Assembly: GCA_031082205.1 (NCBI GenBank)
Contig: JAVHLJ010000012.1
Span: forward strand, 1 to 59,359
From: Elusimicrobiales bacterium
GTDB lineage: Bacteria; Elusimicrobiota; Elusimicrobia; Elusimicrobiales; UBA9959
Length of the DNA: 59,359 bases
Reading direction: 5' to 3'
A program made the position numbers and the translations under genes. Positions 1 to 59,359 of the stretch are shown here, piece after piece; positions within the stretch are counted from its first letter, which is position 1, and each line of letters starts with the position of its first letter. The notes under the pieces were generated by a model that saw only the letters and a list, made by a program, of their open reading frames with translations, ran no database searches and had not been told where the DNA came from.

Positions 1-401
1 ACCGGCGCCTGGGGCTTAGCCGGCGCGGGAGCGGCCTGCGGCGAAGGCGCGGGGGCGGGCGCGGCGGCCGGCGGAGCTTTGGGAGCTTCCGCCGGAGGAG
101 GCGCCGTCTGGGCCGACGCCTGCGGATTGAAAGTCCTGGCCGGGGCGGAGGAGCGCCTGGTGGTATCCTCTTTCTCCAGTTCGGCCACCACTTCCTTGAG
201 CTTGGACATCGTATCCGTCTCGAGCTTGGAGAGGTAGATGGTGAAGTTGAAATCGCCGCCGGATTTTTCCGGACGCGAACAGACGCTGCCCAGCTTCTTG
301 ACGATGAAGAAGATGTCCTTCATCTCCCCCTTTATCATCAGCTTGTGGCGGTCCTTGTTCTTATCGATAGGGGCCGGCGCTACTTCCCACTTCTTTATCA
401 T
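1..401 (-). CDS. Hypothetical protein, proline/alanine-rich tail, cut by window edge
   Basis: I do not recognise this protein. About 133 codons are visible and the reading frame is still open at base 1. The first ~77 residues are charged and look folded (start MIKKWEVAPAP, then MKDIFFIVKKLGSVC). The rest is a low-complexity Pro/Ala linker. No signal peptide or membrane segment is visible. ATG at 401 lies 8 bases after the stop of the upstream gene, so the two are probably co-transcribed. Both proteins join a small globular region to a long Pro/Ala-rich stretch, which suggests that they work together, but no function can be assigned. Confidence 0.6.
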   Translation of the reverse strand, partial: MIKKWEVAPAPIDKNKDRHKLMIKGEMKDIFFIVKKLGSVCSRPEKSGGDFNFTIYLSKLETDTMSKLKEVVAELEKEDTTRRSSAPARTFNPQASAQTAPPPAEAPKAPPAAAPAPAPSPQAAPAPAKPQAP

Positions 402-409
402 GTCGTTTC

Positions 410-2221
410 TCAGGGTTTGAGGATCAGATCGAGCACCGAATCAAGCGCGGACGTCAGACCGAAGCTGTCCTGCGAGAAATGGCGGAAGAACGAACCGGAG
501 GAGCCGAAGGCGTTCTCTATGTCGTAGAGGGCTTCCTGCGAGACGGATCCCACGCATATCAGTCCGGCCGCGCCCGCGTCGGAGACCATCTGCTGCGCCA
601 TGGCCCCCCGCATATCGTCGCCGCAGGGCTTCACGAAGGCCCGCTTTATGAACATGGGACGGCTCTCGGATTTCAGACAGATGGCGTCCAGCGTCGCCAG
701 GACGTCGGCGCAGAACTTTTCTTCGCCCGCGGCGTACATGAAGGCCAGGGTTTTTACTCGGGACTTATCCACGGCAGCCGGAGGCTCCATGGCCGCCAGC
801 TCGGGAAGCGAGGCTTCCGCCTTCATTCTGGAAGTGGCGGAAGGATCGCCGCCCTGGTAGACCAGAGTCTCCTCCCCGCCGGGTGTCCCGGACATCTGCC
901 CGGGGCCGAACACGACCGTTTTCTCCTCGGCGGATTCTCCGGGGGAGGCCGCGCCGGTCACGGCTTCTATCGGCGATTCGAACGGGGTATCGGACCTGGG
1001 CTCGAGGGAAAGCCCCCCGGGCTGCAGGTCCGGCGAACCGACGCTGAGCTGCGGCTCTCCGACCGTAAGCTGCGGCTCTTCGCCGACCGTAAGCCGGGGC
1101 TCTTCTCCGACGGTAAGCTCCGGTTCGCCCGCGCCCGGCTGAGGTTCTTCCACGGCGGCGGGCTGTTCAGCGGACGGGGCGGGCTGCTCATCCGGCATGG
1201 GGAACTGCGGCTCCAGGCTTATCCCCTCCGCCCGGATCCCGGCGGCCGGCGCGGCATCCTCCCGTACGGCAGGCGCGGGCTCCTCCGCCGGCTCCGGCGC
1301 GGGGAACGGGGGCTCCGTCGCTTCCGGAGCCGGGGGTTCGGCGGCCTGGATTCCCGGCTCCGGAGGATTATCGGTCCCGGGTATAACGAAAGCGCTTTCA
1401 AAGGCTTTGAGGTCGTCACCGGAAGGCAGCGCTTCTTCCGCGCCGGCAGCCTGTGCGGGGGCCGCTGGCTGTTCGGCCGCCGGCTCCGGGAATTCGAAAG
1501 GAGAATCCATCTTCACGGTCGCCTCGAAAGCCGGCGGTTCCTGGACGGGCGTGAGTTCTTCGCCCGCGGGCCGTTCCGCCGGCTGCTCCTGGGAGGGAAG
1601 CGACTCTTCGGCGGGTTGACCCGGAACGGCTTCCCCGGCGGGCAGAGACCCGGGCATAACCTCCGCGGGCCGCTCCTGGTCGTCCTGATGCTTTTCTTCC
1701 ATCGCTCCCCCTTGATCCTTTTTCTCTTCGGCCGGCTTTATGGCGTCCTCACCGGAAACGGACAGCCGCAGAAGCGCGTCCACGTCGGGCACGCCGAAAT
1801 CCCCGCTCTGCTCGAAAGAGTCTTCCGGGGTCCCGGCGGGCCCCTGCGCTGGAGCGGCAACCGGTTCCGGGGCCGGCGCGGCCGCGGGCCGCGGCTCCGG
1901 CGCGAATTCAAAATTATACTCCTCCCCGGAAAGGTCGGGGGACGGCTCGGGCTCGGGATCGGGATCGGGCAGTACATGGGCCGAGGCGGCTATCCCGGCC
2001 ATCTCCTCCGGTTCGAGCCTTATGGTCTCGTCCCCTCGCGCGGGAGCCGGCGGGGCGGGCTGTTCCTCGGCTTCCCGGCGTATCCTCGAAAAATCCACCG
2101 GCCGCGTCTCCGGCATCTTTATGTCCGAAAGTATGGCCGGCATCCTGTTGAGCAGGCTGTTGAGGTCCGAGAGTATCTCCTCGATGGACTCTTTATCGCC
2201 GTCTTTGTCGGGTTTATCCAT
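410..2221 (-). CDS. Low-complexity Pro/Glu/Ala-rich protein with small C-terminal domain
   Basis: 603 residues of unknown function. The N-terminal ~30 residues are helical (IEEILSDLNSLLNRMP). Residues ~50-480 are an acidic Pro/Glu/Ala-rich disordered region that includes a short tandem repeat. The last ~115 residues form a globular-looking domain (from SRVKTLAFMYAAGEEKF to LDSVLDLILKP) with three cysteines. No membrane segment or signal peptide is seen, so a cytoplasmic location is likely. It has its own promoter 44 bases or more upstream and is followed closely by the gene ending at base 1. The frame is real because the globular ends read sensibly and a long overlapping plus-strand frame is only an antisense shadow. 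Confidence 0.7.
   Translation of the reverse strand: MDKPDKDGDKESIEEILSDLNSLLNRMPAILSDIKMPETRPVDFSRIRREAEEQPAPPAPARGDETIRLEPEEMAGIAASAHVLPDPDPEPEPSPDLSGEEYNFEFAPEPRPAAAPAPEPVAAPAQGPAGTPEDSFEQSGDFGVPDVDALLRLSVSGEDAIKPAEEKKDQGGAMEEKHQDDQERPAEVMPGSLPAGEAVPGQPAEESLPSQEQPAERPAGEELTPVQEPPAFEATVKMDSPFEFPEPAAEQPAAPAQAAGAEEALPSGDDLKAFESAFVIPGTDNPPEPGIQAAEPPAPEATEPPFPAPEPAEEPAPAVREDAAPAAGIRAEGISLEPQFPMPDEQPAPSAEQPAAVEEPQPGAGEPELTVGEEPRLTVGEEPQLTVGEPQLSVGSPDLQPGGLSLEPRSDTPFESPIEAVTGAASPGESAEEKTVVFGPGQMSGTPGGEETLVYQGGDPSATSRMKAEASLPELAAMEPPAAVDKSRVKTLAFMYAAGEEKFCADVLATLDAICLKSESRPMFIKRAFVKPCGDDMRGAMAQQMVSDAGAAGLICVGSVSQEALYDIENAFGSSGSFFRHFSQDSFGLTSALDSVLDLILKP
1036..1120 (-). repeat. 24-base in-frame tandem repeat in the low-complexity gene
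   Basis: Just over three imperfect 24-base units encode consecutive copies of LTVGEEPQ-like octapeptides (variants LTVGEEPR, LTVGEPQ, LSVGSPD). This is a coding repeat in a disordered region and a plausible site of length variation between strains. Confidence 0.7.
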
Positions 2222-2264
2222 AATAAAGCCCCCGCCCGCCGGAGGCGGACGTCATTACCCTGTT

Positions 2265-2293
2265 ATTCTAATAATAATTAAAGGTTAATGCAA
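2265..2293 (-). promoter_or_regulatory. Predicted sigma-70 promoter for the 410-2221 gene
   Basis: On the minus strand TTGCAT (2293-2288) and TAGAAT (2270-2265) are separated by 17 bases inside a distinctly AT-rich island. The -10 box ends 43 bases before the ATG at 2221. It separates the hypothetical pair from the mtaB transcript that ends at 2334. Confidence 0.55.
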
Positions 2294-2333
2294 AGGCTTT
2301 CAGCCGCGGAAGAGGGGGCGGCCGGACCGCGGT

Positions 2334-3572
2334 TCAGAGAGCTTCCCCGGAACAGGACCCGCTCCTGGCGGCGGTCACGCGGCAGCGCAGCAACCGGCCG
2401 ACGGTCGACGCGGGGATATCCACTTCCAGGAAATTGGACGCCAGGGCCCTTGAACGGCCCGACTTGGACGAGAGGGGCAGCACCTCCAGCTCACGCCCCA
2501 GCATGGAGGCGGCGAAAGCGGAGCGGAGCCCGAGGTCCAGCGCGCGCAGGGCTTCCGAACGGGCTTTTACGGTGCCGGCCGGCAGCGGCGCCAGGGCGGC
2601 GGCCCTGGTGCCCGGGCGGGCCGAAAAACTGAAAACGTGGAGGCCCGAGAGGCCGCATGAACGGACGAAATCCGCCGACTTCAGGAATTCCCCCTCCGTC
2701 TCCGAGGGATACCCGGCTATGATGTCGGCGTAGACGCCGGCCGACGGGAAGAAAGACCTTATCTCCTCCACCCGGCCGCGGTAGAAAGCCGCGTCGTAAT
2801 TGCGGCCCATCGCGCGCAGAACGGCGTCGGAGCCCGACTGCAGCGGCACATGGAAGTAATCGCAGAAGCGGCCGCCCGGGACGGCCAGGGCGCGCAGCAG
2901 CGGAGTATTTATCTCACCGGGCTCTATCGACGAGAAACGGACGCGGAAAGAGCCGGGCAGGGCGAAGAGTTCCGACACCAGGGCCGCCAGGTCCGCGCCG
3001 GTCTCCGGGCAGCGGTAGATGCCCAGCCGCGTTCCGCAGAGGACTATTTCGGCGAAGCCCGCGGAGACCAGCTTCTTTATCTCGGCGGCGGCCGCCTTAA
3101 GGGGCTTGGACGAGACCTTGCCGCGGGCCAGGTTCACAAGGCAGTAGGAACACTTGAGGTCGCAGCCCTCCTGCACTTTCACGAAAGCGCGGGAACGGCC
3201 TTTGAACCCCTCGACGGAGAAGAAGTCCGGTCTCGACGGGGCCCCGCAGACCAGCGACGGGATGTTCTCCTTGTCGGAGTTGGTGAAAACGGAAGCTTTC
3301 GGCACGGCCGCGATCACCTTGGCCGGCTCCAGCGTGGCGAGGCAGCCGGTCACGGCGATGGCGGCTTTAGGGTTGGCGGCGGCCGTCCTCTTGAGAAAAC
3401 TTATGCAGTCGCGGTCGGCCTTCGCGGTTACCGAGCAGGTATTGACCACCACGAGGTCGGCCTCCTCCGGCGAGGCGGCGGCGGCGTGGCCGAGCGCGGC
3501 GAACCTGGCGCGGAGGCTCTCGCTCTCCACCTGGTTCACCCTGCACCCCACCGTCTTGAAATATACTTTCAT
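2334..3572 (-). CDS. mtaB: tRNA threonylcarbamoyladenosine methylthiotransferase MtaB
   Basis: Radical-SAM enzyme that adds a 2-methylthio group to N6-threonylcarbamoyladenosine at position 37 of tRNA. The 412 residues match family length. The N-terminal methylthiotransferase domain shows the expected cysteines (FKTVGCRVNQ, VVNTCSVT, VTGCLA). The radical-SAM cluster motif is CDLKCSYC at about residue 137, and a TRAM-like RNA-binding tail follows residue ~350. It lies downstream of dnaJ and rsmE, the same order as in Firmicutes heat-shock operons, but a 228-base gap with a large inverted repeat separates it from rsmE. Cytoplasmic. Confidence 0.93.
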   Translation of the reverse strand: MKVYFKTVGCRVNQVESESLRARFAALGHAAAASPEEADLVVVNTCSVTAKADRDCISFLKRTAAANPKAAIAVTGCLATLEPAKVIAAVPKASVFTNSDKENIPSLVCGAPSRPDFFSVEGFKGRSRAFVKVQEGCDLKCSYCLVNLARGKVSSKPLKAAAAEIKKLVSAGFAEIVLCGTRLGIYRCPETGADLAALVSELFALPGSFRVRFSSIEPGEINTPLLRALAVPGGRFCDYFHVPLQSGSDAVLRAMGRNYDAAFYRGRVEEIRSFFPSAGVYADIIAGYPSETEGEFLKSADFVRSCGLSGLHVFSFSARPGTRAAALAPLPAGTVKARSEALRALDLGLRSAFAASMLGRELEVLPLSSKSGRSRALASNFLEVDIPASTVGRLLRCRVTAARSGSCSGEAL

Positions 3573-3597
3573 CTTTGACCTTTAAGACCGCACGGTC

Positions 3598-3801
3598 GGC
3601 GTCTCCCCGGGCCTCATGGCAAGCCGCATGCTGGAGGCTTTTTCCCAAGCGGAGCGAGGGTACCGGCACTGCCGGACGGGCATGAATGTCTGAGGCCCGA
3701 GGCGCTATGCGCCCGGGCCGAGTTCGTGCCCGGCCGAGCACAGCGCAGGGCGCATTTCAAAAAGCCGGACCGCGGCGGCCCATGAGGCCCGGGGAGACGC
3801 C
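3598..3801. repeat. Large intergenic inverted repeat between rsmE and mtaB
   Basis: Perfect 22-base arms at 3598-3619 (starting GGCGTCTCC) and 3780-3801 enclose ~160 bases. Pairing continues imperfectly inward, including GGCTTTTT on both arms. Inside are further small palindromes, among them GGCGCTATGCGCC at 3701-3713. The right arm touches the rsmE stop codon. A related element lies between tpiA and pduL (21585-21723), and a weaker relative lies in the hrcA leader. It may be a repeat element, a structured RNA or an mRNA-processing site. It has no coding potential. Confidence 0.7.
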
Positions 3802-4538
3802 TACGACTTCGTTTTCAGCGCCTCGCCGGCGCAGGCGAGAACGGCCGCGGCAGCCGCGGCGGCGTTCTCCGCGCGCAGCACCGTCGGGCCGAGCGTGAAG
3901 AATTCCGCTCCCTTGCGCTTCGCCAGTTCCAGCTCGTCGGGCGAGAACCCGCCCTCCGGACCTATAAAGACCATCGCTTCCGAACCTTTTTCGAGACCGG
4001 CCGCCAGCACGGTCAGCGGCCCGGCGCCCTTTACCGGAGCGCCGATCAGCTTGCGGCCGGGCAGGTCCAGCAGCTCGTGAAAATGCGCCGGCGGCAGCAC
4101 GGCCGGCAGGTCGCCGCGCTCGCACTGCTCCGCGGCGGAAAGGATTATGCCTTCGTAGCGCTCGCGCCGCCGCTCCCATTCCTCGTCGAGGCGGCCCGCC
4201 AGGGCGCGCTCGGAGAAAAAAGGCCTGAACTCGGCGGCCCCGGCCTCGGTCGCCCGGCGCAGCGTCTCTTCCAGCGCCGCGCGCGCCGTCAGCGCGTGGC
4301 AGACGACCGTCCTGAAAGCCGGGGGCGACCAGTCCAGCGGCCCGGTGATTCGTCCCGCGACCGAAGAGCGGGATATCTCCTCCAGCTCCGCGGAGAATCT
4401 GCCCCCCGCGCCGTCGAAGACCTTTATGGCATCTCCTGGCCGGGCGCGCAGCGCCCGGGAAAGATGATCGGCCGCGTCCCCCGTAAGGAGAAAGCGGCCG
4501 TCCTTCACGGAGCCCGGCGGAAGATAGTGCTGGCTCAT
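3801..4538 (-). CDS. rsmE: 16S rRNA (uracil-1498-N3)-methyltransferase RsmE
   Basis: SPOUT-class methyltransferase that methylates U1498 of 16S rRNA using S-adenosylmethionine. 245 residues, the normal family length. It has an N-terminal PUA-like RNA-binding region ([13 protein letters not shown]) and a C-terminal knotted domain with [17 protein letters not shown] and [11 protein letters not shown], the SAM-binding trefoil signature. The ATG overlaps the dnaJ stop by four bases (ATGA), so translation is coupled to dnaJ. Cytoplasmic. Confidence 0.93.
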
Positions 4539-5656
4539 TTGAATATTTTCTTGAAGAAGCCGTTCTCCTGCTCCCGCTCGTCGGGCCTGTGCCCTTCCTC
4601 GCGGAAGCTGCGGCCGAGTTCCTCGAAGAGTTCCTTCTGCCGGGGGGTCAGGTCCGTCGGGATGTCTATCCGCGCGCGTACCAGCAGATCGCCCCTCTTC
4701 CTCCCCCCCGGCTCCGGCATGCCCTTGCCGGCTATACGGAAAAGCTTACCGTGCTGCGTTCCGTGCGGGACCTCCAGAGGGGCCTTGCCGCCCTCTATCA
4801 CGGGGACTTCGACGGAAGAACCCAGCGCCGCCTGGTCCACGCTCAGCCCGCAGGTATATATCAGGTCGGCCCCGTCGCGCTCGAAATGCGGGTGATGCTT
4901 GAAGGTTATCTGTACGTAGAGGTCCCCTCCGGGGCCGCCGCGGCTGCCCGCGTCGCCGGCGCCGGCCACCCTGAGCGTAGCGCCCTCGCCGACTCCGGCG
5001 GGGACCTTGATATGCAGCGTGACCTTCTTGCGGACCTTGCCCGAGCCTTCGCAATCGCGGCAAGGCGAGGAGATGACCTCGCCCTGGCCGCCGCAGTCGG
5101 GGCAGGTCTGGCTGAAAGAGAAGAAGCCCTGCGAGTACTGCACCCTGCCGGCGCCGCGGCAGGTGGAACATTTCTTCGTGCCGGTCTTGGGCTTGGCGCC
5201 GGTGCCGCCGCAGGTGTCGCAGACCTCGCTGCGCTCGAAACTGACGGGGATCTTGACCCCGCCGAAAGCCTCTTCCAGCGTCATTTCGGCGGTGTATTTG
5301 AGGTCGGCGCCGCGCCTGGAGCGCTGCCTGCCTCCCCCCCCGCCGCCCTGGAAGAAATTGTCGAAGATGTCGCCGAAGATGTCGCCCAGGTCGGCGTTCT
5401 GGAAGCCGCCGAAGCCCTGCCCGCCGCCGCCCTTGAGCCCCTCGGCGCCGAACTGGTCGTATACGCGCCTCTTGTCCGGCTTGGAAAGCACCTCGTAAGC
5501 CTCGCCTATCTCCTTGAACCTGGCCTCGGACTCCTTGTTGCCCTGGTTGCGGTCCGGGTGATATTTGAGCGCCAGCTTGCGGAAAGCGGTCTTTATCTCC
5601 TCGTCGGAAGCGTTGCGGGCCACGCCCAGCGTGCGGTAGTAGTCTTGTGATGCCAT
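4535..5656 (-). CDS. dnaJ: Chaperone DnaJ (Hsp40)
   Basis: Co-chaperone that delivers unfolded protein to DnaK and stimulates its ATPase. 373 residues. J domain at residues 1-70 with the HPD motif (KYHPDRNQG), a Gly/Phe-rich linker ([11 protein letters not shown]), and a zinc-binding region with four CxxCxGxG-type repeats ([32 protein letters not shown]). The C-terminal substrate-binding and dimerisation domains follow. It sits 97 bases downstream of dnaK, with strong hairpins in the gap, so its expression relative to dnaK may be set by RNA structure. Confidence 0.96.
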
Positions 5657-5684
5657 AATCTATAGTTGAAATCCTGCCAAACGG

Positions 5685-5738
5685 GGCCGCCATATGGCGG
5701 CCGGCGGATAGAGGCGGGCCGTCCCGCCGCTATCCGCC
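5685..5738. other. Two strong hairpins between dnaK and dnaJ
   Basis: A perfect 18-base palindrome (5685-5702, GGCCGCCATATGGCGGCC) is followed by a hairpin with 16-base arms (5703-5718 and 5723-5738, one mismatch, four-base loop). No U-run follows on the minus strand, so this looks more like an mRNA stability or processing element than a terminator. It lies after the dnaK stop at 5754 and before the dnaJ start. Confidence 0.65.
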
Positions 5739-5753
5739 GTGCTTTCTCAAGCC

Positions 5754-7616
5754 TTACTTCTTGTTCTCGTCAACGACTTCCGCGTCGACTACGTCGTCCT
5801 TGCCGCCGGGCGCGGCCTGCGGGCCGCCCTGGGGCTGTTCCGCCCCGCCGGGGCCGGCCTTGGCCTGCGAGGCCTTGTAGACGGCCTCTCCGAGCTTCTG
5901 AGAGTTCTTGACCAGCTCGTCCTTGGCCTTCTTTATCTTCTCCAGGTCGTCGCTCTTGAGCGCGTCCTTCAGCTCGTTTATCGAGCGGTCCACGGTCAGG
6001 CGCTCCTCCTGGCTTATCTTGTCGCCGTGGTCCTTGAGCGCCTTCTCGGTCATGTAGAGGACGCTGTCGGCCTCGTTCTTGGCCTCGATCTTCGCCTTGT
6101 ACTCCTTGTCCTTCTCGGCGAACTCCTCGGCCTGCTTGACGAACTTGTCGATCTCCTCCTTGGAGAGCTTGCTGGAGGCGCTTATCGTGATGTGCTGCGC
6201 CTTGCCGGTGCCCAGGTCCTTGGCGGAGACGTGCAGTATGCCGTTGGCGTCGATGTCGAAGGTCACTTCGATCTGCGGCACGCCGCGCGGGGCCGGCGGT
6301 ATGCCGTCGAGGTCGAACTTGCCCAGCGAGACGTTGTCCCCGGCCATGGCGCGCTCGCCCTGCAGCACGTGTATGGTGACGGCGGGCTGGCTGTCGGCGG
6401 CCGTCGAGAAGACCTGCGTCTTCTTGACCGGTATCGTGGTGTTCTTGTCGATGAGGCGGGTCATGACGGAGCCCAGCGTCTCGATGCCCAGCGACAGCGG
6501 GGTCACGTCGAGCAGCAGGACGTCCTTGACGTCGCCGGTCAGCACGGCCGCCTGCACGGCGGCGCCGCTGGCCACGCACTCCATCGGGTCGATGCCGCGC
6601 TCTATCTTCTTGCCGACGTAGTCCTCCACGAACTTCTGCACTATCGGCATGCGGGTGGGGCCGCCGACGAGGATGATGCGGTGGATGTCGGAGCTCTTGA
6701 GCTTGGCGTCGGCGAGAGCCGTGTCTATGGACTTCTGGCAGCGCTTCACGATGGACTCCACGAGCGACTCCAGGCGCGCGCGGCCCAGCTTGAGGGCCAT
6801 GTGCTTGGGGCCGGAAGCGTCGGCCGAGATGAACGGCAGGTTGATCTCGGTCTCCATGGTGGTGGAAAGCTCTATCTTGGCCTTCTCGGCGGCTTCCTTG
6901 ATGCGCTGCATCGCGGTCGGGTCCTTGGTCAGGTCTATGCCCGTGTCCTTGCGGAACTCTCCGGCGATGAACTCGATGAGGGCGGCGTCCATGTCGGTGC
7001 CGCCGAGCTGGGTGTCGCCCGAAGTGGAGATGACGTCGAAGGTCCCCTCCTTGCCGAGCTCCATGATGGTGACGTCCAGCGTGCCGCCGCCGAGGTCGAA
7101 GACCATGATCTTCTGGTCGCGGCCTTCCTTGTCGATGCCGTAGGCCAGCGCGGCCGCGGTCGGCTCGTTGACCAGGCGCACGACCTCCAGGCCCGCGATG
7201 GTCCCGGCGTCCTTGGTGGCCTGGCGCTGGTTGTCGTTGAAGTAGGCCGGCACGGTGATGACGGCCTTCTCCACCTTGTCGCCCAGGAAGGCCTCGGCGT
7301 CGCGCTTGACCTTCTGCAGCAGGAAGGCGCTGAGCTGCTGGGGGGTGAATTCCTTGCCGGAGACCTTGTACTTGTGGTCGCCGCCCATCTTGCGCTTGAA
7401 GGCGCTGACGGTGCCCTCCGGGTTGGCCACGGCCTGCCTGCGGGCCGGCTCGCCGACCAGCATCTGGCCGTCCTTGGCGAAGGCCACGTACGACGGGAAG
7501 GCCTTCCCGCCGAGGCTGGTGCCTTCGGCCGAGGGGATGATCGTTACTTTTCCGCCTTCCATTACCGCCGCGGCGGTGTTGGAAGTTCCGAGGTCGATGC
7601 CTATTATCTTTGCCAT
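5754..7616 (-). CDS. dnaK: Chaperone DnaK (Hsp70)
   Basis: ATP-dependent chaperone of 620 residues, full length. The nucleotide-binding domain starts [15 protein letters not shown] and includes the phosphate loop [12 protein letters not shown]. The inter-domain linker and substrate-binding domain follow ([18 protein letters not shown]). The tail is Gly/Gln-rich and ends [10 protein letters not shown]. It works with DnaJ and the nucleotide-exchange factor GrpE encoded on either side. Transcription is expected from the HrcA-controlled promoter upstream of hrcA. Cytoplasmic. Confidence 0.97.
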
Positions 7617-7640
7617 ATCAGTTTCCTCCGTGACTAAACT

Positions 7641-8276
7641 TTACTTTTCCCCGCCCTGCGGGGGTTCCCCTTCGGCGGACGACTCCGCCTCCGGCCTGAC
7701 TTCCGCTTTCTTCCTGCCTATCCTCACCCTGGCCGGCCGCAGAACCTTCTCCCCGTAGTAAAATCCTTTCTGCAGCTCGTCCACCACCAGGCCGTCCTGG
7801 TCCTCCCCCGTCTCCACCATCCCCATTATCTCCGCCGCCATCGGGTCGTAAGGCTTGCCTGCCGTCTCCATCGGCCTTATGCCCTCACCCTCGAAGGTCC
7901 TGGAGAACTCCTTGAATATCATCTCCAGGCCCTTCATCAGTTCGCCGGCCTGCGCGGGAGAGAGCCCCTCCGGGCTCTCCTGGACCTTTGCTATGTGCAG
8001 GTGCGCCTGCAGCAGCAGGTCGTAGAGCGGCAGCAGCTTCGCGAGCAGTTCCGCCTTGCCCCACTTTATCAGTTCCGGCTTCTCCTTCTCCACCCGCTTG
8101 CGGTAGTTCTCGAAATCGGCCTTGAGCCGCAGCAGCTGGTCGTAATATTCCTTCTCTTTGGAGGCCGGCTCCGCCGCCGGCTTGGCGGCCCCTTCCCCGC
8201 AGGAGCATTCGCAGTCCGCGGCCGGCGCGGGGGCCCCGGTTTTCTCGTCGTGCTTCTTGTCCTTGCCGTGCTTCAT
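7641..8276 (-). CDS. grpE: Nucleotide exchange factor GrpE
   Basis: Releases ADP from DnaK. 211 residues with a charged disordered N-terminus that includes a cysteine pair (CECSCGEG), a long coiled coil at about 40-100 (YYDQLLRLKADFENYRKRVE), and a C-terminal beta domain (GIRPMETAGKPYDPMAAEIMG). It lies between hrcA (4-base gap) and dnaK (24-base gap). The final ~25 residues are acidic and Pro-rich. Confidence 0.95.
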   Translation of the reverse strand: MKHGKDKKHDEKTGAPAPAADCECSCGEGAAKPAAEPASKEKEYYDQLLRLKADFENYRKRVEKEKPELIKWGKAELLAKLLPLYDLLLQAHLHIAKVQESPEGLSPAQAGELMKGLEMIFKEFSRTFEGEGIRPMETAGKPYDPMAAEIMGMVETGEDQDGLVVDELQKGFYYGEKVLRPARVRIGRKKAEVRPEAESSAEGEPPQGGEK

Positions 8277-8280
8277 CCGT

Positions 8281-9405
8281 TCAATCCTCTTCGGCCAGGG
8301 CTTCCCATTCGGAGAGTATGTCCTCGACCATGGAGCTGACCGAATCGACTATCGTTATCATCTTCGGGTACTCCATGCGCTTGTGGCCCAGTATGCCGAC
8401 CAGCCCGACGGCCTTGTCCTTGAGACAGTAGGACGAGGAGACCAGGCTGAAGTTGTTGAATTCCTTGATATGGTTCTCGGAGCCGATGGTGATGTCCACG
8501 CTGTGGGCCAGGCCCTTGCCCGCTTCGGCGGCGGGCAGCTTGCGGCGCTTCTCCACGCAGTCGCGCAGGCGCTCGCGCAGCATGTGGGAGAAGCGGTCCT
8601 TCTCCTCCAGCAAGCGGGCCACGCCGCGTATATCCTCGAGGCCCGCCTCCTCCATGCTGTCGAAAATGCGGCTTACTCCTTCAAGGTAGAAAGGATCGCC
8701 TTCCTTGTTCATGGAGGAGAAATAGTCGTAGATCTTCCTGAGCAGGTTCTTCTGCGCTTTCGGGGCGTCGCCCCTGTTGAGGAAATCCTTCCAGATTATG
8801 CCGGTCACGTCCTTGACCGGCACGTCGCGCAGGGCCTTGTTCAGGCGGTCCGAAAGCGACTTGAGGGCCGCTTTTTCCAGCGGGGTCTCGGTGACGAAAG
8901 GGACGTGCTTGAGTATCCCGGAATGGACGAAAACGATCATCAGCACGCTCTTGCCCGAGAGCCGGACCAGGTCCAGCCGCTTGATGGCGTCGTCGTCGAT
9001 GTCGGCCGGGATGACGAAGCCGGCCCACTTGGACATATCCGCTATGGTCCTGGAGGTGTGGCGCAGGAAAGCGTCGAGCTGCTCGTTGCGCCGCTCGTAT
9101 TCCTGCTCGAGCCGGTCCTTCTCGCCGGCCGCCAGGCGCTGCAGTCGGAGTATATGGTCCACGTAGGCCCGGTAGCCCTTGTCCGAAGGTATGCGTCCGC
9201 CCGAGGTATGCGCCTGGTAGAGAAAGCCCGTCTCTTCAAGCTCCTTTAATATGTTCCTTACGGTGGCGCTGGAGACGTTGAAGCCGCCGTGGGAGGCGAT
9301 GAGGTCCGAGCTTACCGGTTTGCCGGTGCTGACATAGTTATAGACCACCCAGTTAAGGATCTTGTCCCTGCGGTCCTGCGCTACTTCAGGTTTGAGCACC
9401 CTCAT
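8281..9405 (-). CDS. hrcA: Heat-inducible transcription repressor HrcA
   Basis: Repressor of class I heat-shock genes that binds the CIRCE operator and is kept active by GroEL in species studied. 374 residues. N-terminal winged helix (residues ~10-75, SHGGFNVSSATVRNILKELE) and a C-terminal GAF-like dimerisation domain. It is the first gene of hrcA-grpE-dnaK-dnaJ. The ATG at 9405 has a GAGGGG ribosome site eight or nine bases upstream, next to a small hairpin. A CIRCE-like site upstream indicates autoregulation. Confidence 0.95.
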   Translation of the reverse strand: MRVLKPEVAQDRRDKILNWVVYNYVSTGKPVSSDLIASHGGFNVSSATVRNILKELEETGFLYQAHTSGGRIPSDKGYRAYVDHILRLQRLAAGEKDRLEQEYERRNEQLDAFLRHTSRTIADMSKWAGFVIPADIDDDAIKRLDLVRLSGKSVLMIVFVHSGILKHVPFVTETPLEKAALKSLSDRLNKALRDVPVKDVTGIIWKDFLNRGDAPKAQKNLLRKIYDYFSSMNKEGDPFYLEGVSRIFDSMEEAGLEDIRGVARLLEEKDRFSHMLRERLRDCVEKRRKLPAAEAGKGLAHSVDITIGSENHIKEFNNFSLVSSSYCLKDKAVGLVGILGHKRMEYPKMITIVDSVSSMVEDILSEWEALAEED

Positions 9406-9603
9406 CTGTCACACCCCTCGCCCGCTCGGGGCGATTAACGCCCGGCCTTTGATCGGAAAACGGCCGGGTGTTCTACAAGGAGGGCTCTGCCCTCCATTTC
9501 ATCGTCGCTTGCTCCCTGCGCTGCGCTTGGTCGCCGCGCTGAACCTCCCGAAGATGAAATTTCCTTTATAGAACGGTAACCATCCACAACGGTTTCGGTA
9601 AAA
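9406..9603 (-). promoter_or_regulatory. Long structured 5' leader of hrcA
   Basis: About 200 bases lie between the predicted hrcA start of transcription and its ATG, with no gene. They contain three hairpins in transcript order: a large inverted repeat at 9574-9470, a 7-bp stem at 9468-9441 (CCCGGCC/GGCCGGG), and a stem at 9433-9419 (CGCCC/GGGCG) next to the Shine-Dalgarno GAGGGG. An attenuator or RNA thermometer is possible but unproven. Confidence 0.5.
9470..9574. repeat. Inverted repeat in the hrcA leader
   Basis: The left arm GTTCTACAAGGA (9470-9481) plus ATTTCATC (9496-9503) pairs with 9553-9574 (GATGAAAT then TTCCTTTATAGAAC). The left arm is interrupted by a nested hairpin, GGAGGG/CCCTCC at 9479-9495. 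The enclosed loop contains a GC-rich CGCTGCGCTTGG core vaguely like the elements at 3598 and 21585. Confidence 0.55.
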
Positions 9604-9630
9604 CTAGCAATCACAACATCCGACTGCTAA
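9604..9630. promoter_or_regulatory. Degenerate CIRCE operator (HrcA binding site)
   Basis: The arms CTAGCAATC (9604-9612) and GACTGCTAA (9622-9630) flank a 9-base spacer. This is the exact 9-9-9 geometry of CIRCE, whose consensus arms are TTAGCACTC and GAGTGCTAA. The site begins immediately after the predicted -10 box of the hrcA promoter, the usual position for CIRCE repression. Confidence 0.75.
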
Positions 9631-9659
9631 ATTATACACCTTGCGGTTTTAACTGTCAA
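9631..9659 (-). promoter_or_regulatory. Consensus sigma-70 promoter of the hrcA operon
   Basis: On the minus strand TTGACA (9659-9654) and TATAAT (9636-9631) are both perfect consensus, with 17-base spacing. The CIRCE-like operator directly follows the -10 box. This is the strongest promoter sequence I see in the window. Confidence 0.85.
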
Positions 9660-9678
9660 TAGCCAGTTTGGACTGCTA
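9660..9678. promoter_or_regulatory. Second palindromic half-operator upstream of the hrcA -35
   Basis: TAGCCAGTTTGGACTGCTA is an imperfect palindrome (TAGC-AGT against ACTGCTA with one extra C). It shares the ACTGCTAA half-site with the CIRCE-like site. It abuts the -35 box and the stop codon of the SDR gene. It could be a second HrcA site or a decayed copy. Confidence 0.35.
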
Positions 9679-9679
9679 A

Positions 9680-10504
9680 TTATTGGCGGGGGTTGAGGGC
9701 ACGGTCCAGCAGAAGGTCGAAAAGACGGTCGGGTATCAGGCCCCGGGCGGCGACCAGGAGAGCCGCCTTGAAAGGCACGGCGTAACGCGGCGCGGGGCAG
9801 GATGCTTCGGCGGCTTTAAGTATCGCCTCCGCCACCACCTCCGGGCCGGGGGCGCCGTCGCGGTAGCCGGAGCGGAACTTCTCCGTCATGCGGTCTATCA
9901 TCGGGGCGTAGGGGCCGGCGCCGGAATACTTCTTAAGATTCACCAGGGCGGTATCGTCCCATTCCGTCCTGATCGGGCCCGGCTCGATAAGAACGACCTT
10001 TATGCCGAAGGGCTTCACTTCCAGCCGCAGGGCGTCCGACCAGGCCTCCAGCGCGTGCTTGCTGGCGTGGTACCAGCCGGCGGCGGGCAGCGTCACGCGC
10101 CCGGCTATTGAGGAGATATTTATTATTCTCCCCCCGCGGCGGGCGCGCATGGCCGGCAGGAAAAGTTGCGCAAGACGGGCTGGAGCGAAAACGTTGACCT
10201 CGAACTGGCGCCGGGCCTCTTCTATCGGTATATCCTCTATAGCGCCGTGAGCGCCGTAACCGGCGTTATTGACCAGGATGTCCAGGCCGCCTTCCTTATC
10301 GAATATACGGGCGGCGGCGGCCCGCAGCGAAGCCTCGTCGGCCACGTCGAGCGGGAATATCTCCGCGCCCTTGTCGCGCAGCGGGGCCATCTTCTCGGAA
10401 CGGCGCGCTCCGGCGTAGACCTTATACCCCTTTTTCAGAAAAAGTTCCGCCGCGGCGTAGCCTATGCCCGCCGACGCGCCGGTGACGAATACGGTCTTCT
10501 GCAC
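9680..10504 (-). CDS. Short-chain dehydrogenase/reductase (SDR), substrate unknown
   Basis: 274-residue classical SDR with a Rossmann fold. Nucleotide-binding motif GASAGIGYA at residues ~9-17, structural NNAGYG at ~85, catalytic serine in INISS (~138), and the catalytic YHASK tetrad near 152. The Arg pair in GARRSEK after beta-2 suggests NADP(H) preference (inference). It starts 4 bases after the uridine kinase stop, so it is the last gene of the leftward BMC-linked string before the hrcA promoter. Substrate cannot be named. Confidence 0.85.
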   Translation of the reverse strand: MQKTVFVTGASAGIGYAAAELFLKKGYKVYAGARRSEKMAPLRDKGAEIFPLDVADEASLRAAAARIFDKEGGLDILVNNAGYGAHGAIEDIPIEEARRQFEVNVFAPARLAQLFLPAMRARRGGRIINISSIAGRVTLPAAGWYHASKHALEAWSDALRLEVKPFGIKVVLIEPGPIRTEWDDTALVNLKKYSGAGPYAPMIDRMTEKFRSGYRDGAPGPEVVAEAILKAAEASCPAPRYAVPFKAALLVAARGLIPDRLFDLLLDRALNPRQ

Positions 10505-10507
10505 GGT

Positions 10508-11149
10508 TTACCTGAAGTGATCGCGCAGCATGCGCACCAGGCCCTCGGTGGCCTTGCCCGGTATCTCTTCTCCCTCCCAGTTGATGGAGAAGTGGGCCTC
10601 GCGCTGCGTCGGCTTGACGTATGTCTCGTACATGGGCATGACGGTGGCCAGTATCTGGTGGCGTATGCCCTCTATGTCGCGGCCGCGCTCGCTGATGTCG
10701 CGCTGCACGCGGCGCAGGACGGCGGTGACCATGCCCGTCGAGATGAATATCTTGTAGTCGCACATCGCGGCTATCTTGGGAAAATAGAGCGCGTAAAGCC
10801 CCTCCACTACGATGAGGGGCGTGGACTTGAGCGGCACGCTCTCCTTCTCCCGCGTATGGAGTTTGAAGTCGTAGACCGGCTGCTCTATGGCCTTGCCGGC
10901 GCAGAGCTCGCCCAGCTGCTTGGCCGCCAGCGAGGCGTCTATGGCGTCCGGGTGGTCGAAATTGTAGGTCTTGCGCTCGTCGAAGCTGAGATGCGTGAGG
11001 GGGCGGTAATAATTGTCCAGCGAGAAGAGCTCCCCCTCTATGCCTATCTTGCGGCATTCGGTTATCAGCCTCCTGGCCAGGGTGGTCTTACCCGAACCGG
11101 AGCCGCCGGCTATTCCCAATACGAACCTGCTCTTCCTGGTGTTGTACAT
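10508..11149 (-). CDS. udk: Uridine kinase
   Basis: Phosphorylates uridine and cytidine to the monophosphates in pyrimidine salvage. 213 residues with Walker A GIAGGSGSGKTTLARR at residues ~12-28, the family motif FDHPDAIDASL, and VVEGLYALY with the Walker B glutamate. Start ATG at 11149 follows a GGAG-type site. It lies between the GH84 gene and the SDR gene. Next to a deoxyribose-phosphate aldolase microcompartment it hints at nucleoside salvage, but it is not a known BMC enzyme. Confidence 0.9.
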   Translation of the reverse strand: MYNTRKSRFVLGIAGGSGSGKTTLARRLITECRKIGIEGELFSLDNYYRPLTHLSFDERKTYNFDHPDAIDASLAAKQLGELCAGKAIEQPVYDFKLHTREKESVPLKSTPLIVVEGLYALYFPKIAAMCDYKIFISTGMVTAVLRRVQRDISERGRDIEGIRHQILATVMPMYETYVKPTQREAHFSINWEGEEIPGKATEGLVRMLRDHFR

Positions 11150-11160
11150 GGTGTCTCCTT

Positions 11161-12252
11161 CTACTGGGTGAGGAAAAGGTCCCTGGTCACGGTATATTTG
11201 CCGTCGAGCCAGTCGATCACTTCGCGCGCGGCGGAGGCGGTCTCCCCCTCCTCGGAGGCCAGGAAAGCGGCGTAATCGGTCCGCCGGGTCTTCTTTTCGG
11301 CCTCCGCCATCTCATCGAGACCCCTGTCCATGAAAGCCGGCGTGTCCACGGCCAGCCGTGCGGCCATCTCCGCGCAGGTCACGGTCGCGGCGGCGCCGAG
11401 GAAAGCCTTCTCCGGGTCGTACTCCGGGCCCAGTTCGTAGGAGGCTTTCAGCGTCAGCGCCGATATTTTGGAAAGCGTCACCTGGTTCATCGGGTTGAAG
11501 GCGTGGCCGGCCAGTTGCGCGCCCATATCCGACGGGCGGCCGGTGAAAGGCCGCAGGTGGAGGAATTTGCACATCCGGGGGCCGTCGTTGACGGGGTAAT
11601 TGTCCCAGAGGAACGGCTTGCGGCCGAGCGTGCCCGCCACGGCGCCCAGGTGTTCCGCGGTATAGGACTTGGAGCAGACAAGCTCGCCGGTCCAGAATAC
11701 GCTGACTTTTTTATCCAGACCCCGCCCGAGGGCTTCGAGATAACCCGCCGGCATTTTGCCGAAAAGTTTTTCCAGCACCGGGTCGTACGAATAATAGGTG
11801 GGGCAGAAAACGACCTGCTCCGCGGTCGAGAGGTCCGCGGCCCAGTTGACTATCTCTATCTGCCGTTCGGCCAGGCCGGGCAGGTCGCCTTTCATGTCGT
11901 CCATCAGCAGGCAGAACTTGTCGACGCCCACGCGGTTAAAGAGTTCAATACGGGCCTGCAGCAGCTCCTTATTGGCCGCGTCGAAAGGCGAGAGGTACAT
12001 CTCGTAGGGGCTAAGGCCCACGCCGAACTTCACGCCGGCGGCGCGGCAGGCGCCGGCCAGCTCCGCCAGCTCGCGCTCGCGGGCGGCGGGCATGGGGTCG
12101 CGCCACTTCTTGCGCAGGTAAGGGTCGCCCTTGGGGGCGTAGATGCAGAAGGAGAACCCGTGTTCTTTGAGGAAATTTATGAGGCTCAGGCGCGCGGCGT
12201 GAGTCCAGGGCTCGCCGTAGAAACCTTCGATTATGCCGAGTTCGGTGTTCAC
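11161..12252 (-). CDS. GH84-family beta-N-acetylglucosaminidase-like protein
   Basis: 363 residues. Glycoside hydrolase family 84 enzymes remove beta-linked N-acetylglucosamine by substrate-assisted catalysis. The fold start ELGIIEGFYGEPW, the paired catalytic aspartates in LLMDDMKGD (D118, D119) and the WDNYPVND motif are all present. There is no signal peptide, so it is predicted cytoplasmic, unlike many secreted bacterial members. It starts with GTG, overlapping the stop codon of the 81-residue BMC gene (GTGA), so translation is coupled to the microcompartment operon. A cytoplasmic role in GlcNAc recycling or glycopeptide trimming is inference. Confidence 0.85.
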   Translation of the reverse strand: MNTELGIIEGFYGEPWTHAARLSLINFLKEHGFSFCIYAPKGDPYLRKKWRDPMPAARERELAELAGACRAAGVKFGVGLSPYEMYLSPFDAANKELLQARIELFNRVGVDKFCLLMDDMKGDLPGLAERQIEIVNWAADLSTAEQVVFCPTYYSYDPVLEKLFGKMPAGYLEALGRGLDKKVSVFWTGELVCSKSYTAEHLGAVAGTLGRKPFLWDNYPVNDGPRMCKFLHLRPFTGRPSDMGAQLAGHAFNPMNQVTLSKISALTLKASYELGPEYDPEKAFLGAAATVTCAEMAARLAVDTPAFMDRGLDEMAEAEKKTRRTDYAAFLASEEGETASAAREVIDWLDGKYTVTRDLFLTQ

Positions 12253-12494
12253 TCGCGGACGATCTCCACCCCGTTGTAATCGAGCCAGTCCAGGGAGAGC
12301 GGGCTGACTATCGCGTTGCGGGGCACGACGAGCCGCTTCCCGCCGGGCTTCATCATGCGCCGTATCTCCCAGTCGCTGAGGAAGACCTTTTTCGCCGGCG
12401 GAGCTTTCTTCGCCGGCCGCGCGGGCGCCTCTTCCGCGCTGCCGCGGAAGAGGCGCTCGTACAGCGCGTCGGCTATGTCGCCCCGTGTCAGCAT
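12249..12494 (-). CDS. Small BMC-linked protein with encapsulation-peptide-like N-terminus
   Basis: 81 residues, family not recognised. Residues 1-17 (TRGDIADALYERLFRG) form an amphipathic helix of the kind that targets cargo into microcompartments. A Pro/Ala/Lys linker (~18-36) follows. The last ~45 residues contain LVVPRNAIVSPLSLDWLDYNG, faintly like the N-terminal part of EutT- or EutQ-type BMC proteins. It lies 24 bases downstream of a BMC-H gene, and its stop overlaps the GH84 start. Likely a lumen protein or adaptor (inference). Confidence 0.65.
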   Translation of the reverse strand: MLTRGDIADALYERLFRGSAEEAPARPAKKAPPAKKVFLSDWEIRRMMKPGGKRLVVPRNAIVSPLSLDWLDYNGVEIVRE

Positions 12495-12518
12495 GAGATT
12501 GCGGCCTCAGCCGCGGTC

Positions 12519-12812
12519 TCAGGCCTTTACGGAGATCTTGGCCAGGTACTTGTCCAGGTCGTCGGCGGGCCGCGGTATCACGTGCACGGCGACCAGCTCG
12601 CCGACCTTCTGGGCGGCGGCCGAGCCGGCCTCGACGGCGGCGCGCACCGCGCCGACCTCGCCCACGCAGAGCGTGGTCACGTAGCCGGAGCCTATCTTCT
12701 CGTAGCCCAGCAGGCGCACCTTGGCGGCCTTGGCCATGGCGTCGGAGGCCTCTATCATGCCGATAAAGCCCTTCGTCTCTATCATTCCCAGCGCTTCTTT
12801 AGGTTCAGACAT
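12519..12812 (-). CDS. BMC-H hexameric shell protein
   Basis: 97-residue single BMC-domain protein of the PduA/EutM/CcmK type, which forms hexagonal tiles of the shell facets. The family start [20 protein letters not shown] and the pore loop KIGSG are clear, followed by [14 protein letters not shown] and VHVIPRP. The pore sequence is the same as in the second BMC-H at 17296-17580. The two copies differ most at their C-terminal tails. It lies just downstream of deoC. Confidence 0.95.
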
Positions 12813-12835
12813 GTTCGCTCCTTAAGTTGCCGAAA

Positions 12836-13831
12836 TCAGTACTGCCCTTTGGCGGCCTCGCCGCCGGAAACTATCGCGATGCTGGCGCTCGTGCCCAGGC
12901 GGGTGGCGCCGGCCTTGACCATGGCCGCGGCGACCTCGGCGTTCTTGATGCCGCCCGAGGCCTTCACGCCCATCTCGGGGCCGACGGTCTGGCGCATCAG
13001 CGCGACGTCCTCCACGGTGGCCCCGCCGGAGCCGAAACCCGTCGAGGTCTTGACGAAGTCGGCCTGGGCCTGCTTCGACATCCTGCAGGCGCGGACCTTC
13101 TCGTCGTTGGTGAGGTAGGAGGTCTCGAGTATGACCTTCAGGCACTTGCCGCGGGTGGCCTCGCGCACGGCCTTTATGTCGTCGAGGACCAGCGCGTCGT
13201 TGCCGGACTTGAGCGCGCCGATGTTTATGACCATGTCGATCTCGTCGGCGCCGTTGGCTATGGCGTCGCGGGCCTCTATGGCCTTGATCGTAGGGGTGGT
13301 GGACCCGAGAGGGAATCCGATGACGGTGCAGACCATGACCCCGCTGCCGCGCAGCAGCCGGGAGGCCATGGCGACATAGGCCGGGTTCACGCAGACGCTG
13401 GCGAACCTGTACTTGCGGGCCTCCTCGCAGAGCTTGCCGATCTCCTCCTGCGTGGCGTTGGCCTTGAGCAGGGTGTGGTCTATCATGCCGGCGATGGAGG
13501 AGCTGCCGGCTCCCGGGTTGCAGAAGCTGACGCGCTCGACGCCCATGCCCTTCACCTGCTGGGCGGTGAAATTGTTAAGCGGATTGCAGCTCTGGCAGGT
13601 CCCGGAACAGGTGTTCTCCTCGAGCCGGCAGTCCGGGTTGCGCTTCGGCGCGGGAGACTGCCCGGCGGGCTGCCCTCCTACGAGCGGGCCGGAGAAAACC
13701 TTGCCGGCGCTGCCCATGGTGACGCGGCCCTCCGGCGGCAGGCTCTTCTGGCCTTTGGGAGCGGCGTCCTCTTTGGCCCGCATTATCCTGGCCACTTCCT
13801 CGGCTATCTTCTTTATGTCCTCTTCACGCAT
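12836..13831 (-). CDS. deoC: Deoxyribose-phosphate aldolase with encapsulation peptide and Cys motif
   Basis: Class I aldolase splitting 2-deoxyribose-5-phosphate into acetaldehyde and glyceraldehyde-3-phosphate. 331 residues, about 80-100 longer than typical DeoC. Residues 1-20 ([19 protein letters not shown]) are an amphipathic encapsulation-type helix. A disordered linker and a CX6CX3CX2C motif (C68, C75, C79, C82) follow. The catalytic domain starts near 112 ([12 protein letters not shown]), with D199 in [10 protein letters not shown] and Schiff-base lysine K261 in [18 protein letters not shown] follows. It is the likely signature enzyme of the microcompartment. Its start overlaps the upstream BMC-P gene by 8 bases. 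Confidence 0.93.
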
Positions 13832-14123
13832 ATTTCTTTACCCCTTTTTCGCAGCTGACCTGGTCCACTATGCCGCAGATGACGGTGCGGACCGGCGCTT
13901 TCGGGTTCCTGAGTATCTTCCTGGCCCCGCCGCCCTCGTCCATGACGAGCACGACGTCGCCCGGGCCCGCTCCGACGCCGCCGTCGAGCGCCAGGGTGGC
14001 GTCGCCGGTGAAGTCCCCGGAGCAGGCCGAATCCACGGGACGTACCAGCAGCAGCGTGGAGCCTTCCAGCCCCTTGTGCTTGCGGGTCGCCCAGACATTC
14101 CCCACGACTTTTCCTACGAACAT
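13824..14123 (-). CDS. BMC-P pentameric shell vertex protein (EutN/CcmL family)
   Basis: 99 residues. Pentamers of this family cap the vertices of the polyhedral shell. Start [21 protein letters not shown] is typical, followed by LLLVRPVD and the turn [21 protein letters not shown]. It is one of three paralogues here, 4 bases from the next BMC-P gene and overlapping deoC. Its tail carries two cysteines. Confidence 0.94.
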
Positions 14124-14127
14124 AAAT

Positions 14128-14424
14128 TCAGATGAGCTTCTTGCCGTCTATGATGCCGACTATGGCCGCGTCCACCGGCGGCGGGCTGGACCTGGCGGCG
14201 GTCTCGCCTTCCCAGCCTTCGAAGGCCACTATGGCCTCGCGCGAGGCGACGAAGAAGACGGTCTCGCCGGCGCCGGCCCCGACGGTGTCGGCGGCCACCA
14301 GCGGGTCTCCGGACGGGGCGTCGGTGACCCAGTCGAGCGGCTGCACCAGCAGCAGCGTCTTCTGCGCCATGCCGCAGCATTGCTGCGCGCAGAACACCCT
14401 TCCGATGACCTTGGCCTGTTTCAT
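14128..14424 (-). CDS. BMC-P pentameric shell vertex protein, second copy
   Basis: 98 residues, EutN/CcmL family. Motifs AKVIGRVFCAQQCCGM, LLLVQPLDW and GAGAGETVFFVASREA match the family. An unusual CAQQCC cluster replaces the basic loop seen in the other two paralogues. It lies between rpiB (7-base gap) and the first BMC-P. Vertex protein, possibly forming mixed or alternative pentamers (inference). Confidence 0.93.
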   Translation of the reverse strand: MKQAKVIGRVFCAQQCCGMAQKTLLLVQPLDWVTDAPSGDPLVAADTVGAGAGETVFFVASREAIVAFEGWEGETAARSSPPPVDAAIVGIIDGKKLI

Positions 14425-14431
14425 CTAAAGC

Positions 14432-14878
14432 CTAGCAGCACCTTTGCTCTATCGCCGTGATCTTGTCCAGCCGCTTCTGATACTTCCCCCCCTCGAAAGG
14501 GGTGGAGAGCCAGACGCGCACCATCTCCTGAAGCGCCAGCTCGCCATGCGTCTTGCCGCCCAGGCACAGGACATTGCAGTCCTCGTGCGCCGCGGCGAAG
14601 CGGGCCGAGATGACGTCGTAGGCGCCCACGGCCCTTATGCCGTGTATCTTGTTGGCGGCCAGCGGCATGGCGCCGTTGAAGCCGTCCACCAGGACGCCCT
14701 TCTCGAACTCGTGCTTGCGCACGGCGTCGCCGACGAGCATGGCTATATCGGGAAAATCGACGGCCTCGGTGGAGTAGCAGCCGAAATCGGTCACCTCGTG
14801 GCCGAGGGTCTGGAGATACTTCTTCAACTTCTCCTTGGCTTCGAAGCCCGCGTGGTCCGCGCCTATGACTATCTTCAT
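14432..14878 (-). CDS. RpiB/LacAB-family sugar-phosphate isomerase with altered active site
   Basis: 148 residues from ATG 14878, chosen over an upstream ATG at 14902 because GGAGG precedes it and the family start KIVIGADHAGFEAKE follows at once. RpiB interconverts ribose-5-phosphate and ribulose-5-phosphate. Asp8-His9, the AANKIHGIRAV segment and the tail EGGKYQKRLDKITAIEQR are conserved. The catalytic loop is not: E. coli Cys66 and its GTGVGIS loop align with Asp65 and GFNGAMP, and Asn100 aligns with Glu. So it may have another substrate or mechanism. It sits among shell genes, as in SPU-type BMC loci, and has no encapsulation peptide. Confidence 0.85.
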   Translation of the reverse strand: MKIVIGADHAGFEAKEKLKKYLQTLGHEVTDFGCYSTEAVDFPDIAMLVGDAVRKHEFEKGVLVDGFNGAMPLAANKIHGIRAVGAYDVISARFAAAHEDCNVLCLGGKTHGELALQEMVRVWLSTPFEGGKYQKRLDKITAIEQRCC

Positions 14879-14900
14879 AAATCCTCCAAAAAAGTGCCCC

Positions 14901-14921
14901 AAAAGGTAGCTGCTACCTTTT
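14901..14921. terminator. Hairpin between BMC-T and rpiB, possible attenuator
   Basis: AAAAGGTAGC and GCTACCTTTT are perfect 10-base arms around one central base. The hairpin starts directly after the BMC-T stop codon (14922-14924), and U residues flank the stem on both strands. On the transcribed strand only TTTT follows, so it may be a weak terminator or an mRNA 3'-end stabiliser that lowers expression of downstream genes. Confidence 0.55.
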
Positions 14922-15470
14922 TTATATTGCCGCGCCGAGATGCTCGTGCGCGTTCGGGATAACGATGCGGGTTATGACCGCGTCCTCGCCTATGGCCTTC
15001 ACGCCGGCGGCCACGGCCGTGCGCACCGCGCCGACCTCGCCGCAGACCGTGAAGTAGCCCTTGCCGCCTATGCCCTTGCCCGTGTTCACTTCGGCCACGT
15101 GGACGAAGGCGGCCTTGGCGGCCGCGTCGGCGGCGAACAGGGCCGGCAGGGCCTCTTTGGTCTCCACCATGCCTACGGCCTCGAGCGAGGCGGGCTTCAC
15201 TTTCTTGTTGAGGGCGGCCAGCGCGCCGGCGTGGACATTGCGGACGATGTGGCGGACGATGAGGGTATTACCGGCTATCTCGGCGCCCCTGGCCAGCGAG
15301 GATTCCACCTCGCCGACGGGGCCGGCTATGACGATTATGTATTTGCCCTTTGAAATGGCCTGGTGGACCCTGGGCTCCACGCCGGCCGCCTTGCACATGG
15401 CGTCCAGCGCCTCTATGCCCCTGGCTATCGAGGAAGTCTCCATCATGCCTATCGAGATGTTCGCCTGCAT
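14922..15470 (-). CDS. BMC-T tandem-domain trimeric shell protein
   Basis: 182 residues with two BMC domains (about 1-88 and 94-182). It forms pseudohexameric trimers in the shell. First domain: ISIGMMETSSIARGIEALDAM with pore loop SKGKY, where the PduT-type cysteine is replaced by Ser40. Second domain: AVGMVETKEALPALFAADAA with GIGGKG. AAGGAG lies upstream of the ATG at 15470. It sits 10 bases after the aldehyde dehydrogenase gene. Probably a metabolite pore rather than an Fe-S carrier (inference from the missing cysteine). Confidence 0.93.
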   Translation of the reverse strand: MQANISIGMMETSSIARGIEALDAMCKAAGVEPRVHQAISKGKYIIVIAGPVGEVESSLARGAEIAGNTLIVRHIVRNVHAGALAALNKKVKPASLEAVGMVETKEALPALFAADAAAKAAFVHVAEVNTGKGIGGKGYFTVCGEVGAVRTAVAAGVKAIGEDAVITRIVIPNAHEHLGAAI

Positions 15471-15480
15471 CGGGTTCTCC

Positions 15481-16908
15481 TTAAGCTATCCTGAGGTCGC
15501 CGACCACGCTGCACTGCAGCGGGCGGACGAAATGGCTGGTCTTGGTGATGCCGTCGCCGGTCGGGGTGCCGATGGACATCGAGGCGTAGCCCTCGCCCAG
15601 GCCCAGGCCGTGCAGCGTGCAGCCGTTCTTGACGAAGATGGAGCAGGCCATGCGCCTGCCCATTTTGGTCATGTTCTTGACGTTGGTGGAATACATGCCC
15701 GCGCTGTGATGGTTGTTGCCCTCGGCGCGCCGGGCCAGCTCTATCGCGGCGTCCACGTCCCGCGCGACCGTCACCGGCAGCACCGGCATCAGCTGCTCGG
15801 CGTGGACCAGCGGGTGGTCGTTGGGCACCTCGGCCCAGAGAACGCGCACCTCGTCGGACAGGCTGAGGCCGATGGACTTGGCTATCACGGAGGGATTCCT
15901 GCCGATGAAGTCGCGGTTGATCCTGGGCTCGGGGCCGGGCTCAAGGATGATGAGCCTGGTAAGCTGGTCCATCTGCGCGCCGGTCAGCTCGTAGGCGCGG
16001 TGGTCCTTGCGCATAGCTTCCAGGAAGCGGGCCCGGGCGGCCTCGGTCACTATGACCTCCTTCTCGGCTATGCAGAGCACGTTGTTGTCGAAGCCGCAGC
16101 CGGTGATTATCTCCTCGGCGCAGTCCGGGAAAACGGCGGTCTCGTCGACCACCACCGGCGGGTTGCCGGGGCCGGCGGCGATGGTCTTGCAGGCCTTGCC
16201 GGCCGTCATGGCGACCTTCACTATGGCGGGGCCGCCGGTCACCAGGTTCATGTGCGTGTCCGGGTGGGAGAGGAGCTGCTTGGTGGCCTCCTGCGTCGGC
16301 TTGGCGATGGTGGAGACCAGGTTATGGGGGCCGCCGGCGGCGACTATCGCGGAATCGATCGCGCGCACGGCGTCGGCCACGCAGCCCTTGGCGGCCGGGT
16401 GCGGCGAGAAGACGGCGGCGTTGCCGGCCGAGAGTATGCCGATCGCGTTGCTGATGATGGTGGCGACGGGATTGGTCGAAGGCGTTATGGCGGCGACCAC
16501 GCCGAAAGGCGCGTACTCGACGAGGGCCAGGCCCTTGTCGCCGGTATAGGCTACGGCGCGCAGGTCCTCGACGCCGGGGGTCTTGTCGGCGCAGACCAGG
16601 TTCTTTAGCACCTTGTCGGCGACGCGGCCCATGCCGGTCTCGGCGACGGCCAGCTCGGCCCAGCGGCGGGCGTTGGCGCGCGAAACTTCGCGTATGGCGG
16701 AAATTATCTTCTCGCGGGCCTCGAGGCCCATGTCCTGGAAGCCGGGCTGGGCGCGGCCCGCGGCGGCCACGGCCTGGTCCACGGTGTCGAACACCGGTCC
16801 GGCGGAGCCTGAGGAGGCGGACGGGGCGGCCGGCGCCGCGCCGGAGGCCTCGAGGTTCTTCACCACCTCGGCGACTATCTTCCTTAGCTCTTCCTCGTTT
16901 ATGGACAT
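15481..16908 (-). CDS. CoA-acylating aldehyde dehydrogenase (PduP/EutE type) with encapsulation peptide
   Basis: 475 residues. It should oxidise acetaldehyde with CoA and NAD+ to acetyl-CoA inside the microcompartment. Residues 1-20 (INEEELRKIVAEVVKNLE) form an amphipathic targeting helix, followed by an Ala/Pro/Ser linker to ~38. Catalytic Cys279 lies in FDNNVLCIAEKEVIV. ITPSTNPVATIISNA and AAGPGNPPVVVDE are family motifs. In this locus it would take the acetaldehyde made by DeoC and hand acetyl-CoA to PduL. It lies between BMC-P (10-base gap) and BMC-T. Confidence 0.95.
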   Translation of the reverse strand: MSINEEELRKIVAEVVKNLEASGAAPAAPSASSGSAGPVFDTVDQAVAAAGRAQPGFQDMGLEAREKIISAIREVSRANARRWAELAVAETGMGRVADKVLKNLVCADKTPGVEDLRAVAYTGDKGLALVEYAPFGVVAAITPSTNPVATIISNAIGILSAGNAAVFSPHPAAKGCVADAVRAIDSAIVAAGGPHNLVSTIAKPTQEATKQLLSHPDTHMNLVTGGPAIVKVAMTAGKACKTIAAGPGNPPVVVDETAVFPDCAEEIITGCGFDNNVLCIAEKEVIVTEAARARFLEAMRKDHRAYELTGAQMDQLTRLIILEPGPEPRINRDFIGRNPSVIAKSIGLSLSDEVRVLWAEVPNDHPLVHAEQLMPVLPVTVARDVDAAIELARRAEGNNHHSAGMYSTNVKNMTKMGRRMACSIFVKNGCTLHGLGLGEGYASMSIGTPTGDGITKTSHFVRPLQCSVVGDLRIA

Positions 16909-16918
16909 AACGGCTCCG

Positions 16919-17224
16919 TCACTGCATCTTGTTCACGGATTTTTTGAAGACGACCTTGCCCTCTTTCTCGATGGTGTCCACTATGGCGAAGATGGTGCAG
17001 TCGACCGGCGTGCTCTCGGTCTTGGAGGTCTGGCGGGCCGAGGAGCCCTGCACGAGCAGGACCAGTTCGCCCAGTCCGGCGCCGACGGCGTCGACACCGA
17101 CAAGGGGGTTCCCCTTGGGTTTGTCGTCCAGGCCTACGGGCTGGACCATGAGGAGCTTGGTGCCCACGAGCTTGTCGTCCTTGCGGGTGCAGACCACGTT
17201 GCCTACCACTCTGGCGAATAACAT
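16919..17224 (-). CDS. BMC-P pentameric shell vertex protein, third copy
   Basis: 101 residues, EutN/CcmL family, with the start LFARVVGNVVCTRKDDKL, LLMVQPVGLDDKPKG and GAGLGELVLLVQGSSAR. It is slightly longer than the other two and ends in a basic tail (VVFKKSVNKMQ). It lies between BMC-H and the aldehyde dehydrogenase, away from the other two copies. Confidence 0.94.
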   Translation of the reverse strand: MLFARVVGNVVCTRKDDKLVGTKLLMVQPVGLDDKPKGNPLVGVDAVGAGLGELVLLVQGSSARQTSKTESTPVDCTIFAIVDTIEKEGKVVFKKSVNKMQ

Positions 17225-17295
17225 GTGTCCTCCGTGAAAACGGCGGGGAAGCGCCGGGCCCTTACGGGCTCCGGCGCCACGCCCATGCGCGGGAA

Positions 17296-17580
17296 TTACT
17301 TCTTCTTGTTGTCGGTTATCGGGAGCTTGCCTTCGAGGTCGCCGTGCGGCTGCGGTATCACGTGCACGCTGACCAGTTCGCCGACCTTCTGGGCGGCGGC
17401 GGCGCCGGAGTCGCAGGCGGCGCGGCAGGCGGCGACTTCGCCCCTGAAAAGGATGGTGACCAGGCCGGAGCCGATCTTCTCGTAGGATACCAGCTTGACG
17501 TTGGCGGCCTTGACGGCGGCGTCGGCCGCTTCAACGCAGGCGATGAGGCCCTTGGTCTCTATCATTCCGAGTGCTTCCAT
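17296..17580 (-). CDS. BMC-H hexameric shell protein, second copy
   Basis: 94 residues, one BMC domain: [21 protein letters not shown], pore loop [19 protein letters not shown] and [13 protein letters not shown]. It is the first gene of the shell/enzyme cluster 17580 to 9680. An AGGAGG ribosome site lies 8 bases upstream of the ATG, and an AT-rich island lies before it. It has three cysteines, unlike the copy at 12519. Confidence 0.95.
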
Positions 17581-17686
17581 TGTGTCCTCCTGTTAACGGG
17601 TACCGCTGAAATCGTGCGGATATACCGCGCTATATTGATGATTATATATTTTTATGGGCGGCGCAAGGGCCGTAGGACCCGGGCCT
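17581..17686 (-). promoter_or_regulatory. Leader and probable promoter of the BMC core operon
   Basis: This intergenic stretch has an AT-rich island with TATAAT on the minus strand (17646-17641) but no clear -35. A near-palindrome GCGGATATACCGC (17616-17628) lies downstream of it and could be an operator. AGGAGG follows at about 17591-17586, before the BMC-H start. No regulator gene is adjacent. Confidence 0.35.
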
Positions 17687-18781
17687 TCAGGAGGCCTTTC
17701 CGCTTTCCACCGCGGCGGCCAGCCGGCGCCATATGGCCTCTATATCGTATTCGCGCCGGGCCTTTTCCAGGGCGGCCCTGCCCAGGCGCTCGTAAAGGGC
17801 GGGGTCGGAAAGGAGCCGCCGCGTCTTCTCCGCCAGGTCCGCCGCGTCCTTCGTGGTAAAGAGAAGCCCCGTGGTCCCGTCGTCGATTATATCCGGCACG
17901 CCGCCCGCGTTGGACGCGACGACCGGGACGCCGGACGCCATGGCCTCCGGGATGCAGCGGCCGAAGGTTTCCTTCCAGGACGGCATCCAGACCACGGCCA
18001 GCTCCCGCAGGCGCTTCGAGAGGTCGTCGAAAAAGCCGTCATAGACGACCGAATCCTCCACCCCGAGCTCGCGCGCCAGCCTGTCGAGGACCGGGCGCAT
18101 CGGCGTCTCGCCGGGGGTATTGGCGCCGATGAAATGCAGGGTCACCGGGCGCGGGAGGTCTTTTTTAAGCATCGCCAGCGCGCGGATGGCCAGGTCCTGT
18201 CCCTTCTGGGGGTCCAGCCGCGCCACGATCCCTATCTGCAGCGGGCCCGCGTCGGGCGCGGGCAGGGAGAAGGACTCCCTCGGGGAGAAGCGCGCCAGGT
18301 CCACGCCGTTGGGGATTATCGCGACCTTGCCGGGATCGACGGGAGAAGTGTCCAGCAGGTTCTCCCTCTGGGCGGGAGTGAGGACGATCCAGAGATCGGC
18401 GCGGGAAAAGATGAAGCGGTGAAAGGGGTCTTTTTTCCGGACGCCGTAGAAAGTGTGGTTGAGAACGGTCACTTTCCCCGAAGGCTTATAGAAGAGGAGG
18501 CTTTTGAGGTCCTGGTGGCGGTGTATCAGGAAGGCGGCGCCGCCGCGGTCAAGGGCCTTCATCTCCATGGCCGCGCTCCTGTAGCGCAGGAAGGACCTGC
18601 CGACGGAGACGGTGGTGCCGCGGTAGCCGCGCTCGAGAAGCTTCTTCTCCAGGGGAGTGCCGGCGGCGACTATTATCCTCGCGGGAAAGCCGTTGCGCAG
18701 CAGCCACTCGTGGAACTCGAGGGCTATGAGCTCCAGGCCGCCGTATCCTATCGCGAGAGTTACTTGCACTGTTTCTTTCAT
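17687..18781 (-). CDS. Glycosyltransferase, GT4 family
   Basis: 364 residues with the GT-B fold. It transfers a sugar from a nucleotide-sugar donor to an unknown acceptor, probably LPS or another surface glycan. The C-terminal domain carries GIVARLDPQKGQDLAIRAL and the EX7E motif in ETFGRCIPEAMASGVPVVAS. PNGVDLARF joins the two domains. No membrane segment. It is the third in a run of three glycosyltransferases between pduL and the BMC-H gene. The run looks like an LPS core module inserted in the BMC region (inference). Confidence 0.88.
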   Translation of the reverse strand: MKETVQVTLAIGYGGLELIALEFHEWLLRNGFPARIIVAAGTPLEKKLLERGYRGTTVSVGRSFLRYRSAAMEMKALDRGGAAFLIHRHQDLKSLLFYKPSGKVTVLNHTFYGVRKKDPFHRFIFSRADLWIVLTPAQRENLLDTSPVDPGKVAIIPNGVDLARFSPRESFSLPAPDAGPLQIGIVARLDPQKGQDLAIRALAMLKKDLPRPVTLHFIGANTPGETPMRPVLDRLARELGVEDSVVYDGFFDDLSKRLRELAVVWMPSWKETFGRCIPEAMASGVPVVASNAGGVPDIIDDGTTGLLFTTKDAADLAEKTRRLLSDPALYERLGRAALEKARREYDIEAIWRRLAAAVESGKAS

Positions 18782-18833
18782 TTTAAATTCCGTTAAAAGC
18801 CCGCCGGGGCGGGCGGGATACCGTCCAACGGGC

Positions 18834-19868
18834 TCAGCCGAAGATCGCGGCCGTCGACTTCACGAAAGCCGCGCGCGAGAATTCCGACGCGGCGCGCTCG
18901 CGGGCCGCGCGGCCCAGCCTCTCGGCGCGCAGCGGGTCCGCGGCGAGCCCGGCTATCCTGCCGCCCAGCGCGGCGTGGTCGGCGGGCGGCACCAGCAGGT
19001 CCGGCTCCGCGAACTCAGGCAGGCTGCCCACCGCGGTGGCGACCAGCGGCCGGCCCGCGGCCATCCATTCGAGCGCCGCCCGCGAGACGGCCTCGCTGCC
19101 GAGCGAGGCGGATACTCCGGCGTGGCAGGAGCGCATGAAGGACAGCGTGTCCGGCAGCCGGCCGTGGAATACGACTTTTCCCGCTATGCCGAGCCGCGAC
19201 GCCAGCTTTTCCAGGTCCGCTCGTTTGACGTTGCAGTCCTCCCCGGCGATATGGAACTCGAGGTCGGGGCCGCTTTTGAGCGCCAGCGCCGCGGCGCGCA
19301 GGAAGCATTCATGTCCCTTCACGGGATCAAGGCGTCCCAGCAGCCCGACGCGGAAAGGGACGGGCGGCGGAGGCGGCTCGTAAGGCGGGGTTTCTATGGA
19401 CTGAGGGATTAGCGCGGAAAGCGACGGCTCCAGCCCGGCCGCGAGGTACATCCGCTCGATATGCGCGGAGGCCGAGATCACCCTGTGGACCCCCGAGAAA
19501 GTGAAGCCTATGGCCGGAGTCTTGGCGTCCGCCTTGACCCTGACAAGCTTCAGCCCCGGCGTGAAAAGGCGGAACAGCCAGCCGACCGTCTGGGCCAGGC
19601 CTGTATGCGCCAGCACGGCCCCTACGCCCTCCCGGCGCGCGAAGAAGAAGAGGCGGCCGAAGCCGGCCGGGAAACGGCCGAAATGCTTGTGGTCCGGCAC
19701 GGCCACATGGCGGAAATTATTGGCGGCGGCGAACTTGTCCGCGGCGCTGCCGGCGGGCGAGCCGATCACAACCTCGTGTCCGGCCTCGCGCAGCGCCAGG
19801 GCCTGGTCGAAAGCGTAGGCGGCCAGGCCGCTGTTCCAGGGGATGATGACCAGGCTGAGTATCTTCAC
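18834..19868 (-). CDS. Glycosyltransferase, GT4 family
   Basis: 344 residues, GT-B fold. N-terminal Rossmann-like half with NSGLAAYAFDQALALREAGHEV, C-terminal half with VGLLGRLDPVKGHECFLRA and the motif SEAVSRAALEWMAAGRPLVA. Its start overlaps the upstream GT9 gene by four bases, so the two are translationally coupled. Acceptor unknown; envelope polysaccharide or LPS is likely given the GT9 partner. Confidence 0.85.
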   Translation of the reverse strand: MKILSLVIIPWNSGLAAYAFDQALALREAGHEVVIGSPAGSAADKFAAANNFRHVAVPDHKHFGRFPAGFGRLFFFARREGVGAVLAHTGLAQTVGWLFRLFTPGLKLVRVKADAKTPAIGFTFSGVHRVISASAHIERMYLAAGLEPSLSALIPQSIETPPYEPPPPPVPFRVGLLGRLDPVKGHECFLRAAALALKSGPDLEFHIAGEDCNVKRADLEKLASRLGIAGKVVFHGRLPDTLSFMRSCHAGVSASLGSEAVSRAALEWMAAGRPLVATAVGSLPEFAEPDLLVPPADHAALGGRIAGLAADPLRAERLGRAARERAASEFSRAAFVKSTAAIFG

Positions 19869-20920
19869 GCGGCTTTCTCCGGTCTCGCGGGACGGCCGAG
19901 TTTTTCGAGAATTGAGGAGGCCCCTTCGTAAGCCGCGTCGGGAGTTATCTCAGCCATGCAATTATAGCGTTCGCATTTTTCGCGGGAGCAGCCGGCGCAT
20001 TCGGGGCCGGAAGGCACGAGGACCTTGTTCATCCCCCCGCCGTAGGGGCCCCAGCGGCGCGGCGAGCAGACCTTTATCGGCGGGAAGAAGGAAAGCGTAG
20101 GGACCCCCTGCGCGACGGCCAGGTGCAGCGGGCCCGTGCTGTTGGTGACGAACATCGAGCAGCGCCCTACGAGAGCGATGAAATGGCGCAGCGGCAGCGG
20201 CTCGCGCAGGACGGCCGGCTTCTCCGGCATCGAGGCGGCCAGTTCCTCCAGCAGCGGCACTTCGGCGCCGGAGCCGGTGAGCAGCACTTTCACCCCGTGC
20301 CCGCGCATGAGCCGCGAGGCCAGCGCCGCGAAGTTCTCCGGCGGCCAGTTCATCGCCGAGCCGCGGCTGCCGGGATGCACCCCGACGATGAAGTCGCCGG
20401 GCTTGAGGCCGGCCCGCTCCAGCGCGCGGTCGGCCGCGTCCTTCTCGTCGGGGGTTACGGTCACCGATGTCCGGGCGGGCCCGACGGGCAGGCCGAGGCC
20501 GGCCAGCAGGTCGAGATTGTAATCGGCCTCGTGCTTCTCTATGCGCGAGCGGCGTTGTGTTATCCGGCGGTTGAGGAAAAGCGACCAGACCTTGGAGGCC
20601 GGACCGACGCGCAGCGGTATGCCGGCCAGCAGCGGCAGAAGGGCGGAGCGGAAGTCCACGAAGAAGACGACAGCCGCGTCGTAATTCTCCCGGCGCAGCT
20701 CCCGCAGCGTATCGAAGAATCCGCCCAGCGTCACTATCTTCTCCAGCGCCGGGTTTTTTTCCAGGACGGGGCGCGCGTAGCCCCCGGCCAGGAAATGCAG
20801 CCTCGCGCCGGGCAGCGCCGCCTTGAGCGCGGCCGCCGCGGGCGTTGTAAGCGTCACGTCGCCTATGCGGTCGGTACGCACCAGCAGTATCTTGGGGTTA
20901 TCTCGCATCGAAGTCCGCAA
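19865..20920 (-). CDS. GT9-family heptosyltransferase-like glycosyltransferase
   Basis: 351 residues. The family adds heptose (or a related sugar) to the LPS inner core. N-terminal motif KILLVRTDRIGDVTLTTPA, and the donor-binding region VGVHPGSRGSAMNWPPENFA then FVTNSTGPLHLAVAQGVPTL are typical. A cysteine-rich patch near the end (CAGCSREKCERYNC) is common in this family. It starts 5 bases after the pduL stop, so it is very probably co-transcribed with pduL. Confidence 0.88.
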   Translation of the reverse strand: MRTSMRDNPKILLVRTDRIGDVTLTTPAAAALKAALPGARLHFLAGGYARPVLEKNPALEKIVTLGGFFDTLRELRRENYDAAVVFFVDFRSALLPLLAGIPLRVGPASKVWSLFLNRRITQRRSRIEKHEADYNLDLLAGLGLPVGPARTSVTVTPDEKDAADRALERAGLKPGDFIVGVHPGSRGSAMNWPPENFAALASRLMRGHGVKVLLTGSGAEVPLLEELAASMPEKPAVLREPLPLRHFIALVGRCSMFVTNSTGPLHLAVAQGVPTLSFFPPIKVCSPRRWGPYGGGMNKVLVPSGPECAGCSREKCERYNCMAEITPDAAYEGASSILEKLGRPARPEKAA

Positions 20921-20925
20921 AACGT

Positions 20926-21564
20926 TCAGACGATGTAGGCGGGGTCGTTGTTGCGCAGGCCGGCGGCGTTGGCCTCTTCAGTGTCGAGGTGCAGTTCCAG
21001 CGCGTATTTATCGGAAACCCGGCAGAGGACGCCCTCGTAGACGGCGGCGCGGTCGCCGCGGCCGCAGCGCACGCGGACCTCCATGCCGTCCTTTATCTTC
21101 ATCTTTTCCGCGTCCTTGGGATGGAAATGGATGTGGCGCTTGGAAAGTATGACGCCGCGGTCAACGGTCACCGAGCCCTTGGGCCCGATAAGTTTCACGC
21201 CGGGGGAATTGTCCAGCTTGCCCGAATCGCGTATGGGCGGGTCTATGCCCAGCGTCCTGGCGTCGGCCAGCGAGACCTCTATCTGGGTGTAGGGCCGGTA
21301 AGGACCGATGAGCCGCACGTTCTTCAGCGATCCTTTGGGCCCCTCGACGGTGATGAGTTCGTCGCAGGCGTAGAAGCCGGGCTGGCGCAGCTGGCGGAAC
21401 TGGCAGGGCTCGGCGTCGGGGCCGAAGAGGGCCTTGAAGTGCTCTTTGGTGATGTGGAAATGGCGGTTGGAAACGCCGACGGGCACCGGCATGGAGCTGC
21501 GCTCCTGCCTGAGCTTGAGGTCCTCTATGATTTCCCTTACCAGTTTCTCGTCCATAATCTGCAC
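20926..21564 (-). CDS. pduL: Phosphate propanoyl/acetyltransferase PduL
   Basis: BMC phosphotransacylase that converts acyl-CoA plus phosphate to acyl phosphate and regenerates CoA inside the shell. 212 residues with two zinc-binding PduL domains: VGVSNRHFHITKEHF near residue 29 and ILSKRHIHFHPKDAEKM near residue 138. The N-terminal helix MDEKLVREIIEDLKLRQE resembles an encapsulation peptide. Here it would make acetyl phosphate from acetyl-CoA. No acetate kinase gene is in the window. A ~170-base gap with an inverted repeat separates it from tpiA. Confidence 0.94.
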   Translation of the reverse strand: MQIMDEKLVREIIEDLKLRQERSSMPVPVGVSNRHFHITKEHFKALFGPDAEPCQFRQLRQPGFYACDELITVEGPKGSLKNVRLIGPYRPYTQIEVSLADARTLGIDPPIRDSGKLDNSPGVKLIGPKGSVTVDRGVILSKRHIHFHPKDAEKMKIKDGMEVRVRCGRGDRAAVYEGVLCRVSDKYALELHLDTEEANAAGLRNNDPAYIV

Positions 21565-21584
21565 CTTCCGTTCTAAGGAGACAG

Positions 21585-21723
21585 CCGGGGGAGGCGGCGT
21601 GTCAGCTTAGCAGGACCGCCTCGGAGCTCCGAGCATCGGAAGCGCGAGGAGCGAGAGCCGAGGACCGGCGCGCTATGCGCGCGAGTCCGTGTCCTGCGGG
21701 CTGACACGCCGACATACCCCCGG
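21585..21723. repeat. Large intergenic inverted repeat between tpiA and pduL
   Basis: The outer arms CCGGGGG (21585-21591) and CCCCCGG (21717-21723) are followed inward by GGCGTGTCAGC (21596-21606) and its complement, then GCAGGAC/GTCCTGC. Inside lie CTCGGAGCTCCGAG and GCGCGCTATGCGCGC (21668-21682). The core CGCTATGCGC followed by CGAGTCCGTG is shared with the element at 3598-3801 (CGAGTTCGTG there), so the two look homologous. It has no coding potential. Confidence 0.7.
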
Positions 21724-21734
21724 AATACTTCTCC

Positions 21735-22511
21735 TTATTTCGCCAGCACGGGCTGGAAATGTATCACGCGCAGGAACTTGTCGGCCTTGAGGCTCTCGCC
21801 TCCGACCAGCGCCCCGTCTATGTCGGGCTGCGCCATCAGCTCGTCGACATTGTCGGCCTTCACCGAACCGCCGTAAAGTATCCTGACCGCGGCGGCGAAG
21901 TCCTTGCCGTAGAGCCGCTCCATCTGCTTGCGCACGAAAGTGTGGGCGTCCTGCGCCTGCCCGGGCGTGGCCGTCTTGCCGGTGCCGATGGCCCAGACGG
22001 GCTCGTAGGCTATGACGACCCTGGCGGCGTCGGCGGCCGGTACGCCGGCGTAGGCGCCGGTCAGCTGGGTCTCGAGCACGCGGTATGTCTTCTGCGACTC
22101 GCGCTCCTCGAGCGTCTCGCCGATGCAGAGCACGGGCAGCAGGCCGGCCTTGAGGGCGGCCTTGACCTTCCTGTTTATCACCTCGTCGGTCTCGAGGAAG
22201 ATCTTGCGGCGCTCGCTGTGGCCGATTATCGCGTGGGAGCAGCCCGCGTCGAGCAGCTGCGAGGGAGCGACCGCGCCGGTGAAGGCGCCTTTCTCCTCCC
22301 AGCAGACGTCCTGGGACGAGAGAAATATCTTAGAACCGGCCAGCGCCTGCTTAACGGCGTGCAGGCCGGTGAAAGACGGGGCCAGCAGCACGTCGTGCTT
22401 CAGGTCCGGGTCGAGGCCCTTGTTTATGGCGGCGGCCAGGTCGGCGGCCTCCTTCGCTGTCATGTGCATCTTCCAGTTGCCGGCGATAAGGGGTCTGCGG
22501 TTCGGGTTCAT
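21735..22511 (-). CDS. tpiA: Triosephosphate isomerase
   Basis: 258-residue TIM-barrel enzyme interconverting glyceraldehyde-3-phosphate and dihydroxyacetone phosphate. Motifs AGNWKMHMT (Asn/Lys), catalytic His in IIGHSERRKIF, catalytic Glu in YEPVWAIGTGKTATPGQA and the phosphate loop YGGSVKADN are intact. It lies between the PduT-like gene and pduL, with no encapsulation peptide. So it would act on the triose phosphate from DeoC after it leaves the shell (inference). Confidence 0.96.
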   Translation of the reverse strand: MNPNRRPLIAGNWKMHMTAKEAADLAAAINKGLDPDLKHDVLLAPSFTGLHAVKQALAGSKIFLSSQDVCWEEKGAFTGAVAPSQLLDAGCSHAIIGHSERRKIFLETDEVINRKVKAALKAGLLPVLCIGETLEERESQKTYRVLETQLTGAYAGVPAADAARVVIAYEPVWAIGTGKTATPGQAQDAHTFVRKQMERLYGKDFAAAVRILYGGSVKADNVDELMAQPDIDGALVGGESLKADKFLRVIHFQPVLAK

Positions 22512-22528
22512 TTTCGGATCTCCTCGTT

Positions 22529-23086
22529 TCAGATCAGCTCGTTCAAAAGTTCCTTGCGCGGCTGCGGTATCACGACTTTTTCAACCAGGAGGCCGCGGCG
22601 GGCCACCACGGCGGCGCCCGCCCCTACGGCGGTCTCGGCCGCGGCCACGCTGCCGGTCAGCGTCACGAAGGCCTTGCCGCCCAGCGCCATGGCCAGGCGT
22701 ATCTCGATGAGGCGCACGTCGGCGGCCTTTACCGCGGCGTCGGCGGCTTCTATGAGCGCCGAGACCGAGAAGGCCTCTATCACTCCCAGCGACTCCAGGT
22801 CGCCGGCCGGGCCCGTGCCCTCTATGGCGGGGAAGACCTGCGGGTGTATGTTTGGGATGACGAACTGGTCGACCAGCGCATGCGCGGCCTTCGCGGAGCC
22901 CGCCTCGACGGCGGCGTTGACCGCGCCGACCTCGCCGGAGACCAGTATCACGTACTTGCCGGGGCATACGGAGCGCGAGACCAGCATCCGCGCGTCGGCC
23001 GTCTTGAGCATCGCGTCGGCCGTCTCCAGCCCCTTCGCTATGCTTGAAAGTTCCACTCCCCCGATGGCATTGAGGTTATTGGCCAT
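22529..23086 (-). CDS. pduT: PduT-like BMC-T shell protein with Fe-S pore cysteine
   Basis: 185 residues, two BMC domains. The first has GGVELSSIAKGLETADAML and the pore loop SVCPGKY. Cys41 aligns with Cys38 of PduT, whose three copies hold a 4Fe-4S cluster at the trimer axis. The second has SLGVIEAFSVSALIEAADAA. It lies 1 base after the PduS-like gene, and PduS and PduT interact in the Pdu system. Expected role: pass electrons across the shell. It is separated from the main shell cluster by five genes. Confidence 0.93.
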   Translation of the reverse strand: MANNLNAIGGVELSSIAKGLETADAMLKTADARMLVSRSVCPGKYVILVSGEVGAVNAAVEAGSAKAAHALVDQFVIPNIHPQVFPAIEGTGPAGDLESLGVIEAFSVSALIEAADAAVKAADVRLIEIRLAMALGGKAFVTLTGSVAAAETAVGAGAAVVARRGLLVEKVVIPQPRKELLNELI

Positions 23087-23087
23087 G

Positions 23088-24434
23088 TCAGTCCGCCTTG
23101 ATCTCGACGTAAATATGGTTCGCCTTCGTCACTACGCCGTCCACGCTGGCGTGCACGGGGCAGCCCAGCTTGTCGGCCGGCAGGTCTCCCACGACCTCGC
23201 CCCGCCGGACGCGCTGCCCCTCTTTGACGGACGGCGAGCAGGGGGCGCCGATATGCTGGGACATCTGTATGCGCACCGAGCCGGGCCGGTACTTGAAATC
23301 CTCGTAGGGGGCGTCTTTCAGGTAATCCCCGAGCCCCAGCCGTTTGACCAGCCGCGAGACCGGGACCTTGCGGAAATCGCGCAGCGGGTGGGCCTGGTTG
23401 GACGAGCGGCCGGCCAGAGAGGAATTCTTGAGCCCGGTCTTCAGCTCCCGCAGGTCGCCCTTGGCCGCCACGCAGGCCTCGCGCGGGTGCAGATTCTCGG
23501 GGCAGGCGTAGAGACTGCAGAGCGAGCATTCGCAGCAGGCCAGCGCGTACTCGCTGTGCAGCTTCTTCTCCGGGCCCCCGGAGAAGAGCAGGCTGCGCAT
23601 TACGCGGTGCGGCTGCACCTGGTGGCCCAGCAGGTAGCGCGGGCAGAACTCGGTGCAGAACGAACACTGGTCGCAGGCGGACTTCCCTATGCGCGAAAAG
23701 ACGGCCCTGGACTGCGCCTTTTTCTGTATCAGCGGATGGTCCTTGGGAAGCACGATCAGCCCGCCGGAGGTCCTGTTGATGATCGTGGAAAAATCGGGAA
23801 CGACCTTGCCCATCATCGGTCCGCCGTCTATGCCGGCGGGGTCCTTCACGGTCGCGCCGCCGCAGAGTCCGACGGCCTCGTCGTAGGTCACGCCTATCGG
23901 GACCTTGAAGGTGGCCGGTTTCCTGACGGCTCCGGCCACGGTTATCCATTTCTCCGTCACGGGAGTTTCGCCGGCGCGGGCCGCGTTGTAAAGTGTCTCG
24001 ACGTTGCTGACCACGCAGCCGACGTCGAGCGGGATGCCGCCGGCCGGCACTATCCTGCCGGTCAGTTCCGCGACCAGGCACTGCTCGTCGCCGGCCGGGT
24101 AATAGTCCCCCATCGGGCCGACCGAGATATCGCGGCGCGTCCGGGCTATCTCCTCCAGGCGCTTTATGACCTTCTCGTGCTTCTTCTTGATGCCGAACAC
24201 GCCGGAGGAGGCGCCGACGGCCCTCATCATCATTTCCAGCCCGTCGAAAACCTTTTCCGCGTGGAGCTCCAGCAGCTTCTGGTCCTTCTTGAGCAGCGGC
24301 TCGCATTCCGCGGCGTTGACCAGCACGAATTCGGCGCGCCCACCCGCCTTGACGTAGGCGGGAAAGCCGGCGCCGCCGGCCCCTACCACTCCGGCGGCGC
24401 GCAACCTGGCGGCGAATTCCTGCTGGAAGGACAT
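23088..24434 (-). CDS. pduS: PduS-like Fe-S flavoprotein (RnfC-related)
   Basis: 448 residues from ATG 24434; the longer upstream frame runs into the aminotransferase gene, which ends at 24443. RnfC-like nucleotide/FMN domain GVVGAGGAGFPAYVK at residues 16-29, an SLBB-like domain, and two 4Fe-4S motifs: C254-C257-C260-C264 and C301-C303-C306-C311. The C-terminal barrel-like region (GEVVGDLPADKLGCPVHAS) is present. PduS reduces cob(III)alamin in Pdu systems. No B12 enzyme is seen here, so it may instead oxidise NADH and pass electrons to the PduT-like shell protein. Confidence 0.92.
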   Translation of the reverse strand: MSFQQEFAARLRAAGVVGAGGAGFPAYVKAGGRAEFVLVNAAECEPLLKKDQKLLELHAEKVFDGLEMMMRAVGASSGVFGIKKKHEKVIKRLEEIARTRRDISVGPMGDYYPAGDEQCLVAELTGRIVPAGGIPLDVGCVVSNVETLYNAARAGETPVTEKWITVAGAVRKPATFKVPIGVTYDEAVGLCGGATVKDPAGIDGGPMMGKVVPDFSTIINRTSGGLIVLPKDHPLIQKKAQSRAVFSRIGKSACDQCSFCTEFCPRYLLGHQVQPHRVMRSLLFSGGPEKKLHSEYALACCECSLCSLYACPENLHPREACVAAKGDLRELKTGLKNSSLAGRSSNQAHPLRDFRKVPVSRLVKRLGLGDYLKDAPYEDFKYRPGSVRIQMSQHIGAPCSPSVKEGQRVRRGEVVGDLPADKLGCPVHASVDGVVTKANHIYVEIKAD

Positions 24435-24442
24435 CGGCGGTT

Positions 24443-25672
24443 TTATTTGGAGCCCACGAGGCGCTTCTTGACGGCGGCGGCGAGGCGCTTGATGCCCTCG
24501 TCGATCTGCCCGGGCGAGGCGAAGGAGAAGTTCAGCCGCATCGTGTTCTTGCCCGAACCGTCCGAATGGAAGGCCGAGCCTATCACGTAGGCCACGTTCT
24601 CCCTGAGCGCGTCCTGGAACATGTCGTCGGCGCTCATCTGCTCCGGCAGGCGTACCCACAGGAAGAGGCCGCCCTCCGGGTTGGTCCAGGTGACGCCCTC
24701 GGGCATATATTTTTCAAGCGCCCCGATCATGGTGTTCTTCTTGAGCCGGTAGTCCTTCTTGATGACCTCGATGTGTTTCTCGAAGAAGCCGGTGCGCAGG
24801 AACTCGGCGGCGATGAGCTGGTTGAGGCTGGAAGTGCAGAGGTCCAGCGACTGCTTGAGTATCTCCAGTTTCTTTATGATCTGCTCGTGGGCCAGTATTA
24901 TGCCCAGGCGCAGCCCCGGGGCGAAGGTCTTGGACAGGGTGAACAGCGAGATGACATTGTCGGTCCTGCGGGTCTCCTTGTCCAGCCGGTAGAGCATCTT
25001 GGGCTCCTTGCCCTCGAAGCGGATCTGCCGGTACGGGGAATCCTCTATGACCGCCACGTTGTACCTGTCGGACAGCTCTATGACCTTCTCGCGCTTGGCC
25101 TCCGAAAGAGTGACCCCGCTGGGATTCTGGAAGTCCGGCACCAGGTAGACGAACTTGTAATGCTCGTCCTGGGCTTTGAGCCAGGCCAGCTTCTCCTCCA
25201 GTTCGTCCACCGCGATGCCGTCGTCCTCCAGCTTGACGCCGATGAATTCCGCGCCGTAGGACTTGAAGACCTGCAGGGCGCCCATGTAGCTGGGCTTCTC
25301 CACTATGACCGGGTCGGAGGCGTCGATGAAGAGGCGGCCGACCATGTCCAGTGCCTGCTGGCTGGCTGTCGTGATTATGAGGTTCTCCGGCTTCGCGTCG
25401 ACGCCCTCGTACTTCTTGAGGAACTTGACGAACTCCTCCTTGAGCTCGGGAAGGCCGTCGGTGGGCCCGTACTGCAGGGCTACTTTGCCTTTCTTGGACA
25501 TTATCTCCCGGACGGTGTCGGCCACGAAATCGTAGGGGAAGTGGTCGGGCGCGGGAAGCCCCCCGGCGAAAGATATGATACCGGGCTGGTTGGTGGTCTT
25601 GAGCAGTTCGCGTATAACGGACGCTTTGGTGCGGCGGGGTGCGGTTGCGATGTTCTTTGCAATGTCTATCAT
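24443..25672 (-). CDS. Class I/II PLP-dependent aminotransferase
   Basis: 409 residues, fold type I. N-terminal motif GIISFAGGLPAPDHFP, the YGPTDGLPELKEEF segment, the aspartate region in FVYLVPDFQNPSGVTL, the PLP lysine in SLFTLSKTFAPGLRLG and the Arg in MRLNFSFA. It most resembles the 2-aminoadipate/multi-substrate aminotransferase branch. It begins the transcript that continues through pduS, pduT, tpiA and pduL, with its own promoter and a GGAGG site. Its relation to the BMC may be only positional. Confidence 0.88.
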   Translation of the reverse strand: MIDIAKNIATAPRRTKASVIRELLKTTNQPGIISFAGGLPAPDHFPYDFVADTVREIMSKKGKVALQYGPTDGLPELKEEFVKFLKKYEGVDAKPENLIITTASQQALDMVGRLFIDASDPVIVEKPSYMGALQVFKSYGAEFIGVKLEDDGIAVDELEEKLAWLKAQDEHYKFVYLVPDFQNPSGVTLSEAKREKVIELSDRYNVAVIEDSPYRQIRFEGKEPKMLYRLDKETRRTDNVISLFTLSKTFAPGLRLGIILAHEQIIKKLEILKQSLDLCTSSLNQLIAAEFLRTGFFEKHIEVIKKDYRLKKNTMIGALEKYMPEGVTWTNPEGGLFLWVRLPEQMSADDMFQDALRENVAYVIGSAFHSDGSGKNTMRLNFSFASPGQIDEGIKRLAAAVKKRLVGSK

Positions 25673-25693
25673 GGCGGCCTCCGGCGTTTTATT

Positions 25694-25719
25694 CGGCGGA
25701 CCGGTCCGGGCGTCCGCCG
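25694..25719. other. Hairpin in the leader of the aminotransferase-pduS transcript
   Basis: CGGCGGAC (25694-25701) pairs with GTCCGCCG (25712-25719) in the leader between promoter and ATG 25672. No U-run follows. Confidence 0.4.
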
Positions 25720-25731
25720 CACGACTTGGAT

Positions 25732-25760
25732 AATTTACCTATTTAATCCCGCCAGTTCAA
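25732..25760 (-). promoter_or_regulatory. Predicted promoter of the aminotransferase-pduS-pduT-tpiA-pduL transcript
   Basis: On the minus strand TTGAAC (25760-25755) and TAAATT (25737-25732) are 17 bases apart in an AT-rich gap between the metalloprotease-like gene and the aminotransferase. GGAGG precedes the ATG at 25672. Confidence 0.55.
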
Positions 25761-27058
25761 GGAGAATCTGGGGCGGCGGAAGGGCCCCCAAGGGCGGACG
25801 AAAAATAGTCGGCGTTCTCGCGGTAGAAGGCTTTTTTTTCGGGGTCCCTTTCGGACGACGCCAGGCGGGAGAATCTCTTCAGGGCCCTCAGGTAAGCGGA
25901 GCGCCTAACCGGGGCGAGGTCGGCGGGGAAAGGCCGTCCGGTCCTGGCAGAGGCCTCCTCCAGCGCGCGGACCAGCAGGGCCAGGTCCCCGGCCGGCATT
26001 TTGCCCCCCCTGTCCCTGATGTGGGCCGCGGCCTGCAGTATGGCCAGGGCGCCCTTGGTGCGCAACTCCTTCGCAGCCCCGGACCTTTCATCGGGCGGGA
26101 CCTTCTCCTCGGCCTGGGCCAGGCAGTCCAGCGCCAGCCTGTGGTCGCCCGCCTCCAGGGCCGCCGAACCCAGCAGGAGCAGGGCCTCGGCGCTGAAAGC
26201 CGGCCAGCGGGCGGTGTAAAAATCCTCGAGGAAAGAGTCGTAGGCCGCCTTCTCGGCTTCGGCCGCGGCCGCCGCCGCCTTTTCCGCTTCGTAACCCGAG
26301 GCGTCGCCGGTGGCGTAGGCGGCGATGCGCCCGTCCGCGGCCCGGGCCCGGGCGGCCCGGCCGGCCTCCTCCAGGTCGGCGTAGCCCATGGCCTCGTCGC
26401 GCAGGTACCGGGAGCGGATATACTCGCGGTACCTGTCGGCGTCCAGCGAAAGCTCTATGTACCCCGCCAGGGAGTGGCTGGTGTAGACGTCCTGCTCCTC
26501 CCCCTTCAGGAATTTTTCGAGCAGGGCGGGCGAATCGGAAAGTTTCTCGTGGAAATAAAGGTCCTCCGTGAAGTACGCCTCATATTCGAACTCCACGGGG
26601 TTGGCCGCCGCGGCGCCGGACCGGTAGCGGGGATAAAGATAGGACTGCAGCGCGTGGACGAGTTCGTGCAGGAAGAGGGCGTCGGCGCGCTTCACGAATT
26701 CGGCCCTGGCCGCCTTGCCGACATTGAGTATCTCTATTATGCGGGAATCCCGGTATCCCTTGATATCGAAGAATTCCTGGACATGGCGCGTATTGAAGTA
26801 TACCGCGTTGCCCGCCGGATCGTACCAGGCCACCCTTTCGGCGGGGGCCCGCCGAAGGAGCACGCGCAGGCCGGAGGCTTCCGGAGCCGCGTCCAGGCGG
26901 GCGTAAAAATCGGCGCCCGTGCGCCTCGACGTTATCTCGGCCCGGAACTCGCCGAGCAGCTTTTTTCCCAGGCTGTCGTCGTGCTTATAGGCCAGGAGCG
27001 GGCCGCAGAGCGCGGGCAGAAGGAGCAGGACGGCGGCTGACGGTCTCAGGAGTCGCAT
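25757..27058 (-). CDS. Secreted protein with HExxH metalloprotease motif
   Basis: 433 residues from ATG 27058; the frame extends further upstream but only as antisense of ytxH. Residues 1-23 are a signal peptide (LLRPSAAVLLLLPALCGPLLA). LFLHELVHALQ carries the HExxH zinc motif near residue 145. The C-terminal half is helical and Ala-rich, with alternating tetratricopeptide-like segments (AEALLLLGSAALEAGDHRLAL). It is probably an envelope or secreted peptidase, but no third zinc ligand is obvious and the family is not recognised. A TATAAT lies only ~10 bases upstream, so the mRNA may be nearly leaderless. Confidence 0.75.
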   Translation of the reverse strand: MRLLRPSAAVLLLLPALCGPLLAYKHDDSLGKKLLGEFRAEITSRRTGADFYARLDAAPEASGLRVLLRRAPAERVAWYDPAGNAVYFNTRHVQEFFDIKGYRDSRIIEILNVGKAARAEFVKRADALFLHELVHALQSYLYPRYRSGAAAANPVEFEYEAYFTEDLYFHEKLSDSPALLEKFLKGEEQDVYTSHSLAGYIELSLDADRYREYIRSRYLRDEAMGYADLEEAGRAARARAADGRIAAYATGDASGYEAEKAAAAAAEAEKAAYDSFLEDFYTARWPAFSAEALLLLGSAALEAGDHRLALDCLAQAEEKVPPDERSGAAKELRTKGALAILQAAAHIRDRGGKMPAGDLALLVRALEEASARTGRPFPADLAPVRRSAYLRALKRFSRLASSERDPEKKAFYRENADYFSSALGGPSAAPDSP

Positions 27059-27067
27059 GGCGGTGAT

Positions 27068-27106
27068 ATTATAGGATTTGACAAGGCCGGGATAATAACA
27101 TAGATT
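27068..27106. promoter_or_regulatory. Overlapping divergent promoters (metalloprotease-like gene and ytxH)
   Basis: Plus strand: TTGACA (27078-27083), 17 bases, TAGATT (27101-27106), about 50 bases before the ytxH ATG. Minus strand: TATAAT (27073-27068), just before ATG 27058. The two cores overlap, so the genes probably compete for polymerase. Confidence 0.55.
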
Positions 27107-27158
27107 GGTCCTGCGGCCGTTCGGGCCGCTGGATTTAAGCAAGAACAGGGAGGCACAT

Positions 27159-27371
27159 ATGGCTGACAGGAGCGGAGAAGTGGTAACCTCTTTCCTTCTC
27201 GGGGCGGTGCTTGGCGCCGTGGCCGGGGTGCTGCTGGCCCCGTCCTCCGGCAAGGTCACGCGGGAGAAGATAAACGACTGGCTGGACGAGACGGCGGAGA
27301 ACGCGAAGGAAAAGCTCGAGAACCTCGAGGACGAGATAAAGAAGCGCAAGGAACAGCTGCTCAAGAGCTGA
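27159..27371 (+). CDS. YtxH-domain small membrane protein
   Basis: 70 residues from ATG 27159, chosen because AGGGAGG lies 6-7 bases upstream. One N-terminal glycine/alanine-rich membrane helix (SFLLGAVLGAVAGVLLAPSSG) carries the YtxH signature, followed by an amphipathic coiled coil (residues ~25-68, ETAENAKEKLENLEDEIKK). The family is linked to stress and envelope functions without a defined mechanism. Single-gene transcript with its own promoter and terminator. Confidence 0.88.
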   Translation: MADRSGEVVTSFLLGAVLGAVAGVLLAPSSGKVTREKINDWLDETAENAKEKLENLEDEIKKRKEQLLKS

Positions 27372-27388
27372 TCCGCGGAGCGTCGCGC

Positions 27389-27424
27389 AAAAAAGACCGG
27401 CCGCCGCGAGCGGCCGGTTTTTTT
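27389..27424. terminator. Bidirectional intrinsic terminator after ytxH
   Basis: The 9-bp stem ACCGGCCGC/GCGGCCGGT (27396-27404 and 27410-27418) with loop CGCGA is followed by seven T. An A-run upstream gives a U-tract on the other strand, so it can also end the leftward symporter transcript. Confidence 0.9.
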
Positions 27425-27454
27425 ATGGCGACCCGAAAGCCGCCCCCGGCATAG

Positions 27455-28936
27455 TTATTCCTGTTTTTCTTTGTCCAGCAGGGGGCCGAGGAGCCAGGCG
27501 AGGGTGAAGGTGGAGAAAGTCCCTATGACTATTATCCAGCTCCAGCCCAGCGCCAGCCGGCCGGTCTCGGAAAGATAAAGGACGGTCCCGGCCATAACGG
27601 CGCTGAAGAGCATCGCCGCGACATTGCCCCGGTTGGAGCGGCGCGCCGTCAGCAGGCCCAGCAGGAACACGCCCAGCAGGCTGCCCGCCGTCACGCCGTT
27701 CATCTTGAAAGCCAGCCAGAGCATGCGGCCCGAACCGGCCGAGCAGGCCCAGGCTATGCCCGCCAGCAGGAACCCGAAACAGACCACGCTCACCCGCGAG
27801 ACCAGGAGGTAATGGCGCTCGTCGGCGTCCTTCCTCACCAGCGGCCTGTAGATGTCGGTCACGAAGGACGACGACAGCGAGCTCAGCGGCGAGTCTATGC
27901 TGGCCAGCACCACCGCCGTCAGCACCAGCCCCTTGAGTCCGGCGGGCAGCACGTGCACCGTGAAGTGCGACAGGATCTTGTCGGCGTTCTCCGGCAGCGG
28001 CAGCCCGGCGTTCTGGCCGTAGAAGACGAAGAGCAGAGTCCCTATGGCAAGGTAAAGCCAGGTCAGCGGGAAGCTGGTGAAGATGGTGTAGATGAGCGTC
28101 CGCTGGCTCTCCTTCCTGGTCTCAAGCGTCAGCAGCCGCTGCATCAGCTCCTGGTCGGTGCCGAAGGCGGCCATCGAGCCGAAAACGCCGTTGAGCAGGG
28201 CGGCCCAGAGCAGGTTGGGGTCCTTCATCCCCCAGCCCAGGTTGAACACGGACAGCTTGCCGGCCTCCGAGGCCAGGGACCAGGCGCCGGCAAGGCCGCC
28301 GTCGATATGCATGACCAGCCAGCCGGCCACCGCCGCGCCGGCCCCGAAGAAGAACAGGGACTCGAAAGTCCCCGTCCACAGCACGGCCTTGATGCCGCCG
28401 AACCCTATGAAGACCACGCTCACCGCGGTGAAGAAGGCTATGGCGTGCCACAGGTCCCAGCCCATGATAACCGACACGGCCAGCGAGGCCGCGTAGAGGC
28501 GCACGCCGGAGGCGAAAAGGCGCGTGAGGAAGAAGAAGGAGGAGCCGGCGTACTGGGTGCCGGCCCCGAAGCGGTGGCGGAGGAACTCGTAGATGGTGGT
28601 GCAGTTGAACTTATAGAAGGCGGGGATGAAGACGAAGGCTATAAGTACGCGGGCCGCGGCCGAGCCCAGGAAGAACTGGAGGTACTGCCAGTTCTCCATG
28701 TAGCCTATCGGAGGTATGCCTACGATGGTCATGGCGCTTATCTCGGTCGCCACGAAGGAAAGCGTGCCGACCCAGACCGGCGTCTTCCTGCCGCCCAGGA
28801 AATAGTCGCGCGTGTCCCGTTCCTCCCTGCCCTTGAAATAAGCGATGACGAACAGCGCAAGCACCGAAACCGCGAGTATGGAATAATCGAGGAAGGCCAG
28901 GCCTTCGAACTTAGCGGCGGAAGCGAGGGCCTCCAT
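27455..28936 (-). CDS. Sodium:solute symporter family transporter
   Basis: 493 residues, about 13 predicted membrane helices of the LeuT fold. It imports a small organic solute with Na+ across the inner membrane. Typical SSS features: GREERDTRDYFLGGRKTPVWVG at the start, FVATEISAMTIVGIPP in the unwound first core helix, and ASIDSPLSSLSSSFVTDIYRPL with the Na+-site serines. Substrate cannot be told from sequence. It starts 3 bases after mazG stops, so the two share a transcript. Confidence 0.9.
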   Translation of the reverse strand: MEALASAAKFEGLAFLDYSILAVSVLALFVIAYFKGREERDTRDYFLGGRKTPVWVGTLSFVATEISAMTIVGIPPIGYMENWQYLQFFLGSAAARVLIAFVFIPAFYKFNCTTIYEFLRHRFGAGTQYAGSSFFFLTRLFASGVRLYAASLAVSVIMGWDLWHAIAFFTAVSVVFIGFGGIKAVLWTGTFESLFFFGAGAAVAGWLVMHIDGGLAGAWSLASEAGKLSVFNLGWGMKDPNLLWAALLNGVFGSMAAFGTDQELMQRLLTLETRKESQRTLIYTIFTSFPLTWLYLAIGTLLFVFYGQNAGLPLPENADKILSHFTVHVLPAGLKGLVLTAVVLASIDSPLSSLSSSFVTDIYRPLVRKDADERHYLLVSRVSVVCFGFLLAGIAWACSAGSGRMLWLAFKMNGVTAGSLLGVFLLGLLTARRSNRGNVAAMLFSAVMAGTVLYLSETGRLALGWSWIIVIGTFSTFTLAWLLGPLLDKEKQE

Positions 28937-28939
28937 AGG

Positions 28940-29431
28940 TCAGCGGCCCCGGCGGCCGGCCGCGGCGCTCCCGGCACCGCGTGCGGGCATAGCCGCCCTG
29001 TTCCGGCCGGCGGCCGACTTCTTCTCTTCTTTCTTTATGTCGTTCCAGCGGGCGAGCACCTCTCCGGAGGTGCGCAGCTTCTCGCAGCCGAAAACGTGAG
29101 GGTGGCGGCGGACCAGCTTGGAGTTTATCCCCCTGACCACGTCGCGCATTGAAAAACGGCCTTTCGCCTCGGCCAGGGCGGCGTGGAAAACGACCTGCAG
29201 CAGCAGGTCGCCGAGCTCCTCCTCGAGGTTCCCCCAGTCGCGGGCCCTTACGGCCCGCTCCACCTCCCGGGTCTCGGAGCGCAGGTGACGCAGCAGCGAG
29301 CGGTGCGTCTGCTCCCTGTCCCAGGGGCAGCCCGACGGAGAAAGGAGGCGGCGCATTATGCCGCAGAGGCCCGCCAGCTCGCGGCCGGCGGCGGCGTAAC
29401 GGGGATGGGGGCGGACGGTTTTCCTGGCCAT
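28940..29431 (-). CDS. mazG: MazG nucleotide pyrophosphohydrolase
   Basis: 163 residues from ATG 29431 with GGAGAA upstream; a longer frame continues as antisense of thyX and is not real. Hydrolyses NTPs to NMP and pyrophosphate. Motif CPWDREQTHRSLLRHLRSET with the acidic metal ligands EEELGDLLLQVVFHA. It contains a single MazG domain plus a C-terminal part (NSKLVRRHPHVFG) as in full-length MazG. The basic Ala/Gly-rich tail is unusual. Divergent from thyX. Confidence 0.9.
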   Translation of the reverse strand: MARKTVRPHPRYAAAGRELAGLCGIMRRLLSPSGCPWDREQTHRSLLRHLRSETREVERAVRARDWGNLEEELGDLLLQVVFHAALAEAKGRFSMRDVVRGINSKLVRRHPHVFGCEKLRTSGEVLARWNDIKKEEKKSAAGRNRAAMPARGAGSAAAGRRGR

Positions 29432-29451
29432 AAAGCGGTTCTCCGGAACGA

Positions 29452-29481
29452 TAGACTGCCGAGCTGCATAAAGTATATAAT
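29452..29481 (+). promoter_or_regulatory. Predicted thyX promoter
   Basis: TAGACT (29452-29457), an 18-base spacer, then a perfect TATAAT (29476-29481) in an AT-rich island between mazG and thyX. A minus-strand promoter for mazG may overlap it. Confidence 0.5.
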
Positions 29482-29560
29482 TAAAAGAGCGGACCGATAA
29501 AATCCTCACGGGGGCGCTATGAGGCATGGTGTCCCCGCGGGAAGTCCGCCCGGAGGGGCA

Positions 29561-30247
29561 ATGGCAGTTTCCAGGATACAGGCGCCGGAAGGCGCGTCGG
29601 CGGTGCTCGACAAGGGCTTCGTCAAGCTTGTGGATTTCATGGGCGGCGACATGCGCGCGGTCGAATCGGCGCGCGTCTCCTTCGGCGGCGTGTCCAAGGG
29701 CGAGGACCGGGACCGCAAGCTCCTGGAATACCTGCTCGAGCACGGGCACTTCTCGCCTTTCGAGCACTCGGTCTTCCAGTTCCACGTCAAATGCCCCATC
29801 TTCGTCGCCAGGCAGTGGATGCGCCACCGCATCGCCTCCTACAACGAGATCAGCGCCCGCTACACCGAGGTGCACGACGAATTCTACGTTCCGGAAGAAT
29901 TCCGCGCCCAGGACAACATCAACCGCCAGGGCTCGGTGGAGGGCAGGCTTGACCACGGGAAGCTCTCCGCGGAATATTCGGCCGCAATAGAGGCCTCCTA
30001 CGCCGCCTACCAGGCCCTCCTCAAGGCCGGCGTCGCCAGGGAGATGGCCCGCGGCGTCCTGCCGGTCTCCCAGTACACCCAGTTCTACTGGACCATAAAC
30101 GCGCGCAGCCTGCTCAATTTCCTGGACCTGCGCCTGGACAAGCACGCCCAGCTGGAGATCCGCCGCTACGCCGAGGCCATAGAGCGCGTCTTCCGGGAGA
30201 AGATGCCGTGGACCTGGGAAGCGCACCGGAGACTCAATGAAAAGTAG
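29561..30247 (+). CDS. thyX: Flavin-dependent thymidylate synthase ThyX
   Basis: Makes dTMP from dUMP using methylene-tetrahydrofolate and FAD. 228 residues from ATG 29561, preferred over the ATG at 29519 because GGAGGGG lies just upstream. The signature RHRIASYNEISARYTE (RHRx7S) is intact. EHGHFSPFEHSVFQFHVKCP and the C-terminal LRLDKHAQLEIRRYAEAI are typical. The gene's 3' end overlaps the next gene by 11 bases. Confidence 0.95.
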   Translation: MAVSRIQAPEGASAVLDKGFVKLVDFMGGDMRAVESARVSFGGVSKGEDRDRKLLEYLLEHGHFSPFEHSVFQFHVKCPIFVARQWMRHRIASYNEISARYTEVHDEFYVPEEFRAQDNINRQGSVEGRLDHGKLSAEYSAAIEASYAAYQALLKAGVAREMARGVLPVSQYTQFYWTINARSLLNFLDLRLDKHAQLEIRRYAEAIERVFREKMPWTWEAHRRLNEK

Positions 30248-31253
30248 GGCGGCGCTTCTCACCGCGTTCCTGCTGCTGGCGGCCCAGGCCCACGCCCAGA
30301 CGGTGACTTTCGAGCCGAAGGAAGGCTCGATACGCCGCGGCGACATGGAGCTCTACGCCAAATTCTCCGGGATCGCCACCGCCCAGGACCTCTACGACGT
30401 TTACGCCCCTTTCGACGGCAGGGTCGAGGAGGTCCTGGGCGAGCTCTTCGACTTCGTCACCCCCAAGACCTCGCTGGCGAAGATGGTCTCGAGCGAAATG
30501 GCCGCGATGATAGACTACACGGGCCAGGACAACAGGGCCCAGATGGAGAAGCGCTGGAAGGGAGTCTTCAAGATCTACGACGTCAACCCCGGAGAGACGG
30601 GAATAATATCGGCGGTCCACACCGAGCCCAGGAAGATAGTGACCAGCGGCGAAAGGCTTTTCACCGTCGCCAGGAAGATACTGGTGATAGGCAGGAACAC
30701 GGAACGCCTCTACTATCCCCCGCGCGCCGGCATGACCGCCAGGGTCCACTACGCGCGCGACCCCGCGGTCAAACTGACTGCCAGGGTCACCGGCGTCGTG
30801 CCGCTGGCCGAAGAGCCGGGGTTCTACCGGCTGTGGCTGGAGGCCGACCAGGTAAAAGAGAAGATCCGCATCGGCCACCAGTTCGACGGAGACGTCTTCC
30901 TGGGCAGGGTGTCCGGGGCCGAGATAGCCCCGAGGGAAGCTATCGTGGAAAAGGACGGCCGCAAGTACCTGATGACGGAGATCGAGACCGGCCTCATGAA
31001 TTTCGAAGAGGCGGAAATAACCCGCCGCGGCGACGTCATACTGTTGCCGCAGACACCGGCTCCGGCGCCGGAACCCGCGCGGGCGCCCGCGGCCGTTGAA
31101 AAGAAGCGCGCGCCCAGGGCCGCCCCCGCGGCGGTCCCGCAGAAGAAAACCCCGGCCGCGAGGAAGGCCCCCGCGAAAAAGCCGGCGGCCAAGGAGCCGC
31201 CCCCGCCGGCGGAGGAGACGGAGGAATATGGAGAAGAACAGGAAAACCCCTAA
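30237..31253 (+). CDS. Periplasmic membrane-fusion-like (HlyD-type) protein
   Basis: 338 residues. Residues 1-20 are a signal peptide (AALLTAFLLLAAQAHAQ). The middle resembles adaptor subunits of efflux pumps: a lipoyl-like half (DVYAPFDGRVEEVLGELFDFV) and a beta-barrel half (GMTARVHYARDPAVKLTARVTGVVP, then APREAIVEKDGRKYL). The last ~70 residues are Pro/Ala/Lys-rich. No pump gene is next to it. It starts inside the end of thyX, so it is translationally coupled. Family assignment is by pattern only. Confidence 0.6.
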   Translation: MKSRAALLTAFLLLAAQAHAQTVTFEPKEGSIRRGDMELYAKFSGIATAQDLYDVYAPFDGRVEEVLGELFDFVTPKTSLAKMVSSEMAAMIDYTGQDNRAQMEKRWKGVFKIYDVNPGETGIISAVHTEPRKIVTSGERLFTVARKILVIGRNTERLYYPPRAGMTARVHYARDPAVKLTARVTGVVPLAEEPGFYRLWLEADQVKEKIRIGHQFDGDVFLGRVSGAEIAPREAIVEKDGRKYLMTEIETGLMNFEEAEITRRGDVILLPQTPAPAPEPARAPAAVEKKRAPRAAPAAVPQKKTPAARKAPAKKPAAKEPPPPAEETEEYGEEQENP

Positions 31254-31923
31254 TCTCGCCTATTCCAGCTTCATGTTCCTGAAGCTGGACCCGGCCTTCA
31301 GGCGCCTCATCTCCAACGAGAAGATCGCCGCCAAGCAGGAGTTCGAGAACCTGGTGGCCTCCTGCCAGGAGAAGATCTTCCTGCGCACCTACCTGGTCTC
31401 GGGGCTGCGCGCCGACTGCGACGTCCTGTTCTGGCGCATGTCGCAGGACCTGGACTTCCTGCAGGAGCTCTGCTCCCGCACCTTCTCCGCCGGCATAGGA
31501 CGCTGGCTGGCGCCGACCCATTCCTTCCTGGGCATACACACCTTCCCCGACGGCCAGCGCAAGGACCTGGATTTCGGGTTCCTGCCCAAGGACCTTTTCG
31601 GCAGCCACAAGTACATGCTGCTGCACCCTGTCATCAAGACCCACTCCTGGTACGACCTTTCCGAAGACGAACGGACCGCCCTGCAGAACGAAAGGGCCAA
31701 GGTGCTGGCGAAGCACTCCGACATACAGGAGAACATGTTCATGTCGTACGGCCTGGACGAGCAGGAGATACTGGTCGTGCGCGAAGCGCGGTCCCTGCCC
31801 GACCTGGCGGCGGCCACGAAGGAATTGCGCGAGCAGCGCATCAAGCGCTACACCTCGCTGGACAGGCCGGTCTTCTTCTGCGTCGGCAGGGACCTGCGCG
31901 ACATACTCGACGCGATAAGCTGA
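31228..31923 (+). CDS. Chlorite dismutase/HemQ-superfamily protein
   Basis: 231 residues from ATG 31228, just before the end of the upstream gene; longer starts give an artificial Arg-rich leader. The dimeric alpha+beta barrel family includes heme-binding chlorite dismutase and coproheme decarboxylase. Conserved: HPVIKTHSWYDLSEDER, a His in LAKHSDI where the axial heme ligand is expected, and MFMSYGLDEQEILVVREA. The usual YP before the K-x-x-W-Y motif reads HP here, so the catalytic tyrosine of HemQ appears to be replaced. Function may differ. Confidence 0.75.
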   Translation: MEKNRKTPNLAYSSFMFLKLDPAFRRLISNEKIAAKQEFENLVASCQEKIFLRTYLVSGLRADCDVLFWRMSQDLDFLQELCSRTFSAGIGRWLAPTHSFLGIHTFPDGQRKDLDFGFLPKDLFGSHKYMLLHPVIKTHSWYDLSEDERTALQNERAKVLAKHSDIQENMFMSYGLDEQEILVVREARSLPDLAAATKELREQRIKRYTSLDRPVFFCVGRDLRDILDAIS

Positions 31924-31971
31924 AACGCCAGGGGGCGCCGCGGGAACTCCGCGGAAAACAAGGAGCTGATC

Positions 31972-33180
31972 ATGAGAACACTGGGGATAATAATGGCGGG
32001 CGGAAAAGGCGAGCGTCTCTACCCGCTGACCAAGGAGCGCTCCAAGCCGGCCGTTCCTTTCGGCGGGAAATACCGCATCATCGACTTCGTGCTGTCCAAC
32101 TTCATCAATTCGGGCATCTATTCCAACTATGTCCTCGTGCAGTACCTTTCCCAATCGCTGATCGAGTACCTGCGCAACACCTGGAACCAGGGCGGCATGA
32201 CCAAGGACCACTTCATCACGGTCGTCCCCCCGCAGATGCGTCTGGGCGAGGTCTGGTACCGCGGCACGGCCGACGCCGTCAAGCAGAACATGAACCTGGT
32301 AAACGACTACAAGCCCGACCTGGTCGCCGTGTTCGGCGCGGACCACATCTACCGCATGGACATACGCAAGATGATAGACTTCCACGTCAAGAGCGGCGCC
32401 GACGTGACCATCTCCGCCATAACGGTACCCCTCAAGCAGGCCTCCCGCTTCGGCACCATACTGGTGGACGCCAAGAACCGCGTCACCGGCTTCGAGGAGA
32501 AGCCCAAGAACCCCAAGCACGTCCCCGGGGACCCCAACCACGCCTTCGCCTCGATGGGCAACTACATCTTCAGTTACGACGCGCTGGTCAAGATACTGCA
32601 CGAGGAATCCGGCGACAGCAAGGGCCTGGACTTCGGCAAGACGATACTGCCCAACATCCACAAGCGCTACCGCGTCTTCGCCTACAACTTCGCCTCCCAG
32701 TCCCTGGCCGGCGTGAAAGCCTACGAAGAGAAGAACTACTGGCGCGACGTGGGAACTATCGACGCCTTCTGGCAGGCTCACATGGACCTGCTGGGGGCGA
32801 AGCCCAGGATGGACCTCAACAACCCGCAGTGGCCGATACAGGACGCGCGCAACAACGCCGCGCCGGCCAAGATACTGGAATCCAACCTCCAGGACTGCAT
32901 GGTCTCCGACGGCTGCGTCATCAGCCAGTCCTCGCTCAAGCGCTGCATCCTCTCCAACCACGTCACCATACACGAGAAATGCCAGCTGGAGGACTGCATC
33001 ATCATGGACGGCTGCGAGATCAAGGCCGGCTCGCGCCTGCGCAAGGTCATCATGGACCGCTTCAACACCATCGAACCCAGGAGCGTCATCGGCTACGACG
33101 CGGAGAAGGACGCCCAGCGCCACTACATCGATCCCGACGGCATAGTCGTCATACCGCGCGGCATCTCCAAGTGGGAGTGA
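31972..33180 (+). CDS. glgC: Glucose-1-phosphate adenylyltransferase
   Basis: Makes ADP-glucose, the committed step of glycogen synthesis. 402 residues. Nucleotide-binding start IMAGGKGERLYPLTKERSKPAVPFGGKYR, catalytic GADHIYRMD, glucose-1-phosphate motif GFEEKPKNP and a C-terminal left-handed beta-helix (from ~290). AAGGAG precedes the ATG and a small hairpin (CCGCGG/CCGCGG) lies in the leader. Followed by a GH57 hydrolase, consistent with alpha-glucan metabolism. Confidence 0.95.
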   Translation: MRTLGIIMAGGKGERLYPLTKERSKPAVPFGGKYRIIDFVLSNFINSGIYSNYVLVQYLSQSLIEYLRNTWNQGGMTKDHFITVVPPQMRLGEVWYRGTADAVKQNMNLVNDYKPDLVAVFGADHIYRMDIRKMIDFHVKSGADVTISAITVPLKQASRFGTILVDAKNRVTGFEEKPKNPKHVPGDPNHAFASMGNYIFSYDALVKILHEESGDSKGLDFGKTILPNIHKRYRVFAYNFASQSLAGVKAYEEKNYWRDVGTIDAFWQAHMDLLGAKPRMDLNNPQWPIQDARNNAAPAKILESNLQDCMVSDGCVISQSSLKRCILSNHVTIHEKCQLEDCIIMDGCEIKAGSRLRKVIMDRFNTIEPRSVIGYDAEKDAQRHYIDPDGIVVIPRGISKWE

Positions 33181-33193
33181 CCGGCGCGCGGCG

Positions 33194-35461
33194 ATGAAGA
33201 ACAAGTTCTTCTGCCTTCACGCCCACTTCCGGGGCCAGGCCGTGGAGAACCCCTGGACGGGGAACTGGGAACGGGACCCTTCGGCCCGCCCCTGGCACGA
33301 CCTCAACCACCGCTCGGCGGCCGGGCTTTTCCTCGTCCGTCCGCCGGCCTCGCGCAGGGCGGCCTCCGACCGGGCGGAAAGCTTCCTGGACTGCTACGAA
33401 CGGATCGGCTTCGACGTCTCCCCCAGGCTGCTGGACTGGCTCGACGCCTTCTTTCCAGAACTGCCCGCCGCGCTGGCCGAAGCCGACCGGCGTTCCGCCA
33501 GGAACTTCGGGGAAGGCTCCGCCCTGGCTCATCCCTGGCCGCACGCGATACTCCCCCTTCTCTCCGCCCGCGACAAGCGCTCGGCCATAAGGTGGGGGCT
33601 GGACTATTTCGAGCACAGGTTCAAGCGCAAGGCGGCCGGCATGTGGCTGCCGGAGGCGGCCGCCGACGTGGACACGCTCTCCGCGCTCTGCGCGGCAGGC
33701 GTGTCTTTCACCGTACTTGCGCCGTCACAGGCCCACGCTTTCCGCAAAGAGAGCATCGGCAAGTGGGAACCCGCCAACGCCAACAGCCTGGACACGTCCG
33801 TCCCTTACGAATGGCTAGCCCCGGACGGCGGCTCCCTGGCCGTATTTTTCTCCAGCCCCCGCCTCTCCGCCCTGCTGACCGAAGGCATGGGCGCGCCGGG
33901 GGAATTCGCCGCGGCCGTCGACGCCGAACTGCCGTCCGGCAAGGGCTCCGCGCTGGCTTCCTGCGCTTTCGACTGGGAGCGGCACTGCCGCCGCCACGCC
34001 GACGCGCCCGGGCGCGTAGCGGAATTCCTGTCCTCGGTGCATAAGAGCGGGCGCTGGGCTCTTTCCAATTTCGCCTCCTTCCTGAGGGACGGCCGCCCCT
34101 CCTACGAGATCTCGATAATCTCCCCCTCCTCGTCCTCCTGCCCCCACGGCCTGGAAAGATGGGCCGGGGAATGTTCATGCCGCGCGGGCTCGGACCCGCG
34201 CAGGCCGGTGAAGTGGCGGCCCGCGCTGCGCGCGGCCGCCTCGCTTCTCGAAGAACGCGTCACCGCCGCCTACGACCGCGAGGCCGCCGCTCTGTTCGCG
34301 GACCCGGCCGCCGCCTTCGAAGCGGCCGGCCGGGCCCTGGCCTGCCCGGACCCTCACGAAGCCCGCAGGTTCCTCGCTTCCGCTTTCGGCAGGCAGCCGC
34401 GGCCGGCCGAGGCCAGGGCCGCCATGGGACTGCTGCACATGCAGCGCGCCCGCCTGCTTTCGCTCGACAGCGACGCCTGGTTCTTCGACGATCTTAAAGG
34501 CCCCGCGGCCCGCGGGGCGCTCCTCTGGGCCGCGGCCGCCTGCGACGCAGCCGGCGGTTTCGGCGAAAACCCTTCGGAGGCCTTCGCGGCGGCGCTCGAG
34601 GCCGGGGAAAAAGGGGCCGGAGGGGATTTCCTGTCCGCGGCAGCGGGTTCCAGGTTCGGACCCCCGCAGGCGGCCTGCGAGAAAGCCCTTTTCCTTGCGG
34701 CCGGGCTGCCGCAGCCGCCGCGACAGGGCAAATTCCATATACTGGTCAATTACGAGGACAGGTTCGAAAAGGACGGCAGCCGCTTCCACGCGGCATGCCT
34801 CAGGGTAGAGGACCGCGATACGCTGGCCAACGGCGAGTTCGCCGCCCTCGCGGTAATTCCTCCCGGCGAAGCCGCTTTCTGCCTGGCGGCTCCGGCGCCG
34901 GACCCCGCGGGCGCGGCGGCGCTGCTGTCCGGCCTCCCGGGCGCCCGCTCGGCCCGCGAGGTCCTGGAGGCGGCGGGAAGAAAGCTGGGAGTGCGCCTGT
35001 CCGCCCGGGACCTGCCCGGCGACGCGGGCTGGCTTGCGGCGGCCGCAGGGCTGGCCGGAGGCGTCCCCTCCGCCGACGAAAAGGCGTGGCTCGCCGAACT
35101 CCGGCGCCTGTCCCCCGCCAGGCTGCAGGACCCGTCGCTGCCGGCGCTCCTGTCCCGTCTCTCGGCGGGAGCGGGAGCCCCTCCCCCTTCGGCGCACGAA
35201 GCCTGCAGGCAGGCCGTCGCCCATCTCCGCCTGCTCCTGGAACGCAGCGACCCGGCGGCCGCCTTCGCCTCGGCGTGGATCGCGCTTTTCGCGAGCCCTC
35301 CCTTCACGGCGCACTCCCGCCAGCTGCGCGCGGCGCTGGCCGAAAGGCTGGAAGGGAAACCGCGGCCGGAAGAAACGCGACCTTTCCGGGAGGCTTTCTC
35401 CTCCCTCCTCGAGGAGGCGGGACTGAAGGACGCATATGACATCAAAAAAACTCAGGCTTAA
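33194..35461 (+). CDS. GH57-family glycoside hydrolase with DUF3536 region
   Basis: 755 residues, cytoplasmic. GH57 enzymes act on alpha-glucans. Start CLHAHFRGQAVENPW matches the HGHFYQP-RENPW motif. The conserved region GMWLPEAAADVDTLSAL, with the probable catalytic Glu, and FTVLAPSQAHAFR follow near residues 155-180. SSSCPHGLERWAGECSC near 315-331 is the DUF3536 signature. The usual DGE-GHH segment reads as a divergent FDWERHCRRH. It lies after glgC and overlaps phoH by 26 bases. Substrate is unknown. Confidence 0.85.
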   Translation: MKNKFFCLHAHFRGQAVENPWTGNWERDPSARPWHDLNHRSAAGLFLVRPPASRRAASDRAESFLDCYERIGFDVSPRLLDWLDAFFPELPAALAEADRRSARNFGEGSALAHPWPHAILPLLSARDKRSAIRWGLDYFEHRFKRKAAGMWLPEAAADVDTLSALCAAGVSFTVLAPSQAHAFRKESIGKWEPANANSLDTSVPYEWLAPDGGSLAVFFSSPRLSALLTEGMGAPGEFAAAVDAELPSGKGSALASCAFDWERHCRRHADAPGRVAEFLSSVHKSGRWALSNFASFLRDGRPSYEISIISPSSSSCPHGLERWAGECSCRAGSDPRRPVKWRPALRAAASLLEERVTAAYDREAAALFADPAAAFEAAGRALACPDPHEARRFLASAFGRQPRPAEARAAMGLLHMQRARLLSLDSDAWFFDDLKGPAARGALLWAAAACDAAGGFGENPSEAFAAALEAGEKGAGGDFLSAAAGSRFGPPQAACEKALFLAAGLPQPPRQGKFHILVNYEDRFEKDGSRFHAACLRVEDRDTLANGEFAALAVIPPGEAAFCLAAPAPDPAGAAALLSGLPGARSAREVLEAAGRKLGVRLSARDLPGDAGWLAAAAGLAGGVPSADEKAWLAELRRLSPARLQDPSLPALLSRLSAGAGAPPPSAHEACRQAVAHLRLLLERSDPAAAFASAWIALFASPPFTAHSRQLRAALAERLEGKPRPEETRPFREAFSSLLEEAGLKDAYDIKKTQA

Positions 35462-36386
35462 GAGCCTCGACGAGATCATGGACCTCCTGGGTCCGTCGGA
35501 CGAAAGCCTCCGACGCCTGGAAAAGGAGCTGAAGGTCCGCATCTTCGTCCATCACCACCCCGAGAGCGAGAGCGCGACCCTCACCATCAAAGGCTCCACG
35601 TCCGCGGCGGACAAGGCGCTGGCAAGGATGAAAGCCGTCCTGGAGGATTCGGCGGCCGCCCGCATAGCGCCGAAGGACCTGAAAGTGCCGTCCGAAAAGA
35701 GGCCGCCGGGGGGCGCGGTATTCATGGGCCCCGACGGCGAAGCCGTATACCCGCGAGGGGCCAACCAGGCCGACTATGTTCGCGCGATGGAGGAGAGCGA
35801 CCTGGTCGTCGCCACCGGCCCGGCCGGCACCGGAAAGACCTACCTGGCGGCGGCCTGCGCGCTGCGCATGCTGCGCTCGGGCAAGGTCCACCGCATCATA
35901 CTTACCCGCCCCATAGTCGAGGCCGGCGAAAAGCTGGGATTCCTGCCCGGCGACGTTTCGGAGAAAGTCCACCCCTACCTCAAGCCGCTCTATGACGCTT
36001 TTTACTCTCTGCTGGGGCCGGAAAAGTTCCGCGACCTGCGTCAGGACGAGGTCATCGAGACCGTGCCGCTGGCCTACATGCGCGGCCGCACGCTGGAGAA
36101 GGCCTTCATAATACTCGACGAAGCGCAGAACACGCTCCCCGAGCAGATGAAGATGTTCCTCACCCGTATGGGGCCGGCCTCGAAGATAGCCGTCACCGGC
36201 GACATCACCCAGATAGACCTCAAAGAGAAGGACCGTTCGGGTCTGGTGCTGGCGCGCGAGATACTCAAGGGGGTTCGGGGCGCCCGTTTCGTGGATTTCG
36301 ACTCCGGCGACGTGGTCCGCCACCCGCTGGTGCGCTCGATACTTGCCGCCTACGAAAAATGGGAGAAGGAGCACCCATCGGCATGA
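35436..36386 (+). CDS. PhoH-family ATPase
   Basis: 316 residues. An N-terminal KH-like RNA-binding region (~1-80) precedes a P-loop ATPase with Walker A GPAGTGKTYLAAACAL at ~123, LTRPIVEAGEKLGFLPGD, and Walker B FIILDEAQNT. PhoH often pairs with ybeY in RNA processing, as here, where its stop codon overlaps the ybeY start (ATGA). Role probably ribosome or RNA quality control. Confidence 0.93.
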   Translation: MTSKKLRLKSLDEIMDLLGPSDESLRRLEKELKVRIFVHHHPESESATLTIKGSTSAADKALARMKAVLEDSAAARIAPKDLKVPSEKRPPGGAVFMGPDGEAVYPRGANQADYVRAMEESDLVVATGPAGTGKTYLAAACALRMLRSGKVHRIILTRPIVEAGEKLGFLPGDVSEKVHPYLKPLYDAFYSLLGPEKFRDLRQDEVIETVPLAYMRGRTLEKAFIILDEAQNTLPEQMKMFLTRMGPASKIAVTGDITQIDLKEKDRSGLVLAREILKGVRGARFVDFDSGDVVRHPLVRSILAAYEKWEKEHPSA

Positions 36387-36811
36387 GCCGGCTCGCCGTC
36401 AGCGTCGTCTTCAAGGCCGATCCGGGCGCCGCTCTCAGGCGCCGCAAGGCGCTGCTGGCCCGGGCGGTGCGCAAGGCGCTGCCTCGCGCACGGGGCGAGG
36501 TGAACCTGGTCTTCGTCGGGGGACCGGAGATAATACGCCTCAACAGGTCCTTCATAGGCAAGTCCCACCGCACCGACGTCATCGCCTTCAATTACCCCCC
36601 ATGCCCGGCCCCGGGAACCCCGTTCGGGGACATCTTCGTCTGCCTGCCCCAGGCCAGGCAGCAGGCGCGCGAACTGGGGCACCCGCTGGATCGGGAACTG
36701 CTGCTGCTCTCCCTGCACGGCGCCCTGCACCTGGCCGGCATGGACGACGACACCGCCGCCCGCCGGGCCGCGATGCATCGCAAGGCCGAAAAGCTGGCCT
36801 CGCTGCTTTAA
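36383..36811 (+). CDS. ybeY: Endoribonuclease YbeY (rRNA maturation factor)
   Basis: 142 residues from ATG 36383, overlapping the phoH stop. Metal-dependent RNase needed for 16S rRNA 3'-end maturation and ribosome quality control. The zinc-binding motif reads LHGALHLAGMDDD with the third ligand in AAMHRKAE. LNRSFIGKSHRTDVIAFNYP is the usual RxxDxPTDVLSF region with variations. Cytoplasmic. Confidence 0.92.
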   Translation: MSRLAVSVVFKADPGAALRRRKALLARAVRKALPRARGEVNLVFVGGPEIIRLNRSFIGKSHRTDVIAFNYPPCPAPGTPFGDIFVCLPQARQQARELGHPLDRELLLLSLHGALHLAGMDDDTAARRAAMHRKAEKLASLL

Positions 36812-36851
36812 CCTCCCTCTCACGTTCCCCTTATTTTGTAAAATAAATACC

Positions 36852-37487
36852 ATGAAGGCGCTCGTGCCGCTGCTGGCGGTCTTGCTTTGCTCCCCGGCGC
36901 TGGCCCAGAAGGCCAAGGGTCCGTCATGCGAGGAGACTACGGCCAGGGTCGTGGGGCCGGCCATGGACGCGGTGATGTCCGCCGTCCGCTCCCGGATACG
37001 GACCCAGCGGCGCATATCGCCCGCGGATTTCGACCAGATCTTCGACGACGGATTCTTCCGCGGCTCCAGGCGGCCTTTCGACGATATAAGGTCCTTCGAG
37101 CAGCGCCTGGACGAGACCTTCCGCGGGGAAAGCGCGCAGATACGCGGCTCCTACCGCCGCTGGGCCTCCGAAAGGCTTGAAGAGGGCCCGCTGCTGCCTT
37201 CGGTGGAACCCGGAGAGAAGACCATAACGGTGGCGCTGCGCTCGCATCAGCTGAACAAGGGCTCCCTTAACCTGGACATCAACCGGGGCCGGATCAAGAT
37301 GTCCTACCAGACGCCGGCGAAACTGCAGCCGCCCGGCCTGCCTCCGGCCAGGTCGAAGCGTTACGACAAGATCCTGCCGATCCCCGAGGGGGCCGATCCG
37401 GACAGGTACAGGATAGAGCCGCGGCCCGACGGCCTGATGATAATTTTCGACCGGCTTAAGCCCGGCGCGACGGAGGCTTCAGAGTGA
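36852..37487 (+). CDS. Secreted protein with alpha-crystallin/Hsp20-like region
   Basis: 211 residues. Signal peptide 1-18 (KALVPLLAVLLCSPALA). The middle is helical. Residues ~125-205 (KTITVALRSHQLNKGSLNL, then KILPIPEGADPDRYRIEP and DGLMIIFDR) follow the beta-strand order of small heat-shock proteins, including the lP-gvdpd-rie...dGll-I pattern. That makes a periplasmic holdase possible, but the call is by pattern only. A near-palindromic AT island (TTATTTTGTAAAATAA) lies just upstream. It overlaps the leuS start. Confidence 0.55.
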   Translation: MKALVPLLAVLLCSPALAQKAKGPSCEETTARVVGPAMDAVMSAVRSRIRTQRRISPADFDQIFDDGFFRGSRRPFDDIRSFEQRLDETFRGESAQIRGSYRRWASERLEEGPLLPSVEPGEKTITVALRSHQLNKGSLNLDINRGRIKMSYQTPAKLQPPGLPPARSKRYDKILPIPEGADPDRYRIEPRPDGLMIIFDRLKPGATEASE

Positions 37488-40003
37488 ACACCGAGACCAA
37501 CGCCAGGACATTCCAGGAGATAGACGCCCGCCAGCAGAAACGCTGGAAAGAACAGCGGGCGTTCAGGACCGAACGCCTGCCCGGCAAGCCCAAGTTCTAC
37601 TGCCTCGACATGTTCCCCTACCCGTCGGGGGAAGGCCTTCACGTGGGGCACCCCGAAGGCTACACGGCCTCGGACATCGTCTGCCGGTATAAGCGCATGA
37701 AGGGCTTCGAGGTGCTGCATCCGATGGGCTGGGACGCTTTCGGCCTGCCGGCCGAGAACTACGCCATCTCCACCGGCGTACATCCGCGCGTCACCACGGA
37801 AAAGAACTGCCTCAACTACAAGCGGCAGCTGGAATCGCTCGGCTTCAGCTACGACTGGGAACGCGAGTTCAGCACGACGGACCCCGCCTATTACAAGTGG
37901 ACCCAGTGGGTATTCCTGCAGCTCTTCAAAAAGGGCCTGGCCTACGAAGCCACGGTGCCGATAAACTGGTGCCCCAGGTGCAAGACCGGCCTGGCCAACG
38001 AGGAGGTCTTCCAGGGCAAGTGCGACCGCTGCGAGACCCCGATAGAGAAGAAGAACCTCAAGCAGTGGATGCTGAGGATCACCGCCTACGCCGACCGCCT
38101 GCTCGAGGACCTCAAGGACACCGACTGGCCGCACTCGACCCGCCTGATGCAGGAGAACTGGATAGGCCGCTCCGAAGGCGCCGAGGTGGACTTCGAACTG
38201 CCGTCCATCGGGGAAAAACTGCGCGTCTTCACTACCCGCCCCGACACGCTTTACGGGGCCACGTACATGGTACTGGCGCCCGAGCATCCGTTCGTGGCGA
38301 AGATCACCGCGCCGGAACAAAAAGCGGCGGTGGAGGCCTATGTAGCGGCGGCCGCCAACAAGAGCGACCTGGAGCGCACGGAACTTGCCAAGGACAAGAC
38401 CGGCGTCTTCACCGGCTCTTACGCGGTGAACCCCGTCAACGGAGAGAAGATCCCGGTCTGGGTGGCCGATTATGTGCTCATCACCTACGGCACCGGCGCC
38501 ATCATGGCGGTGCCCGCCCACGACGACCGCGATCACGATTTCGCCGTCAAGTTCGGCCTGAAGATAACGGAAGTCCTCAAGGCCCCCGCGGACTGGAAAG
38601 GAGAGGGCGCCTTCTGCGGCGACGGCACCTCCATAAACTCCGGCATCATCACCGGCCTGCCCACGCCGGAGGCGAAGAAGAAGATCACGGCCTGGCTTGA
38701 AGAAAAGGGCATCGGCCGGGCGAAGGTCAATTTCAAGCTGCGCGACTGGGTATTCGCCCGCCAGCGCTACTGGGGAGAGCCTTTCCCGCTGGTGCATTGC
38801 CCGGAATGCGGAGTGGTCCCGGTGCCGGAGGACCAATTGCCCGTCCTGCTGCCCGAGGTGGAAAAGTACGAGCCCACCGGCACCGGCGAATCCCCGCTCG
38901 CGGCCATAGACAGCTGGGTGAACACGAAATGCCCCGCCTGCGGCGGGCCGGCGAAGCGCGAGACCAATACCATGCCGCAATGGGCCGGTTCCTGCTGGTA
39001 TTACCTGCGCTACATAGACCCGAAGAACGACAACGCCTTCGTGGACCCGGAACTGGAGAAGGCCTGGATGCCGGTGGACCTCTATATCGGGGGATCGGAA
39101 CACGCCGTGCTCCACCTCCTCTACGCCAGGTTCTGGCACAAGGTCCTCTGCGACCTCGGCCATGTTTCCACCAAGGAACCTTTCAAGAAACTGGTACATC
39201 CGGGCATGATACTGGCCTACGCCTACCGCGACGGCAAAGGCGTCTACCGCAATTACAAGGAGCTCGACATAGCCGAGGACGGCACGGCGAAGACGGCGGA
39301 AGGGGAGTCCCTCCGGCCCATCGTCGAAAAGATGTCCAAATCCAAGAAGAACGTCATAAATCCCGACGAGATACAGGAGCGCTACGGCACCGACGCTTTC
39401 CGCCTCTATGAGATGTTCCTCGGTCCGCTGGAAGACACCAAGCCCTGGAACCTGCGCGGCATAGAGGGGGTTTACCGTTTCCTCAAACGCGCCTACGCCT
39501 GGGGCCTGGAGCGGGCCGGCTCGCTGACGGACGAGCCCGCCGAGGGACGGGACCTCATCCTGCGCCACCAGACCATAGAGAAGGTCGGCTCGGACATAGA
39601 GGCGCTGAAGTTCAACACCGCCATCTCGGCGCTTATGGTCTACCTCAACCGCCTGACCGAACAGGAGGGAACGGCGCGCGAGGATTTCGAGACCTTCATC
39701 ACGCTGCTGCACCCCTTCGCCCCCCATATCACCGACGAACTGTGGGAGATATCCGGCGGGGAAGGAACGCTCATGAAGCGTCCGTGGCCCGAGGCCGACA
39801 AGTCGGTGATCGCCTCGCGCACGATAGAGATCCCGGTGCAGGTAAACGGCAGGATCAGGGAGAAACTGCACGTCAAGGAGACCACGCCGCAGGAGGAGAT
39901 AAAGCGCCTGGCCCTGGAAGCCGCGGCGCCGCATACCGCCGGGAAGAACATAGTTAAAACCATAGTAGTGCCCGGGCGGCTGGTCAGCATAGTCGTCAAA
40001 TAG
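37484..40003 (+). CDS. leuS: Leucyl-tRNA synthetase
   Basis: 839 residues, class I synthetase that charges tRNA-Leu. HIGH-type motif in YPSGEGLHVGHPEGYTAS, editing domain CP1 (~220-400, TTRPDTLYGATYMVLAPEH), KMSKS motif in VEKMSKSKKNVINPDE and a C-terminal anticodon domain. It starts with GTG overlapping the upstream stop. The order leuS-lptE-holA is the same as in E. coli. Confidence 0.97.
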   Translation: MNTETNARTFQEIDARQQKRWKEQRAFRTERLPGKPKFYCLDMFPYPSGEGLHVGHPEGYTASDIVCRYKRMKGFEVLHPMGWDAFGLPAENYAISTGVHPRVTTEKNCLNYKRQLESLGFSYDWEREFSTTDPAYYKWTQWVFLQLFKKGLAYEATVPINWCPRCKTGLANEEVFQGKCDRCETPIEKKNLKQWMLRITAYADRLLEDLKDTDWPHSTRLMQENWIGRSEGAEVDFELPSIGEKLRVFTTRPDTLYGATYMVLAPEHPFVAKITAPEQKAAVEAYVAAAANKSDLERTELAKDKTGVFTGSYAVNPVNGEKIPVWVADYVLITYGTGAIMAVPAHDDRDHDFAVKFGLKITEVLKAPADWKGEGAFCGDGTSINSGIITGLPTPEAKKKITAWLEEKGIGRAKVNFKLRDWVFARQRYWGEPFPLVHCPECGVVPVPEDQLPVLLPEVEKYEPTGTGESPLAAIDSWVNTKCPACGGPAKRETNTMPQWAGSCWYYLRYIDPKNDNAFVDPELEKAWMPVDLYIGGSEHAVLHLLYARFWHKVLCDLGHVSTKEPFKKLVHPGMILAYAYRDGKGVYRNYKELDIAEDGTAKTAEGESLRPIVEKMSKSKKNVINPDEIQERYGTDAFRLYEMFLGPLEDTKPWNLRGIEGVYRFLKRAYAWGLERAGSLTDEPAEGRDLILRHQTIEKVGSDIEALKFNTAISALMVYLNRLTEQEGTAREDFETFITLLHPFAPHITDELWEISGGEGTLMKRPWPEADKSVIASRTIEIPVQVNGRIREKLHVKETTPQEEIKRLALEAAAPHTAGKNIVKTIVVPGRLVSIVVK

Positions 40004-40032
40004 AGGGAAAACGGGGGATACAAGGGGAGACC

Positions 40033-40608
40033 ATGAAGAAATCAATCCTGGCGTCCGCGTTACTGCTTTCGGCCTGCGCCGGCGGGCCGGACGTGGTGTA
40101 CAGGCCGGCCGAGCAGAAGCTGCCGCAGCACATCAAGCGCATATCCGTGCGGCCTTTCGTCAACAAGACGCAGCAGTTCGGCCTCGAGGAGAAACTGACG
40201 CTGAAAGTCATCGACGAGTTCCTCAAGAACGGCGAGTACGGGGTGGTGCAGGAGAGCGGCGCCGAGGGAGCGGTCGTGGGCGAGATAACCCACTACATAC
40301 TTACCCCCATACAGTACGACGTCAACCTGGTCCCCACCGTCTACAAGCTCAACGTGCTGGTAAATGTCCGGCTGCTCGACCGCGCCGCCAACCGATATCT
40401 CTGGGAAGAGCCCGCCATGCAGGCGACCAAGATGTATTCCGCGCCGACTATGCCGGGAGGCATGACCGAGGAGTCGGCCAGGGAGTTCCTCTGGGAACTG
40501 CTGGCCAAGGACATAGTCAAGCGCACCGTGGAGGGCTTCGGCTCCGTCGGCAGCGCCTCGCAGAAAAAAATACCCGGAGCGGCGCCGGAGCCGGCCAGGG
40601 CCCCCTGA
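40033..40608 (+). CDS. lptE: LPS-assembly lipoprotein LptE-like
   Basis: 191 residues. Lipoprotein signal with lipobox LLLSAC at residues ~14-19. The mature part (ISVRPFVNKTQQFGLEEKLT, then VVGEITHYILTPIQYD) fits LptE, the outer-membrane partner of LptD in LPS insertion. Position between leuS and holA supports the call. The Pro/Ala tail is short. It shows that the organism has an LPS-bearing outer membrane. Confidence 0.8.
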   Translation: MKKSILASALLLSACAGGPDVVYRPAEQKLPQHIKRISVRPFVNKTQQFGLEEKLTLKVIDEFLKNGEYGVVQESGAEGAVVGEITHYILTPIQYDVNLVPTVYKLNVLVNVRLLDRAANRYLWEEPAMQATKMYSAPTMPGGMTEESAREFLWELLAKDIVKRTVEGFGSVGSASQKKIPGAAPEPARAP

Positions 40609-40610
40609 CC

Positions 40611-41588
40611 ATGCCGGCGCTGACGCAGGAACAGCTGAGGGCGGAATGGGAGAGCGGAAAGCTCCGCCCCGTCTATTACCTGTGCGGCGAGGAGAAGTTC
40701 CTCAAGGAAAAAGCCCTGGAGATACTGACCGCCCGCCTCAAGCCGGACGCCTTCAACTTCTCCGAGTTCACTGCCGGCAAGGGCGGCTCCCGGGAAGCCC
40801 TCCTGCAGGCGATGACCCCCCCCGCCGCCGCCGACAGGCGGCTGGTGATACTGCGCGCGGCCGACAAGGCCAACGCCGATGAAATGGATTCGATACGCGA
40901 GTACCTCGACTCGCCCAACCCGGACGCCTCCCTGGTCTTGATATCGGATAAAAAACAGGACAAGGCCGACCCTCTCTACGACCCCTGCGCCCGGGCCGGC
41001 GCCTCGGTATCGTTCAAGCCGCTCTTCCCCGCCGAGGCGATGTCTTTCTTCTCCGACATGCTCCAGCGCGACGGGCTGACCGTCTCGCGCGAGGCCGCGG
41101 CCATGATGGTGGACATAGCCGGCACCGACTCGCTGGCGCTGCGCCAGGAGGCCGAAAAGCTGGCGCTGCTGCGCCACGGCAGCAAAGGGCACATCACAGA
41201 GGAGGACGTGGCGGAATCGGCCGGGTTCTCGCGGGAACTGGGCCCCTTCGAGCTTTCTAACGCCCTGATGGACCGCGACCGGGCCCGCGCCGCCGGCATC
41301 CTGGACAGGATGCTCGCCGAAGGCGAGGAGCCGCTGGGCATACTTTACAGGGTGACGGGATCGCTGGAGAGGCTGCTGCGCTTCAAGAAGCAGGGCGGCG
41401 GCGGCCAGTACGGCGGCTGGGGCGGCGGCTACATGCGGGCCATGTCGTCGGCCGCCCGCCTCTACAGCGACGAGAAACTGGCGGACTCGCTGCGCCTGTG
41501 CCTGGAGGCCGAGACGCTGCTAAAGTCGTCCTCGGGAAGGGACCCGGCCCTCGTCATACGCGGCGTGATATATTCGATCATTAAATGA
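40611..41588 (+). CDS. holA: DNA polymerase III subunit delta
   Basis: 325 residues. Delta opens the beta clamp as part of the clamp loader with DnaX. Start QLRAEWESGKLRPVYYLCGEEKFLKEKAL is typical of HolA, followed by the AAA+-like domains and the collar region (ALRQEAEKLALLRHG, SNALMDRDRARAAGILDRML). It lies 2 bases after lptE stops. Confidence 0.9.
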   Translation: MPALTQEQLRAEWESGKLRPVYYLCGEEKFLKEKALEILTARLKPDAFNFSEFTAGKGGSREALLQAMTPPAAADRRLVILRAADKANADEMDSIREYLDSPNPDASLVLISDKKQDKADPLYDPCARAGASVSFKPLFPAEAMSFFSDMLQRDGLTVSREAAAMMVDIAGTDSLALRQEAEKLALLRHGSKGHITEEDVAESAGFSRELGPFELSNALMDRDRARAAGILDRMLAEGEEPLGILYRVTGSLERLLRFKKQGGGGQYGGWGGGYMRAMSSAARLYSDEKLADSLRLCLEAETLLKSSSGRDPALVIRGVIYSIIK

Positions 41589-41589
41589 A

Positions 41590-41664
41590 GCCGCCCGTCC
41601 GCTGAAAGCGGACAGGCGGCGCGCAAATAACGGCGGCGCGCGGAGGGTTTCCCCTGCGCGCGCC
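41590..41664. terminator. Two hairpins between convergent holA and rpsT
   Basis: The first stem is GCCGCC-GTCCGC (41590-41602) with its complement at 41608-41620 and loop TGAAA. The second is GGCGCGC (41635-41641) with GCGCGCC (41658-41664). No long U-tract follows either. They probably stop or protect the 3' ends of both convergent transcripts. Confidence 0.55.
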
Positions 41665-41682
41665 GGCCGGAGCGTCCGTGAC

Positions 41683-41973
41683 TCAGGACGGGTTCTGCGC
41701 TATCTTGCGGACGCGCTGGGCGAGCCTCGCCTTCTTGCGCGACGCGGATTTCCAGTGTATGGTCCCTTTCTTGGCGGCTTTGTCAAGAAGGGAATACACC
41801 TTGGGCAGAAGTTTCTGGGCGGATTCTATGTCCTTCTTGGCAGTAAGGGCATTGAACTCCCTGGAAACGTCATGGATCTTGGATTTAACGCCCCTGTTGC
41901 GGGCGGCGCGGCGCTCGGACTGCCTCCACGCTTTGATGGCACTGGTGTGCCGACCGGTCTTTAGCTTAGCCAT
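41683..41973 (-). CDS. rpsT: 30S ribosomal protein S20
   Basis: 96 residues, strongly basic and helical. Start AKLKTGRHTSAIKAWRQSERR and the region HDVSREFNALTAKKDIESAQK are typical of bS20. It is a lone leftward gene between holA and murJ, with its own AT-rich promoter region in the 23 bases before murJ's start. Confidence 0.95.
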   Translation of the reverse strand: MAKLKTGRHTSAIKAWRQSERRAARNRGVKSKIHDVSREFNALTAKKDIESAQKLLPKVYSLLDKAAKKGTIHWKSASRKKARLAQRVRKIAQNPS

Positions 41974-41996
41974 ATGGCGTATAGTTTATTATTTTT

Positions 41997-43568
41997 ATGC
42001 CCCCCGAATCAACTATGAGCGGCTCCCCCTCATTCGGCTCGCATGTCCTGCGCTTCGCCTCGGGGTCGCTGGTCTCCAAGGTATTCGGCTACGCCAGGGA
42101 CGCGGCCATGGTCGCTTTCTTCGGAGCGGGCTGGCTGTCCGACGCCTATTACGCCGCCTTCCGGGTGGTGAATATCTTCCGCCGCACCGTGGGGGAGGGT
42201 TCGGTCAACGCGGCCTTCGTTCCCGCGCTCGCGGCGGAGAAGAACTCGGGCCGGGAGCGGGAGTTCTTCTCGGCCGCGTGGACGCTGGCGCTGGGGGCAT
42301 CGGCCCTGCTCTGCCTGGCCGCTTTCATTTTCAGGCGCGAACTGGTGCTGCTGACGGCGCGCGGCTTCGCCGACGACCCGGCCCTGCTGGGCCTCACCGT
42401 CCTGCTGACCGCCGTGCTCCTGCCCCATGTAGTACTGGTGGCCGCCTCTGCCCTGCTGCAGGGAGCTCTCAACGCCGAAAAGAGGTTCTTCCTGCCGCAG
42501 GCGGCCGCGGCTTCCTTCTCCGCGGCGGTCCTGGCCTATCTCGGCCTGGCCGCCTCGCCGCTGGGCGCGGACTTCTCCATGGAGCAGAAGATCATAGGCC
42601 TGGCCGCGGCGGCCTCCGCCTCCGGCCTGCTTCAATGCGCCATCCTGCTGCCCGCCGCCGCGCGGGCGGGCTACCTGCCCCGGCTGTCCAACCCGCTGGC
42701 CAACCCCGCCGCCCTCCGCCTGCTGGCAATGTCCCTGCCGGCCCTGCTGGCCGCGGCGCAGGACCAGCTCTCGCTCCTGGTCAACGCCTTCTTCGCCAGC
42801 TTCATGGAGGCAGGCTCGATAACGGCCATATACAACGCGGCCAGGCTGACCCAGTTCCCCGTCTCGCTTTTCGCCGCAGCCTCGGCGGCGGTGGCGCTGC
42901 CCTCGCTCTCCGGCGGCCTGCTGCAGCGCGACCCGGATAAATTCCGCGCGACGCTGGACTCGGCTTTCCGGCTCACGGCCGTCATCATCTTCCCCGCCAC
43001 GGCAGGCCTGACAGCGCTGGCTCTGCCGGTGACGCGCGCTCTCTTCGAGCACGGCAGGTTCACGCCCGAGATGAGCGCGCTGACGGCGGCCGTACTGGCC
43101 TGCCTGTCCGCGGGGCTCGCCGGCTTCGCCTTCAACAAGCTGGCGGCCTCGGTCTTCTACGCGCTGGGCGACCTGGTGACGCCGCTGTGGCTGGTCGGCC
43201 TGCAGGTGGCGCTCAACGCGGCCCTCTGCTTCGCGCTTGCTCCCTCGATGGGCGCGCCGGGCCTCACCCTGGCCACTTCCATAAGTTCACTGGCCGCCGG
43301 GGCCGCCTTCGCGCTGCTGCTGGCCAGGCGGGTCCGGGGGGTCTTCCGGCCCGGTCTAGGCGCTTTCCTCGCCAGGACGCTGGCGGCCTCGGCCGGGATG
43401 GGCCTGGCCTGCGCCGGCGGGGCCAGGCTGATGTCAGGTTTTCATCCCCTCCTGAGCGCGGCTCTGCTGGTGCCGGCCGGCGTCTGGCTCTATTTCCTCA
43501 CGCTGCGGGCCATGGGCGCTGGCGGGGCCCGCGAACTTCTCGGCCTTCGCCGCGGGGAGGAAGCGTGA
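41997..43568 (+). CDS. murJ: Lipid II flippase MurJ (MviN)
   Basis: 523 residues, 13-14 membrane helices, inner membrane. Flips the peptidoglycan precursor lipid II. FASGSLVSKVFGYARDAAMVAFFGAG and FRRTVGEGSVNAAFVPALA are family signatures. No good ribosome site precedes ATG 41997; an internal ATG (42015) is the alternative. The AT-rich gap before it serves both murJ and rpsT. Its stop overlaps the uvrC start. Confidence 0.94.
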   Translation: MPPESTMSGSPSFGSHVLRFASGSLVSKVFGYARDAAMVAFFGAGWLSDAYYAAFRVVNIFRRTVGEGSVNAAFVPALAAEKNSGREREFFSAAWTLALGASALLCLAAFIFRRELVLLTARGFADDPALLGLTVLLTAVLLPHVVLVAASALLQGALNAEKRFFLPQAAAASFSAAVLAYLGLAASPLGADFSMEQKIIGLAAAASASGLLQCAILLPAAARAGYLPRLSNPLANPAALRLLAMSLPALLAAAQDQLSLLVNAFFASFMEAGSITAIYNAARLTQFPVSLFAAASAAVALPSLSGGLLQRDPDKFRATLDSAFRLTAVIIFPATAGLTALALPVTRALFEHGRFTPEMSALTAAVLACLSAGLAGFAFNKLAASVFYALGDLVTPLWLVGLQVALNAALCFALAPSMGAPGLTLATSISSLAAGAAFALLLARRVRGVFRPGLGAFLARTLAASAGMGLACAGGARLMSGFHPLLSAALLVPAGVWLYFLTLRAMGAGGARELLGLRRGEEA

Positions 43569-44878
43569 GGGATTACGCCTCCCTGCCGCGCTCGCCCGGC
43601 GTCTACCTGATGAAGGACGCGGCCGGGACGGTGCTCTATGTCGGCAAGGCCAAGGACCTCCGGAAACGGGTTGCCCAGTATTTCATGAAGGGCGCGCCGG
43701 AAAAAGGCGGATGGAAGATCCCCAACCTGGTGCCCCTCATCAGGGCCATAGATTACATCCCATGCGCCGGCGAGAAGGACGCCCTGCTGCTGGAGCGCGA
43801 CCTGATAGGACGCCTGCAGCCTTTCTTCAACGCGATGTGGAAGGATTCCAAGTCCTACGCGCGCGTGCGGCTTACGATGTCCGAGGATTTCCCCCGGGTC
43901 TTCATGACGCGTTCGCCCGGCTCCGAAGGGGACCTGGTATTCGGCCCCTACCCCAAGGCCGAGGCGCTCAAGAAGCTGCTGGCCTATCTCTGGCGCACCG
44001 GCTTCATAAACCTGCGGTACTGCCGCTGGGACTTTTCGAGGAAGAAGCCGCTGGACCGGCGGAAGATAGACGCCTGCCTCTACTACCACACGGGGCAATG
44101 CACGGCCCCCTGCGACGGGAAGATCTCCTTCCGCGCCTACCGCGCGCTGGCCCTGCGCGTGAAGCGTTTCTTCGAGGGAGACTTCGGCGCCCTGGAACGC
44201 GAGTTCAGGGCCGGGATGCGCCGCAGCTCGGCCGACCGCGACTACGAAAGCGCCGCGCTTTTCCGCGACATGCTCTCCGCGCTGGACCACATGTCCGAGC
44301 GCACGATGATAAGGCGCCTCGACCCGGCCGCTATCGATTGGACCGTGGACAGGAGCCGGGGCGCCACGCGCCTGGCGGAGCTGCTGGGGCTCAAATCCCC
44401 CCCGCTGCACATAGAGGCTTTCGACACCTCGAGCCTTTTCGGCCGCCAGCCGGTCGGCTCTTCGGTCTGCTTCCGCGACGGCGAGCCGCACAAGGCCCAT
44501 TACAGGCGCTACAGGATAAGGACCGCGCCGCCCGGGAGCGGTTCCGACGATTTCGCCATGATAGGAGAGATAGTAGGCAGGCGGCTGGCGGCCCTGCGCA
44601 GGAGCGGGGAACCCATGCCGGACCTGCTCCTGATAGACGGGGGCCGGGGCCAGCTCTCCGCCGCCCTGGCGGCCGCGAAACTGGCCGGCGTCGGCGTCCC
44701 GATCGTATCGCTGGCCAAGGAATTCGAGGAGATAATGGTCCCCGGCAGGCCGGAGCCGCTGCGGCTGGCGGCCGGCGACCCGGCGCTGCGCCTGCTGCAG
44801 TCGCTGCGCGACGAGGCTCACCGCTTCGGCATAACCTATCACCGCGGCCTGCGCGGCAGGTCGGAACTGGAGGAATAG
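43565..44878 (+). CDS. uvrC: Compact UvrC-like excinuclease subunit without HhH domain
   Basis: 437 residues from GTG 43565, overlapping the murJ stop (GTGA). UvrC cuts both sides of a DNA lesion. N-terminal GIY-YIG nuclease (SPGVYLMKDAAGTVLYVGKA), Cys-rich segment (ACLYYHTGQCTAPCDGK), UvrB-binding UVR motif (DRDYESAALFRDML), and an RNase-H-like nuclease with FDTSSLFGRQPVGS, LLLIDGGRGQL and RDEAHRFGITYHRGLR. It ends directly after that, so the tandem helix-hairpin-helix found in ~600-residue UvrCs is missing. Confidence 0.88.
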   Translation: MRDYASLPRSPGVYLMKDAAGTVLYVGKAKDLRKRVAQYFMKGAPEKGGWKIPNLVPLIRAIDYIPCAGEKDALLLERDLIGRLQPFFNAMWKDSKSYARVRLTMSEDFPRVFMTRSPGSEGDLVFGPYPKAEALKKLLAYLWRTGFINLRYCRWDFSRKKPLDRRKIDACLYYHTGQCTAPCDGKISFRAYRALALRVKRFFEGDFGALEREFRAGMRRSSADRDYESAALFRDMLSALDHMSERTMIRRLDPAAIDWTVDRSRGATRLAELLGLKSPPLHIEAFDTSSLFGRQPVGSSVCFRDGEPHKAHYRRYRIRTAPPGSGSDDFAMIGEIVGRRLAALRRSGEPMPDLLLIDGGRGQLSAALAAAKLAGVGVPIVSLAKEFEEIMVPGRPEPLRLAAGDPALRLLQSLRDEAHRFGITYHRGLRGRSELEE

Positions 44879-44879
44879 C

Positions 44880-45173
44880 GTGGACCGGGAAAAAGCACTT
44901 GAAGCGATGAAGGACTATACGCCGTTCCAGCGGGCCGTCTGGAAGGCCTGCATGTCCATACCGCCCGGCGAGACCCGCAGCTATAAGTGGATAGCGGAGA
45001 AGATAGGCCGGCCCGGCTCGGTCAGGGCCGTCGGGAACGCGCTGGGAAAGAACCCTTTCGCCCCGCTGGTCCCCTGCCACCGCGTGATACGCTCCGACGG
45101 CAGCCCGGGCGGCTTCTCCGGCCCGGGCGGAACGCGGGCCAAGGTACGCCTCCTGAAGAAAGAAAGAGGATAA
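44880..45173 (+). CDS. ogt: Methylated-DNA--cysteine methyltransferase domain protein
   Basis: 97 residues from GTG 44880. It consists only of the DNA-binding and active-site domain of Ogt/Ada-type repair proteins. TPFQRAVWKACMSIPPGETRSY, then AVGNALGKNPFAPLVPCHRVI with the acceptor Cys in PCHRV, and GGFSGPGGTRAKVRLL. It may repair O6-alkylguanine or be an alkyltransferase-like protein, but the Cys is retained. It follows uvrC by one base, a repair pair. Confidence 0.9.
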   Translation: MDREKALEAMKDYTPFQRAVWKACMSIPPGETRSYKWIAEKIGRPGSVRAVGNALGKNPFAPLVPCHRVIRSDGSPGGFSGPGGTRAKVRLLKKERG

Positions 45174-45201
45174 AAAAAAGCCCGGCGATGCCGGGCTTTT
45201 T
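45172..45201. terminator. Bidirectional intrinsic terminator between ogt and pilC
   Basis: A-run, then AGCCCGGC-GAT-GCCGGGCT (45179-45197), then TTTTT. Symmetrical and placed between convergent genes. Confidence 0.92.
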
Positions 45202-45219
45202 CATCTGGCGGAAGGGGTA

Positions 45220-46413
45220 TCAGCCGACCATTTCGCCGAGGCCGAACATCGGCATCATCATGGCTATAACTATGGTGCCGATGACGACGCCGAGAACTAT
45301 CATGATCAGCGGCTCTATCATCGAGGTGAGGCCCTTCACGGCGGTGTCCACTTCCGCGTCGTAGAAGTCGGCTATCTTGGTGAGCATGTTGTCCAGGGCG
45401 CCGGTCTCCTCGCCCACGCTTATCATCTGTATGACCATGGGAGGGAATATGCCGGCCTTGCGCAGCGGGTCCGAGATGCGTCCGCCCTCCTTGATGGAAT
45501 CGCGGCTCTTGTTTATGGCTTCCTCTATGACCTTGTTGCCGGCCGTCTGCGCGACGGTCTCGAGTCCCTGGAGTATGGGCACGCCGGATTTTATGAGCGT
45601 GCCCAGGGTGCGGGTGAACTTGGCCACGGCGACTTTTTTCAGGAGTATTCCGAAAATGGGAAGCTTGAGCGACAGATCGTCGATCTTCCGGTGGCCCTTC
45701 TCGGTGGCCGCCCATTTCTTCAGCCCCCAGAAAGCGCCCCCGCCGAGGATAAGCAGGTAAACGATATAGGCGCGCAGCAGGTCGGAGATGTCTATTATGA
45801 CCTGGGTCAGGAAAGGGAGTTCGGCGCCGAAGCCGCCGAAGATATCCTTGAAGATCGGGATCACGAACACTATCAGGAAAACCGTGATAAAAGCCGCCGC
45901 GCTCAGAACGACCGCCGGATACATCAGGGCGCTCTTTACCTTGGCCTTGAGGGCCTCGGCGCTCTCCAGATAGGACGAAAGACGCTCCAGGATGGTATCC
46001 AGGATGCCGCCCACCTCGCCGGCCTTTATCATGGCGACGTAGAGGTCGGTGAAGGCCTTGGGATGCTTGCGCATGCCCTCGGCGATGGAAAGCCCCGACT
46101 CTATGTCGGTGCGAAGCGCGGTCAGCACGGCGCCGAAGGCGGGGTTGTCCGCCTGCTGCTCGAGGATGCTCAGGCCCTGCACGATGGGGACGCCCGCCGA
46201 GACCAGCGTGGAGAGCTGGCGGGAGAACATCACGATGTCCTTGGAGGTGACCTTGCCCTTTATCTTCTTGGGGCCGCCCGACCTGGCGGCGATCTCCAAC
46301 ACGGTGAGGCGCTGGCCCCTGAGGCGGGATATCGCCGCGGCCTGGTCGGAGGCTTCCACGGTCCCTTCCAGGACCTTGCCCATCCCGTCCTTGGCTTTAT
46401 AGGCGAATTGCAT
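45220..46413 (-). CDS. pilC: Type IV pilus/type II secretion inner-membrane platform protein PilC
   Basis: 397 residues with two T2SSF domains (about 65-190 and 268-390) and three membrane helices (ALMYPAVVLSAAAFITVFLIV near 170, and a C-terminal helix ending in LGVVIGTIVIAMMM). It anchors the pilus base and couples to the PilB and PilT motors. FSRQLSTLVSAGVPIVQGLSIL and its internal repeat RTLGTLIKSGVPILQGLETV are typical. It is last in the leftward run pilB-pilT-pilC. Confidence 0.94.
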   Translation of the reverse strand: MQFAYKAKDGMGKVLEGTVEASDQAAAISRLRGQRLTVLEIAARSGGPKKIKGKVTSKDIVMFSRQLSTLVSAGVPIVQGLSILEQQADNPAFGAVLTALRTDIESGLSIAEGMRKHPKAFTDLYVAMIKAGEVGGILDTILERLSSYLESAEALKAKVKSALMYPAVVLSAAAFITVFLIVFVIPIFKDIFGGFGAELPFLTQVIIDISDLLRAYIVYLLILGGGAFWGLKKWAATEKGHRKIDDLSLKLPIFGILLKKVAVAKFTRTLGTLIKSGVPILQGLETVAQTAGNKVIEEAINKSRDSIKEGGRISDPLRKAGIFPPMVIQMISVGEETGALDNMLTKIADFYDAEVDTAVKGLTSMIEPLIMIVLGVVIGTIVIAMMMPMFGLGEMVG

Positions 46414-46436
46414 CCGTCAGGCTCCCCCGTCCGTCC

Positions 46437-47513
46437 TCAGCCCGCCGTCGACAGCGTCTTCTGCAGCAGTTTCTTGAGGTCCTCAGGGTCGGCGGAGCGG
46501 TTGACCGCCTCCTGGTAGGTGATCTTCTGCCTCTTGTAGAGGTCGACCAGGGCCTGGTTCATGGTGACCATGCCGTGCTTGCCGCCGGTCTGTATGACCG
46601 TGTTGATCTGCTCTATCTTCTGCTCGCGGATCAGGTTCTTGACGGCCGAATTGGCTATCAGCACCTCGCAGGCCAGCGTGCGGCCGGAGCCCGAAGCGGC
46701 GGTCAGAAGCTGCTGGGCGAAGACGGCCTGCAGCACGAACGAGAGCTGCACGCGGATCTGCTCCTGCTGGTGCGGCGGGAAAACGTCGATAATGCGGTTG
46801 ATGGTCTGGGCCGCGTCGGAAGTGTGCAGCGTGGCGAAAACGAGGTGGCCCGTTTCGGCGATGTTCAGCGCGGCGCTGATGGTCTCGAGGTCCCTCATTT
46901 CGCCCACGAGTATGACGTTCGGGTCCTGGCGCAGCACGTGGCGCAGGGCCTGGCCGAAGGATTCGGTGTCGGCGCCGACCTCGCGCTGGTTCACTATGCT
47001 CTTCTTATGCGTATGGACGTACTCGATCGGGTCCTCGACGGTGATGATGTGGTAGTTGCGGTTCTCGTTCAGATAGTCGATCATCGAGGCCAGCGTGGTC
47101 GACTTACCGGACCCCGTGGGTCCGGTGACCAGCACCAGGCCCTTGGTCATCTTCATGATCTCGTAGACCACCGGCGGGAGGTTGAGCTCCTCGAAGGTCT
47201 TGTAGCGGCTGGGGATGGACCTGATGGCCGCGCCGACCACGCCTCGCTGGCGGTAGGCGTTCATGCGGAGGCGGCCCATGCCCTTGATGCCGAAAGCGAA
47301 ATCGAGCTCGTTGGTGGCCTCGAAGCGCTGGCGCTGGGCGTCGGTCATCAGCGAGAAGATAAGGGTCTGGCTCATCTCGGGGGTGAGCTTCTCAAAGGGG
47401 GCGGCGACGAGCTCGCCGTCTATGCGCATCATGGGCGGGGCGCCGGCGGTCAGGTGGATGTCCGAGGCGTTCTTCTCGTGCATCATTATGAACAGTTCGC
47501 TCATCGTTACCAT
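46437..47513 (-). CDS. pilT: Type IV pilus retraction ATPase PilT
   Basis: 358 residues. Hexameric motor that retracts pili. Walker A GPTGSGKSTTLASM near residue 133, Walker B region VILVGEMRDLETISAAL, and HLVFATLHTSDAAQTINRIID. The AIRSIPSRYKTFEELNLPP segment is PilT-specific, and the C-terminal AIRNLIRE-type motif reads AVKNLIREQK. It lies 23 bases upstream of pilC. Confidence 0.95.
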   Translation of the reverse strand: MVTMSELFIMMHEKNASDIHLTAGAPPMMRIDGELVAAPFEKLTPEMSQTLIFSLMTDAQRQRFEATNELDFAFGIKGMGRLRMNAYRQRGVVGAAIRSIPSRYKTFEELNLPPVVYEIMKMTKGLVLVTGPTGSGKSTTLASMIDYLNENRNYHIITVEDPIEYVHTHKKSIVNQREVGADTESFGQALRHVLRQDPNVILVGEMRDLETISAALNIAETGHLVFATLHTSDAAQTINRIIDVFPPHQQEQIRVQLSFVLQAVFAQQLLTAASGSGRTLACEVLIANSAVKNLIREQKIEQINTVIQTGGKHGMVTMNQALVDLYKRQKITYQEAVNRSADPEDLKKLLQKTLSTAG

Positions 47514-47582
47514 TGTTTTTCTCCGTAAGAACGGGGTATGGGACGGACCTCGGTCCGTTCCGATTAATTATACTTAAAATAG

Positions 47583-47667
47583 GGGGTCAGGTCTTCACTG
47601 TTTGACCTGGAAGGGCAAAACTTTCCGGACATGTCTTCGGCAGGGTCAAAAGCAAGGACCTGACCCC
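47583..47667. repeat. REP-like palindrome between pilB and pilT
   Basis: The left arm 47583-47607 (GGGGTCAGGTCTTCACTG, then TTTGACC) and right arm 47644-47667 are inverted copies with few mismatches, about 85 bases in total. The GGGGTCAGGTC end resembles palindromes linked to REP-associated (RAYT/IS200-like) transposases in many genomes. No transposase gene is in the window. The element fills most of the pilB-pilT gap. Confidence 0.65.
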
Positions 47668-47685
47668 ATGCGTCGCCCCCACGCG

Positions 47686-49455
47686 TCAATCCACGTCCGA
47701 GGCCGTGACCCTTATCACTTCCTCCACCGTGGTCATGCCGGCGAAGAGCTTGCGCACGGCCGATTCGCGCAGCGTTATCATGCCGTTCTTGCGCGCGGCG
47801 TCCTTCACCATGGAGACATGGGCCTTCTCTATTATCAGGCCCCGTATGACGTCGTTGACCTCGAGTATCTCGTGTATGCCGAGCCGCCCCTTGTAGCCCG
47901 TGTTGGCGCATTTCTCGCAGCCGCGGCCGCGGTGCAGGTAGACCTTGCCGTTCCTTGTATTGTTCTCGATTATCGCCTTGCTGGCGTTGAGCCCGGTGAG
48001 CAGTTCCGGCTTAACCTCGTAGGTCTCCTTGCAGTTCTTGCAGATGGTTCTCACCAGGCGCTGCGCGACCACCATGAGCAGCGTGGAGGACGTGAGGAAC
48101 GGCTCGACTCCCATCATGCCTATGCGGGTTATGGCGCCCGGGGCGTCGTTGGTATGCAGCGTCGAAAATACCAGGTGTCCGGTCATGGCCGCGTTGATGG
48201 CGATGGACATCGTCTCATAATCGCGGATCTCGCCCACCATGATGACGTCCGGGTCCTGGCGCAGGAACGAGCGCAGGCCGGAGGCGAAGGTCAGCCCCAC
48301 ATCGGCGTTCACGCCGACCTGGTTTATGCCTTCAAGCTGGTATTCTATGGGGTCCTCGATGGTCACGATGTTCACGTCCGGGCCGTTGAGGGAGGCCAGG
48401 GCCGAGTAAAGAGTGGTGGATTTGCCCGAGCCGGTCGGGCCGGTTATCAGGTTTATCCCGTGAGGGGCGCGCATGCACTTGGAGAATATGGCCTGGTTCT
48501 CCGGCTCCATGCCCAGGTCCTCTATCTTGAGCTTGAGGCCGGAGGAGTCCAGGATACGCATGACCACTTTCTCGCCTGGACCGCAGGGGAGTATGGATAT
48601 GCGGAGATCTATCTCGCGGTCCTCTATCCTGAGCTTCGTGCGGCCGTCCTGCGGCAGGCGGCGCTCGGAAATGTCCAGGGCCGCCATTATCTTCAGGCGG
48701 CTGATTATGGCGTTATGGAACTTCTTGGGCGGCGCGGGCTGGGCGTGGAGGACGCCGTCTATGCGGAAGCGGACGCGCGTTTCCTTGTAGGTCGGCTCGA
48801 TGTGTATGTCGGAGGCGTGGGCCTTTATGGCCGAGGCTATTATCAGGTTCACCATCTGCACTATCGGCGCGGCCTCGCCCTTGTCCTCCAGGGCGCCGAT
48901 ATCGTCGCCCCCTCCTTTCTTGGCGTCCTCCGGCACCAGCGAGACCTCGGCCAGGCCGCCGTCGGTCTTCTTGAGGATCTCGTCGAGGGCTTCCTTGGAG
49001 GTCTTGGTGCCGTAATACTTGTCTATGGCCGCGGAGATCTCGGACTCGGCGCCGAACACGGCGCGGATCTCGAAGCCGGTCATCATCTTGAGGTCGTCGA
49101 GCACCACGATGTTGAGCGGGTCCTCCATCGCCACCTTCAGGACATTGTCCTTCTTCTCGACCGCTATGAGAGTGTGCCGGCGGGCGATGTTCTCCGGAAT
49201 TATCTTTATGAGGTCGTCGGGGATCTCCTTCGCCCCCACCTCGACGAACTCTATGCCGAACTGCTTGCTGAGGAACTCGAGCAGCCGGCGCTCGGTGATG
49301 TATTTCTTGTGAATGAGTATCTGGCCCAGGCGGCCGCCGCTGGTCCGCTGGAACTCGAGCACCTCGTTGAGCTGCTCGGCCGTTATCAGCGACGAACTGA
49401 CCAGCATCTCGCCGAGACGCTTGGTGATGTTTATCGAGAAGCCCTTTTCAGCCAT
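47686..49455 (-). CDS. pilB: Type IV pilus assembly ATPase PilB (GspE family)
   Basis: 589 residues. Motor for pilus extension. N-terminal MshEN-type domains (LGEMLVSSSLITAEQLNEVL), Walker A GPTGSGKSTTLYSAL near 344, VIMVGEIRDYETMSIAI, HLVFSTLHTNDAPGAITRIG, and a four-cysteine zinc motif (CKNCKE and CEKCANTGYKGR). It is the first motor gene of the cluster, 75 bases downstream of the GYF-domain gene. Confidence 0.95.
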   Translation of the reverse strand: MAEKGFSINITKRLGEMLVSSSLITAEQLNEVLEFQRTSGGRLGQILIHKKYITERRLLEFLSKQFGIEFVEVGAKEIPDDLIKIIPENIARRHTLIAVEKKDNVLKVAMEDPLNIVVLDDLKMMTGFEIRAVFGAESEISAAIDKYYGTKTSKEALDEILKKTDGGLAEVSLVPEDAKKGGGDDIGALEDKGEAAPIVQMVNLIIASAIKAHASDIHIEPTYKETRVRFRIDGVLHAQPAPPKKFHNAIISRLKIMAALDISERRLPQDGRTKLRIEDREIDLRISILPCGPGEKVVMRILDSSGLKLKIEDLGMEPENQAIFSKCMRAPHGINLITGPTGSGKSTTLYSALASLNGPDVNIVTIEDPIEYQLEGINQVGVNADVGLTFASGLRSFLRQDPDVIMVGEIRDYETMSIAINAAMTGHLVFSTLHTNDAPGAITRIGMMGVEPFLTSSTLLMVVAQRLVRTICKNCKETYEVKPELLTGLNASKAIIENNTRNGKVYLHRGRGCEKCANTGYKGRLGIHEILEVNDVIRGLIIEKAHVSMVKDAARKNGMITLRESAVRKLFAGMTTVEEVIRVTASDVD

Positions 49456-49530
49456 ATGATAAGCGGGCGGCCGCGACGTTCCCGGCCGGCGGGACGAGAT
49501 ACAATTCTACAACATCGCCCGGCTCCGGGC

Positions 49531-51972
49531 TCAGAAAAGCTCCTCGTCCGACTCCTGCGCGACGATGTAGCGGACCTTTTCGTCGTTCACGTCGACGTTC
49601 TCGAACCCCGTCGGGGCGGCGTCGCCGGAGACGGCCGGGGCATCGTCGTCGGGGAGAGGGAGTATGGGTATCTGCCCCCCCGCTCCGGAAGAGCGGGGGC
49701 GGGAGGCGGGCCTGGCCGCTTTCTTCGCGGCGGGTTTCGCGGCCGGTTTCGGCGCCGGCTTGGCTTCCGCCGTGACCTTGTCGCCCGAGGGGAAGTCCAT
49801 GAGCTCTATGGCGCTGTTGTTGATGCCGCGCACTATCATGCCCTTGGCCACGTCCACTTCGAACTGGTAGACGAGAGGGTCCTGCTTGGGGCGCAGCAGC
49901 CTGTACTGGACCACGAAAATATCGCCGTGCAGCACCGTGGCCGACCATTCCTCGTTCATGCCTCCCGCCGAGGTGGAAAGGAAAGAGTTGCTGAACCAGG
50001 CGGAGATGGTGCCGCGGCCGCCGGGAAGCCTGTGATTCTTAACGGTTTCGACCGCCTTGCGGGTGCTCTCGTTGGAAGCGGGCTGATGGGGCTGAGCGGG
50101 AGCGGCCTCCTGCCGAACGGCACCGGTCTCGCCGGCCGCAGGCTGGGCGGCCGCGGTCTCCGCCTCCGAAGGCTGCGCGTCCCCGGGCTGGCCGCTGCCG
50201 GCCGGCGGCGCCTCTTCCTCCCCGGGGGCCTTCTTGGCCGGGGAGCCTATCATGGAGAAGTCCGAAAGACTGATGCCGTCGCCCAGGAAAAAGAAGCTTA
50301 TCCCGCCGGCCGCTATGGCCGCGAAAATTATCATCACCACCAGGAAGGCGGCCTTCCCGCGGCCCTTGCGGGGGGCTGCCTTCGGGACCGGCGCGGCCTC
50401 CGCGGTCTTGATATCCGCCGTGGGCAGACGCAGGGTCTTTTCCGGGGCGACATCCTCCGGCCCGGCCGCGGCGGAAGCGGACCCCGCCGGGGCCGGCTTG
50501 AGCTCCTCGGCCGGGGAACCGGGGCTGAAAACTATCGGGGCCGCCGACGGGGCCGGGGCGGCCGAGGGAGCGGCGGAGGCGGCTGGCGCGGGGGCGGCTG
50601 TCCGGGGCGGGGTGAAAGAAGGCAGCACCGACTCTTTCTGGAAAGTCTCCACCGGCCTGAAGGGCGCCTGCGCCGGGGCTGGCGCGGGGGCCGGAGCCGG
50701 AGAGGGAGCGGGCGCGGCGGCCTCGGCGCGGACCGGGGCGGCGGGGACGCCATGCTGCGTGGCGTCCCCCGACGGCGGGGGCTCGTCCAAAGGCTGTATC
50801 TTGAAATTGACCTTCTCCTTGACAGGCTCGTGCCTCGGGGTGACCACCGTAAAATCGTAGACCAGCGCCGACCCGGGGATGGGCGCTCCGGGAACCTCCT
50901 CCGGCTCCTGCGGGGCGGCCCGCCTGGACTTGGGGGCAGGGGCCTCTTCCTCGTAACCCTCTTCGTCCTCCGCCTCGTCCCCGAGTATTCTTTTGGGCTT
51001 CGCGTAGCCGAGGCTTTTCAGACTCCGCTTGCCTACCGGTGTTTCGGTCGCTTCGTCCTCGTCGCCCAGGAGATCCTTCCTTTTGAGGGTCTGGGAAGGC
51101 TGGAGGCTCTTGAAGGATTTAAGCGGCTTGGCGGGTTTGGCTTCAGGCTGCCGGGGCTCCTCCCCTTCGCCTTTTTCCCCCGCGGCGGCTTCCGCGGCCG
51201 GAGCGATCTCCTTCCTGGAAAACTCCTCCACCTTGCGGGTCTCTTCGAGTATCTCCTCATGCCGGGGATGGGCCTCCGCCCCGGGCGCTTCCGCGCCTTC
51301 CTTCGCGGGAGCCTGGGGAGCGGCGGAGCGGGGAGTTTCGACGGCCGGGGTTTCCCGGGCGTCCTGAGTTCCGCGGGTGAGGGCCTCGGGGGCGGGGGCC
51401 TGTGGGAAGCGCCCGTCGAGCGCGTCTTTCAGCCTGGCTTCGAGCTCGGCCATCCGTTCGCGGGTCTTCTGCTCCTCGGCCTCCTTGAGGCGCATCTTCT
51501 CCAGGAGGAGGTTCTTCTCCCAGCGGGCGGCTTCGAGTTCCTCCTGTATCTTGGAGAGGCGCACGTCGAACTTGTCGAGCAGGGCCCTGTCCTCGTCCTC
51601 CGGCTTCATTGCCGCGGAGACCGGCTCCTCCTTGTAGGCGCCCAGCACGCTCTCGATGGCCTCGAGGGCGCTGGAATAGGAGGTGCCGTCCTGGAACTTG
51701 TAATCGTAGTACTGGCCCGCGCCGGAAGGGTAGCCGCTCTCCATGGAGTAGAAGCCGGCCGTCCCCCCGCCCTCTATGACGCCGCCCACCCCCACGCTCA
51801 TCGCGGCGGAGATCTCGGCGACCTGCTCGGCCGGCTTCCAGTCGTCGGCGGCCTCGCCCGTGGAGTGTTCGGGGCAGACCAGGCTGCCCTGACCGAAAGC
51901 GGGAAGCCCCAGCAGGTCCGCCGGGGTATAAGGGCCGATTATGTTGCCTTCGGAATAGAGCCAGTATCTCAT
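49531..51972 (-). CDS. GYF-domain, coiled-coil, single-pass membrane protein next to pilB
   Basis: 813 residues, family not recognised as a whole. Residues 1-50 are a GYF_2-type domain (RYWLYSEGNIIGPYTPADLL). A coiled coil at ~135-190 (LLEKMRLKEAEEQKTRERMAEL) precedes a long Pro/Ala/Glu-rich stretch to ~545. A single membrane helix follows (AAFLVVMIIFAAIAAGGISFFF). The C-terminal ~210 residues hold a folded segment (GTISAWFSNSFLSTSAGG, then ATVLHGDIFVVQYRLL). Position before pilB suggests a pilus or secretion accessory role (inference). A hairpin sits just before its ATG. Confidence 0.75.
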   Translation of the reverse strand: MRYWLYSEGNIIGPYTPADLLGLPAFGQGSLVCPEHSTGEAADDWKPAEQVAEISAAMSVGVGGVIEGGGTAGFYSMESGYPSGAGQYYDYKFQDGTSYSSALEAIESVLGAYKEEPVSAAMKPEDEDRALLDKFDVRLSKIQEELEAARWEKNLLLEKMRLKEAEEQKTRERMAELEARLKDALDGRFPQAPAPEALTRGTQDARETPAVETPRSAAPQAPAKEGAEAPGAEAHPRHEEILEETRKVEEFSRKEIAPAAEAAAGEKGEGEEPRQPEAKPAKPLKSFKSLQPSQTLKRKDLLGDEDEATETPVGKRSLKSLGYAKPKRILGDEAEDEEGYEEEAPAPKSRRAAPQEPEEVPGAPIPGSALVYDFTVVTPRHEPVKEKVNFKIQPLDEPPPSGDATQHGVPAAPVRAEAAAPAPSPAPAPAPAPAQAPFRPVETFQKESVLPSFTPPRTAAPAPAASAAPSAAPAPSAAPIVFSPGSPAEELKPAPAGSASAAAGPEDVAPEKTLRLPTADIKTAEAAPVPKAAPRKGRGKAAFLVVMIIFAAIAAGGISFFFLGDGISLSDFSMIGSPAKKAPGEEEAPPAGSGQPGDAQPSEAETAAAQPAAGETGAVRQEAAPAQPHQPASNESTRKAVETVKNHRLPGGRGTISAWFSNSFLSTSAGGMNEEWSATVLHGDIFVVQYRLLRPKQDPLVYQFEVDVAKGMIVRGINNSAIELMDFPSGDKVTAEAKPAPKPAAKPAAKKAARPASRPRSSGAGGQIPILPLPDDDAPAVSGDAAPTGFENVDVNDEKVRYIVAQESDEELF

Positions 51973-51978
51973 AACTCG

Positions 51979-51997
51979 GCGCGGGGACCCCCCGCGC
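51979..51997. other. GC hairpin just upstream of the GYF-protein start
   Basis: GCGCGGGG (51979-51986) pairs with CCCCGCGC (51990-51997), 6 bases before ATG 51972. It covers the place where a ribosome site would lie. A TAAAAT (52013-52008 on the minus strand) upstream may be the -10 box. It may limit translation. Confidence 0.4.
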
Positions 51998-52074
51998 TTA
52001 TGGAATAATTTTACACGTCCTGAATTAAGGATTTAAGGCAAAGATATGGCGAATTTGTTACAGGGCCGGGGGGG

Positions 52075-53550
52075 TCAGCCGGCGCCCAGCTTGCCCATGC
52101 CCAGGTCGAGCCGCCGGACGGCTTCTTCCCTGCCGAGCAGCTCGGCTATCTCCACCGCGCCGGTAGGGGTGACGGTCTGGCCGGACAGGGCTATGCGCAG
52201 CGGCCACATCACCGCTCCTATCTTGAGACCCTTCCCCCCCGCGTAGGCGGTCAGCGAGTCCAGTATGGCCTGATAGTCCCAGGCCGGCAGGCCGGAGAGC
52301 AGCGGCTTCAGGTCGGCGAGGGTGGCGAGACAGCCCTCGCGCGTGGTCTTGTTCTTCTTGTTGACGAAGAGTTCGGGGGAATAGCCCTCGTCGAGTTTGG
52401 CCAGGAAAGAGACCATCTGCGGTATGTCGCAGGGTTTTTCGACCTTGCCTTGTATGTGGGCGCTGAGCCTCTTGAGGTCGACGCTCTCCAGGCCGGCCGG
52501 ATAGAACCCGGCGAAAAGCTCATGGGCTTTTTCCGCGGGGAGCGCCTTGATATGCTGGCCGTTGAGCCAGGCCAGCTTGACCTCGTCGAAAGTCGCAGGC
52601 GCCTTTCCGATGCGGGCGACGTCGAAGGTCTTTACCAGGTCCGGCATCGTGAAATATTCCTGCTCGGTGCCGGGGTTCCATCCCAGCAGGGCGATATAGT
52701 TGAGCACCGCCTCCGGAAGATATCCGCGGTTCAGGAAGTCGGAAAGGGCCACGCTGCCCTCGCGCTTGGAGAGCTTCTTGCCGCTCGGGCCCAGTATATG
52801 CGGCAGGTGTATGTGCTCGGGATAATCCCAGCCGAAGGCCTTGTACAGCAGTATGTATTTGGGCGTGGAGGAAAGATACTCGCAGCCGCGCATCACGTGC
52901 GTGATGCCCATCAGGTGGTCGTCCACGACGTTGGCGAAATTGTAGGTCGGGAAGCCGTCGCGCTTGAGGAGTATCTGGTCGTCGAGCTGCTTGTTATCGA
53001 CGGTGATGTCGCCGTAGATGAAGTCCTTGAAAGAGGTCGTCCCCTCTTTCTCTATGCGCTGGCGCACCACGAACGGGAGACCCTTATCCAGGTTCGCCCT
53101 CACCTCCGCCTCGGAGAGGCGGGAGCAGCGGCCGTCGTAGCCGAGTATCGGGGCGCCGCCCTCCTCCCCGCCTTCCTGCGGCTTGTCCTCGCCTTGCGCG
53201 GGTTCCTCCTGCTTCTCGGTCTTGTCGCAGAAACAGCGATAGGCGTGCCCTGAAGCGAGCAGCTTGTCGGCGTACTCTCGGTAAACGGGCCTGCGCTCGC
53301 TCTGGACATAAGGCCCGACGGGCCCGCCCTTGTCCGGCCCCTCGTCGTGGTCCAGGCCCGTGACCCGCAGGCTCTCGTAGATGACCCTGACGCTGTCCTC
53401 CACGAGGCGGGCCTGATCGGTGTCCTCTATCCGCAGAATGAATTTGCCGCCGTTCTTGCGGGCGTGCAGCCAGGCGTAGAGCGCCGTGCGCAGGTTGCCT
53501 ATGTGCATGTAGCCCGTCGGGCTGGGGGCGAATCTGGTCCTGATCTCCAT
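52075..53550 (-). CDS. gltX: Glutamyl-tRNA synthetase
   Basis: 491 residues, class I synthetase. HIGH motif in FAPSPTGYMHIGNLRTALY, KMSKS-type motif in GKKLSKREGSVALSDFL. A Glu/Gly-rich insertion (about residues 107-128) lies in the acceptor-binding region. Whether it is discriminating or also charges tRNA-Gln cannot be seen here. It lies 9 bases downstream of recN. Confidence 0.95.
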   Translation of the reverse strand: MEIRTRFAPSPTGYMHIGNLRTALYAWLHARKNGGKFILRIEDTDQARLVEDSVRVIYESLRVTGLDHDEGPDKGGPVGPYVQSERRPVYREYADKLLASGHAYRCFCDKTEKQEEPAQGEDKPQEGGEEGGAPILGYDGRCSRLSEAEVRANLDKGLPFVVRQRIEKEGTTSFKDFIYGDITVDNKQLDDQILLKRDGFPTYNFANVVDDHLMGITHVMRGCEYLSSTPKYILLYKAFGWDYPEHIHLPHILGPSGKKLSKREGSVALSDFLNRGYLPEAVLNYIALLGWNPGTEQEYFTMPDLVKTFDVARIGKAPATFDEVKLAWLNGQHIKALPAEKAHELFAGFYPAGLESVDLKRLSAHIQGKVEKPCDIPQMVSFLAKLDEGYSPELFVNKKNKTTREGCLATLADLKPLLSGLPAWDYQAILDSLTAYAGGKGLKIGAVMWPLRIALSGQTVTPTGAVEIAELLGREEAVRRLDLGMGKLGAG

Positions 53551-53559
53551 GGTGTTCTC

Positions 53560-55182
53560 CTATTTCGCCGACTCGGCGAGCAGCTCGCGGGCGTGCTTCA
53601 GGCCGAGGTCCGTGGACTGCCGCTTCCCCCCCAGCATGCGGGCGATCTCCGCCTCCCGGGCGGGGGCGTCCAGCAGGCGGACGCCGACCGAGGAAGTCCC
53701 TCCCTTGACCGATTTCTCCACGAAGAAATGCGCGCCTCCGAAGGCGGCCACCTGGGGCAGGTGGGTGACGCAGAAGACCTGCTTGCCGGCGGCCAGCCTG
53801 AAAAGCTTCTCCCCCACAAGGCGCCCCACCACCGCCCCGACTCCGGTATCCACTTCGTCGAAGACCATCACCGGCACCTTGTCGGCGCCGGCCAGCACGG
53901 TCTTGAGTCCCAGCATCACGCGGGACAACTCGCCGCCGGAGGCGGTGCTGCGCAGCGGACGCGGCGGCTCGCCGGGGTTGGGGCAGAAAAGGAATTCCAC
54001 CGAGTCGATGCCGCTGCGGGCCGGCGACGATTCGTCGGCCTCGACGGAGACGGAGAAGCGCACCTGGGCGAAACCGAGCCCGCCCAGTTCCCCCTCCACG
54101 GCTTTGGAAAGTTTTTTGGCCGCGGCCAGGCGGCCGGCGTGCAGTTCCGAGGCCAGGTACGAGAAACGGGCCCGGGCTTTTTCCAGCGCGGAGGCCAGCG
54201 CGGCCTCGTTGGCGCCGGCGTTCTCCAGGCTGTCTATCCTGGCCCGCAGTTCCTCAGCCTTCGCCTGCATCTCCGGCAGGCCCGGCCCGTATTTCTTTTT
54301 GAGCGCGGAGATCTTTTCCAGTCTGGATATGACCTCCTCCAGCCTGGCGGGGTCGGCCCCGGCGGAGTCGCGGTAGGAGCGCAGCTCGGAGGCGGCGTCC
54401 TCCAGCGAGATGCGCGCGGAAGAGAGCGTGTCCGAAAGCGAGGCCAGCGCGGGGTCCAGGTCGGCGAGGTCGGCCAGCCTGGCGGCCGCCTTCGAGACCA
54501 GTTCCACGGCGGAACCTTCGTCCGAGAAAAGAGCGTCGTAAGCTTCGCCTGACAGGCGGGCTATCTTGTCGGAGTTCTTGAGCCTCGGGTAGAGGGACTG
54601 CAGCTCCTCCTCCTCGCCTTCCTTTATCGCCGCGGACTCGATCTCCGCGAGCTGGTAGCGCGCCAGGTCGAGGAAGCGCTCTCGCTCGTCCTCGCTCATC
54701 CTGGCGGCGCCGAGCCTGACCTCGGCGTCGGTCATGGCCTCCCAGGCCCTGCCGACGGCGGCCGCGTCCTTCTCCAGCCGGCCGAAGCGGTCCAGCAGCG
54801 CGCGCTGCTCTTCGGCGCGCAGCAGGCTCTGATGATCGTGCTGGCCATGGAAATCGACGAGACCCGCGCCGGCCTCGGCCAGGGCCGAGACGGGGACCTG
54901 CCGGCCGTCAAGGAAAGCCCGGGTGCGGCCCTTGAGATCGAGCTCCCGCTTGAAGACGGTTTTTTTGCCGGAAGAGGAGAAAGTCCCCTCCGCTTCCAGC
55001 AGCCTGGCGCCCGAGCGCACCAGCTCGGAGCTGGAGCGCTGTCCGAGAAGGAAACCGAGGGCGGAGACAAGTATGGACTTGCCGGCGCCGGTCTCGCCGG
55101 TCAGGACGTTGAGGCCCGGCCGGAAATCCAGTTCCAGCTCTTCTATCAGCGCGAAGTTGCGGATGCGCAGCCGCTCGAGCAC
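53560..55182 (-). CDS. recN: DNA repair protein RecN
   Basis: 540 residues from GTG 55182, whose first base is the last base of the nadK stop codon (TAGTG); a longer start is possible but would overlap nadK. SMC-like ATPase of double-strand-break repair. Walker A GETGAGKSILVSAL near 34, long coiled coils in the middle, signature ASGGELSRVMLGLKTVL and Walker B VMVFDEVDTGVG. The nadK-recN order is common in bacteria. Confidence 0.94.
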   Translation of the reverse strand: MLERLRIRNFALIEELELDFRPGLNVLTGETGAGKSILVSALGFLLGQRSSSELVRSGARLLEAEGTFSSSGKKTVFKRELDLKGRTRAFLDGRQVPVSALAEAGAGLVDFHGQHDHQSLLRAEEQRALLDRFGRLEKDAAAVGRAWEAMTDAEVRLGAARMSEDERERFLDLARYQLAEIESAAIKEGEEEELQSLYPRLKNSDKIARLSGEAYDALFSDEGSAVELVSKAAARLADLADLDPALASLSDTLSSARISLEDAASELRSYRDSAGADPARLEEVISRLEKISALKKKYGPGLPEMQAKAEELRARIDSLENAGANEAALASALEKARARFSYLASELHAGRLAAAKKLSKAVEGELGGLGFAQVRFSVSVEADESSPARSGIDSVEFLFCPNPGEPPRPLRSTASGGELSRVMLGLKTVLAGADKVPVMVFDEVDTGVGAVVGRLVGEKLFRLAAGKQVFCVTHLPQVAAFGGAHFFVEKSVKGGTSSVGVRLLDAPAREAEIARMLGGKRQSTDLGLKHARELLAESAK

Positions 55183-56072
55183 TAGCGCTCCCCCCAGCTC
55201 AGCTTGCGGCGAAGCACCTCGAACCACGAGAAGGCCGGCGGGACCAGCAGGCGGAGCGGCCGCGGGTAACGCTTGACCACGACGGCGTCGCCGTCCTCAA
55301 GGTGAAAACTTTCCTGTCCGTCGAGGCAGAGATCGATGCTCATCGGCGCCCGGACGCCGCCGGCCTTCAGCGTGACCGGCTTGGCCGCCGGAACCACCAT
55401 CGGCCTGTGCGTCAGCGTGTGCGGGCAGATCGGGTTTATGATGAAAACGTCAAGGTTTGGATGCGCGATTGGGCCCATGGCGGCCAGGCTGTACGCGGTA
55501 GACCCGGTAGGCGTGGAAATGATCATGCCGTCGCCGAAATAGGAGGACAGGAATTCACGGCCGCAGGAAACGCCCAGCGTGAAAGCGCGGGCCTCAGAGG
55601 CGCGCAGCACGCAGTCGTTGAGGGCCGGCTGCGGGCCGAAGACCCTCCTGCCCCGCCGGCGCACTTCCGCGCTCAGGAGGCTGCGCGGCTTTACCTCGAA
55701 GCGGCCGGCCAGGAACTCGACGAGACCGGCCCCGAGATCGCGCGGCTCGAGGCCGCTCAGGAAGCCGAGGCCTCCGGCGTTTATCCCCAGAAGAGGCATC
55801 CCCTTGTCCACGATATGCCTGGCGGCGAAAAGGGCGGTGCCGTCGCCGCCCACGCTTATGGCCGCGTCGGCCACCCGCAGGGCTCGTGGCACCGCCTGCG
55901 TGCAATGCCGCCCTGTTCCGGCGCGGGGAGGAACCGGGCAGGGCTCGTTGACGCAGACGGATACGACTTTTACCTTCCGGGAGACCAGGAACCTGGCGGT
56001 CCGGGCCGCCAGCGCGGCGGTTTTCCTGCGCTTGGAGTTATAGAAAAGAAGCACGCTTCGTATTTTTTTCAT
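55182..56072 (-). CDS. nadK: NAD kinase
   Basis: 296 residues from ATG 56072; the upstream extension of the frame is antisense-like comEC overlap and lacks homology. Makes NADP from NAD. The GGDGT motif reads ISVGGDGTALFAA, followed by GINAGGLGFLSGL, DGMIISTPTGSTAYSLAA and INPICPHTLTHRPMV. No clear ribosome site, 22 bases after comEC. Confidence 0.94.
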   Translation of the reverse strand: MKKIRSVLLFYNSKRRKTAALAARTARFLVSRKVKVVSVCVNEPCPVPPRAGTGRHCTQAVPRALRVADAAISVGGDGTALFAARHIVDKGMPLLGINAGGLGFLSGLEPRDLGAGLVEFLAGRFEVKPRSLLSAEVRRRGRRVFGPQPALNDCVLRASEARAFTLGVSCGREFLSSYFGDGMIISTPTGSTAYSLAAMGPIAHPNLDVFIINPICPHTLTHRPMVVPAAKPVTLKAGGVRAPMSIDLCLDGQESFHLEDGDAVVVKRYPRPLRLLVPPAFSWFEVLRRKLSWGER

Positions 56073-56094
56073 GGGAGGCCACGAGCATATGATA

Positions 56095-57936
56095 CTATTT
56101 TTGCCCTTCCAGGGTTCCCCCGGGCCCGGCGCGAAAAGACTTCCCGCCGCGGCTGAAGCGGTAAGCCAATCGGTCCCCGGGGACGGAGTACCCCTCCTGC
56201 CCTTCCGGCCACTCCGCCGCCACCTCGTAGCCGCCCCCGCTGAAAGTATCGCCGGGCCATACCTTTTCCGCGGCCAGGCCGGCAGGGGCCGCGGCCAGGC
56301 CGGCCGCGGGAACCCAGGCAGGCACGTAGACGGCGCCCGGTCCCGCGGCCGAGGGGAGGGCCCCCAGCCCATCCACGCAGCCCGGCTCGCCGCAAGTCAG
56401 CAGGACGGCGCCGGGCAGGGCGAAACCGGAGGCCAGCGCCGCCCCCGCGAGGTCCTCCCCGCTCATGCCGGAGGAGACCAGAAGGGAAGACCGGCCAGAG
56501 GCGCTCAGTATGGAGGCGCCGCCGTACCCCGAAGAGAAGGAAACCTCCCCGATCCTGCCGGGCAGCAGGAACCCGGCCGCCAGGACCAGCGCGCCGGCCG
56601 ACATAAGACCGGCCGCCGCCTTCATCCTGAAAAGCGGGAGATGAAGCAGGACGAAACATACCATCGCCCAGCCGGCCGTCTGAATAGCGGAAGGGACCTT
56701 TACAGGCACCGCGGCGAAAGGGAGTTCAGCGAAGGACCTCACCAGCCAGAGAAAAAGACCCGAAAAGAAAGAGACGGCCCAGGCCGAGACCGGCCCGAGG
56801 AGCGGGAAACCGTCGAATGCCGACAGGGCGAAACCCGCTAACATGAGCCCGCCCGATAGCGGGACAAGGAGCAGGTTGGAGAGAGGAGAGACCAGCGAAA
56901 GCCTGTGGAAATACCAGGCCAGCGCCGGGGCGAGGACCGCCTGCGCGAAAAGGCTCATCAGGAAAAGGCCCAGCGCCCAGCGGGCCGCTTTGGGCAGTCC
57001 TTCGAGCGCGGGGCGCCAGGCGCCGAGCCCGGCCGTGACGCTGTAGGCCGCCAGGAACGACATCTGAAAGCTCGCGTCGAAAAGGGAGTAGGGACGCATC
57101 AGCAACAGCGCCAGCGCCGACAGCAGCAGCCCCTGGAAGGCGCCCGATTCCCTGCCGGCGGCGTAACCGGCCAGCCCCGCCCCGAACATCAGGTAGGCCC
57201 GCAGGAGAGGAGTATCGAAACCCGCGGCCAGCACATAAAGTCCCGCCGCGGCCAGAGCCAGCGGGGCGGAGAACCGTCGGCCAAGCCCCGCCAGCGAACT
57301 GGCGGCATAGACCAGCAGGGTGACGAATCCCACGTTCGAGCCGGAGGCGACCAGCAGGTGCATGGCGCCGGAATCCTGGAAAGCGCGCCTGTCCTCGGAA
57401 CTTATTTTCCTCTTTTCGCCCAGCACGACGCCGGCCATGACGGCGGCTTTCTCGGGGGGCAGGGCGCCGGCGAAAGCCCCGAGCGACCTGTCCCTGAGCG
57501 CCGCGGCGGACCGGCGCACCGGGTCCGGGGCTGAAAGAGGTGTTGAGTACCCCGCCCTGAACTCCCCCCGGAAGCCGCGATTGCGCAGGAACGAAGCCCA
57601 GTCCAGACCGCCGGGGAACCTGGCTCCCCCGGGCTCCGACCCGAACCCTTCCAGGACAAGGGCCTCCCCGAGCCGCGGAGCTTCTCCCTTGAGCCGCACG
57701 AAAAGCAGGCCCTCGCAGCCGGGCGGATCGCTCGCGGAGGCCCTGAAGGCGAAGGAAACGCCGCTGCCGGCCGGCGACGGGAAGCCGGCCACCCGGCCCC
57801 GCACCTCGCTCCTGTAGCCGCCGCCGAAGCAGGCCGAGACCGGCTGAGGGACCGAAAGACGCTCCCTCAGCCAGATGAAAGCCATCAGCGCCATCAGCGC
57901 GACGAACAACGGCCTCCTGTAATAGGAGAAACGCAT
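56095..57936 (-). CDS. comEC: ComEC/Rec2-family DNA uptake channel with degenerate MBL domain
   Basis: 613 residues, ~10 membrane helices. ComEC carries single-stranded DNA across the inner membrane during transformation. N-terminal OB/DUF4131 part (~30-130), central competence domain with MHLLVASGSNVGFVTLLVYA near 190, then membrane helices. The C-terminal ~150 residues lie where the metallo-beta-lactamase-like nuclease sits. The THxHxDH metal motif is not there: the aligned stretch reads LLTCGEPGCVDGLGAL. So the nuclease is probably inactive. The type IV pilus genes nearby make natural transformation plausible. Confidence 0.88.
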   Translation of the reverse strand: MRFSYYRRPLFVALMALMAFIWLRERLSVPQPVSACFGGGYRSEVRGRVAGFPSPAGSGVSFAFRASASDPPGCEGLLFVRLKGEAPRLGEALVLEGFGSEPGGARFPGGLDWASFLRNRGFRGEFRAGYSTPLSAPDPVRRSAAALRDRSLGAFAGALPPEKAAVMAGVVLGEKRKISSEDRRAFQDSGAMHLLVASGSNVGFVTLLVYAASSLAGLGRRFSAPLALAAAGLYVLAAGFDTPLLRAYLMFGAGLAGYAAGRESGAFQGLLLSALALLLMRPYSLFDASFQMSFLAAYSVTAGLGAWRPALEGLPKAARWALGLFLMSLFAQAVLAPALAWYFHRLSLVSPLSNLLLVPLSGGLMLAGFALSAFDGFPLLGPVSAWAVSFFSGLFLWLVRSFAELPFAAVPVKVPSAIQTAGWAMVCFVLLHLPLFRMKAAAGLMSAGALVLAAGFLLPGRIGEVSFSSGYGGASILSASGRSSLLVSSGMSGEDLAGAALASGFALPGAVLLTCGEPGCVDGLGALPSAAGPGAVYVPAWVPAAGLAAAPAGLAAEKVWPGDTFSGGGYEVAAEWPEGQEGYSVPGDRLAYRFSRGGKSFRAGPGGTLEGQK

Positions 57937-57970
57937 AAAACGAAAGATGCGGGAGCGGGAGGACTGACGG

Positions 57971-58564
57971 TTAAATCTTCGTGCGGCCCTTGAGGGCGTG
58001 GCCCAGCGTGACCTCGTCCATGTAGTCGAGGTCTCCGCCCAGCGGCACGCCGTAGGCGATGCGGGTTATTTTAGGGACGAGTTCCTTGACGAGGCCGCTT
58101 ATGTACATGGCGGTGGCTTCGCCTTCCGTGTCCGGGTCCATGGCCAGAATGATCTCTCTCACGCCGCCCCCGGCGCCTTCCAGGCGCTCGAGAAGTTCCT
58201 TGAGCCGGATAGTCCCGGCCCCGAGCCCCTCCATGGGCGAGATGGCGCCGTGCAGGACGTGGTAGAGTCCCTTGAAGGCGCCCGATTTCTCTATGGCGGC
58301 GGCGTCCTGCGGCTGCTGCACCACGCATATCACCGAAGTGTCCCTGTTGGAGTCGGAGCACACCGGGCAGACCGGAGTGTCGGAATAGTCGCAGCAGACG
58401 CTGCACTGGGAAACCGAGGTCCTGAGAGCCTGAACGGCCTGCATGAGCTCTTCGGTCTCGGGCTCGCTTGAGCGCAGGATATGCATGGCGAAGCGCTCGG
58501 CCTGCTTGGGGCCTACGCCCGGGAAACGGCGGAACGCCGCTATCGCCCTGTCGAGGGATCTCAT
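57971..58564 (-). CDS. recR: Recombination protein RecR
   Basis: 197 residues from ATG 58564, overlapping the dnaX stop (ATGA). Works with RecF/RecO in gap repair. Helix-hairpin-helix FRRFPGVGPKQAERFA, four-cysteine zinc finger CSVCCDYSDTPVCPVC, and a Toprim domain (VICVVQQPQDAAAIEKS, ILAMDPDTEGEATAMYI). The dnaX-recR order is widely conserved, often with ybaB between; ybaB is absent here. Confidence 0.95.
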   Translation of the reverse strand: MRSLDRAIAAFRRFPGVGPKQAERFAMHILRSSEPETEELMQAVQALRTSVSQCSVCCDYSDTPVCPVCSDSNRDTSVICVVQQPQDAAAIEKSGAFKGLYHVLHGAISPMEGLGAGTIRLKELLERLEGAGGGVREIILAMDPDTEGEATAMYISGLVKELVPKITRIAYGVPLGGDLDYMDEVTLGHALKGRTKI

Positions 58565-59359
58565 TTGAGCTTCTTGATGCTGGTTATCTTTCCGTGGAAC
58601 ACCTTGGCGAGCTTCTTGATCTCGGGGTCGGACTCTACGGCGTCGCCGGGCTCGAGGTCCACCCATTGCGTGCCGGACGGAGGGCGCGCGGCGGCGGAAG
58701 CCCCGGCCTCCGCGGGCGCCTCGGCGGGAACGGGCTCCTCGTTGGAAAGCTCCTCGACGTGAGGCGGCGGAGCGGCGGCCTTTTCCGTCTTTATTACCAC
58801 CTTGGAGCCGCAGATGGACTCGAGCCTGGCCTCCAGGTCGGCCTTGTTGCGCTCTACGGTATCGACGTTGTACTTATTTTCGGATGAAACCTTCCAGAGG
58901 CCGTCCGAGCCGAAGCTCACCCGGACGGAAAGCATTATATTGTAGAGCAGCGGCTTGTTGCGCGAGAGCTGCCCCAGCAGCGTCTTCCAGGCGGCGGCGT
59001 GGTCGGCGGCGCAGGACCGCCCGCCCGGGGCGGCATCCGCCGCGGCCGGCGCCGGGAGACCTTCGACCGGCCGGGCCGGCGGCGGTTCCGCGGCCGGAGG
59101 CTCCGGCCGAGGCGCCGCCGGACGTGCGGGGGCGGGCCTGACGCCGGCCGTCCGCTCGCCCGGGGACTGGGGGGTCACTTCAGGGCTTTTTTTTTCCGGG
59201 GCCCTGTCGGGAGCCGGCCCGGAGGGACCGCCTTCGACGGCCTCGAGCCGGCGAACCAGGTTCTCCAGGTCCAGGGGGGCGTCTATCAGCGTAAAAAGGG
59301 CTATCTCGGCGGCTACCGCCTGCATGTCGGAGAAGCGTATCTCCTCCAGAACGGGGTTA
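58561..59359 (-). CDS. dnaX: DNA polymerase III subunit gamma/tau, C-terminal part (cut by window edge)
   Basis: The frame is open to the right edge; ~265 codons are visible. The start of the visible part (LEEIRFSDMQAVAAEIALFTLI) matches the end of DnaX domain III. A Pro/Ala-rich linker and a tau-type C-terminal region follow (AAWKTLLGQLSRNKPLLYNIML, then VVIKTEKAAAP). No ATPase motifs are in view. Assignment rests on this and on recR next door. Confidence 0.8.
   Translation of the reverse strand, partial: NPVLEEIRFSDMQAVAAEIALFTLIDAPLDLENLVRRLEAVEGGPSGPAPDRAPEKKSPEVTPQSPGERTAGVRPAPARPAAPRPEPPAAEPPPARPVEGLPAPAAADAAPGGRSCAADHAAAWKTLLGQLSRNKPLLYNIMLSVRVSFGSDGLWKVSSENKYNVDTVERNKADLEARLESICGSKVVIKTEKAAAPPPHVEELSNEEPVPAEAPAEAGASAAARPPSGTQWVDLEPGDAVESDPEIKKLAKVFHGKITSIKKLK

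Follow-up and report, generated by a model that had tools for sequence, protein, structure and literature searches.

The window analysed here is a 59,359-nucleotide stretch of DNA that makes up one whole contig (C3) of an Elusimicrobiales genome of 2.75 Mb in 98 contigs, scored 100% complete. A microcompartment (BMC) operon runs along its minus strand from 24434 down to 12249, in the order PduS, PduT, triosephosphate isomerase (TIM), PduL, three glycosyltransferase-like genes, BMC-H, BMC-P, acylating aldehyde dehydrogenase, a second BMC-T, RpiB, two further BMC-P, DeoC, BMC-H and an 81-aa protein. By a genome-wide family search, this operon is the sole locus with BMC-domain genes in the genome. 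Its features, and the gene upstream, are as follows.

24443-25672, minus strand: aminotransferase, 8 bp upstream of pduS and beside the operon across the family
23088-24434, minus strand: PduS-like flavo-Fe-S protein (448 aa), a predicted NADH dehydrogenase and soluble relative of RnfC
22529-23086, minus strand: PduT-like tandem-domain BMC-T shell protein (185 aa) with pore Cys41
21735-22511, minus strand: TIM (PF00121, E 6e-93), without a targeting peptide by comparison of N-termini
20926-21564, minus strand: PduL phosphotransacylase (PF06130, and NF011652 above cut-off)
17296-17580, minus strand: BMC-H shell hexamer (PF00936)
16919-17224, minus strand: BMC-P shell pentamer, family from sequence; the reference for annotating relatives at the same operon position
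15481-16908, minus strand: acylating aldehyde dehydrogenase (NF011927, 566 bits, above cut-off) with an N-terminal EP-like helix (MSINEEELRKIVAEVVKNL), the presumed NADH source
14922-15470, minus strand: second BMC-T trimer, without the pore Cys (Ser in AISKGKY)
14432-14878, minus strand: RpiB-type sugar-phosphate isomerase (PF02502 and NF004051)
14128-14424, minus strand: BMC-P shell pentamer, family from sequence, operon position conserved in relatives
13824-14123, minus strand: BMC-P shell pentamer, family from sequence, operon position conserved in relatives
12836-13831, minus strand: DeoC deoxyribose-phosphate aldolase (TIGR00126, 296 bits, above cut-off) with an N-terminal EP-like helix and a Cys-rich linker
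12519-12812, minus strand: BMC-H shell hexamer (PF00936)
12249-12494, minus strand: conserved 81-aa operon-end protein with weak C-terminal similarity to TIGR02536

Judged by gene content, the operon is that of a sugar-phosphate-utilization (SPU) microcompartment, since it encodes both the DeoC-type (PF01791) and the RpiB-type (PF02502) enzymes that are common to all seven SPU subtypes (Sutter 2021, PMC8217296). An acylating aldehyde dehydrogenase and PduL accompany them, and BMC-H and BMC-T shell genes lie in the same locus (PF00936 matches); sequence and operon position, rather than an HMM scan, identified the three BMC-P genes. The compartment probably serves the breakdown of deoxyribose phosphate from DNA.

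Several features of the surroundings vary between relatives. The three glycosyltransferase-like genes (17687-20920) interrupt the operon in the window and in genome G115, and not in the sister genome G087. The aminotransferase is found at the other operon end, in the opposite orientation, in genome L057. The 81-aa protein has an EP-like N-terminus and recurs at the end of SPU operons in the phylum. Beyond the operon (9680-12252) are a short-chain dehydrogenase, a uridine kinase and a gene resembling NAGase by sequence, of which the NAGase-like gene is retained next to the operon in several members of the family and the short-chain dehydrogenase in three relatives.

The pduS and pduT genes are 1 bp apart. 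PduS starts at MSFQQEF; a GTG start at 24659 would give a longer frame, which runs into the upstream aminotransferase gene. The protein carries the four Pfam domains by which PduS has been defined (PMC6325248), all above cut-off: Complex1_51K, SLBB, Fer4_17 and, at the C-terminus, RnfC_N. It is 41% identical to Salmonella PduS over 415 aa, and a 92% PduS match comes from a relative, an Elusimicrobia bacterium assembled from a metagenome. Two 4Fe-4S motifs, C254-x2-C257-x2-C260-x3-C264 and C300-C301-E-C303-x2-C306-x4-C311, are invariant in a 17-sequence alignment, and the eight Fe-S ligand cysteines are invariant in 41/41 homologues (a comparison in which the residue numbering runs +75). Residues of the FMN/NADH site are conserved (GAGGAGFP, NAAECEP). 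An AlphaFold2 model (pLDDT 88, pTM 0.89) has as its top structural match the NADH-bound RnfC of Acetobacterium Rnf (9eri_C; E 2e-22, TM 0.64), with the RnfC_N barrel shifted to the C-terminus. The TIGR01945 match falls below cut-off, and genome-wide PduS alone has an RnfC_N match above cut-off. PduS is predicted to oxidise NADH.

PduT comprises two BMC domains in tandem, and the closest solved structures are 3nwg and PduT 3n79. Its best match is TIGR02526 at 124.7 bits, below the curated cut-off of 250.3 bits, and we therefore call the protein PduT-like; identity to Salmonella PduT is 41%. In alignment, Cys41 (VCPGKY) matches the pore cysteine (CPGK) of Salmonella PduT; it sits in the pore motif C-P/S/A-G-K/R/S-Y/F, a putative 4Fe-4S cluster site. 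This cysteine is present in 41/41 PduT homologues of the phylum and in 73/73 PduT of named genomes, a set that partly overlaps the 41, and it is absent from the second BMC-T in all 26 loci compared, where the column holds S, A or P. The earlier note had described this pair as a PduS with two 4Fe-4S motifs and a nucleotide site next to a BMC-T with the PduT pore cysteine in CPGKY, and both descriptions, with their coordinates, are borne out.

That note had also seen neither a B12 enzyme nor an alcohol dehydrogenase at the locus, and genome-wide searches agree: none of the B12 enzymes or Fe- or Zn-alcohol dehydrogenases sought lies within the window, and the locus has no PduQ-type alcohol dehydrogenase. 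The whole genome contains no PduC (PF02286; the same search was positive in two control genomes), no EutB and no glycyl radical enzyme (PF02901). Three Fe- or Zn-alcohol dehydrogenases (one Fe, two Zn) are encoded, none with an encapsulation peptide or BMC neighbours. The Fe enzyme is YqhD-like (243 bits against NF011717, under its cut-off of 645), is located on another contig adjoining a CoA-ligase-type gene and lacks a targeting peptide. Both Zn enzymes resemble threonine 3-dehydrogenase: one scores above the NCBIfam cut-off, and the other, below it, adjoins a gene whose sequence resembles glycine C-acetyltransferase. No Fe- or Zn-alcohol dehydrogenase of the genome looks BMC-targeted, targeting being judged solely by an N-terminal EP-like helix, which would miss piggy-backed entry (as for PduQ). 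As a candidate for a hidden alcohol dehydrogenase, the short-chain dehydrogenase (9680-10504) is not favoured, because it has no targeting peptide and is positioned 1.7 kb past the operon.

Several B12-binding proteins of the genome resemble radical-SAM B12 proteins in their N-terminal sequence and one is lysine 5,6-aminomutase beta. Their presence lends something to the idea that PduS is a relic, or a cobalamin reducer for a B12 enzyme elsewhere, but they are remote and none is in a BMC context, PduC and EutB are missing, and the residues of PduS are conserved rather than decaying. In a wider survey of the best 80 PduS loci in GTDB species genomes (a few of them Elusimicrobia, the selection being biased to this query), a B12 dehydratase or lyase is nearby in just four. 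We consider this explanation very improbable, and the cobalamin reactivation that the earlier note ascribed to PduS in Pdu loci is accordingly a special case. An internal reductase is harder still to credit. For Atribacteria SPU loci, where cobalamin is not needed and the alcohol dehydrogenase is the only missing core enzyme, Axen 2014 (PMC4207490) suggested that PduS might produce an alcohol or be a remnant; applied here, PduS would reduce aldehyde to alcohol in place of the missing enzyme. Its RnfC fold has no recognised aldehyde-reducing domain, however, and an invariant PduT partner with its pore cysteine would be left unexplained.

The phylum was surveyed in 295 genomes. PduS orthologues (E <= 1e-90, or a fragment at a contig end) are present in 67 of them, PduT orthologues in exactly these 67, and no genome has just one of the two. 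The genes are adjacent on one strand in 65/67; in the other two, each gene has its own contig and lies at or close to an end. In one layout, that of this window, the pair heads an SPU operon that has a second trimer. In 20 genomes outside the window's family, the pair stands alone on another contig and the SPU operon with its second trimer is elsewhere, a separation that rests on contigs, with the neighbouring genes read for many of the 20. A third layout is ALDH-PduS-PduT-RpiB, in which PduT is the only trimer detected and occupies the BMC-T slot adjoining the NADH-producing enzyme. Finally, 27 genomes have the second trimer and neither PduS nor PduT. As raw genome counts without phylogenetic correction, the second trimer is present in 20/20 stand-alone-pair genomes and in 27/228 genomes negative for the pair (Fisher p 7e-17, with related genomes counted as independent). 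Distances of PduS and PduT correlate (r = 0.92), but the correlation of PduS with ALDH is equally strong, and we therefore rejected it as specific evidence for the pair and read it as co-inheritance only. The inseparability of the two genes and the invariant pore cysteine support PduS and PduT as a predicted single redox unit.

Ten of the 27 loci with the second trimer alone were read; all have the SPU enzyme set and none has PduS or an alcohol dehydrogenase, and no alternative NADH sink was found in the SPU operons without the pair that were read. A related BMC thus manages without the electron route or an operon-encoded alcohol dehydrogenase, and the pair is not obligatory for SPU compartments. 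The assertion that NADH from the aldehyde dehydrogenase must be reoxidised is consequently too strong if reoxidation by a compartment enzyme is meant. These loci suit an account in which NADH and NAD+ are recycled by nucleotides or reduced products crossing the shell, PduS and PduT being an optional add-on (for redox tuning or a second substrate) and no dedicated lumenal NADH oxidase being needed; the gated trimers of some BMCs may indeed pass large cofactors (PMC8217296). Against this, the pair is never split where it is present and its redox residues are invariant, and we regard the account as unlikely.

The same comparison brought out variation in other genes. In the window's family, the EP-like helix of DeoC is joined to the aldolase domain by a conserved Cys-rich linker (C-x6-C-x3-C-x2-C, with SFC ~24 residues further), which from comparison across relatives is a possible Fe-S or Zn site. 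Where PduT is the only trimer detected, DeoC has C..CxxCxxC, with a weak flavoprotein-like N-terminal domain in the one checked, and in some loci lacking the pair it has CPHC...C or no Cys motif. A small zinc-ribbon-like multi-Cys protein adjoins DeoC in SPU operons lacking in-operon PduS/PduT (L082:7578-7901, L087:10563-10877, L095:9730-10032). In related lineages, and not in the window's family, a PilT/T2SSE-like ATPase follows the SPU operon together with large uncharacterised proteins (L084:8690-9754, L095:10613-11695, L082:8555-9643).

Our best reading, which we hold at a probability of roughly 0.65, is that PduS and PduT would form the electron outlet of the SPU microcompartment. Provided that the operon is expressed and the cluster sites are occupied, DeoC would be the physiological source of the aldehyde, the encapsulated aldehyde dehydrogenase would convert acetaldehyde and NAD+ to acetyl-CoA, and PduL would make acetyl phosphate. 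PduS, docked against the lumenal side of the PduT trimer, would take a hydride from NADH on its FMN, and single electrons would pass via its two 4Fe-4S clusters to a pore 4Fe-4S cluster held by the three Cys41 of the PduT trimer. From the pore they would leave for a cytosolic acceptor, with NAD+ regenerated inside. The resemblance of the modelled PduS fold to NADH-bound RnfC favours such an outlet, as does the lack of a BMC-type alcohol dehydrogenase, PduC, EutB and a glycyl radical enzyme in the genome, and the published potentials run outward (NADH -320 mV, PduS FMN -150 mV, PduT cluster +99 mV; PMC6325248), so that the route from NADH to PduT would be downhill. The SPU loci without the pair are the main evidence against the outlet as a necessity. 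No acceptor is encoded alongside the pair, and a literature search found no biochemical data on any SPU PduS or PduT.

Electrons might instead flow the other way, entering the lumen through PduT and PduS and reducing a cargo centre there, as has been proposed for the activating enzymes of glycyl radical BMCs; PMC6325248 discusses an encapsulated activating enzyme reduced through PduS, and the conserved Cys-rich linker of DeoC could bind a metal centre. This genome, however, has no glycyl radical enzyme, the chemistry of DeoC, RpiB, ALDH and PduL has no known reduction step, and the potentials favour NADH to PduT, which makes inward flow improbable.

Electron export through PduS and PduT, the alternative put forward in the earlier note, therefore gains support from the inseparable pair and the invariant pore cysteine, but the pair is not necessary and the idea is not new, having been proposed for other BMCs between 2014 and 2021. 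Shuttling by PduS and PduT was proposed for GRM1 (PMC4207490), and export was developed in PMC6325248 and PMC8667426, the latter for a BMC likewise lacking an alcohol dehydrogenase. A PduT-like shell protein in Listeria has been linked, as a hypothesis, to extracellular electron transfer (PMC8547011), and the main text of PMC8217296 discusses satellite loci and not PduS. The present analysis adds the genome-wide negative test and the pattern seen across genomes.

Beyond the phylum, PduT is present in 73 of the best 80 PduS loci, and 28/43 of the loci of at least 15 kb are without a further BMC gene recognised by the references used. Stand-alone pairs from other phyla (Acidobacteriota, Ignavibacteria/Chlorobi, Planctomycetes, Marinimicrobia, Latescibacteria and others) were followed up in 25 genomes, and all 25 carry shell pentamers elsewhere, with three matches each, a raw count uncorrected for how common BMCs are in these phyla. 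The main BMC loci fetched for these genomes are of several kinds: a few have DeoC or RpiB, some have ALDH, PduL or acetate kinase, and in many only shell genes were recognised. Beside the stand-alone pairs we found no conserved third gene that could be a candidate acceptor or have another function, only scattered positions or small lineage-specific groups. In three Ignavibacteria/Chlorobi genomes, acetate kinase is in the fetched locus of a stand-alone PduS-PduT pair (L121, L123, L137). A broader and more tentative proposal, to which we give slightly less than an even chance, is that PduS-PduT is a portable, cargo-independent two-gene electron port for BMCs, carried in the operon, in place of an ordinary trimer or as a satellite across many phyla, by which NADH electrons leave through the shell without alcohol formation while unrelated enzymes work inside.

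If microcompartments are wired in this way, the rule that NAD+ is recycled by internal alcohol formation would fail for a large share of metabolosomes, and a conductive shell protein would become usable in engineering. For natural comparison, the Elusimicrobia set contains SPU operons whose pair is internal or a satellite, others in which PduT is the only trimer, and others that lack the pair.

Among known systems, the locus shares with SPU BMC loci (PMC4207490, PMC8217296) DeoC, RpiB, the acylating aldehyde dehydrogenase, PduL, TIM and BMC-H, BMC-T and BMC-P, and with those of Atribacteria a PduS without a B12 enzyme or alcohol dehydrogenase; it differs in its Elusimicrobia lineage, its two trimers (one PduT-like, one Cys-less) and the three inserted glycosyltransferase-like genes. 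With the PDU loci of Salmonella and Citrobacter it has in common the adjacent pduS-pduT, the domains, 41% identity and the pore cysteine. It lacks, however, the B12 diol dehydratase PduCDE, PduO and a PduQ-type alcohol dehydrogenase in the locus, and a BMC role in B12 reduction is excluded. The glycyl radical BMCs (GRM1/3/5 and the Bilophila isethionate BMC; PMC6325248, PMC8667426) are likewise B12-independent and have PduS-PduT, and the Bilophila cluster also has no alcohol dehydrogenase and is the subject of the same electron-export hypothesis in the literature; here, in contrast, the signature enzyme is DeoC, and a glycyl radical enzyme in need of activation is absent. RnfC of the Rnf NADH:ferredoxin oxidoreductase, the best fold match, likewise combines an NADH/FMN module with two 4Fe-4S clusters, whereas the RnfC_N barrel of PduS is C-terminal rather than N-terminal and its gene stands outside any rnf operon, with no rnf genes adjacent and no Rnf membrane partners nearby.
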